DNA of 41,587 nucleotides, from NCBI GenBank assembly GCA_035540635.1, contig DATLGH010000086.1, positions 1 to 41,587 on the forward strand, given 5' to 3'. The stretch comes from Egibacteraceae bacterium (GTDB lineage: Bacteria; Actinomycetota; Nitriliruptoria; Euzebyales; Egibacteraceae). This document shows positions 1 through 41,587 of the stretch, piece by piece; the first letter of the stretch is position 1; every line of letters begins with the position of its first letter. Below the pieces are notes generated by a model. The model saw nothing but the letters and a program-made list of their open reading frames with translations. It was not told the DNA's origin and made no database searches. The position numbers were made by a program, and so were the translations under genes.

Positions 1-17
1 ATCGCCGCCGGGCAAGC

Positions 18-171
18 CTGCTACGACCGCCAAGCAGCCGCCGGCGTTCAGCCTGAATCCGCCGGGGCACCCCCCGGCAAGAACCCGTGTATGCGCGGGA
101 ATCCTGGCTCTGCAAGCCAGCGCCGGACCGCCGGGGCCAACCCCTGGCAAAGAAATCCGCGTATGCGCGGA
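18..171. repeat. Tandem structured module with three hairpins, two copies
   Basis: Two successive modules, each made of three short inverted repeats in the same order. Module 1 pairs 18-22 with 33-37, 61-67 with 72-78, and 84-89 with 94-99. Module 2 pairs 104-109 with 115-120, 130-136 with 142-148, and 156-161 with 166-171. The third hairpin has a TATG loop in both copies. Between copies its outer pair changes from C-G (84/99) to T-A (156/171) and an inner pair from T-G (88/95) to C-G (160/167), so pairing is kept while sequence changes. The array may continue to the left of the window. The function is unknown: it could be a structured RNA, a palindromic repeat family or a protein-binding array. 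Confidence 0.5.
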
Positions 172-200
172 ACCTCGGGTGGAAGCCGCGACATGAGCCC

Positions 201-254
201 TACCATCCCAACCAACCCTTACCGCAGGATGGTAAAGTTTGGTCATGGCGGTAA
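201..254 (+). promoter_or_regulatory. Promoter with nested inverted repeats, orphan ATPase gene
   Basis: A -10-like box TAAAGT (233-238) lies 6 nt before the ATG at 245, which suggests leaderless transcription. Two inverted repeats frame it: TACCATCC (201-208) with GGATGGTA (227-234), and TTACCGC (219-225) with GCGGTAA (248-254). The second pair straddles the start codon. No convincing -35 is visible. The arrangement would suit an autoregulated gene, which is inference. Confidence 0.4.
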
Positions 255-1438
255 ACCGCGCACCCGCCGGGGGGCTCGAGCCGGCGGCGAACCCCTACGC
301 CCCCGGGGCGGGGATCCGCCCGCCGCTGCTGGCCGGCCGGGACGCCGAGCTGAACGAGGCGGCCCGGCTCATCGGTCGGGCGGGACTGGGCTACGTGGAC
401 CAGCCCCGGCTCGCCGTCGGCGTCAGGGGCGTCGGCAAGACCGTGCTCCTCCTCGCGATCCGCGACGAGGCCCGACGCCACGACGCGGTGACCGTCCACG
501 CCCAGGCGCGGGCCGGCGAGGGGTTCCTCCCGGCGCTGCTGCGCGAGCTCGACATCGAGCTCCGCCGCCGCCGCGGGCCCCGGGGCAGGATCGAGCAGGC
601 GCTCGGGCTCGTGGCCTCGCTCGCGGTCACCGTAGGGGGTGTCCGGGTGACCGCCCGACCGGCGAAGGGGCGCGGTGACTCGGGCGACCTCGCCGTCGAC
701 CTCGTCGAGCTGTTCGCCGCGGTGTGCGACGCGGCGGGGACCCCGCTCGTCGTCACCGTCGACGAGCTCGGCGAGCTGAGCGACGCGCAGCTGTCGGCGC
801 TGCTCGTCGCCCTCCAACGCGCCGGCAGCGAGCAGGTGCCCCTCGTCATGCTCGCCGCGGGGCTTCCGGGGGTCCTGCGGCGGGCCGCGGAGGTCGAGTC
901 GTTCGCCGAGCGTCTGTTCGCGGTGTGGGACCTCGGCCCGCTGGCGGACGAGGCTGCCACCGCCGCCGTCGTCGACCCGGCGCGCGACGCCGGCGGGGTC
1001 GCGTGGGAGCCCGCCGCCGTGGCGCATCTCGTCGCCGCCGCCGGCGGCTACCCGTTCTACCTCCAGCACTTCGCGGCCACGACGTGGGACACCGCGACGT
1101 CCACGCCGATCACCCTCGAGGACACGCGCCTCGGCGTGGAGCGCGCGGAGGCGCGCCTTGCCGACTCCCTGGTCCGCTCACGCCTCGAGCGGCTGTCGGC
1201 CAAGGAACGCGAGTACGTCGTCGCGCTCGCCGACCTGGGTCCCGGGGCCCACCGGTCGGGTGCGGTGGCCGCCGCGATGGGCACCGACTCGAGCGCCGTG
1301 GCCACGACGCGCAGCAGGCTCATCAGCGCGGGCGTCGTCCACGCCCCCCGCTACGGGCAGGTCGCCTTCACCGTGCCGATGTTCGACCGTTACGTGCGCG
1401 AGCAGGGCAGGGAGGGGCGCCCCCGGGCACGGCGATAG
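245..1438 (+). CDS. Orphan AAA-family ATPase with C-terminal helix-turn-helix-like region
   Basis: A 397-residue P-loop ATPase. The Walker A motif GVRGVGKT lies at about residues 59-66. A Walker B-like strand LVVTVDELGEL follows at about 165, with a sensor-like stretch (VMLAAGLPG) after it. The last ~90 residues look like a winged-helix domain. The family resembles the archaeal-type/Orc1-like ATPases often found as lone genes in actinobacteria. The substrate or partner is unknown. I chose ATG 245 over the in-frame TTG at 239 because a -10-like box sits 6 nt upstream. The gene reads the same way as the aldo/keto reductase 32 bp downstream, but nothing links their functions. It could be the remnant of a toxin-antitoxin-like or mobile system; there is no direct evidence for that. 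Confidence 0.85.
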   Translation: MAVNRAPAGGLEPAANPYAPGAGIRPPLLAGRDAELNEAARLIGRAGLGYVDQPRLAVGVRGVGKTVLLLAIRDEARRHDAVTVHAQARAGEGFLPALLRELDIELRRRRGPRGRIEQALGLVASLAVTVGGVRVTARPAKGRGDSGDLAVDLVELFAAVCDAAGTPLVVTVDELGELSDAQLSALLVALQRAGSEQVPLVMLAAGLPGVLRRAAEVESFAERLFAVWDLGPLADEAATAAVVDPARDAGGVAWEPAAVAHLVAAAGGYPFYLQHFAATTWDTATSTPITLEDTRLGVERAEARLADSLVRSRLERLSAKEREYVVALADLGPGAHRSGAVAAAMGTDSSAVATTRSRLISAGVVHAPRYGQVAFTVPMFDRYVREQGREGRPRARR

Positions 1439-1470
1439 GATCGGCAGCACACCCGAGCAGGAGCACCCCC

Positions 1471-2472
1471 ATGCGTTACCGCGAGCTCGCCCCCGGCATC
1501 CAGGTCAGCGAGGTCGGCTTCGGCAACTGGACGATGACCACCGGCTGGTGGGGCACCTACACCGAGGAGCAGGCGGTCGACCTGCACCGCGCCGGCTTCG
1601 ACGCGGGGATCACCTTCTTCGACACGTCGAACGCCTACGCCGAGGGGTACGCCGAGGAGGTCCTCGCCAAGGCGCTCGGCGGCGTGCGCGACGAGATCGT
1701 CATCGCGACGAAGTTCGGCTACGACCTCGAGGCGACCGGCGCCCGACGGGGGCAGCAGGAGCGGCCCCACCGCACCGACATCGCGAGCGTGCGCCGCGAC
1801 CTCGACGACAGCCTGCGGCGTCTGCGCACCGACCGCATCGACCTCTACCAGCTCCACAACCCCCGCATGGGCCATCTCGACGACGACGAGCTGTTCGCCT
1901 TCCTCGAAGAGGCCCGCGGCGCGGGAAAGATCCGTGCGTACGGCATCGCCCTCGGGCCGAAGATCGGCTGGCGCGACGAGGGGGTGCACGGCATGAGCAC
2001 CCGAGACCTCGCGAGCGTCCAGATGATCTACAACCTCCTCGAGCAGGACCCCGGCCGCGACCTGCTCACCGCCGCCCGGGAGCGCGGCACCCGCATGATC
2101 GTGCGGGTCCCGCACTCCAGCGGGATGCTCGAGGGCAACCTGACCGCCGACACGGTGTTCCCCGCGGGCGACCACCGCCGCCACCGGCCCCGCAGCTGGC
2201 TCGTCGAGGGCGTGAAGAAGGTGGAGCGCCTGCGGTTCCTCGAGGAGCCCGGCCGCACCCTCGGCCAGGCGGCGCTTCGCTGGGTCCTCGCCGACGACCA
2301 GGTGGCCTCGACCCTGCCGAACATCTACTCGCGCGCCGAGATCGAGGAGTTCGCCGCCGCCTCGGACGTTCCGGACCTCAGCGAGGACGAGCTCGCCCGC
2401 GTCGCCGGGCTCTACGCCGACAACTTCGGGGTCGTGCCGGAGAGCGACCGCACGACGAAGGTCAACGCCTGA
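1471..2472 (+). CDS. Aldo/keto reductase
   Basis: A 333-residue NADP(H)-dependent aldo/keto reductase of the AKR TIM-barrel superfamily. It shows the N-terminal GFGNW motif, the catalytic Asp/Tyr segment [15 protein letters not shown] (about residues 49-63), the catalytic Lys in IATKFGY (about 80) and the substrate-pocket His in [10 protein letters not shown] (about 129). A strong AGGAG at 1459-1463 lies 7 nt before the ATG. The stop codon TGA overlaps an ATG (2472) that opens a 7-codon minicistron leading to hemL, so the two genes are probably co-translated. The substrate cannot be read from the sequence. Its place next to hemL hints at a tetrapyrrole-related or detoxifying role. Confidence 0.9.
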
Positions 2473-2495
2473 TGGGGGCGCGACCGGCGCCATGA
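2472..2495 (+). other. 7-codon minicistron bridging the aldo/keto reductase and hemL
   Basis: ATG 2472 overlaps the reductase stop (TGATG). The seven codons read M-G-A-R-P-A-P. Its TGA (2493-2495) overlaps the hemL ATG (2492) as ATGA. The hemL start has no good Shine-Dalgarno sequence of its own, so a stop/start relay could deliver ribosomes to it. This is seen in the sequence but translation is unproven; a short ORF could also arise by chance here. Confidence 0.4.
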
Positions 2496-3829
2496 CCACC
2501 TCGACGCCGAGCACCGCCCTGAGCGAGGTGCTCTACGCCCGGGCACAGGCGGTGATACCGGGCGGGGTGAACTCGCCGGTGCGCGCCTTCCGCGGCGTCG
2601 GCGGCACGCCGCGCTTCATGGCGTCGGGGGCGGGGGCGGTCATCCGCGACGTCGACGGCAACGCCTACCGCGACTACGTGATGAGCTGGGGTCCGCTCAT
2701 CGCCGGGCACGCTCACCCGGGCGTCCTGGCCGCCGCCCGCGACGCGCTCGAGCGCGGGTCGAGCTTCGGCGCGCCCACCGCCGCGGAGGTGGAGCTCGCC
2801 GAGGAGATCCGCGAGCGCTACCCCGCCGCCGAGCGGGTGCGTCTCGTGAGCAGCGGCACCGAGGCCGGCATGAGCGCCGTCCGCGTCGCCCGCGGCGCGA
2901 CGGGACGGGACAGGATCGTGAAGTTCGCCGGCCACTACCACGGCCACGCGGACGCGCTGCTCGCCGCCGCCGGCAGCGGCGTGGCCACGTTCGGGCTGCC
3001 CGACTCGCCGGGGGTCACGAAGGCGGCCGTGGCCGACACGATCGTCGTGGCGTGGAACGACCGTTCCGCGGTCGAAGCCGCCTTCGCCGAGCACGGTGCC
3101 GAGGTCGCCGCGCTCGTGTGCGAGCCGGTCGCGGCGAACATGGGCGTCGTGCCTCCCGAACCGGGCTTCCTCGCCTTCCTCCACGACGTCACCACCCGCC
3201 ACGGGGCGCTGCTGTGCTTCGACGAGGTCATGACGGGCTTCCGGCTGGCCCGCGGCGGGGCTGCGGAGCTCTACGGGGTCAGCCCGGACCTCGTGACGTT
3301 CGGGAAGGTCGTCGGCGGTGGCTTCCCCCTCGCGGCCTTCGGTGGCTCCGCCGAGGTGATGGACCACCTCGCCCCGGTCGGCCCCGTCTACCAGGCCGGC
3401 ACCTTGAGCGGCAACCCCGTCGCCGTCGCCGCCGGCCAGGCACAGCTGGGCCTGCTCGACGGCGACGCCTACGCCCTGATCGACGGGCTCGCCGACCGGC
3501 TCGTCACCGGGCTTGCGGCTGCCTTCGCCGCCGCGGGGGTCGCCGCGGTCGTGCAGCGGGCCGGCAACCTCTTCGGGCTCTTCTTCACGCCCCCCGGCGG
3601 CGACGGCGGTCCGGTCCGCGACTACGCGGGAGCCCGCGCGGCCGACCACGCCCGCTACGCGGCGTTCTTCACCGGCATGCTCGCGCGGGGCCACTACCTG
3701 CCCCCGTCCGGCTACGAGGCGCTGTTCGTGAGCCTCGCCCACACCCCCGAGGACATCGACGCGACGGTCGCCGCCGCGGCCGAGGTCCTCGAAGCCGCCG
3801 GGTGGGACCGCGACCCCCCGGACCCGTGA
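2492..3829 (+). CDS. hemL: Glutamate-1-semialdehyde 2,1-aminomutase
   Basis: A 445-residue PLP enzyme that converts glutamate-1-semialdehyde to 5-aminolevulinate in the C5 route to haem. Visible family signatures are the N-terminal [16 protein letters not shown] (about 121-125), the HYHGHAD stretch (about 148-154), FDEVMTGFR (Asp ~244, contacting the PLP ring nitrogen) and the PLP-binding Lys in [10 protein letters not shown] (~272), then [11 protein letters not shown]. The usual NSGTEATMSA is [10 protein letters not shown] here, a mild divergence. The length is normal. Its position just upstream of the cytochrome bc and cytochrome c maturation genes suggests haem precursor supply matched to cytochrome production. 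The start overlaps a minicistron stop. Confidence 0.95.
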
Positions 3830-3886
3830 GCGGGAAGGGTCCCCGGCGCGGGCCGGCTGCGGGCGCAACGACGACCGCAACCCGCG

Positions 3887-3892
3887 TACGCT
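3887..3892 (+). promoter_or_regulatory. -10 box for a leaderless thioredoxin gene
   Basis: TACGCT fits the actinobacterial TANNNT -10 pattern and ends 8 nt before ATG 3901. There is no Shine-Dalgarno sequence in front of this ATG, so a leaderless or near-leaderless mRNA is likely. No clear -35 is visible. Confidence 0.4.
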
Positions 3893-3900
3893 GAAACCTA

Positions 3901-4518
3901 ATGGACACCAGGTCGGAGGCGGGGCGCACCCCGTCGAGGGGGCGCGCGACCTTTCTGCTCAGCCTCGCCATGGGCATCGCCTTCGTCGTGACCGCGCTCG
4001 CCGTCACCGCGCTCGTCAGCGGCCGGCAGAGCGCCGACCCCGGCGTTGGCGCCGCAGAAGAGCCGGGCCTGGGGCCCATCAGCGGCCCGGCGTCCGCGCC
4101 CCTGCCCGACGCCACCCTCGAGGCCTTCGACGAGGGCGCCGACCCGGTGGCGCTCGGCGCGTTCCGGGGAAGCCCCCTCGTGGTGAACTTCTGGGCCACA
4201 TGGTGCGCGCCGTGCGTGGCGGAGATGCCCGACCTCCAGGCGGTCGCGGAGGCGACCGCCGGTCGGGCGGTCTTCCTCGGCGTCAACTACCGCGACCCGG
4301 ACCGGCAGGCCGCCCGCTCCTTCACCTCCGAGCTCGGCATCACCTACGCGCTCGCCGCCGACCCCCATGGACGGTTCCTCGCCGACGTCGGCGGGGTGGG
4401 GATGCCGACCACGTTGTTCGTCGACCCCGACGGCACGGTGGTGTACCGCCACACGGGCGCCCTCGACCGCGAGCAGCTCCAGGCGCTGCTCGCCGAACAT
4501 CTCGACGTCGATGCCTGA
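3901..4518 (+). CDS. Membrane-anchored TlpA/ResA-like thiol-disulfide oxidoreductase
   Basis: A 205-residue protein with one N-terminal membrane anchor (about residues 17-40) and an extracytoplasmic thioredoxin fold. The active site is WCAPC (Cys102 and Cys105) within VVNFWATWCAPC. A cis-Pro loop GVGMPTTLFVD follows. Proteins of this family reduce apocytochrome c CXXCH cysteines before haem attachment by System II, taking electrons from CcdA. That fits the dihaem cytochrome c and the ccdA/resB/ccsA genes downstream. A second family member lies at 9987-10568. Which one serves cytochrome c cannot be decided from sequence. No ribosome binding site is visible, and a -10-like box lies 8 nt upstream. 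Confidence 0.9.
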   Translation: MDTRSEAGRTPSRGRATFLLSLAMGIAFVVTALAVTALVSGRQSADPGVGAAEEPGLGPISGPASAPLPDATLEAFDEGADPVALGAFRGSPLVVNFWATWCAPCVAEMPDLQAVAEATAGRAVFLGVNYRDPDRQAARSFTSELGITYALAADPHGRFLADVGGVGMPTTLFVDPDGTVVYRHTGALDREQLQALLAEHLDVDA

Positions 4519-4546
4519 CGGTCGCCGGGTAGCCCGGAGGCGCGAG

Positions 4547-4577
4547 TTGGCGGTCAACCCGCCCCACCGGGTAAAGT
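4547..4577 (+). promoter_or_regulatory. Candidate promoter of the cytochrome bc operon
   Basis: A -35-like TTGGCG (4547-4552) and a -10-like TAAAGT (4572-4577) are separated by 19 nt. This would place transcription start near 4584 and leave a leader of about 38 nt before GTG 4623, which has a purine-rich AAGGGG site. It is the only promoter-like pair I see ahead of the operon. Confidence 0.4.
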
Positions 4578-4622
4578 TCGGGGCGCGGAGAGGTCGGTCG
4601 GACCGCGACAGAAGGGGCAGGC

Positions 4623-5087
4623 GTGGAGTGGCTGGGTGACTTCTTCCGCGCCCTGCCGCAGGCGCTGCAGGCGCTCTGGCGGTTCGGGGACGGCTTCTAC
4701 GGTCTTGCGGTCATGCTCGGCTACGCGGGGCTCGCGCTGCTGTTCGTCTTCCTGGCGCTGAAGCTCCGCCCCACGCGCGGGTGGCTCTCGTCCATCTTCG
4801 GCATCATGGCGGCCACCATAGGGTTCTTCTGGGGGTTCGGCATCCTGCCGTCCGCATGGGTGTACTTCGCCGACGGCCACCGCGAGCTGCTCGAGGGCAC
4901 CGTCATCCCCTCGGCCCTGCCGGGAGCGGAGAACTTCTACGAGGTCTTCCGCGACTCCGTCGTCATGGTGCTCACCGGACTGGGCGTCGCCGGCTTCTGC
5001 CTGGCGGCCCTCGCCATACAGAGGCGCTACCCGAGGGCACTCGTCGAGGGGGAGGAGGCTGGACCGAGGACGGGTGGCTACAAGTAG
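4623..5087 (+). CDS. Membrane protein of the cytochrome bc operon, function unknown
   Basis: A 154-residue protein with about three transmembrane segments (residues ~25-47, ~53-75, ~113-133) and a short charged C-terminus. I do not recognise the family. It is the first gene of the run encoding ferredoxin, cytochrome b, subunit IV, Rieske protein and cytochrome c, all on the plus strand. A role as a small extra subunit or assembly factor of that complex is therefore the simplest guess, made from position only. The GTG start is supported by a purine-rich AAGGGG about 8 nt upstream. No cofactor-binding motif is visible. Confidence 0.75.
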   Translation: MEWLGDFFRALPQALQALWRFGDGFYGLAVMLGYAGLALLFVFLALKLRPTRGWLSSIFGIMAATIGFFWGFGILPSAWVYFADGHRELLEGTVIPSALPGAENFYEVFRDSVVMVLTGLGVAGFCLAALAIQRRYPRALVEGEEAGPRTGGYK

Positions 5088-5110
5088 GGCAGAGTTGGGG
5101 CACCATGGGA

Positions 5111-5158
5111 GGGGACCGACGACCGCGGTCCCCCGGGACGGACACGGTCCTGCCCGGG
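5111..5158 (+). promoter_or_regulatory. Two mutually exclusive hairpins upstream of the ferredoxin gene
   Basis: GGGGACC (5111-5117) can pair with GGTCCCC (5127-5133). Alternatively CCCGGG (5132-5137) can pair with CCCGGG (5153-5158), enclosing GGAC/GTCC (5140-5143/5147-5150). The two stems share bases 5132-5133, so they compete. They lie in the 105-bp gap inside the operon and could mark RNA processing or attenuation. No T-tract follows, so a simple terminator is unlikely. Confidence 0.35.
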
Positions 5159-5192
5159 ACGCCACCAACAGCGATGTGAACAGGACGCCGAG

Positions 5193-5540
5193 ATGGGACT
5201 GACCGACCAGGGCCTCCACCCGGAGATCTTCGACGACTACCGGATCGAGACCGTCGACCCGAACTGGTTGCAGGAGCGGGTGAAGCCCAAGCGCCACATC
5301 GGGCTCACGCCCGAGCTGTGCATCCTCTGCCGGGCCTGCGAGGACGTGTGCCCCTGGGAGTGCATCTTCATGATGGCGCCCGGCATCATCAAGGAGGCGG
5401 AGAACCCCGAGGTGCTCACGCTTGCCAACACCGCCTCCGCCGTCTTCGTCATCGACGACAACGAGTGCACCCGCTGCTCCATCTGCGTGGAGCGCTGCCC
5501 GTCCGACGCACTGTGGCTGGGCCGAGTCGCCAACAACTGA
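5193..5540 (+). CDS. 2x[4Fe-4S] ferredoxin-like protein in the cytochrome bc operon
   Basis: A 115-residue soluble iron-sulfur protein with two classical CxxCxxCxxxCP motifs: Cys43/46/49/53 and Cys92/95/98/102. They are separated by a ~38-residue insert, so this is longer than a minimal bacterial ferredoxin. The ~40-residue N-terminus has no signal peptide or membrane anchor, which places it in the cytoplasm. The stop is only 21 bp before the cytochrome b gene, so the two are almost certainly co-transcribed. A ferredoxin is not a usual subunit of menaquinol:cytochrome c oxidoreductase. It may carry electrons to or from the cytoplasmic face of cytochrome b, or belong to an unrelated oxidoreductase. 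Both are inference. Confidence 0.9.
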   Translation: MGLTDQGLHPEIFDDYRIETVDPNWLQERVKPKRHIGLTPELCILCRACEDVCPWECIFMMAPGIIKEAENPEVLTLANTASAVFVIDDNECTRCSICVERCPSDALWLGRVANN

Positions 5541-5561
5541 ACAACTGATAGGAACGGCTGC

Positions 5562-6329
5562 GTGAGCAGGATCCCGTCGCCCGGCGAGCTGAAGAAGCGC
5601 GCGCAGGACAACGTCATATGGAAGTCGATCTTCCGGCCGGGCTCGATCTACCGGAAGGGCTATCGCGACACCTCGCGCGACCGCGCCCTCGCGGCCATGA
5701 ACAACCTGCTCTACCACCTGCACCCGGTGAAGGTGAAGCGCCACGGGCTCAAGCTCACCTACACCTACTGTCTCGGTGGCCTGAGCTTCTTCCTGTTCAT
5801 CCTGCTGACGATCACCGGCATCTTCCTCATGTTCTTCTACCGGCCCGCCGCCGGTCCGGGGAACGAGCTCGCCTACATCGACATGCAGAACCTCCGGGAC
5901 ACCGTCGCCTTCGGCGAGCTGGTACGCAACCTCCACCGGTGGGGGGCGCACGCCATGGTCCTCACGGTCTTCCTCCACATGGCGCGGGTCTTCTACCACG
6001 GCGCCTACAAGCCGCCGCGGGAGTTCAACTGGGTCGTCGGCATCATCCTGCTCGTGCTCACGCTCCTGCTGTCGTTCACCGGCTACCTGCTCCCGTGGGA
6101 CCAGCTCGCGCTCTGGGCGGTGCAGGTCGGCACGAACATGGCCGGGTTCACCCCGGTGTTCGGTCAACAGGTGCAGTTCGTGCTCATCGGCGGCGTGGAG
6201 GTCGGGCCCGACACCCTGTTGCGCTGGTACGTCCTCCACGTCCTCGCGCTCCCGTTCATCCTCACGATCTTCCTCGCGGTGCACTTCTGGCGCATCCGCA
6301 AGGACGGCGGCATCTCCGGTCCCCTGTAG
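5562..6329 (+). CDS. qcrB: Cytochrome b (b6-type N-terminal subunit) of menaquinol:cytochrome c oxidoreductase
   Basis: A 255-residue four-helix cytochrome b6-like protein that corresponds to the N-terminal half of cytochrome b. Haem ligand pairs are His125/His139 (spacing X13) and His226/His241 (spacing X14); X14 in the second pair is the b6/Firmicute pattern. The motifs [19 protein letters not shown] and the terminal [11 protein letters not shown] closely follow b6. Cys70 in TYCLGG matches the cysteine that covalently holds haem ci (cn) in b6f and Bacillus-type complexes. The long hydrophilic N-terminus (about 60 residues) is typical of Gram-positive versions. The GTG start has AGGAACGG upstream. 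Subunit IV is encoded separately downstream. Confidence 0.93.
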
Positions 6330-6381
6330 GAACAACTGACCTTCACCCTCCCCGTCACCACCCTCTCCCGAGGAACCCGCG

Positions 6382-7224
6382 ATGGCTGAAGAAGTCGAGA
6401 TGGACCAGCAGGTCTACGACGACCTGATCGCGCAGGGCAAGAGCGAGCGCATCGCCCGGGCGAAGGCCAAGGCTGCCGCCGTGCGGGCGAAGAAGGGCAC
6501 CGACGGCGACGGGGCGGGCGCGTCCGAGGGGGCCAAGCCCGCAGCGGCCGCCGCATCCGCCGGGGGCGCCCCGCAGGCGGGCGGCGGCGAGTCCCCGGCC
6601 GGGGTGGCGACCCAGCCGCGCACGGGCACGGCGCTCACCCCCGAAGAGCGCCAGGCTCGGGTGAAGGCGGCGCTCGCCCAACGTGGCAACGGCGGAGGTC
6701 AGCAGACAGCCAGCCGCCTCGCCGACCAGCAGCACACGCACCGGCTGCTCGCCATGGTGCCGCCCACGGGCATCCAGCAGATCCGCTCCAAGCAGGAGGA
6801 CAAGGTCTACACCTGGCCCCACCTCATCACCGCGGAGTTCCTGGCGCTCATGGCGGTGACCGCATTCCTCACCGTGTTCTCGCTCTTCATGAGCGCGCCC
6901 CTGCTCGAGCTCGCCAACGCCCAGGTCACCCCCGACCCGTCGAAGGCGCCGTGGTACTTCATGGGCCTGCAGGAGATGCTCGCCTACTTCCACCCGATGA
7001 TCGCCGGCGTCACGATCCCCACGATCGGGATCATCATCGGCATGGCGCTTCCCTACATCGACAAGAACCCGTCGGTGCGCCCCGAGAACCGGAAGACCGC
7101 CATCGTGGGCTTCACCTTCGCCCTGATCTTCAACGCGACGCTCGTCACGGTCGGTTCGTTCTTCCGCGGTCCGGGGTTCAACTGGGTGTGGCCGTGGGTG
7201 GACGGCATGTGGTTCGTGCTGTAA
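6382..7224 (+). CDS. Subunit IV-like C-terminal cytochrome b subunit
   Basis: A 280-residue protein whose C-terminal ~150 residues are the three-helix C-terminal part of cytochrome b (PetD-like). It includes VTPDPSKAPWYFMGLQEML, where APWY takes the place of the Qo-site PEWY motif, as in Gram-positive homologues. The first ~115 residues are unusual: a charged helix with KSERIARAKAKAAA, then a Gly/Ala/Pro-rich linker. The transmembrane core begins near residue 140 and shows three segments. A GAGGAAC site precedes the ATG. It follows cytochrome b by 52 bp and precedes the Rieske gene by 10 bp, as expected for one complex. Confidence 0.9.
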   Translation: MAEEVEMDQQVYDDLIAQGKSERIARAKAKAAAVRAKKGTDGDGAGASEGAKPAAAAASAGGAPQAGGGESPAGVATQPRTGTALTPEERQARVKAALAQRGNGGGQQTASRLADQQHTHRLLAMVPPTGIQQIRSKQEDKVYTWPHLITAEFLALMAVTAFLTVFSLFMSAPLLELANAQVTPDPSKAPWYFMGLQEMLAYFHPMIAGVTIPTIGIIIGMALPYIDKNPSVRPENRKTAIVGFTFALIFNATLVTVGSFFRGPGFNWVWPWVDGMWFVL

Positions 7225-7234
7225 GGAGTTCGAG

Positions 7235-8035
7235 ATGTCAACCCTCGCGTTCGTGCTCACCGCCATGACGGCCGGTCTGCTCGCGCTCGCGTACTGGTGG
7301 ATCCGTCGCTGCAACCCCGCGGCGGCCCTCGACGGCCCGCCGTCCCTCGCGCTGCGCCCGCTGTCGACGGACTGCGAGATCGGGCGCCAGCTGCAGATGG
7401 CGTCCGCCGCGGGGGCGGCCGGCGCCGGCACCCCGCGCGGGTCGGGCGGCGGCGCGGGTGCCGCCACGGCACCCCAGCGCAAGAAGCCCACGGGGCCGTC
7501 CCGGCGGGCGTTCCTGCGGGGCTCGCTCGCGTTCGGCTGGCTCGGCGTCCTCGGCGGCTTCAGCGCGGCGTCACTCGCCTACCTCTGGCCGGACCTGCGC
7601 GGCGGGTTCGGCGCGGTGCTCGACGCGGGCGACGAGGAGGAGATCCTCGAGGACATCCGCTCCAACCGCGAGCCTTACGAGTTCGGCCCCGGCCGGACCT
7701 ACTTCGTCGAGTACAACGAGGCGGAGGACCCTGACGGCGTCTACGCCGACCTGACGAACGGCGCGCGCATCATGGCGCTGTACTGGACGTGCGTGCACCT
7801 CGGGTGCAAGGTCCCGTGGTGCGCGAGCGCGCAGTGGCTCGAGTGCGCCTGCCACGGCTCTGCGTACAACCGCTGGGGGGAGTACCAGGACGGACCCGCG
7901 CCGCGGGGCCTCGACCGGTTCCGCGTGGAGATCCAGGACGGGGTGGTCATGGTCGACACCTCGGTCGTCGTGAGCGGCCCCTCGCGAGGCGCCGGCGTGC
8001 TCGACCAGCCGCGCGAGGGCCCCAGTTGCATATAG
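7235..8035 (+). CDS. qcrA: Rieske [2Fe-2S] iron-sulfur subunit
   Basis: A 266-residue Rieske protein. Cluster box I is CVHLGC (Cys186, His188; Cys191 for the disulfide) and box II is CACHGS (Cys204 disulfide; Cys206 and His207 ligands). A twin-arginine-like SRRAFLRGS (89-97) sits just before the transmembrane anchor (~98-118), the usual Tat-dependent topology. An additional N-terminal hydrophobic segment (~1-22) and a Gly/Ala-rich linker precede it, so there may be two extra crossings, as in actinobacterial QcrA. AAGGAG at 7223-7228 marks the start. The protein passes electrons from menaquinol to the cytochrome c encoded next. Confidence 0.95.
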   Translation: MSTLAFVLTAMTAGLLALAYWWIRRCNPAAALDGPPSLALRPLSTDCEIGRQLQMASAAGAAGAGTPRGSGGGAGAATAPQRKKPTGPSRRAFLRGSLAFGWLGVLGGFSAASLAYLWPDLRGGFGAVLDAGDEEEILEDIRSNREPYEFGPGRTYFVEYNEAEDPDGVYADLTNGARIMALYWTCVHLGCKVPWCASAQWLECACHGSAYNRWGEYQDGPAPRGLDRFRVEIQDGVVMVDTSVVVSGPSRGAGVLDQPREGPSCI

Positions 8036-8078
8036 CGGCGGCCGGCTCGCCTCCCAAGCTGCGCAAAGGCAGACACCT

Positions 8079-9029
8079 GTGACCTCAACGACCCTCGCGG
8101 TGGCGATCCTCGCCCTCGCCGGCCTTGCGGTGCTCGGCTTCATCGTCGTGAACGCCCGCCGGCCGAAGCGGGCGTTCGAGGACGTGCCGCCGGCCATGCG
8201 TCCGGGGTACTCCGACGAGGAGCTCGAGAAGACCGTCATCGAGCGCTACATGGCGTGGGGCGTCGTGCTGACCTTGTTCTTCGCGGTGTTCTTCCCCCTC
8301 TACTGGCTGAACGAGACCCGCAGGCTCAACACCGAGCAGCAGAACTTCTACGTGCAGTCGGTGGTGCGCGGCGAGGAGGACTACCTCCTGCTGTGCTCGC
8401 AGTGCCACGGCAGCCAGGGCCAGGGCGGCGCCGCGTCCGCCCCGGACGACCCTGCGAGCGTGTGGCCGGCGCCTGCCCTGAACAACATCGTCGCGCGCTA
8501 CCAGGAAAACTCCAACATCACCGACATCGAGGACTTCATCATCTCCACGATCGAGCGTGGTCGTCCCGGCACCCCGATGCCCGCGTGGGGCCGCGCCTAC
8601 GACGGCCCCCTCGTCGACGAGCAGATACAGAACATCACGAACTGGATCCTCGCCCACCAGATCGACCCGGAGGAGGACCCGGAGGCGATCACCCAGGCCT
8701 CCGACGCCATCGGCGTCGGCGGTGAGGAGCTCTACCAGAACAACTGCGCGAAGTGTCACGGCGCGGCGCTCGAAGGCGGCGTCGCCCCGTCGCTCGTCGG
8801 GGTGTTCGAGCGGCACACCGAGGCGCAGGTCCTCGCCATCCTCCGCCACGGCATCTACGTGCCGACTGGGGCGATCATGCCGCCGTGGCAGGAGGGCTAC
8901 ACGTACGAGGGCGCCCGGTACACCGACAGCGCGCTACGGCGCATCGTCGAGTACATCCGGGCCCAGCAGCCGGCTGAGCCCCCCCAAGGTGACGAGGACG
9001 CCAGCCCCGGAGCGGTCGCGGCGCGGTAG
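8079..9029 (+). CDS. qcrC: Membrane-anchored dihaem cytochrome c subunit
   Basis: A 316-residue cytochrome c with two CXXCH sites, CSQCH (106-110) and CAKCH (223-227). Each is followed by a likely Met ligand (GTPMPAW, Met167; AIMPPWQ near the end). Hydrophobic segments at ~5-24 and ~60-78 anchor it in the membrane, with the haem domains outside. It should take electrons from the Rieske cluster and hand them to a terminal oxidase, which is not in this window. The GTG start (GTGACC) lies 43 bp after the Rieske stop and has no strong Shine-Dalgarno sequence. The C-terminal ~20 residues are acidic and Pro-rich. Maturation would use the System II genes downstream. Confidence 0.93.
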   Translation: MTSTTLAVAILALAGLAVLGFIVVNARRPKRAFEDVPPAMRPGYSDEELEKTVIERYMAWGVVLTLFFAVFFPLYWLNETRRLNTEQQNFYVQSVVRGEEDYLLLCSQCHGSQGQGGAASAPDDPASVWPAPALNNIVARYQENSNITDIEDFIISTIERGRPGTPMPAWGRAYDGPLVDEQIQNITNWILAHQIDPEEDPEAITQASDAIGVGGEELYQNNCAKCHGAALEGGVAPSLVGVFERHTEAQVLAILRHGIYVPTGAIMPPWQEGYTYEGARYTDSALRRIVEYIRAQQPAEPPQGDEDASPGAVAAR

Positions 9030-9056
9030 CGCGCCCAAGGCGGACAGGACGAGACG

Positions 9057-9926
9057 GTGCAGCTGCTCACAGACCTCACGATCTTCGGCGCGCAGGGCGT
9101 CCCGGGGACATCCCCCTCGGCCCGGCTCGCGGTCCCCCTCGGCATCCTCGTCTTCTACGGCAGCATCTACCTCCTGCTGCGCGCGAACCTCGGCACCCGT
9201 CGCGCGTACCTCGTCCTCGCCACGTCGTTCTTCGGCTTCATGATCATCATGAGCCTGTTCTGGACGCTCGGCGCACCCGGGACCCCCCAGGCGGCGGGCC
9301 CCACGTACCTGCCGACCCAGCCGTCGGATGCCTACCAGCCGACGTGGACGCCGTTCGCCGGCGACAGCCTCGTGGCCGAGCGTCCCGACTATGCGTTCGT
9401 GCAGGACTACCCCGACGGGTTCGGTGAGGTTCCCGAGGACTTCGCCCGCACCGGCAACGCCGGTGTGGAGTCCACCCTGAGCTTCTTCGCCGAGAGTGGC
9501 CGCCAGCCGGTCAGCGGCTTCGACTCCGACTGGGAGCCCGTGGAGGTTCTCTACGCCGAGGCGCCGAACGGCTTCCCGGTCGTGGCCGTCACCTTCCAGG
9601 AGCCGCCTCCGGAGGAGGGTGCCGAGGCGGAGGCCGGGGCGGAGCCGGACGCGGAAGCCGGGGGGGAGGCTGACGTCGAGGCCGCCCCTGAGGCCGAGGC
9701 CGAGGGCGACGACCCGGCGGGCGACCCCGCGGAGGAGCCGGAGACGGTTACGCTCTTCGCCTTCTACGACGAGGGGGCGCCGCTCTTCCCCGGGTTCGTG
9801 TTCATCGGCCTGTCGCTGCTCGGCTTCCTGCTGCACGCGGCCCTGCTGAACGCCGACGAGGGGCGGGAGCAGCGCGAGCTCGCCGAGCTGGCGCCCGAGG
9901 AGGAGAAGGTGCCCGCCGGCGCCTGA
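9057..9926 (+). CDS. Acidic membrane protein of the cytochrome bc operon, function unknown
   Basis: A 289-residue protein that I cannot assign to a family. Two transmembrane segments lie near the N-terminus (~24-41, ~49-69) and a third near the C-terminus (~248-268). Between them is an extracytoplasmic-looking domain. Residues ~185-240 form a very acidic Glu/Ala/Asp/Pro low-complexity tract. The gene starts at GTG 9057, 27 bp after the cytochrome c gene, in the same direction. By position it is a candidate accessory subunit of the cytochrome b/c complex. The acidic tract suggests a flexible spacer or adaptation to salt. Confidence 0.75.
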   Translation: MQLLTDLTIFGAQGVPGTSPSARLAVPLGILVFYGSIYLLLRANLGTRRAYLVLATSFFGFMIIMSLFWTLGAPGTPQAAGPTYLPTQPSDAYQPTWTPFAGDSLVAERPDYAFVQDYPDGFGEVPEDFARTGNAGVESTLSFFAESGRQPVSGFDSDWEPVEVLYAEAPNGFPVVAVTFQEPPPEEGAEAEAGAEPDAEAGGEADVEAAPEAEAEGDDPAGDPAEEPETVTLFAFYDEGAPLFPGFVFIGLSLLGFLLHAALLNADEGREQRELAELAPEEEKVPAGA

Positions 9927-9970
9927 GGGTCCCGCCCGCCCCGGCGGCCTGCGCCGGCTGGGGGGGCCAC

Positions 9971-9976
9971 TAAGAT
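9971..9976 (+). promoter_or_regulatory. -10 box for the TlpA-like lipoprotein gene
   Basis: TAAGAT fits TANNNT and lies 10 nt before ATG 9987, giving a near-leaderless start. It overlaps the other in-frame ATG (9975), which argues for initiation at 9987. A G+C-rich hairpin, CCGGCG (9941-9946) with CGCCGG (9952-9957), lies just upstream and could weakly end transcription of the preceding operon. Confidence 0.35.
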
Positions 9977-9986
9977 GGACGGTGCG

Positions 9987-10568
9987 ATGCGTCTCCTCTC
10001 GCTCCGCCGTCTCTTCCTGTGCGTGGCCCTCACCGTGGCGGTGACCGCATGCGGGGTCGGCGGTGGGCAGGAGTCGGCGGCCGGCCGCTTCGTCGAGGGT
10101 GCGGGCGCCGCCGTCTTCGCGGTGTCCGACCGCGAGCCGGCGCCGGCCGTGGCGGGGGAGACCCTCGACGGCGAGCACCTCGAACTCAGCGACCTCGAGG
10201 GACCCGTGCTCGTCAACTTCTGGGCCTCGTGGTGCGGGCCGTGCGTGCGGGAGGCCCCGCACCTCGCCGCCATCGCCGAGCAGTACGCGTCCCGGGGCCT
10301 GCACGTCGTCGGCGTCAACGTGAAGGACCAGTCGGTCGCCAACGCGCGGAGCTTCGAGCGCGACCACGCCATCCCCTACCCGTCCTGGTACGACGAGGCG
10401 GCGGTCATCGCCGCGTCGTTCGGGGGGATCGGGCCGGGCGCGCTGCCCTCCACGCTCCTGCTCGACGCCGAGCACCGGGTTGCGGTCCGGCTCTTCGGCG
10501 CGGTCACCGCGATGCAGCTCGCGCCGCACCTCGAGGAGCTGCTCGCCGAGGGCACCGGAGATGATTGA
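9987..10568 (+). CDS. TlpA/ResA-like thioredoxin lipoprotein
   Basis: A 193-residue predicted lipoprotein. It has an Arg-containing signal peptide (MRLLSLRRLFLCVALTVAV) followed by a VTAC lipobox with Cys22. The mature part is a thioredoxin fold with WCGPC (Cys83, Cys86) in VNFWASWCGPC and the cis-Pro stretch GALPSTLLLD. It overlaps ccdA by 8 bp, so the two are translationally coupled. CcdA would reduce this protein across the membrane, and it would reduce apocytochrome c for ResB/CcsA. An alternative ATG at 9975 adds four residues, but a -10-like box overlaps that codon. Confidence 0.9.
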   Translation: MRLLSLRRLFLCVALTVAVTACGVGGGQESAAGRFVEGAGAAVFAVSDREPAPAVAGETLDGEHLELSDLEGPVLVNFWASWCGPCVREAPHLAAIAEQYASRGLHVVGVNVKDQSVANARSFERDHAIPYPSWYDEAAVIAASFGGIGPGALPSTLLLDAEHRVAVRLFGAVTAMQLAPHLEELLAEGTGDD

Positions 10569-11340
10569 GTGCGCGAACGCCGTCTGCGCGCTCGTCACCG
10601 ACGCGAACGTCCTGCTCGCGGCGGCGGTGGCGTTCGCCGCCGGGGTCGTGTCGTTCGCCTCTCCCTGCGTCGTCCCGCTCGTCCCCGGTTACCTGTCCTA
10701 CATGACCGGCCTGTCGGGCGCGGAGCTCGCAACGGGGCAGGGCCACAACCGCCTGCGCGTCCTCGGCGGTGGGCTGCTGTTCACGCTCGGGTTCGCGGTG
10801 CCGTTCACCCTGCTCGGCCTCGTCGGCGCCACCCTCGCCGTCACCCTCCAGCACCGCCCCTGGCAGATCGCGATGGGCGTGCTCGTCGCGATCCTCGGGC
10901 TGGCCTTCACCGGTCTGCTGCCGTTCGACCTCCTCGAACGCGAACGGCGCATCAGCGACGTCGCCATCGACCGGGGGATGCTCGGGGCGATGCCCCTCGG
11001 GTTCGTGTTCGGCGTGGGCTGGGTGCCCTGCGTCGGTCCGGCGCTCGGCGCCATCCTCACCCTCGGCGCGGCCACGACGGCGGCCGGCGGCACACCGGTG
11101 CGCGGTGCGGTGCTCGCCTTCGTCTACGCGCTCGGCCTCGGACTGCCGTTCGTCCTCTTCGGGCTCGCCTTCCACCATGCCGGCGGCGCGCTCGGCTTTC
11201 TGCGCAGGAACGCGCGGGCGTTCCAGGTGGGGGGCGGGCTGATGCTCACGGCGGTGGGCGTGGCGATCGCCACGGGCCTGTGGGACCTGTTCATCGACGC
11301 GCTGCGCCCGATGATCCAGGGCTTCGAGCCGCCGATCTGA
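10561..11340 (+). CDS. ccdA: Cytochrome c biogenesis protein CcdA
   Basis: A 259-residue polytopic membrane protein of the CcdA/DsbD-transmembrane family with about six helices. The two redox cysteines are visible in SFASPCVVPLVPGY (Cys36) and GVGWVPCVGPALG (Cys157). It moves reducing equivalents from cytoplasmic thioredoxin to extracytoplasmic TlpA/ResA proteins. The ATG overlaps the end of the thioredoxin lipoprotein gene, which is the natural partner. The C-terminus ends shortly after the last helix. ATG 10561 was chosen because the upstream in-frame region lies inside the preceding gene. Confidence 0.94.
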   Translation: MIECANAVCALVTDANVLLAAAVAFAAGVVSFASPCVVPLVPGYLSYMTGLSGAELATGQGHNRLRVLGGGLLFTLGFAVPFTLLGLVGATLAVTLQHRPWQIAMGVLVAILGLAFTGLLPFDLLERERRISDVAIDRGMLGAMPLGFVFGVGWVPCVGPALGAILTLGAATTAAGGTPVRGAVLAFVYALGLGLPFVLFGLAFHHAGGALGFLRRNARAFQVGGGLMLTAVGVAIATGLWDLFIDALRPMIQGFEPPI

Positions 11341-11348
11341 CCGCGCTC

Positions 11349-11378
11349 ATGTACAGCAGCGACAGGCTCCCAAGGTGA
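11349..11378 (+). other. 9-codon minicistron between ccdA and resB
   Basis: ATG 11349 begins 8 nt after the ccdA stop. The nine codons read M-Y-S-S-D-R-L-P-R. Its TGA (11376-11378) overlaps the resB GTG (11375) as GTGA. resB has only a weak ribosome binding site, so re-initiation after this mini-ORF is plausible. Translation is unproven. Confidence 0.35.
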
Positions 11379-13000
11379 CCGAGACCACCGCGCCGGCCGA
11401 GACGCGCCCGCGCCCGCCGCACCCCGGCGGCGGCGGGCGCCTGCCGGTGATCCCGGGCCCATGGGAGACCGCCGTGCGGGCGTGGCGGCGGCTGCGCCGC
11501 ATGTCCACGGCGCTCATGCTGCTGTTCGCCCTGGCGGTGACGAGCATCCTCGCCACCTTCATCCCCCAGCAGCCGCTCGTGCCGACGACGGTGGCGGACT
11601 GGCGCACCGGTGAGGCGGGGCCCGGCGCGGCGGTGGCGCAGGCGTTCGACGCCCTGGGCCTCTTCGACGTCTTCGGCACGTGGTGGTTCACGGCCCTGAC
11701 CGTCCTGCTGTTCGTGAGCCTCACCGGCTGCCTCCTGCCCCGATGGCGCGCCTTCGCCCGGGTGGTGCGCCGCCGCCCCGTGGCCGGCCGCAACCTCACG
11801 CGCTTGACGAACCACCGCGAGATCGTGTCCGAGGCGACCCCCGACGCGGTGCTCGCCGCGGCAGACCGCCTGCTCGCCCGCAACCGCTTCCGGCGCCGGC
11901 GGCTGCCCGCCTCGCAGACCGCCTCGGGACGCCGGCAGGTCGCCGGCGAGCGCGGGCACTGGCGGGAAGGTGGCAGCCTCGTCTTCCACACCTCCTTCTA
12001 CCTGCTGCTCGCCGGCGCGGTGATCGCCCACACGTACGGCTTCACCGGGCAGCTCAACATCGTCGAGGGCTCGAGCTTCGCCGACACCCGCATCTCCTAC
12101 GGGCTGGCCCAGCCGGGCCGCTCGTTCGGCCTGGACGACCACCGGGGGTTCGTCGTCACCCTCGACGACTTCACCGTCCGGTACCACGACGCAGAGGTCG
12201 CCGGTGGCTGGCTGGCGAGCGACTTCGTGTCGACCATCACCATCAGCGAGGACGGCCGGGCGGTGCGCACCGAGCAGGTGCGCGTCAACCATCCCGTCAA
12301 GCACGACGGCATGAAGATCTACCAGGCGCGCTTCGGCATGGCGCCGCGCGTCGTCGTGCGCGCCGGGGACACGGTCGTCTTCGACGAGCGGGTCATGCTC
12401 TCCGACGCGGGCTCGGGGGTGTGGACCGGTGTGGCGAAGGTCTCCACCGGCGGGGGCAGCGGCGACGACGCACGCCCGCAGATCGCCCTCGACATGGTGT
12501 TCCTCGCCAACGCCGCCGTCGACGACAGCGGGGTGCCCTACAGCCGCTCACCCGAAGCGGACAACCCCCGCCTCATCGCCGACCTCTACGTCGGCGACCT
12601 CGGCCTCGAGCGGCCGGTTCCGGCGAGCGAGTTCGACCGGGAGGAGGGCACGCGGCTGGACCCACCGGCGATCCTCGCCGAGGGCGGATCGGCCGCCATG
12701 GCCGGGGGCAACCTCACCGTCGAGTTCCCCGAGCTCGCGATGTGGTCGGGTTTCCAGGTGAGCCACGCGCCCGCCCGGTGGCTGCTGCTGCTCGCCGGGA
12801 TGCTCATGCTCACCGGGCTGCTACCATCCCTCTACAGCTACCGGCGTCGGCTGTGGGTGGAGGCCTGTGAGGCCGACGGCCCCACCCGCGTGACGATCGC
12901 GGGGGTGGCCCTCCAGCGAAAGACCGCGTTCGCCGACGAGTTCGCCCGTCTCGCCGGCGAGCTCGAGTTCCAACTCCAGGTGAAGGAGAAGGCCGGCTGA
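11375..13000 (+). CDS. resB: Cytochrome c biogenesis protein ResB
   Basis: A 541-residue ResB family protein, part of the System II haem exporter and cytochrome c synthetase with CcsA. Three transmembrane helices in the N-terminal half (~45-65, ~102-120, ~200-220), a large extracytoplasmic domain (~225-480) containing NHPVKHDGMKIYQARFG, and a final helix (~482-505) followed by a cytoplasmic tail give the family layout. The start is GTG 11375, and the stop TGA overlaps the ccsA ATG by one base. The order thioredoxin-ccdA-resB-ccsA is the classical System II set. Confidence 0.93.
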   Translation: MTETTAPAETRPRPPHPGGGGRLPVIPGPWETAVRAWRRLRRMSTALMLLFALAVTSILATFIPQQPLVPTTVADWRTGEAGPGAAVAQAFDALGLFDVFGTWWFTALTVLLFVSLTGCLLPRWRAFARVVRRRPVAGRNLTRLTNHREIVSEATPDAVLAAADRLLARNRFRRRRLPASQTASGRRQVAGERGHWREGGSLVFHTSFYLLLAGAVIAHTYGFTGQLNIVEGSSFADTRISYGLAQPGRSFGLDDHRGFVVTLDDFTVRYHDAEVAGGWLASDFVSTITISEDGRAVRTEQVRVNHPVKHDGMKIYQARFGMAPRVVVRAGDTVVFDERVMLSDAGSGVWTGVAKVSTGGGSGDDARPQIALDMVFLANAAVDDSGVPYSRSPEADNPRLIADLYVGDLGLERPVPASEFDREEGTRLDPPAILAEGGSAAMAGGNLTVEFPELAMWSGFQVSHAPARWLLLLAGMLMLTGLLPSLYSYRRRLWVEACEADGPTRVTIAGVALQRKTAFADEFARLAGELEFQLQVKEKAG

Positions 13001-14148
13001 TGGTCAACACGGCGCTCGCCGAGACGTCCACCACCCTCTTCCACGCGGCGTTCCTCACCTACATCGTCGCCATGGTCGGGTACTTCTTCCGCCTCGCGTT
13101 CACCCACGTGCGGGCCGACGGCACGGCGGCCGGCACCCGTGCCGGCACCCGCGTCGGCCAGCTCGGCACCGCCCTCGCAGTGCTCGGCGTCGCCCTGCAC
13201 GCGGGCAGCGTCCTCACGCGCGGCTTGTCGGTCATGCGCGTCCCGCTCGGCAACATGTACGAGTACTCCTCGTTCATGGCCCTCGTCGCCATCGCCGTCG
13301 GTCTCCTCGTCGTCCAGCGGCGGATGGGCTACGGCCACGTCATGGGCTTCGTGCTCGCTGCCGGGATCCTCATGATGGCCTCGGGCCTGCTGCTGTTCGT
13401 CGAGGCCAGCCCGGTCATGCCGGCCCTGCAGAGCTACTGGCTGAAGATCCACGTGTCGTCGATGATGGCCTCCGGCGCGATCTTCATGGTCGCCTTCGCG
13501 GTCACGGCGCTCTACCTCGTCAAGGACACGGCCGAGCGCCGGGTCTTCCGCCAGGGGCGCATCGGGGCGTCGTCGGTCGGGGCGGCGAAGGTCGCGCCGC
13601 CCGAGGAGGACCGGCCCCCGGGCTACGAGGCGGACGGTGACCTCGACGGTCGTGGTCCGCTCGCGGCCCTCGCGCAACGCGACGTCCTGTCGCCGGTGCT
13701 GTTCCCGGTCGTGCCGTTCCTCGTCGTCGGCGTGTTCACCCTCGTGGTATGGCGCGCGCCGGCCGCGGCGCTCATCGCATCGAGCGTGGCGGCGCTGCTC
13801 GGCACCGCCGCCTGGTACGCCGTGCCGACGCTGCCGTCGGCCGCCCGGCTCGACAACCTCGCCTACCGCGTCATCGCGTTCGGCTTCCCGATCTTCACCT
13901 TCGGGGTCATCGCCGGGGCGATCTGGGCGGAGGAGGCATGGGGCCGCTACTGGGGCTGGGACCCGAAGGAGACCGGCTCGTTCTTCACGTGGACGCTCTA
14001 CGCGGCCTACCTGCACGCCCGCTCGACGGTGGGTTGGCGCGGCCGGCGGGCCGCCTGGGTGGCGGTGACCGCCTTCGTGGCGCTCATGGTCACCTACTAC
14101 GCGGTGAACCTCTGGGTCGTCGGCCTGCACTCCTACGCGGGCGTGTAG
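13000..14148 (+). CDS. ccsA: Cytochrome c synthase subunit CcsA (CcsB/ResC type)
   Basis: A 382-residue polytopic membrane protein with the WWD-type haem-handling signature WGRYWGWDPKET (about 310-321). Conserved His residues flank it in hydrophobic loops (LKIHVSSMM at ~150; the terminal VVGLHSYAGV). It is the haem-presenting partner of ResB and attaches haem to CXXCH cysteines outside the membrane. A cytoplasmic Ala/Gly/Pro loop (~185-215) is longer than usual. The start codon ATG shares one base with the resB stop (TGATG), so the pair is translated together. Confidence 0.94.
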   Translation: MVNTALAETSTTLFHAAFLTYIVAMVGYFFRLAFTHVRADGTAAGTRAGTRVGQLGTALAVLGVALHAGSVLTRGLSVMRVPLGNMYEYSSFMALVAIAVGLLVVQRRMGYGHVMGFVLAAGILMMASGLLLFVEASPVMPALQSYWLKIHVSSMMASGAIFMVAFAVTALYLVKDTAERRVFRQGRIGASSVGAAKVAPPEEDRPPGYEADGDLDGRGPLAALAQRDVLSPVLFPVVPFLVVGVFTLVVWRAPAAALIASSVAALLGTAAWYAVPTLPSAARLDNLAYRVIAFGFPIFTFGVIAGAIWAEEAWGRYWGWDPKETGSFFTWTLYAAYLHARSTVGWRGRRAAWVAVTAFVALMVTYYAVNLWVVGLHSYAGV

Positions 14149-14154
14149 GTCCCT

Positions 14155-15090
14155 TTGGCGGCGCTCTTCGGGCTCCTCGCCGCCGCCGGGTACGGGACCG
14201 CCGACTTCCTCGGCGGATGGGCGTCCCGGCGTGAGGGCGTCCTACCGGTGGTGCTCGGGTCCCAGGCGGCGGGGCTCGTGGCCCTGCTCGTCGTGCTCGT
14301 CCCTTCGACGGCGGGGACACCGACGGCCGCGGCGCTCGGGTGGGGGAGCGCCGCGGGCACGATGGTCGCCCTGGGCCTCGTCGTCTACCTCCGCGCGCTC
14401 GCCGGCGCCCGCATGGGTGTCGTGGCGCCGACGACGTCGGTGGTGACGGTGGCCCTGCCCGTGTGCGTCGGCCTGCTGCTCGGCGAGCAGCCCTCGACCC
14501 TCCAGCTCGCCGGGATCGCCGTCGCGGTCGCCGCTGTGGCGCTCGTGTCGCTCGCGCCCGCCCCGGCCGGTGACCCTGTCGCCGTCGCGCCCGCGGGCCC
14601 CTGCCCCCCCGCGGTCGCACCGGCTGTCCCGCCGGCCGTCCCCTGCTCGCCGGACCAGGCGGGCGGGCGGCGCGGCGCACGTCCTCCCGGAGTCGTCGGC
14701 GCGCTCGCGTCCGGTGTGCTGTTCGGCCTCTTCTTCGTCTTCATGGACCGCGCCGGGCCCGGGTCGGCACTGTGGCCGTTGCTCGCCGCCAACGTCGCCT
14801 CGTTCGCTGTCGTCGCCGGGGTCGTGGCGGCGAGACGTCGACCGTGGCGCCCGGGGGCGGGCTCCCTGCCCGCGATCGTCGGCGCGGGCGTGATCGGCAC
14901 CGCCGCGAGCCTCGCGTTCCTGCTCGCCGTGCGCCGGGGCATGCTGTCGCTCGCCAGCGTGCTCGCGTCCCTGTCACCGGCGACGACGGTCGTCCTCGCC
15001 CGAATCGTCGTGCGTGAGCGCCTGGCGCCGCTCCAGCTCGCCGGGCTCGGCGCAGCCGTCGCCGGGGTCGCGCTCATCGGGGCCGGCTGA
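14155..15090 (+). CDS. EamA/DMT-superfamily transporter
   Basis: A 311-residue integral membrane protein with about ten predicted helices in two repeats of five. The repeats are divided by a Pro/Ala-rich cytoplasmic linker (~140-175). Features such as GYGTADFLGGW in helix 1 and RERLAPLQLAGLGAAVAGV near the end are typical of drug/metabolite transporters of the EamA family. The substrate is unknown. The TTG start at 14155 is 6 bp after the ccsA stop, with no obvious ribosome binding site, so translation probably depends on ccsA. It may simply ride on the cytochrome c operon. Confidence 0.85.
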   Translation: MAALFGLLAAAGYGTADFLGGWASRREGVLPVVLGSQAAGLVALLVVLVPSTAGTPTAAALGWGSAAGTMVALGLVVYLRALAGARMGVVAPTTSVVTVALPVCVGLLLGEQPSTLQLAGIAVAVAAVALVSLAPAPAGDPVAVAPAGPCPPAVAPAVPPAVPCSPDQAGGRRGARPPGVVGALASGVLFGLFFVFMDRAGPGSALWPLLAANVASFAVVAGVVAARRRPWRPGAGSLPAIVGAGVIGTAASLAFLLAVRRGMLSLASVLASLSPATTVVLARIVVRERLAPLQLAGLGAAVAGVALIGAG

Positions 15091-15129
15091 CGGGGCGCCG
15101 CCCGTCGCCGGGCGGGGGCACCGCCGGCC
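15081..15129. terminator. Stem-loops between converging genes
   Basis: An outer stem GGCCGGC (15081-15087) with GCCGGCC (15123-15129) encloses GACGGG (15089-15094) with CCCGTC (15101-15106). It sits exactly between the converging EamA gene and the small minus-strand gene. There is no T-tract, but G+C-rich stems without one are common actinobacterial terminators. Confidence 0.4.
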
Positions 15130-15130
15130 G

Positions 15131-15349
15131 CTACTCCTCGTCGAGCAGGTGCGCCGGAGGAGGCGGCAGGTCGGTGCGGGGAAGGCTCGCCCGGTCGACG
15201 GCGTCCGCGCCGTCCTCGGGGCACACCGGCTCCCATGGGTGCAGCAGCCGCCGGCAGCGTGGACAGGCGCGCTCGTCGAGGTCGACCTCGAGGCCCGAAC
15301 CGCCGCCGGGGCGCTCGTCGTTGGTGGGTTTCCTGGCGAAGATGCCCAT
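15131..15349 (-). CDS. Small zinc-ribbon-like protein, function unknown
   Basis: A 72-residue protein with CPRC (about residues 29-32) and a later CPED, spaced like half of a zinc ribbon, and Pro-rich at the C-terminus. I do not recognise a family. Its ATG (15349) lies exactly 6 nt after TAGACT (15361-15356, minus strand), which fits a leaderless mRNA. This is the main reason to accept so short a gene. It lies downstream of the minus-strand ATPase, but has its own likely promoter. Confidence 0.6.
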   Translation of the reverse strand: MGIFARKPTNDERPGGGSGLEVDLDERACPRCRRLLHPWEPVCPEDGADAVDRASLPRTDLPPPPAHLLDEE

Positions 15350-15355
15350 CGGCCC

Positions 15356-15361
15356 AGTCTA
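15356..15361 (-). promoter_or_regulatory. -10 box TAGACT for the 72-residue protein
   Basis: On the minus strand TAGACT is followed by GGGCCG and then ATG, which puts the expected transcription start at the start codon. The same box and 6-8 nt spacing recur at several other starts in the window. No clear -35 is visible. Confidence 0.45.
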
Positions 15362-15377
15362 GGGGGCGGGGCATCCT

Positions 15378-16712
15378 TCACTCGTAGAGCATCGCGGGCG
15401 TCAGCACCCCGCGGCCGTCACGCGCGACGACGTGGAGGTCCGGGGGCACCCCGTAGGGCGATGCGCCGAGCGTCGCGCGGAGCCGCCCGCGTTCGGCGTC
15501 CCCGTCGACGCCGGTCGCCCAGAACGCGGCCGCGGCGGCCACGGCGGTGGTGCCGCGCAGGGCGAGGGCGTCGACGCCGACCTCGGAGGCACCCGACGCC
15601 CACCACGGGCCGCACGCCGTCCCCTCGCGCGCGCCGAGCCAGTTGCGGGCGATCGTCGCGAGTCCTTTCGCCTGGCTCGCCGCCACGACGTCGCGGCTGG
15701 CCGCAAGCACCCCGGCGCCGCGGCCGAGCTCGAACGCTTCGCGGTGGGGCCCGACCACCGCCATCCACAGCCGAAGGAACGGATCGCGGACCTCGTAGCG
15801 CACCCGCCGGGTCCGCCGCGGGTCCTCACCGATCGGGGTCAGCCGATCGAGCAGGCTCAGCCGCTCGAGTGCGGTGAGCGCCTCGCTCGTCGTGGCCGGC
15901 GCGAGCCCCGCGCGTTCACGCAACGCGGTGAAGGTGTCCGCCCCGAGCGCCACGAGCTCGAGCAGCCGTGAGGGTGCCGACCCCACCGGCAGCTCCTGGA
16001 GGACGACGGTCATCTCGTCGCCGAGCGGCGCGCCGGGCCCGTCGAGCAGGTCGGCGAGGTTCGTGAGCGCGTCGTGCCGGGGGTCCCACAGCGCGAGGTA
16101 GCGGGGCATCCCACCCACCGTCGTGTACGCCTCGACCCAGGCGGCGGGATCGTCGCCTCCGATCAGCAGGCCGGCCTCGCGCCACCCGAACGGGGCGAGG
16201 CGCAGGTGCGCGTCCGCGCGCCCGAACAGCGGCGCGTCCGCGGCGACCAGCTCCTCCATCAACCCCACGTGGCTGCCGGCGAGGACGACCGACAGCCTCG
16301 CGTCGCCGCGGTGGTCCCAGCGGGCCTGCAGCGTCGAGGCCAGCGCGGGGTCGGACCCGCAGAGATAGGGGAACTCGTCGAGGACGAGCAGCAGCGCCTC
16401 GCTCCGCCCGCGGGCGAGCAGGTAGCCGAGGGCAGCGTCCCACGACTCGAGGTGGCCGAGGTCGAGCAGGTCGCCGGGGGCGGGCGGCACCGCGGCCCGG
16501 ATGCGCTCCTCGAGCCGGCGCAGCGCCTCGCTGACCGGCGCGCGGGTGCCTGGCAGGAAGATCGCCGGCCGGTCCGACGCCTGGCAGAAGCGGTCGAGCA
16601 GCGCGGTCTTGCCGACCCGCCGGCGGCCCGAGACGATCGCGAGCCCCGGCTGCGCGCCACAGGCCCGGTCCAGTGCCGCGAGCTCCCGTTCACGATTAAC
16701 GAAGTTCGCCAT
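15378..16712 (-). CDS. Archaeal-type ATPase (ATPase_2 with DUF234-like C-terminus)
   Basis: A 444-residue P-loop ATPase beginning NFVNRERELAAL, the family hallmark. Walker A is GRRRVGKT (29-36) and Walker B is LLLVLDEFPYL (about 108-118), followed by VVLAGSHVGLM. A winged-helix segment (~260-300) precedes the motif VRYEVRDPFLRLWM and a C-terminal domain of about 110 residues resembling DUF234, a nuclease-like fold in this family. The cellular role of such proteins is unknown. The ATG is centred in a palindrome (16702-16722) and preceded 6 nt upstream by CAAACT, a degenerate -10. It is distinct in sequence from the ATPase at 245-1438. Confidence 0.88.
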   Translation of the reverse strand: MANFVNRERELAALDRACGAQPGLAIVSGRRRVGKTALLDRFCQASDRPAIFLPGTRAPVSEALRRLEERIRAAVPPAPGDLLDLGHLESWDAALGYLLARGRSEALLLVLDEFPYLCGSDPALASTLQARWDHRGDARLSVVLAGSHVGLMEELVAADAPLFGRADAHLRLAPFGWREAGLLIGGDDPAAWVEAYTTVGGMPRYLALWDPRHDALTNLADLLDGPGAPLGDEMTVVLQELPVGSAPSRLLELVALGADTFTALRERAGLAPATTSEALTALERLSLLDRLTPIGEDPRRTRRVRYEVRDPFLRLWMAVVGPHREAFELGRGAGVLAASRDVVAASQAKGLATIARNWLGAREGTACGPWWASGASEVGVDALALRGTTAVAAAAAFWATGVDGDAERGRLRATLGASPYGVPPDLHVVARDGRGVLTPAMLYE

Positions 16713-16724
16713 AGGCGAAGTTTG
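16702..16724 (-). promoter_or_regulatory. Palindrome centred on the ATPase start codon
   Basis: AAGTTCGCC (16702-16710) and GGCGAAGTT (16714-16722) are inverted copies with 8 of 9 positions matching around a 3-bp centre. The minus-strand ATG (16712-16710) lies at that centre. CAAACT (16724-16719, minus strand) may be the -10 box, 6 nt from the ATG. A protein bound here would block both transcription and the start. This looks like an autoregulatory operator, by inference. Confidence 0.4.
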
Positions 16725-16780
16725 GCACAGCCGAACGGAAATCCGGGGAGGTGGTTCGGGCGCGGGACGGCGGGGCCGGC

Positions 16781-17131
16781 TCAGGCCTCCGTATCGACCG
16801 CCGAGGTGCCGGGGCCGCGCTCGAGACCGCCGCGGCGGGTGTTACCACCGGCCCACACGCCGCCCGCGACGACGAGGCCGATGCCCGCTGCGAGGGCGAC
16901 GCCGCTTGGGAGCCCGAAACCGAGGATCGCGAGCACGACGCCCACGGCGACCACGACGAGCGGCAGCCGCTGCGGGCCCGCGTCGATGCCACCGTGGGGT
17001 CCGCCGCCGGGGCGGGGGATGGCGTCGACCTCCTCGTCGGGCAGGCGCGCGAAGTCCGACTCGTAGCCGCGCTCGAGGATGCGCTCGTTGTTCTCCTGTG
17101 CGGGTCCCGGCACCTCGCGCTGCTCGCTCAC
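16781..17131 (-). CDS. Small two-helix membrane protein, function unknown
   Basis: A 116-residue protein with an acidic N-terminal cytoplasmic part (~1-58, with NNERILERGYESDFARLP) and two adjacent transmembrane helices (~58-75 and ~77-95), ending in a short polar tail. I do not recognise the family. GTG 17131 was chosen over the upstream in-frame GTG because it has AGGGAG about 7 nt upstream. It is divergent from the lipoprotein gene at 17294, with a 162-bp shared upstream region. Confidence 0.65.
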   Translation of the reverse strand: MSEQREVPGPAQENNERILERGYESDFARLPDEEVDAIPRPGGGPHGGIDAGPQRLPLVVVAVGVVLAILGFGLPSGVALAAGIGLVVAGGVWAGGNTRRGGLERGPGTSAVDTEA

Positions 17132-17293
17132 CGTCGCTCCCTTCGTCCTCCGTGCGCGTTCGTACCCGGTTGGCGTCACGCGCACCCCCTCTGCACCGCT
17201 TGCCCGTATCCTTCGACCGGACGCCAGGGGACCCGCCCGCTGGGGAAGCCGGTCCGCATCCAGGCGTCAGCCAGCCGAGGATCTGGAGAGTTC

Positions 17294-18181
17294 ATGCGCG
17301 TCAAGGCCCTGCTGCTCGTGCTCGCCCTCGCTCTCGCGGGGACCGGCTGCGACCGCGGCGAGGACAGGCCCGGTAGGCCGGAGGGCACGACCGCGCCGGG
17401 CGAGACGTCCCCCGACGGGCCCGCGACCGATGAGGCGCTCGAACGCGTCGCCGAGGCCGCCCAGAACACCCTCGACGAGGGCACGGCGCGGTTCACCCTC
17501 GTCGTCCACGCGGACGACATGGGCGCCGCCACGGGACAGCCCACGACGATCGAGGGGGAGGGGGAGGACGACTTCGGCGCGGACCGGCGGCGGCTGAGCG
17601 CGGGCGCCGAGGGCGAGCAGGAGATCATCGTCGACGGCGCGGAAGCGTACTTGCTCCTGCCCGCTCGCGGGGTCGAGCAGTGGGGCCGCCTCGACCTCGG
17701 TGAACGGTCGGCTGGGGCAGCGGGCGCCCTCGGTGGCGCGGGCCCGCTCGCGCTGCGCAACAGCCGCGGGATCCTCGCGCTGCTCACCGACCAGGCAACG
17801 GAGGCGCGGGATGCCGGCGAGGACGACGTCGACGGGCAGGAGGCGACGCGCTACGAGGTGACGGTCCCGCTCGCCGGCTCCGGTCGGGGCGAGGGCGGTG
17901 ACGCGGCGGGCGGCGAGGAGCTTGCCATGGACGTCTGGGTCGACGCCGACGACCGCGTCCGCCAGGTCGCCTACACCACGCAGGTCACGCCGGCCGCCCC
18001 GCCCGACGACGCGGGCGGGGACGCGCCCGACGACGCGGCCGACGACGCGGGCGGGGACGCCGCCGACGACGCGCAGGCCGAGGGGTACGCCGTCGCGGTC
18101 ACCCTCACCTACGTCGAGTTCGGCGTCGAGGTCGAAATCGAGCTGCCCGAGGAGGAGATGATCTTCGACCTCGGCGGGTAG
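17294..18181 (+). CDS. Predicted lipoprotein, possibly LppX/LprG-like
   Basis: A 295-residue secreted protein with a short signal peptide ending in LAGTGC, a lipobox-like site with Cys at residue 19. The mature part has alternating beta-strand-like segments: TARFTLVVHADD, EGEGEDDFGADRRRLS, EQEIIVDGAEAYLLLP, WGRLDLG. This is the pattern of the LolA-fold LppX/LprAFG family that binds lipids in actinobacteria. That assignment is tentative. An Asp/Ala/Gly repeat (about residues 236-257, bases ~18000-18076) interrupts the last strands and looks recently expanded. GGAGAG (17284-17289) precedes the ATG. The gene converges on menE. Confidence 0.75.
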   Translation: MRVKALLLVLALALAGTGCDRGEDRPGRPEGTTAPGETSPDGPATDEALERVAEAAQNTLDEGTARFTLVVHADDMGAATGQPTTIEGEGEDDFGADRRRLSAGAEGEQEIIVDGAEAYLLLPARGVEQWGRLDLGERSAGAAGALGGAGPLALRNSRGILALLTDQATEARDAGEDDVDGQEATRYEVTVPLAGSGRGEGGDAAGGEELAMDVWVDADDRVRQVAYTTQVTPAAPPDDAGGDAPDDAADDAGGDAADDAQAEGYAVAVTLTYVEFGVEVEIELPEEEMIFDLGG

Positions 18182-18217
18182 GCGGGCCGGGAGCCGGGCC
18201 CCGGGCGGGCCGGTCGG

Positions 18218-18244
18218 CGGTCAGGTCTCGACGGTCAGGTCTCG
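18218..18244. repeat. 14-bp tandem duplication at the menE stop codon
   Basis: CGGTCAGGTCTCG occurs at 18218-18230 and again at 18232-18244 with one base between. The second copy holds the menE stop codon (minus strand TGA, 18237-18235) and the first gives a duplicate stop just beyond it. It is probably a slippage duplication. Confidence 0.6.
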
Positions 18245-19389
18245 GCCGGGGGGGCGACCTTGCCGAGCGCCGAGCGGGACAGCGCGTCGACGACGGCGAG
18301 CTCGCGGGGTGCGGCGTAGGCGGCTGTCCGCTCGGCGACGAAGGCGCGCAGCTCGTCGAGCCGGGGCGGCCGCGCCGGGTCGGCGGGCACGACCGTGGCG
18401 ACGACCCGCTGACCCCACTCGGGGTCCGGTCGACCGGTGACCGCCGCGTCGGCGACGAGCGGGTGGGTGCGCAGCAACGCGGCCACGCCGTCGGCGGCGA
18501 CGTTGTGCCCGCCGGTGACGATGACGTCGTCGGCGCGCCCGCGCACCTCCAGGCGCCCGTCCGGTCGGAGGCGTCCGACATCGTTCGTGCGAAACCAGCC
18601 GTCGACGAGCAGGCCGTCCCGCGGGTGGCCCCGGTAGCCGGACAGCAGCACCGGTCCGCGCACCGCGATGCGCCCGTCCTCGTCGACGGTGACGTCGACG
18701 CCGTCGAGGGGCACCCCGTCGTACACGCAGCCCCCGCACGTCTCGGTCAACCCGTAGCTCTCGACAACGCGGGCGCCCGCCGCCCGCGCCCGTGCGAGCA
18801 GGCCAGGGGGTGGCGCCGCCCCGCCGAGCAGGATCGCCCGGAAGCGGCGGAGGTCGGCTCCCGCGTCGAGCAGCCGATGGAGCATCGTCGGCACGAGCGA
18901 GACCATCGTCGCGTCGGCCACCGCCACCGCAGCCGGGTCGAACCGCGGATGCACGACGGGGGCGGTGCCGAGCAGGCGCGCGCGCATGAGCACGCCGATG
19001 CCGGCGACGTGGCTCGTCGGCAGGCAGCACAGCCAGCGGTCCCGTCCGGCCGCCGCGCCGAGGCGGGCGACGCTCGCCCGCGCCGACGCCGCGAGCGCAG
19101 CGCCGGACAGCTCCACGCCCTTGGGCTCTCCGGTCGAGCCAGAGGTCGCGACGACGAGGGCGGTCCCCGGCGCCACCGGCTGGCCGCCGTCGAGTCGCCG
19201 CTCACCCGCCTCGTCGACGATGGCCGTGGGGCGCAGGGCGGCCAGCGCGCGCGCGAGCGCCGGGGCGGGCAGGTCCGGAGCGAGCGGGGCCGCCGCGTCC
19301 CCGCGGGCCCACACGGCGTCGAGGGCATCGACGAATGCGGGACCGGGTGCAACGCGCAGCGCGACGAGCTCGGGTTCTATCCTGTCCAC
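18235..19389 (-). CDS. menE: o-Succinylbenzoate-CoA ligase
   Basis: A 384-residue acyl-CoA synthetase of the ANL superfamily, shorter than usual but with the key motifs. These are the P-loop [12 protein letters not shown] (about 91-102), [17 protein letters not shown] (about 210-219), [26 protein letters not shown] (hinge region) and the C-terminal catalytic Lys in SALGKVAP. It activates o-succinylbenzoate with CoA for MenB. It is divergent from menB and within the men cluster, which supports MenE over other ligases. The GTG start lies 7 nt after TACGGT (19402-19397), consistent with a leaderless transcript. Confidence 0.9.
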
Positions 19390-19396
19390 CGCTGCT

Positions 19397-19406
19397 ACCG
19401 TACCTT
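19397..19406. promoter_or_regulatory. Overlapping divergent -10 boxes of menE and menB
   Basis: On the minus strand TACGGT (19402-19397) is 7 nt from the menE GTG. On the plus strand TACCTT (19401-19406) would start transcription about 21 nt before the menB TTG. The two boxes share two bases, so RNA polymerase could probably serve only one direction at a time. Confidence 0.35.
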
Positions 19407-19433
19407 TCGAGCGAGCACTCTAGGAGCGGTCAC

Positions 19434-20249
19434 TTGATCGATTGGAAGGCCTCCGGGGACTACACCGACATCCTCTACGACACCGCCGAGGGGATCGCGA
19501 GGATCACCATAAACCGCCCAGAGGTGCGCAACGCCTTCCGACCGACGACGCTCTTCGAGCTCTCGCACGCGTTCAACGTCGCACGCGACGACCCGGAGAT
19601 CGGCGTCATCATCCTCACCGGTGCCGGGGACAAGGCCTTCTGCTCGGGCGGCGACCAGCGCATCCGCGGTGACGACGGCTACCGCGACCCGCAGGGCATC
19701 GGGCGGCTGAACGTCCTCGACCTGCAGATCCAGATACGCCGCACGCCCAAGCCGGTCATCGCGATGGTCGCCGGCTACGCCATCGGCGGGGGCCACGTCC
19801 TCCACGTCGTCTGCGACCTCACGATCGCCGCCGACAACGCCCGCTTCGGTCAGACCGGCCCGCGGGTCGGCTCCTTCGACGCGGGGTACGGCGCCGGTCT
19901 GCTCGCGCGCACCGTCGGGCAGAAGAAGGCCCGCGAGATCTGGTTCCTCTGCGAGCAGTACGACGCGCAGGAGGCCCTGGCCATGGGCCTCGTCAACACC
20001 GTCGTGCCGCTCGACGAGCTCGAGGCGACGACCGTCGAGTGGGCCCGCAAGATGCTGGCGAAGAGCCCGCTCGCCCTGCGCATGTGCAAGGCGGGCCTGA
20101 ACGCCGCCGACGACGGGCTGGCGGGCCTCCAGCAGCTGGCCGGGGACGCGACGCTGCTCTACTACATGAGCGAGGAGGCCCAGGAGGGCCGGGACGCCTA
20201 CGTCGGCAAGCGTCCACCGGACTTCAGCCGGTTCCCCAAGCGCCCGTGA
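19434..20249 (+). CDS. menB: 1,4-Dihydroxy-2-naphthoyl-CoA synthase
   Basis: A 271-residue crotonase-family enzyme that closes the naphthoate ring of o-succinylbenzoyl-CoA. MenB hallmarks are [13 protein letters not shown] (about 20-32), FCSGGDQ (about 68-74), AIGGGHVLH and [16 protein letters not shown], whose GPxVGSFD motif separates MenB from general enoyl-CoA hydratases. The TTG start at 19434 has AGGAG (19422-19426) 7 nt upstream, which decides this start over in-frame upstream codons. The stop overlaps a GTG that begins an 8-codon minicistron leading to menA. It heads the run menB-menA-menC-menD-GNAT. Confidence 0.95.
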
Positions 20250-20272
20250 ACGTGACGGGGTCCCGGGCGTGA
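20246..20272 (+). other. 8-codon minicistron bridging menB and menA
   Basis: GTG 20246 overlaps the menB stop (GTGA). The eight codons read M-N-V-T-G-S-R-A. Its TGA (20270-20272) overlaps the menA GTG (20269), again as GTGA. CGTGAACGT is present at both ends (20245-20253 and 20268-20276), so the menA start region may have been partly duplicated. No convincing Shine-Dalgarno sequence precedes menA. Confidence 0.4.
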
Positions 20273-21129
20273 ACGTCTACGTCGAGGCGGCGCGGCCGCG
20301 GACGCTGCCGGCGGCGGTCGCTCCGGTCCTCGTGGGCACCGCCGCGGCTGACGCGTACGTCGCGTGGCGGTTCTTCGCCGCCCTCGTCGTCGGCGTCGCG
20401 ATCCAGGTCGGGGTGAACTACGCCAACGACTACTTCGACGGCGTGCGCGGGGTCGACACGGCCGAACGTGTCGGTCCGCGCCGCGCGGTGGCCGCGGGGC
20501 TCGTCGTCCCCGCGCGCATGCGGGCGGCGATGGTCGGCGCCTTCGCGGTCGCCGGCGTCGCCGGCCTCTCGCTGGCGGCCGCGGTCGACTGGGAGCTCAT
20601 CGCCCTCGGCGTGCTCTGCCTCCTCGCCGCCGTCGGCTACAGCGGCGGGCCGAGGCCCTACGCGTCGGCGGGCCTGGGTGAGCTGTTCGTGTTCGTGTTC
20701 TTCGGTCTCGTCGCCACGGTGGGCTCCGCCTACGTCCAGGACGAGGCGATCGTGCCGGCGAGCGTCGTGGCGGCGGTGTCGATGGGGCTGCTCGCCACCG
20801 CGCTGCTCGTCGTGAACAACCTTCGGGACATCCCCACCGACGAGGCCGCCGGCAAGCGCACCCTCGCGGTGCGCCTCGGCGACGAGGGCACGCGCGCCCT
20901 GTATCTGGGCATGCTCGCGGCGTCGTTCTTCCCGCTGCCGCTGCTCGCCGGGACGACGGCGAGTCCCTGGCCGCTCATCGCGTTCGCGGCCCTGCCCCTT
21001 GCCGTCCACGCCGCGCGCATCGTGCGGGCAGCCGACCGCCCGCCCGCGCTCGTGCGGGGACTTGCGGCCACCGGCCAGTGCCAGCTCGTCTTCGGGATCC
21101 TGCTCGCCGTCGGCCTCGCGGTCGGTTGA
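20269..21129 (+). CDS. menA: 1,4-Dihydroxy-2-naphthoate polyprenyltransferase
   Basis: A 286-residue UbiA-superfamily membrane prenyltransferase with about eight to nine helices. It attaches the polyprenyl chain to dihydroxynaphthoate with loss of CO2. The first Asp-rich motif NYANDYFDGVRGVD lies at about residues 50-63. The second, NNLRDIPTDEAAGKRTLAVRLG, lies at about 184-205. Both bind prenyl diphosphate through magnesium. The GTG start is joined to menB by a short stop/start relay. It is followed by menC with its own likely promoter. Confidence 0.94.
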   Translation: MNVYVEAARPRTLPAAVAPVLVGTAAADAYVAWRFFAALVVGVAIQVGVNYANDYFDGVRGVDTAERVGPRRAVAAGLVVPARMRAAMVGAFAVAGVAGLSLAAAVDWELIALGVLCLLAAVGYSGGPRPYASAGLGELFVFVFFGLVATVGSAYVQDEAIVPASVVAAVSMGLLATALLVVNNLRDIPTDEAAGKRTLAVRLGDEGTRALYLGMLAASFFPLPLLAGTTASPWPLIAFAALPLAVHAARIVRAADRPPALVRGLAATGQCQLVFGILLAVGLAVG

Positions 21130-21160
21130 GCCCACGTGCGGCTGATGCGGCGCGTCGCGG

Positions 21161-21166
21161 TAGCGT
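21161..21166 (+). promoter_or_regulatory. -10 box of the menC leader ORF
   Basis: TAGCGT ends 6 nt before ATG 21173, the same spacing seen at nuoA and the 72-residue gene. A transcript from here would be leaderless and start with the 20-codon mini-ORF. No convincing -35 is visible. Confidence 0.4.
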
Positions 21167-21172
21167 TCTGCC

Positions 21173-21235
21173 ATGGTGACGGTGCCCGGAGGGCGGACCC
21201 CCGTCGGCCCCGTGGGCGCTCCGGCCGCGCGGTGA
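21173..21235 (+). other. 20-codon leaderless leader ORF of menC
   Basis: ATG 21173 to TGA 21233-21235 encodes M-V-T-V-P-G-G-R-T-P-V-G-P-V-G-A-P-A-A-R. Its stop overlaps the menC GTG (21232) as GTGA. The upstream TAGCGT box points to a leaderless mRNA, and menC has no Shine-Dalgarno sequence of its own. menG has a leader ORF of the same length and layout at 30083. Confidence 0.45.
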
Positions 21236-22221
21236 GCCGGCCGGGCCGGGCACTCGTGCCGTTCCGCATCCCGCTGCGCACCCGCTTCCGGCGCGTCGAC
21301 GCGCGGGAGGGCGTGCTCGTGCAGGGGCCCTGCGGGTGGGGCGAGTTCTCGCCGTTCCCCGGGTACGGGCCGGAGGTCGCCGCGACATGGCTCGCCGCCG
21401 CTCGCGAGGCCGCGTTCCACCCCTGGCCGGTCGGACTGCGCGACAGCGTGCCCGTGAACACCACCGTGCCCGCCGTCGGACCCGAGCAGGCGCACGCCAT
21501 GGTCACCGCCTCGGGCTGCGCGACGGCCAAGGTGAAGGTCGCCGACCCCGAAGGCCCCGAGCCGGGCCTGACCGCCGACCTCGCGCGACTCGAGGCGGTA
21601 CGCGACGCGCTCGGCCCGGCCGGGCGCATCCGCGTCGACGCCAACGCCGCGTGGGACGTCGACACGGCCGTGCGCGCCCTGCGGGCTCTGGACCGCTACG
21701 AGCTCGAGTACGCCGAGCAGCCGGTCGCAACCCTCGAGGAGATGGCCGCGTTGCGCCGCCGCGTCGACGTGCCGCTCGCCGCCGACGAGTCGATCCGCAA
21801 CCTCGTGGGGGGAAGCCGCCCGGAAGGCGTCGCCGCGCGTCGAACCGCGGTGCGGGAAGCCGCCGACATCGTCGTCGTCAAGGTGCAGCCGCTCGGGGGC
21901 GTGTGGACCGCCCTCGAGCTCGTCGAGGTCATCGGCCTGCCCGCCGTGGTGTCGTCGGCGGTGGAGACCTCCATCGGTCTGGCCGCGGGACTCGCCCTCG
22001 CCGCGGCTCTGCCCGAGCTGCCCTACGCCTGCGGCCTCGGCACCGCGACGCTGCTGCGGGCCGACGTGGTCGCCGACCCCCTCCTGCCGGTCGGCGGGCG
22101 CCTCCCCGTGCGCCGTCCGGTCCCCGATCGCGCCGCACTCGCCCGCGCGGCCCCATCGGAGGGTGAGGCACGGCAGCTGCTCGACCGTCTCGAGGCCGCA
22201 AACCGGGTGGCCGGCGCGTGA
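21232..22221 (+). CDS. menC: o-Succinylbenzoate synthase
   Basis: A 329-residue enolase-superfamily enzyme that dehydrates SHCHC to o-succinylbenzoate. Visible active-site segments are the Lys pair in ATAKVKVAD, metal ligands in RVDANAAWD (Asp/Asn) and EYAEQP (Glu), LAADESIRN (Asp-Glu) and the later Lys in DIVVVKVQPLGG, followed by VSSAVETSIG. The N-terminal capping domain is compact. GTG 21232 was chosen because it follows the leader ORF by a GTGA overlap and a -10 box sits at 21161; an in-frame GTG at 21136 lies upstream of that box. The stop overlaps the menD GTG. Confidence 0.92.
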   Translation: MSRPGRALVPFRIPLRTRFRRVDAREGVLVQGPCGWGEFSPFPGYGPEVAATWLAAAREAAFHPWPVGLRDSVPVNTTVPAVGPEQAHAMVTASGCATAKVKVADPEGPEPGLTADLARLEAVRDALGPAGRIRVDANAAWDVDTAVRALRALDRYELEYAEQPVATLEEMAALRRRVDVPLAADESIRNLVGGSRPEGVAARRTAVREAADIVVVKVQPLGGVWTALELVEVIGLPAVVSSAVETSIGLAAGLALAAALPELPYACGLGTATLLRADVVADPLLPVGGRLPVRRPVPDRAALARAAPSEGEARQLLDRLEAANRVAGA

Positions 22222-23933
22222 ACCCTTCGACCGCGCTCGCCCGGACCGTCGTGGACGAGCTCGCGCGCGCCGGCGTCAGCGACGCGGTCATCGCCCCGGG
22301 GTCCCGCTCGGCCCCGCTCGCGATGGCGCTGCACAGCGACGCGCGCCTGCGCCTGCACGTGGAGATCGACGAGCGCTCCGCCGCGTTCCTCGCCGTCGGC
22401 CTGGCGAAGGGCAGCGGGCGGCCCGCCGTGCTCGTGTCGACGTCGGGGACCGCGACCGCGAACTTCCACCCGGCCGTCGTCGAGGCCGACCACGCGCGGG
22501 TGCCCCTGCTCGTGCTCACCGCCGACCGCCCCCCGGAGCTGCGCCACACCGCCGCCAACCAGACCATCGACCAGGTCAAGCTCTACGGTGGAAGCGTGCG
22601 CTGGTTCGTCGAGGTGGGCGCACCCGGCGACAGGCCCGACGTGGCCTACTGGCGGTCGCTGGCCGCCCGCGCCGTCGCCGTCGCGGCCGGCCGCCCGCCC
22701 GGTCCCGTCCACCTCAACCTCGGTTTCCGCGAGCCGCTCGTGCCCGACCCCGGCGGAAGGCCGGACGACGGCCTCGACGGCCTCGACGGGCGCCCCGGCG
22801 GGCAGCCGTGGACCGCCGCCAGCCCCTCGCCCGGCCCGCCGCCGGCCGAGGAGCAGGTGGAGCGACTCGCGGACCGGGTCGCGACCGCCGAGCGCGGCAT
22901 GCTCGTCGCCGGTGACACCACCGCCGCGCCCGAGCCGCTGCTCGCCCTGGCCGCCTCGGCCGGCTGGCCGGTAATCGCCGAGCCGCTGTCGAGCGCGCGC
23001 AGCGGCGACCAGGCGATCTCCACGGCCCACCACCTGCTCGCCTGCGAGCGCTTCGCCACCGCGCACCGCCCCGACCTCGTCGTCCGCGTCGGCAGGATCG
23101 GCCTGTCGCGGGCGTTGCTCGCCTACCTCGACGTCGGTGTCCCGCAGGTGCTCATCGACCCCGACGGCGCCTGGCTCGACCCGACCCGGGTGCTGACCGA
23201 GGTCCTCGCCGTGGACCCCGCCTCCCTGTGCGCCGCCGTGGCCGAACGCCTCCCCGCGCCGCGCCCCGGGCCCTGGCTCGCGGGCTGGCAGGCCGCCGAG
23301 CGGCGCGCCCGCGCCACCGTCGACCGCGTCCTCGACGCCGAGGTCGCCCCCAGCGAGCCGCGAACCGCCCGCGACCTCGCCGCCGCCCTGCCCGACCCCG
23401 GCGTGCTCGTCACCGCGTCGAGCATGCCGGTCCGCGACCTCGACCAGTTCATGGTTCCCCGCCGCGGGCTGCGCGTGCTCGGCAACCGGGGCGCGAGCGG
23501 CATCGACGGGTTCGTCTCCACCGCCCTCGGCGTGGCGCTCGCCGTCCCGCACCCCACCGCGGCGCTCGCCGGGGACCTGTCGGTGCTCCACGACCAGAAC
23601 GGCTTCCTGGTCGCCGACCGGCCGTCCCTCGTCCTCGTCGTGGTGAACAACGACGGGGGCGGGATCTTCTCGTTCCTGCCCCCCGTCGACCACCCGGCGA
23701 GCTTCGAGCGGGTGTTCGCCACCCCGCACGGGATCGACTTCGCGCGGCTGGCGGCCGTCTACGCGATCGCCCACACCCGGGTCGAGCGGGCCGCCGACCT
23801 CGTCCCCGCGGTCCGCGACGGCCTCGTACGCGGCGGCGGGGTCCACCTCGTCGAGGTGCGGACCGACCGGGCCACGAACGTGACGCTGCACCGTCGCGTG
23901 ACCGCCGCGGTCGGGGAACAACTCCGTCCGTGA
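22218..23933 (+). CDS. menD: SEPHCHC synthase (2-succinyl-5-enolpyruvyl-6-hydroxy-3-cyclohexene-1-carboxylate synthase)
   Basis: A 571-residue thiamine-diphosphate enzyme that joins isochorismate and 2-oxoglutarate-derived succinyl semialdehyde. The N-terminal Pyr domain shows VIAPGSRSAPLA (about 24-35), EIDERSAAFLAVG (Glu for ThDP activation) and STSGTATANFHPAV. The C-terminal PP domain shows GNRGASGIDG and the metal-binding GDLSVLHDQNGF with VVNNDGGGIFSFLP. These are diagnostic MenD motifs. A Gly/Pro-rich linker at ~175-215 separates the first two domains. GTG 22218 overlaps the menC stop and TGA 23931-23933 overlaps the next gene, so the trio is translationally coupled. Confidence 0.95.
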   Translation: MNPSTALARTVVDELARAGVSDAVIAPGSRSAPLAMALHSDARLRLHVEIDERSAAFLAVGLAKGSGRPAVLVSTSGTATANFHPAVVEADHARVPLLVLTADRPPELRHTAANQTIDQVKLYGGSVRWFVEVGAPGDRPDVAYWRSLAARAVAVAAGRPPGPVHLNLGFREPLVPDPGGRPDDGLDGLDGRPGGQPWTAASPSPGPPPAEEQVERLADRVATAERGMLVAGDTTAAPEPLLALAASAGWPVIAEPLSSARSGDQAISTAHHLLACERFATAHRPDLVVRVGRIGLSRALLAYLDVGVPQVLIDPDGAWLDPTRVLTEVLAVDPASLCAAVAERLPAPRPGPWLAGWQAAERRARATVDRVLDAEVAPSEPRTARDLAAALPDPGVLVTASSMPVRDLDQFMVPRRGLRVLGNRGASGIDGFVSTALGVALAVPHPTAALAGDLSVLHDQNGFLVADRPSLVLVVVNNDGGGIFSFLPPVDHPASFERVFATPHGIDFARLAAVYAIAHTRVERAADLVPAVRDGLVRGGGVHLVEVRTDRATNVTLHRRVTAAVGEQLRP

Positions 23934-25003
23934 CCGTCCGCTCCATCAGCGCGAGCCAGACCCGCCGCCTGCGCCAGGCCATCCTGCGCCCCGGCCAGGC
24001 GTGGGCGGACACCGCCTACCCCGGCGACCCCGACGCGTCGACGCTGCACGTCGGCGCGTTCGCCGGCGACGCGCTCGTCGGCGTGGCCTCGGTCTACGCC
24101 GAGGCCCCACCGGGCCAGCAGGACCCGGCCGCCTGGCAGCTGCGCGGCATGGCCACCGTTCCCGCCGTTCGCGGGCAGGGGCACGGGGCGGCCCTGCTGC
24201 GGGCCGTGGTCGGGCACGTCGCCCGCATGGGCGGCGTGCGGCTGTGGTGCAACGCCCGCACCCCCGCCACCGGCTTCTACGCCCGTCACGGGTTCGCCTC
24301 CCGCGGCGAGGAGTTCGTCATCGACGGCATAGGACCCCACGTCGTCATGGAACGCGCCGTCGCACCCGCCGACGAGCGCCTCGGCCTCCCGCCGGACCCG
24401 GCGGCGCAGCGGGTGGAGACGCCGCGGCTCCTCCTGCGCCGATGGCGGACCGCCGACCTCGAGGCGTTCGCGTCCGTCAACGCCGACGCGGAGACCATGC
24501 GCACGGTCGGCTCGGGCCGGCCCCTGACCGCCGAGGAGTCCGCGCGTGCGCTCGAGGGACTCGTCGGCCACTGGGAGGTCCACGGCTTCGGCCTGTGGGC
24601 CGTGGAGGAGCGCGCCACCGGGCGTCTCATCGGTCGGGCCGGACTGTGGCACCCGCCGGACTGGCCGGACCTCGAGATCGGCTGGCTCATCGCCCGCGAC
24701 CAGTGGGGGCGGGGGTTTGCCACCGAGGCCGCCCGCGCCGGCCTCGCCTACGGCTTCGCGCAGCGCCGGGCCGACCGTGTCGGCAGCATCATCCGCCCCG
24801 GCAACGTCGCGTCGGAGCGCGTCGCCACCCGCGTCGGCATGCGCTCCGCCGGCGACACCACCTGGCGCGGCAACCCCGTGCGCACCTACACGATCACCCG
24901 GGCCGAGTGGGACGCCACCGCCCACGCTGGCGGCGAGGGCACGCTCCCGCTGCCGGAACGACGGCTGCCGGGGGGGAACCCGCCCGGGCCGCGGCGCGTC
25001 TGA
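23930..25003 (+). CDS. Tandem GNAT acetyltransferase in the men operon
   Basis: A 357-residue protein made of two GNAT folds. The first (~1-145) has an acetyl-CoA loop in RGQGHGAALLRAVV. The second (~160-330), of the RimJ/RimL type, has TPRLLLRRW, EIGWLIARDQWGRGFATEAARAGLAYGF and RPGNVASERVATRVGM. GTG 23930 overlaps the menD stop (GTGA), so it is co-translated with menD. No acetyltransferase step is known in menaquinone synthesis. It may modify a protein or a toxic intermediate, or simply be carried by the operon. The substrate is unknown. The C-terminal ~25 residues are a Pro/Gly/Arg-rich tail. Confidence 0.85.
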   Translation: MTVRSISASQTRRLRQAILRPGQAWADTAYPGDPDASTLHVGAFAGDALVGVASVYAEAPPGQQDPAAWQLRGMATVPAVRGQGHGAALLRAVVGHVARMGGVRLWCNARTPATGFYARHGFASRGEEFVIDGIGPHVVMERAVAPADERLGLPPDPAAQRVETPRLLLRRWRTADLEAFASVNADAETMRTVGSGRPLTAEESARALEGLVGHWEVHGFGLWAVEERATGRLIGRAGLWHPPDWPDLEIGWLIARDQWGRGFATEAARAGLAYGFAQRRADRVGSIIRPGNVASERVATRVGMRSAGDTTWRGNPVRTYTITRAEWDATAHAGGEGTLPLPERRLPGGNPPGPRRV

Positions 25004-25083
25004 CCCCTCGACGTTTCCGTTCGGCGCAGGCTCGCCGAGGCGCAGGGCAGGCGACGCTCCGGCTCGCCAGGGAGGTGCTCGAC

Positions 25084-27120
25084 ATGCACAACGCGAAGGT
25101 GCTGGCCGCAGCCTATGTGGCGGTGCTCGCCGTGAGCGCTCTCGTGGCGGGCCTCGCCGTCCCCGACGCCCCGATGCGGATGCCCGACGTCGAGCTCGCC
25201 GCCGCCCTCACGCCCTTCGACGAGTGCGGTGACGCGCTCGCCTACTTCACCGAGACCGCGGCGGCGCAGGCCGCGACCCGGGACCGGCGAGGCGGGTGGT
25301 TCGACCAGATGGCCGTCGAGGACGCCGGCGAGGAGTCCGCGTCTGCCGACGGGGCGGCCCGGGCGGCGGCGCCGACCGCAGCCGACGCGGCGGGGGGGGA
25401 GTTCTCGGGCACGAACGTGCAGGAGGCCGGCGTTGACGAGCCCGACCTCGTCAAGACCGACGGGCGGCGCATCGTCACGGTGGCCGGCGGGCGCCTGCAC
25501 GTGATCGACGCGACCGCCGCCCCGCCGCGCCTCGTCGCCACCCTCTCGCTGCCGGGTGAGGCCTGGGGCCAGGAGCTGCTCCTCGACGGCGACCGGGCCC
25601 TTGTGTTCTCCACCACCTGGTCGGACCGCCCGCTCGCCGACACCAGCCGCCCGGCCCCCGGCGGCAGCCCGCAGAGCGTGCTCACCCTCGTCGACCTCGC
25701 CGAGACCGCCACACCGCAGGTGGCGTCCACGTTGACCATGGAGGGTGAGTACGTGTCGGCCCGCATGGTCGACGGGGTCGCCCGGGTCGTCCTGCGCAGC
25801 TTTCCCGGACCGGTCGCCGACCTCTCGATGCGCGGCGCGCCCGCCGGCTCCGGTTGGGCGGAGGAGGCCCTGGCCGACTCGACGATCGCGGACTGGGTTC
25901 CGTCGTACCGCCTCGAGGGCGCGACGACCGTCACCGAGCCGCTCGTCGACTGCGAGCGGATCCACCGGCCCGCCGAGCCAGCGGGCACCGGGCTCGTGAC
26001 GGTCCTGTCGGTCGACCTCGCCGGACAGCTCGAGCCGGGCGCGGCGACGAGCGTCGTCGCCGACGCCCAGACCGTCTACGCCTCGGCGGAGACCCTCTAC
26101 GTGGCGTTCGGCCGGTGGGGCGAGGCGCCGGAGTCCACGGAGATCCACGCCTTCGACATCACCGACCCGGCCGCCGCGGTGTACCGGGCGTCGGGTGCGG
26201 TCCCCGGCCGCCTGCTCAACCAGTGGGCGCTGTCCGAGCACGACGGTCACCTGCGCGTCGCGACGACCGAGGGGGACACCTTCGCGGGCGACGCCATGAC
26301 CATCGAGCCGGCACCCGGCGTCCCGGGCATGCCCGCCCCGCCGCCCTCCGCACCGTCGCAGAGCGCCGTGACCGTCCTCGCCGCGCAGGGCGCGGAGCTC
26401 GTGCGTGTCGGCCGCGTGGAGGGTCTCGGGCCGACCGAGCGGATCTACTCGGTGCGGTTCATGGGCGACGTCGGCTACGTCGTCACGTTCCGCGAGACGG
26501 ACCCGCTCTACACCCTCGACCTGTCCGACCCCGCGAACCCCCGGGTGGTCGGCGAGCTGAAGATCCTCGGGTACTCCGCCTATCTCCACCCCGTCGGCGA
26601 CGGGCTGTTGCTCGGTGTCGGCCAGGACGCCACGGAGGAGGGACGCGTGCTCGGGACCCAGCTGTCGCTGTTCGACGTGTCCGACCTCGCCCGTCCCACG
26701 CGCGTGCACCAGACCACCCTCCCCGGCGGCCACTCGAGCGTCGAGTCCGACCACCGGGCGTTCCTCCACTGGCCGCCGACCGGCACGATCGTCCTGCCGC
26801 TGGAGATCTACCCGGTGGAGCCGATGCCCGAGCCGCTGATGGAGGGGGACGGCTCGGTGAACGTCGAGCGGGCCGTGACGGCGGGCGACGTGTTCGCCGG
26901 TGCGGTCGCTTTCACCGTCGATCCGGCGTCCGGCTTCACCGAGATCGGGCGCCTGTCCCACGCCTCCAGCGCCGCCGACCCGTGGATGTCGGGCATCCGC
27001 CGCTCGCTCGTCGTCGGCGACACCCTCTACACGGTGTCGGAGGTGGGGGTGCAGGCGGCCGACCTCGCGACCCTCGCCGAGCGGGCCTTCGTCGCTCTGC
27101 CGGGCGGGCAGGGACGGTGA
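25084..27120 (+). CDS. Secreted protein with C-terminal beta-propeller domain
   Basis: A 678-residue exported protein. The N-terminal hydrophobic segment (~4-27) is a signal peptide or anchor, then an Ala-rich stretch (~75-105). The family signature TNVQEAGVDEPDLVKTDG (about 116-133) opens the Beta_propel-type domain that fills the rest of the protein. Repeated propeller-blade strands such as RRIVTVAGGRLHVIDA, YVVTFRETDPLYTLDLSDP and VVGDTLYTVSEVGVQAADL are visible. AGGGAGG lies 8 nt before ATG 25084, which decides the start. The function of the family is unknown; a cell-surface binding or scaffold role is usual speculation. It converges on menF. Confidence 0.88.
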   Translation: MHNAKVLAAAYVAVLAVSALVAGLAVPDAPMRMPDVELAAALTPFDECGDALAYFTETAAAQAATRDRRGGWFDQMAVEDAGEESASADGAARAAAPTAADAAGGEFSGTNVQEAGVDEPDLVKTDGRRIVTVAGGRLHVIDATAAPPRLVATLSLPGEAWGQELLLDGDRALVFSTTWSDRPLADTSRPAPGGSPQSVLTLVDLAETATPQVASTLTMEGEYVSARMVDGVARVVLRSFPGPVADLSMRGAPAGSGWAEEALADSTIADWVPSYRLEGATTVTEPLVDCERIHRPAEPAGTGLVTVLSVDLAGQLEPGAATSVVADAQTVYASAETLYVAFGRWGEAPESTEIHAFDITDPAAAVYRASGAVPGRLLNQWALSEHDGHLRVATTEGDTFAGDAMTIEPAPGVPGMPAPPPSAPSQSAVTVLAAQGAELVRVGRVEGLGPTERIYSVRFMGDVGYVVTFRETDPLYTLDLSDPANPRVVGELKILGYSAYLHPVGDGLLLGVGQDATEEGRVLGTQLSLFDVSDLARPTRVHQTTLPGGHSSVESDHRAFLHWPPTGTIVLPLEIYPVEPMPEPLMEGDGSVNVERAVTAGDVFAGAVAFTVDPASGFTEIGRLSHASSAADPWMSGIRRSLVVGDTLYTVSEVGVQAADLATLAERAFVALPGGQGR

Positions 27121-27151
27121 CGCGCCGGAAGCGGTGGCCTTGCTGCTCCCC

Positions 27152-28381
27152 CTACTCGCCTTCGAAGGCCGATTGCATGGCCCGCAGCTTGAGGCGGGTC
27201 TCCTCGAGCTCCTCCTCGGGGAGGGATCCGGCGACCAGACCCGCGCCGGCGAACAGCCGCGCGCGGGCGCCGGCGAGCTGGGCGCAGCGCAGCGCGATGC
27301 CGAACTCCCCGTCGCCGCGCGCGTCGACCCACCCGACCGGGCCCGCGTAGCGCCCGCGGTCCATGCCCTCGAGCTCACGGATGACGTCGAGGGCGGCTGC
27401 TGTGGGGGTGCCGCACACCGCCGCGGTCGGGTGCAGCGCGCCGGCGAGCGCGAAGGCGGTCGGCCAGGGCGGGCCCGCGAGCGTGCCGCGAACGCGCGTG
27501 GCGAGGTGCTGGACGTTGGCGAGTCGCAGGAGGAATGGCTGGGCGTCGACGGCGAGCTCGACACAGCGTGGCGTGAGCACGTCGGCCACCGAGGCGACGG
27601 CGAAGGCGTGCTCGCTGCGCTCCTTGCCCGAGGAGAGCAGCCGCTCGCCGACTGCGGCGTCGTCGGCTCCGTCCGTGCCCCGTCGAGCCGTTCCCGCCAG
27701 CACGAGCGACTCCACCGACGCGCCGGTGCGGCGCACGAGCAGCTCGGGGGTCGCCCCGACGAGCCCGTCGACGACGAAGGCGTAGCAGTCGGGGTAGGCC
27801 CGGGCGAGCCGCCCGGCCAGGCGCCGCGCGTCGAACGGCGCCCGCGACCACACCGCCTGGTCGCGCGCGAGGACGACCTTGTCGAGCCGGCCCGCGTGGA
27901 TGCGCGCCGTGGCGGTGGCGACGGCCTCCAGCCATCGCACGTCGGGGATCGACGACCCGGCGTAGCGGATCCGACGGTCGACCCCCGCGTCCGCGGGCGC
28001 GTCGCCGTCGACCGTGTCGACCTCGGCGACGCTCGTCCTCCACACCCGCCCACCCCGGCGGAGCGTCACGACCGCCGGCACCACGAGCACCGACCCGGGC
28101 GAGCGCGGGTCGAACGTCGCGCTCACGAACGCGACCGGGCCTGATCCGGGCCCGCCGGTCGGGCCGTGCGCCACCGCACCCGCGAACACGTCGTCGAGCT
28201 GCGCGGCCGCCCGCGCGAACCGGCCGGTGCCCGTGCCGACGTCGAGGCGCAACGCCTCGCCGCGGCCGACGAGCCCCTCGGCGCCCCGCACCCAGAGCGC
28301 TCCGCGCCGGGGAGGCAGCTCGGCGACGAGGTCGACGTCCTCGCCGATCTCCTCGGAGGTCGCGACGAGGGGTCGGGGCAC
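27152..28381 (-). CDS. menF: Isochorismate synthase
   Basis: A 409-residue chorismate-binding enzyme that converts chorismate to isochorismate, the entry step of menaquinone synthesis. Family motifs are LDKVVLARD with the catalytic Lys (about 166-174), GATPELLVRR, SVESLVLAGTARRG, the core HPTAAVCGTPTAAALDVIRE (about 316-335) and the magnesium-site VGWVDARGDGEFGIALR. The GTG start (28381) shares one base with the stop of the MerR gene upstream, so both are on one mRNA. A MerR regulator directly controlling menF is inferred from this. An isochorismatase or siderophore role is less likely given the men genes around it. Confidence 0.93.
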   Translation of the reverse strand: MPRPLVATSEEIGEDVDLVAELPPRRGALWVRGAEGLVGRGEALRLDVGTGTGRFARAAAQLDDVFAGAVAHGPTGGPGSGPVAFVSATFDPRSPGSVLVVPAVVTLRRGGRVWRTSVAEVDTVDGDAPADAGVDRRIRYAGSSIPDVRWLEAVATATARIHAGRLDKVVLARDQAVWSRAPFDARRLAGRLARAYPDCYAFVVDGLVGATPELLVRRTGASVESLVLAGTARRGTDGADDAAVGERLLSSGKERSEHAFAVASVADVLTPRCVELAVDAQPFLLRLANVQHLATRVRGTLAGPPWPTAFALAGALHPTAAVCGTPTAAALDVIRELEGMDRGRYAGPVGWVDARGDGEFGIALRCAQLAGARARLFAGAGLVAGSLPEEELEETRLKLRAMQSAFEGE

Positions 28382-29142
28382 TAGCCGCCCTCGAGGCGGG
28401 CCGTCTCGCTGCGGGCCACGGCCACCTCGGCGGCGTCGCCCTCGGCGACGAACCGCGCGCGCGCCCGTTCGATGAGCAGTCGGCGGAAGTGGTGGGCGAC
28501 CACCGCGCTCGTCGCGGGCAGCATCCGGCGGAAGGCCGTGACGAGGCGCTCGGACGCCTCCTGCTCCGAGGCCGCCGAGCCCTGGATCGGGTCCCGGACG
28601 AAGCGGGCGAACAGTTCGACGGCGTCGTCGGCGATCCCGCGCATCGCCTCGTCGTAGCGACGGGCGAGGTCGAGCAGCTCGCCGAGGGGCACGCCGGCGT
28701 CGAGCAGCTCCAAGCCGGCCGACACCGCCTCGGCGTCGCCGACGGTGTAGCGGGGCTCCCCGTCGACCCGGCGCGGCAGCAGCAGCCCTTCCCGTTCCAT
28801 GACCTGCAGGAGGGCGGGGGAGACCCCGGTGCGCCCGGCGACCTCGTCGGGGGTGAGCAGGGCGGTCTCCGCCTCGTCCGGCAACGGATCGGCCAGCGCG
28901 GCGGCCAGCGCCTCGTCGCCACCGTCGAGCTCGCCTGAAAGCACCCGGCGGATCGTGCTGAGGGGGAAGCCCTTGGCCTTCAGTTCGCGGATCTGCTCGA
29001 GCCGGGCGGCGTGCCCGTCGTCGTACCAGGCGGCGCGGCCCTCACGGACCGGGGGGTCGAGAAGGCCGAGTCCCTGGTAGTACCGGACGGTGTCCACGCT
29101 GACGCCGCAGCGGGTGGCGAGGTCGTCGACTCGGTAGCGCAT
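28381..29142 (-). CDS. Tandem MerR-type transcriptional regulator co-transcribed with menF
   Basis: A 253-residue regulator with two MerR-like winged-helix domains. The first (~1-70) begins YRVDDLATRCGVSVDTVRYYQGLGLL. The second (~97-170) reads LTPDEVAGRTGVSPALLQVMEREGLL. A C-terminal helical region (~170-253) could sense a ligand; it lacks a metal-binding cysteine set. ATG 29142 was chosen because TAGAGT lies 8 nt upstream on the minus strand and a perfect palindrome covers that box. The stop overlaps the menF GTG. The likely role is control of its own gene and menF. The ligand is unknown. Confidence 0.88.
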   Translation of the reverse strand: MRYRVDDLATRCGVSVDTVRYYQGLGLLDPPVREGRAAWYDDGHAARLEQIRELKAKGFPLSTIRRVLSGELDGGDEALAAALADPLPDEAETALLTPDEVAGRTGVSPALLQVMEREGLLLPRRVDGEPRYTVGDAEAVSAGLELLDAGVPLGELLDLARRYDEAMRGIADDAVELFARFVRDPIQGSAASEQEASERLVTAFRRMLPATSAVVAHHFRRLLIERARARFVAEGDAAEVAVARSETARLEGG

Positions 29143-29147
29143 GAGCC

Positions 29148-29164
29148 ACCACTCTACGAGTGGT
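29148..29164 (-). promoter_or_regulatory. Perfect palindrome over the merR -10 box
   Basis: ACCACTC (29148-29154), TAC, GAGTGGT (29158-29164) is a perfect 7+7 inverted repeat. The minus-strand -10 box TAGAGT (29156-29151) lies inside it, and ATG 29142 follows 8 nt later. This is a likely operator of the neighbouring MerR protein. Usual MerR operators span the -10/-35 spacer, so repression by occlusion of the -10 would be atypical. Confidence 0.5.
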
Positions 29165-29237
29165 CGCTCGAAACGACTGCCGCGCACAAGGTCGCGGAGA
29201 CCCGCCGGCGCCTCCGTGACGCCGGCGGCCCCTCCGG

Positions 29238-29957
29238 TTACGCGGGAAAGGCGTACAGGGCGGTGGCGAAGCCGGCGACGGCCGCGAGGAAGCCGCTGCC
29301 GAGCAGCGCGGCAACGCGCCGCCGGACGGCCTCGACCTCCGCGACCTCTGCCTCCTCGTCGACGAACTCGGTGCGCGTCGGCGCGGGCGGCGCCGGCGGC
29401 GGAGCGGGCGGCAGTTCGGCGAGGGACACGTCGAGGACCGACGGCGGCGGATCGTTCCAGGACAGCAGGGCGCCGAGGGCCGATTCGAGCTCGCCGACCG
29501 AACCGTTCAGGAGCGGCGGGGACGTGGGGGCTGGTGCGCGGACGCCGGGGCCAGGCGCGGCGGCGGTCGCGAAGGCCGGCTGGACGGCGGCTTCCCAGGC
29601 GAGGACCTCGTCGTAGGGGTGCGCGAGGTGATCGTCTGCCGGGGTGGTCGCGGGGACGACCGTCTGCACGGCCATCGGCGGCGGACCGGCGAGGGGGCTG
29701 CCCGCCGGCGCGGGGTCGGCGACGGGGCTCACCGCGATGGGCGCGGGGTCGGCGACGGGGCTCACCGCCGTGTGCTCATGGTCGGGCACGGGGCTCACCG
29801 CCTCGACGACCGGCTGGTGACTGGTCGCCGGACGTGGCGATGCGACCCGGTGACCGAGGAGGCAGCGCCCGTCGGGACCCACCGTCACCGTCGTCCCGCA
29901 CATGCGGCAGCGGCGCGCGTCGATGTTCGTCTTACCCTTGCGCTTGCGGATCGTCAT
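29238..29957 (-). CDS. Zn-knuckle-like, Pro-rich single-pass membrane protein
   Basis: A 239-residue protein of unknown function. The N-terminus is basic (MTIRKRKGKTN) and has a CRMC...C...H arrangement (about 17-36) that could bind zinc. A long Pro/Ala-rich stretch follows, with an 11-residue repeat around AVSPVADPAP (bases ~29709-29800, 33-bp unit). A charged helix EEAEVAEVEAVRRRVAAL leads to a single C-terminal transmembrane helix (~218-236), which suggests a tail-anchored protein facing the cytoplasm. GGGAG about 7 nt upstream supports the ATG at 29957. It diverges from menG. Confidence 0.7.
   Translation of the reverse strand: MTIRKRKGKTNIDARRCRMCGTTVTVGPDGRCLLGHRVASPRPATSHQPVVEAVSPVPDHEHTAVSPVADPAPIAVSPVADPAPAGSPLAGPPPMAVQTVVPATTPADDHLAHPYDEVLAWEAAVQPAFATAAAPGPGVRAPAPTSPPLLNGSVGELESALGALLSWNDPPPSVLDVSLAELPPAPPPAPPAPTRTEFVDEEAEVAEVEAVRRRVAALLGSGFLAAVAGFATALYAFPA
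29709..29800 (-). repeat. 33-bp coding repeat in the Pro-rich protein
   Basis: About two and a half copies of a 33-bp unit encode repeats around AVSPVADPAP. Adjacent copies are nearly identical at the nucleotide level, which suggests recent in-frame expansion. Confidence 0.6.
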
Positions 29958-30068
29958 GGTCGCTCCCGTGTGTCCGAAGGCTCCTCCGCCAGCATCGGCA
30001 CGTCGGGTGCTGAACTTGAGGCGATGGTGGCCCGCCCTCGCGTGGACGCCCGCCTTTGCGACCCCGCC

Positions 30069-30074
30069 TAGACT
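30069..30074 (+). promoter_or_regulatory. -10 box of the menG leader ORF
   Basis: TAGACT ends 8 nt before GTG 30083. Transcription would start at or next to that GTG. The identical hexamer is used ahead of the 72-residue gene and at 30892. No good -35 is visible. Confidence 0.4.
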
Positions 30075-30082
30075 GCGCGCCC

Positions 30083-30145
30083 GTGACCGCCGTCCGCTGC
30101 CTCACCGGCGCCCCCCGCCCCGGCGCCGGCCACCGTCGGGCGTGA
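30083..30145 (+). other. 20-codon leaderless leader ORF of menG
   Basis: GTG 30083 to TGA 30143-30145 encodes M-T-A-V-R-C-L-T-G-A-P-R-P-G-A-G-H-R-R-A. The stop overlaps the menG GTG (30142) as GTGA. menG has no Shine-Dalgarno sequence, so its translation may depend on this ORF. The length (20 codons), layout and upstream TAG-type -10 box match the menC leader at 21173. The peptides themselves are not alike, so the act of translation may matter rather than the peptide. Confidence 0.45.
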
Positions 30146-30858
30146 CCGTGCTCCCCGACCCGCGTCCGGGCCCCGAGAAGCAGGCCGCGCTCGTCCAGCA
30201 GATGTTCGACCGGGTCGCGCCGCGCTACGACCTCGCGAACAGCGTGCTCTCGCTCGGCCAGGACCGCCACTGGCGCAGGGTCACCGTCGCGGCGGTCCGT
30301 CCCCGGCCGGGGGAGGTGATCCTCGACGCGGCGGCCGGCACGGGGCCGCTCGCCGCCGAGCTCGCGGCCGCCGGCGCCTCGGCCATCGCGCTCGACTTTA
30401 GCTGGAACATGGTCCGCACCGGGGCGGAGCGACAGCGTGACCGCGGGCTGCTGTGGTGCAACGGCGACGCGACCCGCTTGCCGCTGGCCGACGGCGCGGT
30501 GGATGCGGTCACGATCGGGTTCGGGCTGCGCAACCTGCCCGACACGTCGGCGGGCCTGCGGGAGCTGGCCCGCGTCACCCGCCCCGGTGGGCGCCTCGCC
30601 GTGCTCGAGTTCAGCACGCCGGTGTGGCCGCCGTTCGCCGCCGTCTACACCCGCTACCTCACCCGCCTGCTGCCGCTCATGGCCCGCTTCGTGACGAGCG
30701 ACCCGGCCGCCTACCGCTACCTCGCCGACTCGATCCGGGCATGGCCCGACGCCGACGGCCTGGCCCGACGGATCGCGGACGCCGGCTGGACCGGCGTGCG
30801 CTACAAGCGGCTGTCCGGAGGCATCGTCGCCCTCCACCACGCCCTGCGCGCCCGCTGA
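30142..30858 (+). CDS. menG: Demethylmenaquinone methyltransferase
   Basis: A 238-residue SAM-dependent UbiE/MenG methyltransferase, the last step of menaquinone synthesis. Signatures are MFDRVAPRYDLANSVLSLGQDRHWRR (about 21-46), the SAM-binding loop ILDAAAGTGPLA, FGLRNLPDTSAGLRELARVTRPGG (about 130-153) and YRYLADSIRAWPDADGLA near the C-terminus. GTG 30142 was preferred to GTG 30148 because of the GTGA overlap with the leader ORF. It sits apart from the other men genes but directly ahead of the MenJ-like reductase, which would act on its product. Confidence 0.95.
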   Translation: MTVLPDPRPGPEKQAALVQQMFDRVAPRYDLANSVLSLGQDRHWRRVTVAAVRPRPGEVILDAAAGTGPLAAELAAAGASAIALDFSWNMVRTGAERQRDRGLLWCNGDATRLPLADGAVDAVTIGFGLRNLPDTSAGLRELARVTRPGGRLAVLEFSTPVWPPFAAVYTRYLTRLLPLMARFVTSDPAAYRYLADSIRAWPDADGLARRIADAGWTGVRYKRLSGGIVALHHALRAR

Positions 30859-30869
30859 CACGCCCATTG

Positions 30870-30897
30870 TTGCAGCACCGGAGGCCGCATCTAGACT
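30870..30897 (+). promoter_or_regulatory. Promoter upstream of the menJ-nuo genes
   Basis: TTGCAG (30870-30875) as -35 and TAGACT (30892-30897) as -10 are separated by 16 nt, one of the better promoter pairs in the window. The expected transcription start (~30904) falls within the Rex-like operator. A second TAGGCT (30952-30957) could be another -10 closer to the gene. Confidence 0.5.
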
Positions 30898-30902
30898 GAG
30901 GC

Positions 30903-30920
30903 TTGAGAAATTCTTCACAA
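30903..30920. promoter_or_regulatory. Rex-type redox operator
   Basis: TTGAGAAATTCTTCACAA matches the Rex consensus TTGTGAAnnnnTTCACAA at 13 of the 14 defined positions. The one change is T to A at position 4. It covers the predicted transcription start of the promoter at 30870-30897, where bound Rex would block initiation. Rex is known in Streptomyces to repress nuo, cyd and hem genes when NADH is low. Here the downstream genes are menJ and nuoA-H. No rex gene is in the window. Confidence 0.6.
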
Positions 30921-30987
30921 GGCACCTCCCTGTGCACCGCCGCGACCCGGGTAGGCTGCCGTCACGACCGACCCCGCTTCCGGGAGC

Positions 30988-32319
30988 ATGTGTGCGATGA
31001 CCGTCGAGCAGCACCGTGGAGGGCGGTCGATGACCCGCCGGCCGTCGGGCGGGGTGACGCACGCCGACGCCGTCGTCGTGGGGGCGGGACCGGCCGGTTC
31101 GGCGGCGGCGACGTTCCTCGCGCAGGCCGGCCACGACGTCGTCCTGCTCGAAAAGGAGCGGTTCCCCCGCGTGAAGGTGTGCGGTGACGGCCTCACGCCC
31201 CGGGCGGTGAAGGCGCTGCGCGCGCTCGGCCTCGACGACGAGGCAGAGGGTGGGGTCGAGGGCTGGGACCGTCAGCAGGGGCTGCGCATGTACGGCGGGG
31301 GAGTGGTCCTCGACCTGCCGTGGCCCGAGCTCGACAGCTGGCCGTCGCACTCGCTCACCGCGACGCGCGAGCTGTTCGACGAGACCCTCGCCCGCAACGC
31401 GGTCAAGGCGGGGGCGCAGCTGTGGGAGGAGACGGAGGTGACCGGGCCGGTCTACCTCTCGGGTGCGCACCGCCGCGTCGCGGGAGTGACCTACCGGCGC
31501 GGGAGCGCCGCGGGGGGGACGGACGCGACGGGGACGATCCGCGCACCGATCGTGCTCGCGGCCGACGGCGGGTCGTCACGCCTCGCCGTGCAGCTCGGCC
31601 TCCACCGCGACCGCAGCCGCCCCATGGGGGTGGCCGTGCGGGCCTACTATCGCGCGTCGCGCCCGCTCATCGGGATGATGGAGGGCTTCCTCGACCTGGA
31701 GCGCGACGGCGAGCTGCTGCCCGGCTACGGCTGGATCTTCCCGCTCGACGACGGGCTGCTCAACATCGGCTGGGGCCTACTCAACACCTCCGAGCACTTC
31801 CGGTCGACGAACTACCGCAAGACCCTCGACGAGTGGGTGAGCGGCTTCCCGCCCGAGTGGGGCGTCAGCAAGGAGACGATGGTCGGCAGGCCCCGCAGCG
31901 CGGGGCTGCCGATGGGGCACAACCGGCGCCCCCCGGTCTACAAGGGCGTCATGCTGGTCGGCGACGCCGCCGGCATGGTCAACCCCTTCAACGGCGAGGG
32001 GATCAGCTACGCGATCGAGGCCGCGGCCCTCGCCGCCGAGGCGGCCGACGTCGCCATCGAGCGCCGCTCGGACGAGCCGCTCGGGGCGTACGAGCGCGGT
32101 GTCGACGGCGCCTGGGGCAGCTACTACGCGATGGGCCGCATGTTCGTCGACCTCATGGGGCATCCGAGGGTCATGCGCTTCTGCGTCGAGTTCGGTATGC
32201 CGCGCCGGCGGATCATGCTGTTCGTCTTCCGGCTGATGGCCCACCTCACCAACACGCAGACACGCGACAACGCCGACCGCGTCATCCACGCCCTCGAGCG
32301 GGTGGTTCCCGCGCGATGA
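30988..32319 (+). CDS. menJ: Geranylgeranyl reductase-family flavoprotein, probable MenJ
   Basis: A 443-residue FAD enzyme of the geranylgeranyl reductase family. Motifs are the dinucleotide-binding VVVGAGPAGSAAATFLAQ (about 27-44), VKVCGDGLTPRAVKAL (about 61-76), LPGYGWIFPLDDGLLNIG and the FAD-contacting GDAAGMVNPFNGEGISYAIE (about 330-349). These closely follow mycobacterial MenJ, which saturates the beta-isoprene unit of menaquinone. Its place between menG and nuo supports that role over lipid geranylgeranyl reduction. Three in-frame ATGs are possible (30988, 30997, 31030). GGGAG at 30982 best fits 30997, so the first three residues are uncertain. The stop lies in a 21-bp tandem repeat. 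Confidence 0.88.
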   Translation: MCAMTVEQHRGGRSMTRRPSGGVTHADAVVVGAGPAGSAAATFLAQAGHDVVLLEKERFPRVKVCGDGLTPRAVKALRALGLDDEAEGGVEGWDRQQGLRMYGGGVVLDLPWPELDSWPSHSLTATRELFDETLARNAVKAGAQLWEETEVTGPVYLSGAHRRVAGVTYRRGSAAGGTDATGTIRAPIVLAADGGSSRLAVQLGLHRDRSRPMGVAVRAYYRASRPLIGMMEGFLDLERDGELLPGYGWIFPLDDGLLNIGWGLLNTSEHFRSTNYRKTLDEWVSGFPPEWGVSKETMVGRPRSAGLPMGHNRRPPVYKGVMLVGDAAGMVNPFNGEGISYAIEAAALAAEAADVAIERRSDEPLGAYERGVDGAWGSYYAMGRMFVDLMGHPRVMRFCVEFGMPRRRIMLFVFRLMAHLTNTQTRDNADRVIHALERVVPAR

Positions 32320-32352
32320 CCCTCACGGCACGCGCGATGATCCTCACGGCAC
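32311..32352 (+). repeat. 21-bp tandem duplication across the menJ stop codon
   Basis: Two copies of a 21-bp unit (32311-32331 and 32332-32352) starting GCGCGATGA differ at one base. The first contains the menJ stop (32317-32319) as ATGA. The unit length is a multiple of three, so the mini-ORF that opens at ATG 32316 stays open. Confidence 0.75.
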
Positions 32353-32396
32353 GACCGAAGGTGACCGCTTTGGTGCCGTTGCCGGTACCGACCTAG
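32316..32396 (+). other. 26-codon minicistron after menJ
   Basis: ATG 32316 overlaps the menJ stop as ATGA. The ORF runs through the 21-bp repeat and ends at TAG 32394-32396, nine bases before the nuoA GTG. That TAG is also the first half of the predicted nuoA -10 box. Readthrough ribosomes could re-initiate at nuoA. Translation is unproven. Confidence 0.3.
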
Positions 32397-32399
32397 GCT
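32370..32399 (+). promoter_or_regulatory. Promoter of nuoA, leaderless
   Basis: TTGGTG (32370-32375) and TAGGCT (32394-32399) are separated by 18 nt. The -10 ends exactly 6 nt before GTG 32406, which has no Shine-Dalgarno sequence. The complex I genes can therefore be transcribed from a leaderless nuoA start as well as from the Rex-linked promoter upstream of menJ. Confidence 0.55.
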
Positions 32400-32405
32400 G
32401 CACGC

Positions 32406-32774
32406 GTGTTGCTCGTCGACTACCTCCCCATCGCGATCCTCTTCGCCCTTGCCTTCGGGTTCGTCGGCGTCTCCGTGGCGGTGTCGAGCCGCCTCGGACC
32501 GAACCGTCCGAACCCCACGAAGGAGGCCGCCTACGAGTCAGGGATCATCCCCGAGGAGGAGACGAACGTGCGGGGAACCCGCTTCCCGGTGAAGTTCTAC
32601 CTCGTCGCCATGCTCTTCATCATCTTCGACGTCGAGGCGATCTTCCTCTTCCCCTGGGCCGTGGTCCTCCGCGACCTCGGGTGGTACGGCTTCGGTGTGA
32701 TGGCCGTCTTCATCGTCCTGTTGTTCGAGAGCTACTACTACGTCCTGCGCCGTGGAGGCCTTGAATGGGACTAG
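32406..32774 (+). CDS. nuoA: NADH-quinone oxidoreductase subunit A
   Basis: A 122-residue, three-helix membrane subunit of complex I. The conserved loop after helix 1, [42 protein letters not shown] in outline, includes the invariant YESG, the FxVKFYL stretch and the acidic FDVE in helix 2. This loop lies near the quinone site. The GTG start follows a -10 box by 6 nt. The last 10 bases overlap nuoB. Confidence 0.95.
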
Positions 32775-33352
32775 AGACGAGGCTGCCGAGCGGCATCCTG
32801 CTCACGAGCGTCGAGAAGTTCGTCAACTGGTCGCGCGCCGGGTCGCTGTGGCCGGCGACGTTCGGCCTCGCGTGCTGCGCGATCGAGATGATGTCGACCG
32901 GGGCGGCCCACTACGACCTCGCGCGCTTCGGCATGGAGGTGTTCCGCGCGTCGCCCCGCCAGTCCGACCTCATGATCGTCGCCGGACGCGTGAGCCAGAA
33001 GATGGCCCCCGTCGTCCGCAACATCTACGACCAGATGGCGGACCCCAAGTGGGTCATCGCCATGGGCGTGTGCGCGTCGACCGGCGGCATGTTCAACAAC
33101 TACGCGATCGTCCAGGGCGTCGACCACATCGTGCCCGTCGACATGTACGTGCCGGGCTGCCCTCCGCGCCCGGAGATGCTCATGGACGGCATCGTGAAGC
33201 TGCACGAGAAGATCAGGAACGAGCAGTTCGTGGAGCGCCCCCGCAAGGGCGAGTCGATGGAGGACTTCCGCCGCCGCACCGGCTGGGCCGATCCCGTCCC
33301 GGCGGACGAGTCGCAGATCTCCTCGGCGAGCCCCGGAGGTGCCGGGCGGTGA
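32765..33352 (+). CDS. nuoB: NADH-quinone oxidoreductase subunit B
   Basis: A 195-residue peripheral-arm subunit carrying cluster N2, the last electron carrier before quinone. The four N2 ligands are visible: the tandem pair Cys37-Cys38 in [10 protein letters not shown], Cys103 in GVCASTGG and Cys132 in PGCPPRPE. The ~45-residue C-terminal tail after KLHEKI is polar and variable. ATG 32765 lies inside the end of nuoA, and the TGA overlaps the nuoC GTG (GTGA). Confidence 0.96.
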
Positions 33353-34002
33353 GCGACAACCCCCGGATGGCGCACCCCGACACCGCGGCTGCGGAGCGGG
33401 CGCACCTCATCGAGCACGCCATCGAGCCGCAGCTGTCCGAGCGGCTCGCCCGCGTGCGCGACCGCATCGTCGCGCGGTTCGACGACCTCGAGGTCGCCGG
33501 CTTCCGCGGCGAGCTCACCCTCGTCGCCGAGCCCGGCCGCATCGTCGACCTCCTGCGGTTCTGCCGGGACGACCCGGAGCTGCGCTGTGAGCTGCTCGCC
33601 GACCTGTCCTGGGTGCACTGGCCGGGCGGCGTGCACCGGCGCATCGCGCAGGAGACGACCGGCTGGCCGATCTACGAGGAGGTGGTCGAGCAGGGGCGCA
33701 TCGAGCTCGACTACGTCCTGTACTCGGTCACCCACAACCACCGCCTGCGGGCGCGGGTGTACCTGCCCGACGAGGAGCCGGAGATCGCGAGCGTCACCGA
33801 CCTCTACGCCTCGGCGAACATGATGGAGCGGGAGGCCTTCGACATGGTGGGCGTGCGGTTCACCGGCCACCCCAACCTCGTCCGGGTGCTCATGCCTGAC
33901 GACTGGGAGGGCCACCCTCACCGCAAGGACTACCCCCTCGGCGGCGTCGACGTCCAGTACAAGGGCGCGGTCGTCCCCCCACCCGACCAGCGGCAGTACT
34001 AG
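33349..34002 (+). CDS. nuoC: NADH-quinone oxidoreductase subunit C
   Basis: A 217-residue peripheral-arm subunit of the 30-kDa family. The diagnostic C-terminal region is present: [21 protein letters not shown] in outline, then [26 protein letters not shown]. It is a separate protein, not fused to NuoD as in E. coli. GTG 33349 overlaps the nuoB stop and has GGAGG (33335-33339) 9 nt upstream. A 46-bp gap to nuoD holds a 12-codon minicistron. Confidence 0.95.
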
Positions 34003-34013
34003 AGAGTGTCCTC

Positions 34014-34052
34014 ATGACCCTCAGGCAGCGGCGCGTCAGGGAGCCCCGGTGA
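34014..34052 (+). other. 12-codon minicistron between nuoC and nuoD
   Basis: ATG 34014 opens 11 nt after the nuoC stop. The twelve codons read [12 protein letters not shown]. Its TGA (34050-34052) overlaps the nuoD GTG (34049) as GTGA. An AGGGAG inside the mini-ORF could also serve nuoD directly. Translation is unproven. Confidence 0.35.
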
Positions 34053-35362
34053 GCGACACGACCCGGCCCCGCAACGAGCTCGAGCCTCGCCACGAGTACA
34101 CCGTCGTCTCCGGCGAGTGGCAGGACCTGCCCGAAGCGGTGCCCGACGACCTCATGATCATCAACATGGGCCCGCAGCACCCGTCGACGCACGGGGTGCT
34201 GCGCATGGTGCTCACCCTCGACGGCGAGACCGTCGTCGACAACCAGCCGGTCATCGGCTACCTCCACACGGGGATCGAGAAGAACGCCGAGTACCGCCCC
34301 TGGGTGCACGGGGTGACGTTCGTCACCCGCATGGACTACCTGTCGCCGCTGTTCAACGAGCTCGGCTACTGCCTCGCCGTCGAGCGCCTGCTCGGCATCG
34401 TCGACGACGTGCCCGAGCGCGCGCAGGCAATCCGCGTGATCATGACCGAGCTCAACCGCATCTCCAGCCACCTCGTGTGGCTCGCGACGACCGGTATGGA
34501 GCTCGGCGCCATCAGCGCCATGATCTACGGCTTCCGGGAGCGCGAGGCCATCCTCGACATCTTCGAGTTCGTCACCGGCCTGCGGATGAACCACGCGTAC
34601 ATCCGTCCCGGGGGTCTGCAGGCCGACGTCCCCGAGGACTTCGCCGACCGGGTCCGCGTCGTGCTCGCCGACATGCCCAAGCGCATCGGCGAGTACGAGG
34701 ACCTCCTCGGGGAGAACCCCATCTGGCTCGAGCGCAACGTCGGGGTCGGGGTCCTGTCCGTCGAGGAGTGCCTCGACCTCGCCGTCACCGGCCCCGTGCT
34801 GCGCAGCGCCGGAGTCGCACACGACCTCCGCAAGGCCGCGCCCTACTGCGGCATCGAGCAGTACGACTTCGCGATCCCCACCGCCGACACGTGCGACGCC
34901 TACGGGCGCTACCTCATCCGCCTCGCCGAGATGCGCGAGTCGCTGGGGATCGTCGAGCAGGCCCTCGACAGCCTGCCGACCGGTCCCGTCATGATCGCCG
35001 ACAAGAAGATCGCCTGGCCCGCCCAGCTCGGCCTTGGGCCGGACGGGCTCGGCAACACGAAGGCGTACGTCGACAAGATCATGGGCCAGTCGATGGAGGC
35101 CCTGATCCACCACTTCAAGCTGGTGACGGAGGGGTTCGTCGTCCCCCGCGGGCAGGTGTACACCGCCATCGAGTCGCCGCGGGGCGAGCTCGGCTACCAC
35201 GTGACGTCCGACGGCACGAACAAGCCCTACCGGGTCCGCGTGCGCGACCCGTCCTTCATCCACATCGGCACGCTGCCCCGCCTCACCCGGGGGCTGCTCA
35301 TCTCCGACGTCATCGCCGCCGTGGCGAGCATCGACCCCGTCATGGGCGGGGTGGACCGGTGA
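34049..35362 (+). CDS. nuoD: NADH-quinone oxidoreductase subunit D
   Basis: A 437-residue 49-kDa-type subunit that forms the quinone-binding cavity with NuoB. It shows [15 protein letters not shown] (about 32-46), [14 protein letters not shown] with the conserved His/Glu, [11 protein letters not shown], and the C-terminal [15 protein letters not shown] and [10 protein letters not shown]. The length and motifs are normal. GTG 34049 has AGGGAG 6 nt upstream and overlaps a minicistron stop. The stop overlaps the nuoE GTG. Confidence 0.96.
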
Positions 35363-36204
35363 CGTTCTCGGCGGAGCTGAGGGAGCGGGCGCTCGAGCTC
35401 GTGGGGCGGTATCCCGTCGGACGCAGCGCGCTGCTGCCGTTGCTGCACCTCGTGCAGGTCGAGGACGGCTATATCTCGCCGGAGGGGATCGCCGCGTGCG
35501 CCGAGCTGCTCCGCCTCACGAAAGCCGAGGTCGGCGCCGTCGCGACCTTCTACTCGATGTACAAGCGCGAGCCGCTGGGGGAGCATCTCGTCAGCGTGTG
35601 CACGAACTTCTCGTGCAAGGTCCGCGGCGGCCAGGAGGTCTACGACCGGCTGTCCGACAAGCTCGGCGTCGGCCACAACGGCACGACGCCGGACGGCACG
35701 TTCACCCTCGAGCACGCCGAGTGCCTCGGCAACTGCGAGGGGGCGCCGGTGGTGAGCGTCGACTACCTGAACTACGAATGCGTGTCCGCCGACGCGGCCG
35801 AGAAGCTCGTCGACCGGATCGCCGCCGGCGACGTGCCCCCGCCCACGCGCGGGATGGTCCCGCCCGGTGTGCGGACCGTGAGCTACCGCCTCGCCGGGCT
35901 GGGGCCCCGCGACCCGTCGATGCCCGGCGCACCGAGCAGCCACGCGCGCGCCGACGACGGGGCGGTGCCGCAGCCCGACGCCGGCCCGGGGGTCACCCCC
36001 GTCACGGTCGAGCCGTCGCTGTCGGACGCCGACATCGCCGAGCGCGCGGAGGCCCGCCGGCAGGTCCGCGAGGCCGGCTACGGTGACGAGGCCATCGAGG
36101 GCGAGGCCGGTCCGCGCTCGCGGGAGTTCCCCACACGACCGCAGGAGGGCGACCCGATCATCGACGACCCCACCCACCCCGGCCCCTCCGGGAAAGACCG
36201 ATGA
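35359..36204 (+). CDS. nuoE: NADH-quinone oxidoreductase subunit E with C-terminal extension
   Basis: A 281-residue subunit of the NADH dehydrogenase module. The thioredoxin-like [2Fe-2S] domain occupies ~1-165, with ligands Cys81 and Cys86 (CTNFSC) and Cys122 and Cys126 (CLGNC). The family is usually about 160-240 residues. Here ~115 extra residues, Pro-rich and acidic, follow with no recognised domain. GTG 35359 overlaps the nuoD stop. The stop overlaps an ATG (36201) that opens a repeat-built minicistron, so the link to nuoF is unusual. Confidence 0.94.
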
Positions 36205-36404
36205 GCCGGCAGGTGCATGCCTCGGCCGCCGCCCAGGCGGCCAGCCCATCCCGGAGGGATCATGCCTCGGCCGCCGCCCAGGCGGCCAGCCCATCCCGGA
36301 GGGATCATCCCTCGGCCGCCGCCCAGGCGGCCAGCCCATCCCGGAGGGATCATCCCTCGGCCGCCGCCCAGGCGGCCAGCCCATCCCGGAGGGATCATGC
36401 CTGA
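36201..36404 (+). other. 67-codon repeat-built minicistron bridging nuoE and nuoF
   Basis: ATG 36201 overlaps the nuoE stop (ATGA). The ORF crosses four 45-bp repeats, giving four copies of the 15-residue unit HASAAAQAASPSRRD (HPS in the last two), and stops at TGA 36402-36404 just inside nuoF (ATG 36397). The repeat length is a multiple of three, so expansion keeps this ORF open. It has the stop/start layout of the shorter minicistrons elsewhere in the window. It may be translated as a coupling device or be a by-product of the repeat. Confidence 0.4.
36216..36395 (+). repeat. Four 45-bp tandem repeats carrying ribosome binding site and start codon
   Basis: Units at 36216-36260, 36261-36305, 36306-36350 and 36351-36395 are identical except for one position: units 1 and 2 begin CATGCCTCGG, units 3 and 4 CATCCCTCGG. 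The first seven bases of a fifth unit hold the nuoF ATG (36397). Each unit contains a hairpin GGCCGCC/GGCGGCC and then ATCCCGGAGGGAT, in which the GGAGG ribosome binding site sits inside a small palindrome. In the nuoF frame the units read MPRPPPRRPAHPGGI, so ATGs at 36217 and 36262 are in frame with nuoF, while those of units 3 and 4 are mutated to ATC. Confidence 0.9.
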
Positions 36405-37737
36405 GCCCGTCAGCGTGCTGACCCAGCGCTACACCGTCGAGGACGCCCACACGCTCGACGGGTACACGCGCACGGGGGGCTACGACGCCCTGCGCGAGGC
36501 GCTCGGCACGGCCCCCGAGAACCTCGTGCAGCTGGTCAAGGACGCGGGTCTGCGCGGGCGCGGCGGCGCGGGTTTCCCCACCGGGGTGAAGTGGGGTTTC
36601 GTGCCGAAGGACACGGGCAAGCCCGTCTACCTCGTCGTGAACGCCGACGAGGGGGAGCCGGGGACGTTCAAGGACCGCGAGCTCATGGAGCGCGATCCCC
36701 ATCAGCTCATCGAGGGGATGATCATCTCCTGCTGGGCGCTGTCGAGCCACCGGGCGTTCATCTTCCTGCGGGGCGAGTATCTGTGGTCGGGGATACGCCT
36801 CGAGGAGGCCATCGCGGAGGCCTACGGCGCGGGCTACCTCGGCAAGGACGTCCTCGGCGGCGGGTTCGACTGCGACATCACCCTGCACTACTCGGCGGGC
36901 GCGTACATCTGCGGCGAGGAGACCGCCCTGCTCGACGGGCTCGAGGGGCGCCGCGGCCAGCCGCGGCTGCGCCCGCCGTTTCCCGCCGTCGCCGGGCTCT
37001 ACGCATGCCCGACGGTGGTCAACAACGTCGAGACGATCGCCAACGTCCCCCACATCGTGTCCCGGGGCGTCGAGTGGTACCGCTCGATGGGCACGGAGAA
37101 GTCGCCGGGCCCGAAGCTGTTCTGCGTGTCGGGCGAGGTCGTGCGGCCCGGCAACTACGAGTGGCCGCTCGGCACCCCCGCCCGCCAGATCCTCGAGGAG
37201 TCCTGCGGGGGCATGCTGGAGGGCCGGGCGTTGAAGTTCTGGGCCCCCGGCGGGTCGTCGACCCCGCTGCTCACCATCGAGCACATCGACGTCGGCATGG
37301 ACTTCGAGTCGGTCATGGCGGCCGGTTCGCTGCTCGGCACGACCGCCATGATGATGTACTCGGCGCAGACCAGCGTCGTCGACGCGTGCCTGAACTGGAC
37401 CCGGTTCTACGAGCACGAGTCGTGCGGGAAGTGCACCCCTTGCCGGGAGGGGACGTTCTGGCTCGCGCAGATACTCGAGCGCATCCTCCACGGTCGTGGC
37501 ACGAAGCAGGACATCGACATCCTCGACGACGTGTGCGACCAGATCTTCGGCCGCTCGTTCTGCGCGCTGGGGGACGGGGCGACGAGCCCGATCAAGTCCG
37601 CCCTGAAGTACTTCCGCGACGAGTTCGAGCACCTCGTCGAGCACGGCCGCCTGCCCGAGGGCGTGACGACCGCGCACGCCGGCGTCGTGACCGACAACAG
37701 TGGGCGTCACCGCCCGACCCTCTTCGGAGCCGCCTGA
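36397..37737 (+). CDS. nuoF: NADH-quinone oxidoreductase subunit F
   Basis: A 446-residue subunit that binds NADH, FMN and cluster N3. It shows GLRGRGGAGFPTGVKWGF (about 49-66), NADEGEPGTFKDRELMERDPH in outline for FMN, GAGAYICGEETALL-like SAGAYICGEETAL, and the [4Fe-4S] ligands in ESCGKCTPCREG (about 346-357) with a later Cys (~398). ATG 36397 has GGAGGG 5 nt upstream and matches the normal family start. In-frame ATGs at 36217 and 36262 in the repeat would add 60 or 45 Pro/Arg-rich residues. Whether they are used is unknown. Confidence 0.94.
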   Translation: MPEPVSVLTQRYTVEDAHTLDGYTRTGGYDALREALGTAPENLVQLVKDAGLRGRGGAGFPTGVKWGFVPKDTGKPVYLVVNADEGEPGTFKDRELMERDPHQLIEGMIISCWALSSHRAFIFLRGEYLWSGIRLEEAIAEAYGAGYLGKDVLGGGFDCDITLHYSAGAYICGEETALLDGLEGRRGQPRLRPPFPAVAGLYACPTVVNNVETIANVPHIVSRGVEWYRSMGTEKSPGPKLFCVSGEVVRPGNYEWPLGTPARQILEESCGGMLEGRALKFWAPGGSSTPLLTIEHIDVGMDFESVMAAGSLLGTTAMMMYSAQTSVVDACLNWTRFYEHESCGKCTPCREGTFWLAQILERILHGRGTKQDIDILDDVCDQIFGRSFCALGDGATSPIKSALKYFRDEFEHLVEHGRLPEGVTTAHAGVVTDNSGRHRPTLFGAA

Positions 37738-37740
37738 CCC

Positions 37741-40416
37741 ATGGCCGACGTCACCTTGACGATCGACGGCAAGGAGATCACCGTCCCGGTGGGGACGCTC
37801 GTGATCCGCGCCGCCGAGCAGCTGGGCATCACCGTGCCCCGGTTCTGCGATCATCCCCTGCTCGACCCGATCGGCGCCTGCCGCCAGTGCATGGTCGAGA
37901 TCGAGGGTCAGCGCAAGCCGTTCACCGCGTGCACGACCCAGTGCACCGACGGCATGGTCGTGAGCACGCACTGGACGTCGGACGTGGCGGCGGCCGCGCA
38001 GCAGGCGCAGCTCGAGTTCCTCCTGCTCAACCACCCGCTCGACTGCCCCCAGTGCGACAAGGGCGGCGAGTGCCCGCTGCAGGACCAGACGCTCGCTCAC
38101 GGTCCGCCCGACAGCCGCATGCTCGACCGCAAGCGGCGCTATGAGAAGCCCCTCCCGATCTCGACGCAGATCGCCCTCGACCGCGAGCGCTGCGTGCTCT
38201 GCGCACGGTGCACGCGCTTCTCCCAGCAGATCTCGGGCGACCCGTTCATCGAGCTTTTCGAGCGCGGCGCTCTCGAGCAGGTCGCCATCTACCCCGACGA
38301 GCCCTACGACAGCTACTTCTCCGGCAACGTCGTGCAGATCTGCCCGGTGGGGGCCCTCACCGCCACGAGCTACCGGTTCAAGGCCCGCCCGTTCGACCTG
38401 CGCACCTTCGAGGGCGTGTGCAACCAGTGCAGCGCCGGCTGCAACCTGCGCGTCGACGTCCGCCGCGGTGAGATCCAGCGCCAGCTCGCCCGCGACAACA
38501 TGGCGGTCAACGAGTCGTGGAACTGCGACAAGGGCCGCTTCGGTTTCGAGTTCGTCGCCCACGCCGACCGTCTGCGCGAGCCCGCTGTGCGTGACCGCAA
38601 CGGTGACCTCGCCCCGACGTCGTGGGTGACCGCGCTCCGGCGTGCCGCGGCCGGGCTGTCCGCCGCGCTCGAGGCCGGTGGCGGGCAGGCGGTCGGTGTG
38701 CTCACCGGTGGGCGGGTCACCGACGAGGACGCCTACGCGGTGAGCCGGTTCGCACGCGACGTCCTCGGCACCGACAACGTCGACTTCCGCCTGCGCCCCC
38801 GGACCGACGCGGAGCGCGACGTCCTCGCGGCGGTGTCGGGCACCGTCGGACCGACCTACGACGACGTCGAGGCCGCCGACGTCGTCGTCGTCGTCGGCCT
38901 CGACCCCGAGGAGGAGGTGCCGATCCTCTTCCTGCGGCTGCGCAAGTCCTGGCGCAGGCGCGCGCAGCGCATCATCGCGGTGGGGCCCGTTCTCGGGTCG
39001 CTCGAGGAGATCGCCTGGCGCTGGGTGCGCACCGGCGCCGGGCAGGAGGGCGGCGTGCTGAGCGCCCTCGCGGCAGCCGGCGACCACTCCGCCGACGGTG
39101 AGCTCGCCGACGTCGAGGAGGCGCTCGCGGGGGCCGGCGGGGCCGTGGTGCTCGCCGGTGAGCGCCTGGCTCTGTCGCCCGGAGCGTTGCCCGCCGCCGC
39201 GCGCCTCGCCCGCGACCGCGGCTTCGGGTTCGCCTGGGTGCCCCGGCGCAACAACGCCCGGGGGGCCGTGGACGCAGGCCTCCTGCCGGGCCTGCTGCCC
39301 GGCGGCCGGCGCCGCACGTCCCCCGGACCGGTGGCCGAGTCCTGGAACCGGCTGCCCGGGGCCGACGGCCTCGACACCCGCGGCATGCTCGAGGCCGCCG
39401 CCGCGGGTGAGCTGAAGGCCCTCTACCTCGTCGGCGTCGACCCGGCCCGCGACTTCGAGGACCCCGCCCTGGCGGCGCGGGCCCTCGAGCGTGTCGACAC
39501 CCTCATCGTGCAGGACCTCCTGCCGACCGCCTCGATCCGCCACGCCGACGTGGTGCTGCCGGCAAAGGCGGGGCAGGAGCGCGTCGGCTCCTACACCACC
39601 TGGGAGGGCCGCCGCCAGCCCTTCCCGCAGGCGGTGCCGGCCCAGGGCCTCGGGCAGGAGGACTGGGACATCGTCGGCCAGCTCGCGCGGGTGCTCGGCA
39701 CCGACCTGGGCTGGCAGCGCGCCGAGGACGTGCGGCGGGAGGCCGCGCCGCTCATGGCGATCGACGAGCCCGCCCTCGAGCGACTCGGGGATCCCGAGGT
39801 CCCGCCTCCGACGTCGCCCGCGTCGGCGGACGACCCGGGGGGCGACGCCGTCACCGACGGGTTCGGTGTGGTGATCCTCGACGCGCTCATCGGCGAGGGC
39901 AGCATGCTGCTCGGGGCCGGGACGCTCCGCGCCTCCGCGCGCCCCCCCGCGGTGCTCGTCAACGAGGCGGACGCGCGACGCATCGGGCTCGGCCACGGCC
40001 AGCTCGTCGCCGTCGTCGGCCCGGGGGGACGCCTCGAGCTGCCAGCCAAGGTCACCGGGTACATCACCTCCGGGGTCGTCGGCCTTCCCGGCAACTCGAC
40101 CGCCCAGCCACCCACCACCCTGCGCGACCCCGACGCCCCCGCGCACGAGCCGCTGCGGGTGCGCCTGGAGCCGGGCGCCGGCACAGGCCCCGTCGACCGC
40201 CCCGCCCCGCAGCAGCCGAGCGCGTACCTCGAGACGGAGCGCAAGCGGTCGGCGGCCGCCGGCCCGCCCCCAGCCCCTTTCCCGCCTCCCGCACCCGGGA
40301 CGGTGGTGGAGCCGGCGGAGGTCGGTGATCTCGGCAGCCGGGGCAGCGGTCCGGAGGAGGCAGGCTCCGGCGAGCAGCCCACGGACCGACGACCCGACCG
40401 GGGGGGCAACGCCTGA
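37741..40416 (+). CDS. nuoG: NADH-quinone oxidoreductase subunit G
   Basis: An 891-residue iron-sulfur subunit. The N-terminal domain carries a [2Fe-2S] site (Cys36, 47, 50, 64), the His/Cys cluster HPLDCPQCDKGGEC (about 98-111) and a [4Fe-4S] site CVLCARC with a later CPVGAL. A further set CNQCSAGC plus WNCDKGRF (about 224-265) matches cluster N7, which is present in only some bacteria. The rest is a molybdopterin-oxidoreductase-like domain without cofactor function in this family. The last ~75 residues form a Pro/Gly-rich tail. ATG 37741 follows nuoF by 3 bp. The stop overlaps the nuoH ATG. Confidence 0.95.
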   Translation: MADVTLTIDGKEITVPVGTLVIRAAEQLGITVPRFCDHPLLDPIGACRQCMVEIEGQRKPFTACTTQCTDGMVVSTHWTSDVAAAAQQAQLEFLLLNHPLDCPQCDKGGECPLQDQTLAHGPPDSRMLDRKRRYEKPLPISTQIALDRERCVLCARCTRFSQQISGDPFIELFERGALEQVAIYPDEPYDSYFSGNVVQICPVGALTATSYRFKARPFDLRTFEGVCNQCSAGCNLRVDVRRGEIQRQLARDNMAVNESWNCDKGRFGFEFVAHADRLREPAVRDRNGDLAPTSWVTALRRAAAGLSAALEAGGGQAVGVLTGGRVTDEDAYAVSRFARDVLGTDNVDFRLRPRTDAERDVLAAVSGTVGPTYDDVEAADVVVVVGLDPEEEVPILFLRLRKSWRRRAQRIIAVGPVLGSLEEIAWRWVRTGAGQEGGVLSALAAAGDHSADGELADVEEALAGAGGAVVLAGERLALSPGALPAAARLARDRGFGFAWVPRRNNARGAVDAGLLPGLLPGGRRRTSPGPVAESWNRLPGADGLDTRGMLEAAAAGELKALYLVGVDPARDFEDPALAARALERVDTLIVQDLLPTASIRHADVVLPAKAGQERVGSYTTWEGRRQPFPQAVPAQGLGQEDWDIVGQLARVLGTDLGWQRAEDVRREAAPLMAIDEPALERLGDPEVPPPTSPASADDPGGDAVTDGFGVVILDALIGEGSMLLGAGTLRASARPPAVLVNEADARRIGLGHGQLVAVVGPGGRLELPAKVTGYITSGVVGLPGNSTAQPPTTLRDPDAPAHEPLRVRLEPGAGTGPVDRPAPQQPSAYLETERKRSAAAGPPPAPFPPPAPGTVVEPAEVGDLGSRGSGPEEAGSGEQPTDRRPDRGGNA

Positions 40417-41587
40417 TGGACACCGTCGACGTGCTCATCACGCTGGGGGTCGCGGTGGCCGCCTTCGCGCTGTGGCTGTCCGCCACCGCCCTCACCATCT
40501 GGGGGGAGCGGCGCCTCGTGGCGAAGATGCAGTCACGCCTCGGCCCCAACCGCCTCGGTCCCGGCGGGATCCTCCAGACGATCGCCGACGGTGCGAAGCT
40601 CTTCTTCAAGGAGGACATCACCCCGTCGAACGTCGACCGGTTCACCTACATCGCCGCGCCGGTCGCCTCCGCGGTCGTCGCACTCGTCACCTACGCGGTC
40701 ATCCCGTTCGGCGGGACCTTCGAGGTCGGGGACCGCACCGTCACCCTGCAGGTGTGGGACCCCGACATCGGGCTGCTGTGGATCCTCGCGATGAGCTCCA
40801 TCGGCGTCTACGGGATCGTCCTGGCCGGCTGGTCGTCGGGGTCGAAGTACCCGCTCCTCGGCGGTGTGCGCTCCAGCGCGCAGATGATCAGCTACGAGCT
40901 CGCGATGGGCCTCGGCCTCGCGGCGGTGTTCATCTTCGTCGGGTCGCTGCGCGCGAGCGACATCGTCGCCAACCAGGCCGGCAGCTTCTTCGGCTTCTTC
41001 CCCGCGTGGCACATCATCCCGATGGCTCCCGCCTTCATGTTGTTCTTCACCGCCGCGGTGGCCGAGACCCAGCGGCCGCCGTTCGACCTGCCCGAAGCGG
41101 AGGGCGAGCTCGTCGGCGGCTTCCAGACCGAGTACTCCGGCGCGAAGTTCGCGATGTTCTACCTCGCCGAGTTCATGAACATGATCACGATGGCGGCGGT
41201 GACCGTGACGCTGTTCCTCGGCGGCCCGTCGGGACCGCTGTTCGGTCCCGCATGGCTGCAGGCGGTCCTGCCGACGGTGTACTTCGCGCTCAAGGTCTTC
41301 CTGTTCATCTTCATCTTCGTGTGGCTGCGGGGGACGTTGCCCCGGTTCCGCTACGACCGGCTGATGGACCTCGGGTGGAAGGTCATGCTTCCCCTTGGCC
41401 TCGTGTGGGTCCTGCTCACCGGCTTCTCCGTCGTGCTGCGGCAGACCGCCGACCAGGCAACCGTCGGACGACTCGCTGTGGGGGGCATCGGCGTCGCGCT
41501 CGCCCTGTACCTCGTCGCGCCGCTGTTCCGCCGGCGCGATCGGCCCGCCGGGACCGAGGGTGGGGGCGGCGGCGGGCCGATCGCGCC
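40416..41587 (+). CDS. nuoH: NADH-quinone oxidoreductase subunit H, truncated by the window
   Basis: The reading frame is open from ATG 40416, which shares a base with the nuoG stop (TGATG), to the end of the window: 390 codons with no stop. The family is about 320-450 residues, so the missing end is short. It is the ND1-like membrane subunit lining the quinone tunnel. Visible motifs are WGERRLVAKMQSRLGPNRLG, QTIADGAKLFFKED, SSAQMISYELAMGL and AETQRPPFDLPEAEGELVGG, where Gln replaces the more usual Asn in AETNR. Multiple transmembrane helices are evident. A Gly-rich tail begins near the edge. Confidence 0.93.
   Translation, partial: MDTVDVLITLGVAVAAFALWLSATALTIWGERRLVAKMQSRLGPNRLGPGGILQTIADGAKLFFKEDITPSNVDRFTYIAAPVASAVVALVTYAVIPFGGTFEVGDRTVTLQVWDPDIGLLWILAMSSIGVYGIVLAGWSSGSKYPLLGGVRSSAQMISYELAMGLGLAAVFIFVGSLRASDIVANQAGSFFGFFPAWHIIPMAPAFMLFFTAAVAETQRPPFDLPEAEGELVGGFQTEYSGAKFAMFYLAEFMNMITMAAVTVTLFLGGPSGPLFGPAWLQAVLPTVYFALKVFLFIFIFVWLRGTLPRFRYDRLMDLGWKVMLPLGLVWVLLTGFSVVLRQTADQATVGRLAVGGIGVALALYLVAPLFRRRDRPAGTEGGGGGGPIA

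Follow-up and report, generated by a model that had tools for sequence, protein, structure and literature searches.

The stretch of DNA analysed here (the window, 41,587 nucleotides) belongs to an Egibacteraceae genome of 3.46 Mb, which is assembled in 110 contigs and is 96.5% complete. It carries a gene for an FAD reductase of the GGR family, followed by genes of respiratory complex I (nuo), and a Rex-type inverted repeat stands ahead of them. The features of the locus are as follows.

29902 to 30858, plus strand: demethylmenaquinone methyltransferase (UbiE/MenG) within an open frame ahead of the promoter; domain from residue 92 (profile search)
30870 to 30875, plus strand: weak candidate -35 box TTGCAG, 16 nt before the -10 box (read from the sequence)
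30892 to 30897, plus strand: -10 box TAGACT, ending 5 nt before the operator (TANNNT placement conserved in relatives)
30903 to 30920, plus strand: Rex-type operator TTGAGAAATTCTTCACAA, one mismatch at half-site position 4 (consensus match, matrix score, conservation in orthologous loci)
30988 to 32319, plus strand: GGR-family FAD reductase, first gene after the operator (TIGR02032, 223.7 bits, over the cut-off)
32406 to 32774, plus strand: nuoA (profile search)
32765 to 33352, plus strand: nuoB (profile search)
32752 to 34002, plus strand: nuoC, within an open frame matched by NuoC over residues 248-415 (profile search)
34049 to 35362, plus strand: nuoD (profile search)
34117 to 36204, plus strand: nuoE, within an open frame matched by NuoE over residues 415-600 (profile search)
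36217 to 37737, plus strand: nuoF (profile search)
37741 to 40416, plus strand: nuoG (profile search)

The gap between GGR and nuoA is 86 nt in the window and holds no predicted terminator. In the congener (G134), only 11 nt separate the GGR match from nuoA, which fits a single transcript. The first-pass annotation had called the reductase menJ, a name that we do not retain: with the MenJ model of NCBIfam (NF045655) the gene scores 214.7 bits against a cut-off of 700 bits, and a GGR paralogue on contig C3 scores nearly the same (205.2 bits). That Rex controls quinone side-chain reduction and complex I jointly, as was also proposed, is nonetheless plausible from the neighbouring UbiE/MenG gene.

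The 18-bp inverted repeat TTGAGAAATTCTTCACAA differs from the Rex consensus TTGTGAANNNNTTCACAA by one base, T4 to A, at base 30906, and the 13 other specified positions of the consensus are intact. It is the sole match with three or fewer mismatches in the 41.6 kb searched, where 0.05 would be expected, and shuffled sequences gave any such match in 5 cases out of 100. Scored with a matrix derived from the orthologous sites, it reaches 24.1 bits, and the runner-up place in the window 16.1 bits. The single departure from the consensus had been noticed in the first pass and is exact; what has to be corrected is its weight, since position 4 of the half-site, where it falls, is of the most strongly constrained kind. 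The A+T-rich island described there is likewise real, with a GC fraction of 0.40 over 30890-30919 vs 0.63-0.80 in the adjacent windows outside the operator.

The good -35 and -10 boxes claimed for the promoter hold up in part. The -10 box TAGACT is real and conserved in relatives, whereas the -35 candidate is weak and below the threshold of a consensus promoter scan, which reported no promoter. Across 70 loci, TANNNT occurs 57 times at 2-17 nt upstream of the operator, where about one occurrence is expected. A -10 box ending 5 nt upstream, in this conserved placement, puts the predicted transcription start at about 30904, inside the first bases of the operator, so that the operator would span about -1 to +17, in agreement with the overlap proposed earlier. 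In some relatives the -10 box lies 15-17 nt downstream of the operator, which therefore overlaps the -35 region. Two further -10-like boxes, both TAGGCT, are seen at 30951-30956 (before GGR) and at 32394-32399 (just before nuoA), and may be extra promoters free of the operator. The former is also present in the congener, and the latter is not conserved. A second promoter at 30951-30956 was considered, and no convincing -35 box was found for it.

A single rex gene is present in the genome (PF06971 and a CoA_binding domain, E 1.1e-17), and the absence of rex, named beforehand as grounds for rejecting the operator, did not materialise. The protein has DNA-binding and nucleotide-binding domains with a GxGxxG motif, its nearest solved structures are all Rex, and it is 48% identical to Thermus Rex. 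In the alignment with the latter it keeps the base-contacting residues Arg50, Lys51, Arg62 and Gly63, the equivalents of which in Thermotoga maritima Rex are Arg48, Lys49, Arg60 and Gly61 (PMC8836258). It also has an alanine at the position equivalent to Ala47 of Streptococcus agalactiae Rex (PMC8376106). The gene adjoins hemA/hemC-like genes, as read from translations.

Genome-wide, 22 sites with three or fewer mismatches were found vs 3 for the reversed pattern. The best of them are the window operator, two in tandem ahead of an NDH-2 NADH dehydrogenase gene, and single sites before a WhiB gene, before the gene of a cupredoxin lipoprotein and within a frame resembling ffh. The NDH-2 pair lies 22 bp apart centre to centre (G000:C91:23842-23881; L005 about 1479-1518), and the NDH-2 gene of the congener has a perfect site (L134 about 1539). 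In Streptomyces avermitilis, nuoA1-N1, ndh2 and wblE are under direct Rex control (PMC5355995), and the NDH-2 and WhiB genes found here are homologues of the last two, which are proven targets. The cupredoxin lipoprotein, plastocyanin/azurin-like, is preceded by TTGTGAATCGTCTCACAA (G000:C55:7017-7034; L003 1501-1518) and is not known to be a target in other Rex regulons. Additional copies had been predicted near cydAB and hemA and are absent: the rex-hemA region holds no site with four or fewer mismatches and only a half-site TTGTGAA, so rex is without a full operator, and a cydA gene was sought in the assembly and is absent. Several weaker candidates were set aside. The two-mismatch site on contig C45 lies inside the frame read as ffh and is probably due to chance, and the three-mismatch sites are nearly all in coding frames or without a relevant gene. 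Two sites were judged too weak, namely C81:32778 (15.6 bits), within the gene of a glycosyltransferase and about 0.9 kb ahead of a frame that appears from its translation to be atpB, and C59:4975 (16.2 bits), at the start of a sigma-factor gene.

Conservation of the site was assessed in 80 named loci and 30 loci from close relatives, which together give 98 distinct upstream regions. A site with three or fewer mismatches is present in 76 of these 98 regions vs 0.2% of simulated regions. After duplicates were removed by hand, the operator stands before GGR in about 80 of the 87 distinct loci where nuoA follows GGR (gap <430 nt) vs none of the 14 loci where GGR does not lead nuo. The operator is thus retained in close relatives, the loss of which had been named as a refutation, and its placement before GGR, presented earlier as a variant, is not peculiar to this genome and is usual in Actinomycetota where GGR joins nuo. 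The congener has exactly two perfect sites, one before GGR-nuo and one before NDH-2. As to variation within the site, 35 of the 76 orthologous sites have C at position 2, a symmetric outer change found in whole lineages. The operator takes the form TCGTGAA...TTCACGA in Frankia/Parafrankia (L029, L033, L041, L045, L053, L061, L068, L071 and L076) and in other loci. In a genus of the same order (g12; L109, L111, L115 and L116), GGR is without an operator and is not followed by nuoA in the stretch examined, although rex is present.

The position of the site in certain lineages indicates which gene it serves. Saccharothrix has two perfect sites between GGR and nuoA as well as another, imperfect one near the GGR start, and Lentzea has two perfect sites only between GGR and nuoA; in these genera (L049, L072, L075, L077, L080, L082 and L088) the paired sites are 32 bp apart. 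In a Streptomyces locus (L091), GGR and nuoA are 2.4 kb apart, and the operator TTGTGACCTGCTTCACAT, 2.2 kb after GGR, lies directly before nuoA. These sites argue that the operator belongs to nuo and not to GGR; on this reading of the sequences, GGR would come under the operator when it leads the operon, because transcription of nuo then begins with GGR.

The occurrence of the site also follows the presence of rex. Among 296 evenly drawn Actinomycetota genomes, 219 with rex and 77 without, the exact consensus 18-mer was found in 42 of the former and in none of the latter (Fisher p = 1.6e-6, shared ancestry ignored), and rex was present in all 13 sampled genomes bearing the site. Seven linked loci are without a site before GGR: two are without rex, one has sites before nuoA, and four have rex. 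In these four rex-bearing loci (L024, L026, L028 and L064), no convincing site was found before GGR or before nuoA. A genome of the same order without rex (G039) has no operator. Rex therefore appears to be needed but not sufficient for the operator.

Several other explanations of the site were weighed. That an A+T-rich palindrome arose here by chance might be argued from its single copy in the window, but a site of this quality is hardly expected even once in this length, and the operator occurs at the same place in about 80 relatives, a conservation that already refutes chance; we regard this explanation as practically eliminated. A regulator of the CRP/FNR family is a more serious candidate, though an improbable one. 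In form, the operator core cannot be told from a CRP site, TGTGA-N6-TCACA having the same half-sites and spacing, the genome encodes at least one clear CRP-type protein, and TCGTGAA...TTCACGA is found in many orthologous sites. In the window itself the right half fits this core, and the left half reads TGAGA. Conservation moreover extends beyond the CRP core (T1 in 73, A7 in 73, T12 in 67 and A18 in 71 of 76 sites), and the regulon consists of NDH-2, nuo and WhiB. A site read by CRP should occur independently of rex, but only genomes with rex have the exact 18-mer, even though CRP-type HTHs are present in all 14 control genomes; that rex is needed but not sufficient likewise argues against a CRP-type reader of this core.

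The remaining alternatives concern the mismatch. All 76 orthologous sites carry T at position 4 of the half-site and are invariant at positions 3-6 and 14-16, and with T4 the window operator would score 8 bits more. Moreover, in Staphylococcus aureus an exchange at position 4 was among the strongest losses of Rex binding, and the reporter was derepressed (PMC2883068). The operator might thus be decaying, that is, Rex control was ancestral as in the relatives, T4 to A has abolished useful binding here and nuo is constitutive, possibly through the unregulated TAGGCT boxes. We consider such decay unlikely but a genuine contender. It is opposed by the intact remainder of the site, by the lack of conservation of the TAGGCT box before nuoA, and by srrA of S. 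aureus, the only natural site there with a mismatch at position 4, which still binds (PMC2883068). It is further opposed by the T. maritima TM0201 operator ATTTGAGAAATTTATCACAAAA, crystallised with Rex (PDB 7WB3): its left half, TTGAGAA, is that of the window operator, A at position 4 included, and only positions 11 and 12 distinguish the two sites (PMC8836258). The phylum and the target are different there. The contacts listed for 7WB3 involve the bases corresponding to positions 1, 2, 3, 5 and 6, not 4 (PMC8836258), and in S. agalactiae Rex it is by way of a water molecule that Ala47 contacts position 4 (PMC8376106). The loss in S. aureus, taken together with the T. maritima and S. agalactiae structures, leads us to expect that T4 to A probably lowers affinity, with binding weakened but not abolished, and repression may fall short of that in relatives. 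That a sequencing or assembly error masks a perfect site is a slim prospect: the assembly is in 110 contigs and the site of the congener is perfect, but there is no direct sign of an error, and a difference of one base in 18 is nothing out of the ordinary.

Rex control of the GGR-nuo operon is therefore the best reading. Very probably the 18-mer serves as a Rex operator where transcription of this operon starts, Rex repressing there with NAD+ and being released by NADH. The operator is real, widely conserved in relatives and ordinary in kind, and the one unusual base change here may weaken it. By analogy with characterised Rex proteins, from which binding, repression and NADH sensing are carried over to this genome, a Rex dimer would sit on the operator, over +1, and block RNA polymerase when NAD+ is plentiful. 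When NADH rises, for example at low oxygen, it would make Rex let go and complex I would be made, with the NDH-2 enzyme induced alongside under its own tandem sites and GGR co-controlled because it heads the nuo operon.

The closest known counterpart is the S. avermitilis nuoA1-N1 operator, likewise a Rex-type 18-mer in a nuo promoter, where Rex was footprinted and represses (PMC5355995). The 18-mer of the Streptomyces locus L091 is the same sequence and, unlike here, lies just before nuoA with GGR outside. The S. avermitilis operator spans the -35 region (-42 to -16; PMC5355995), whereas the window operator spans the predicted +1. The cydA1 operator of S. avermitilis, like the window operator, lies at the transcription start or shortly after it (PMC5355995). 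Its target differs, and the assembly here is without cydA.

These observations would extend to Nitriliruptoria the control of complex I by Rex; no Rex paper on that class was found in the literature searched. Earlier comparative work on Rex, reportedly that of Ravcheev in 2012, may already list the GGR-nuo arrangement. Across Actinomycetota, the operator follows nuo, whichever gene stands first. We tentatively propose, at a little short of even confidence, that Rex control of the GGR-nuo operon is old in this phylum, that Streptomyces-like lineages separated the genes while the operator stayed with nuo, that an NADH sensor sets complex I together with a prenyl-chain (possibly menaquinone) reductase, and that the position-4 change here retunes the switch and does not destroy it. 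The prediction is that a quinone-tail or other prenyl reductase would be made in step with complex I, and the window operator offers a natural way to gauge the importance of half-site position 4.
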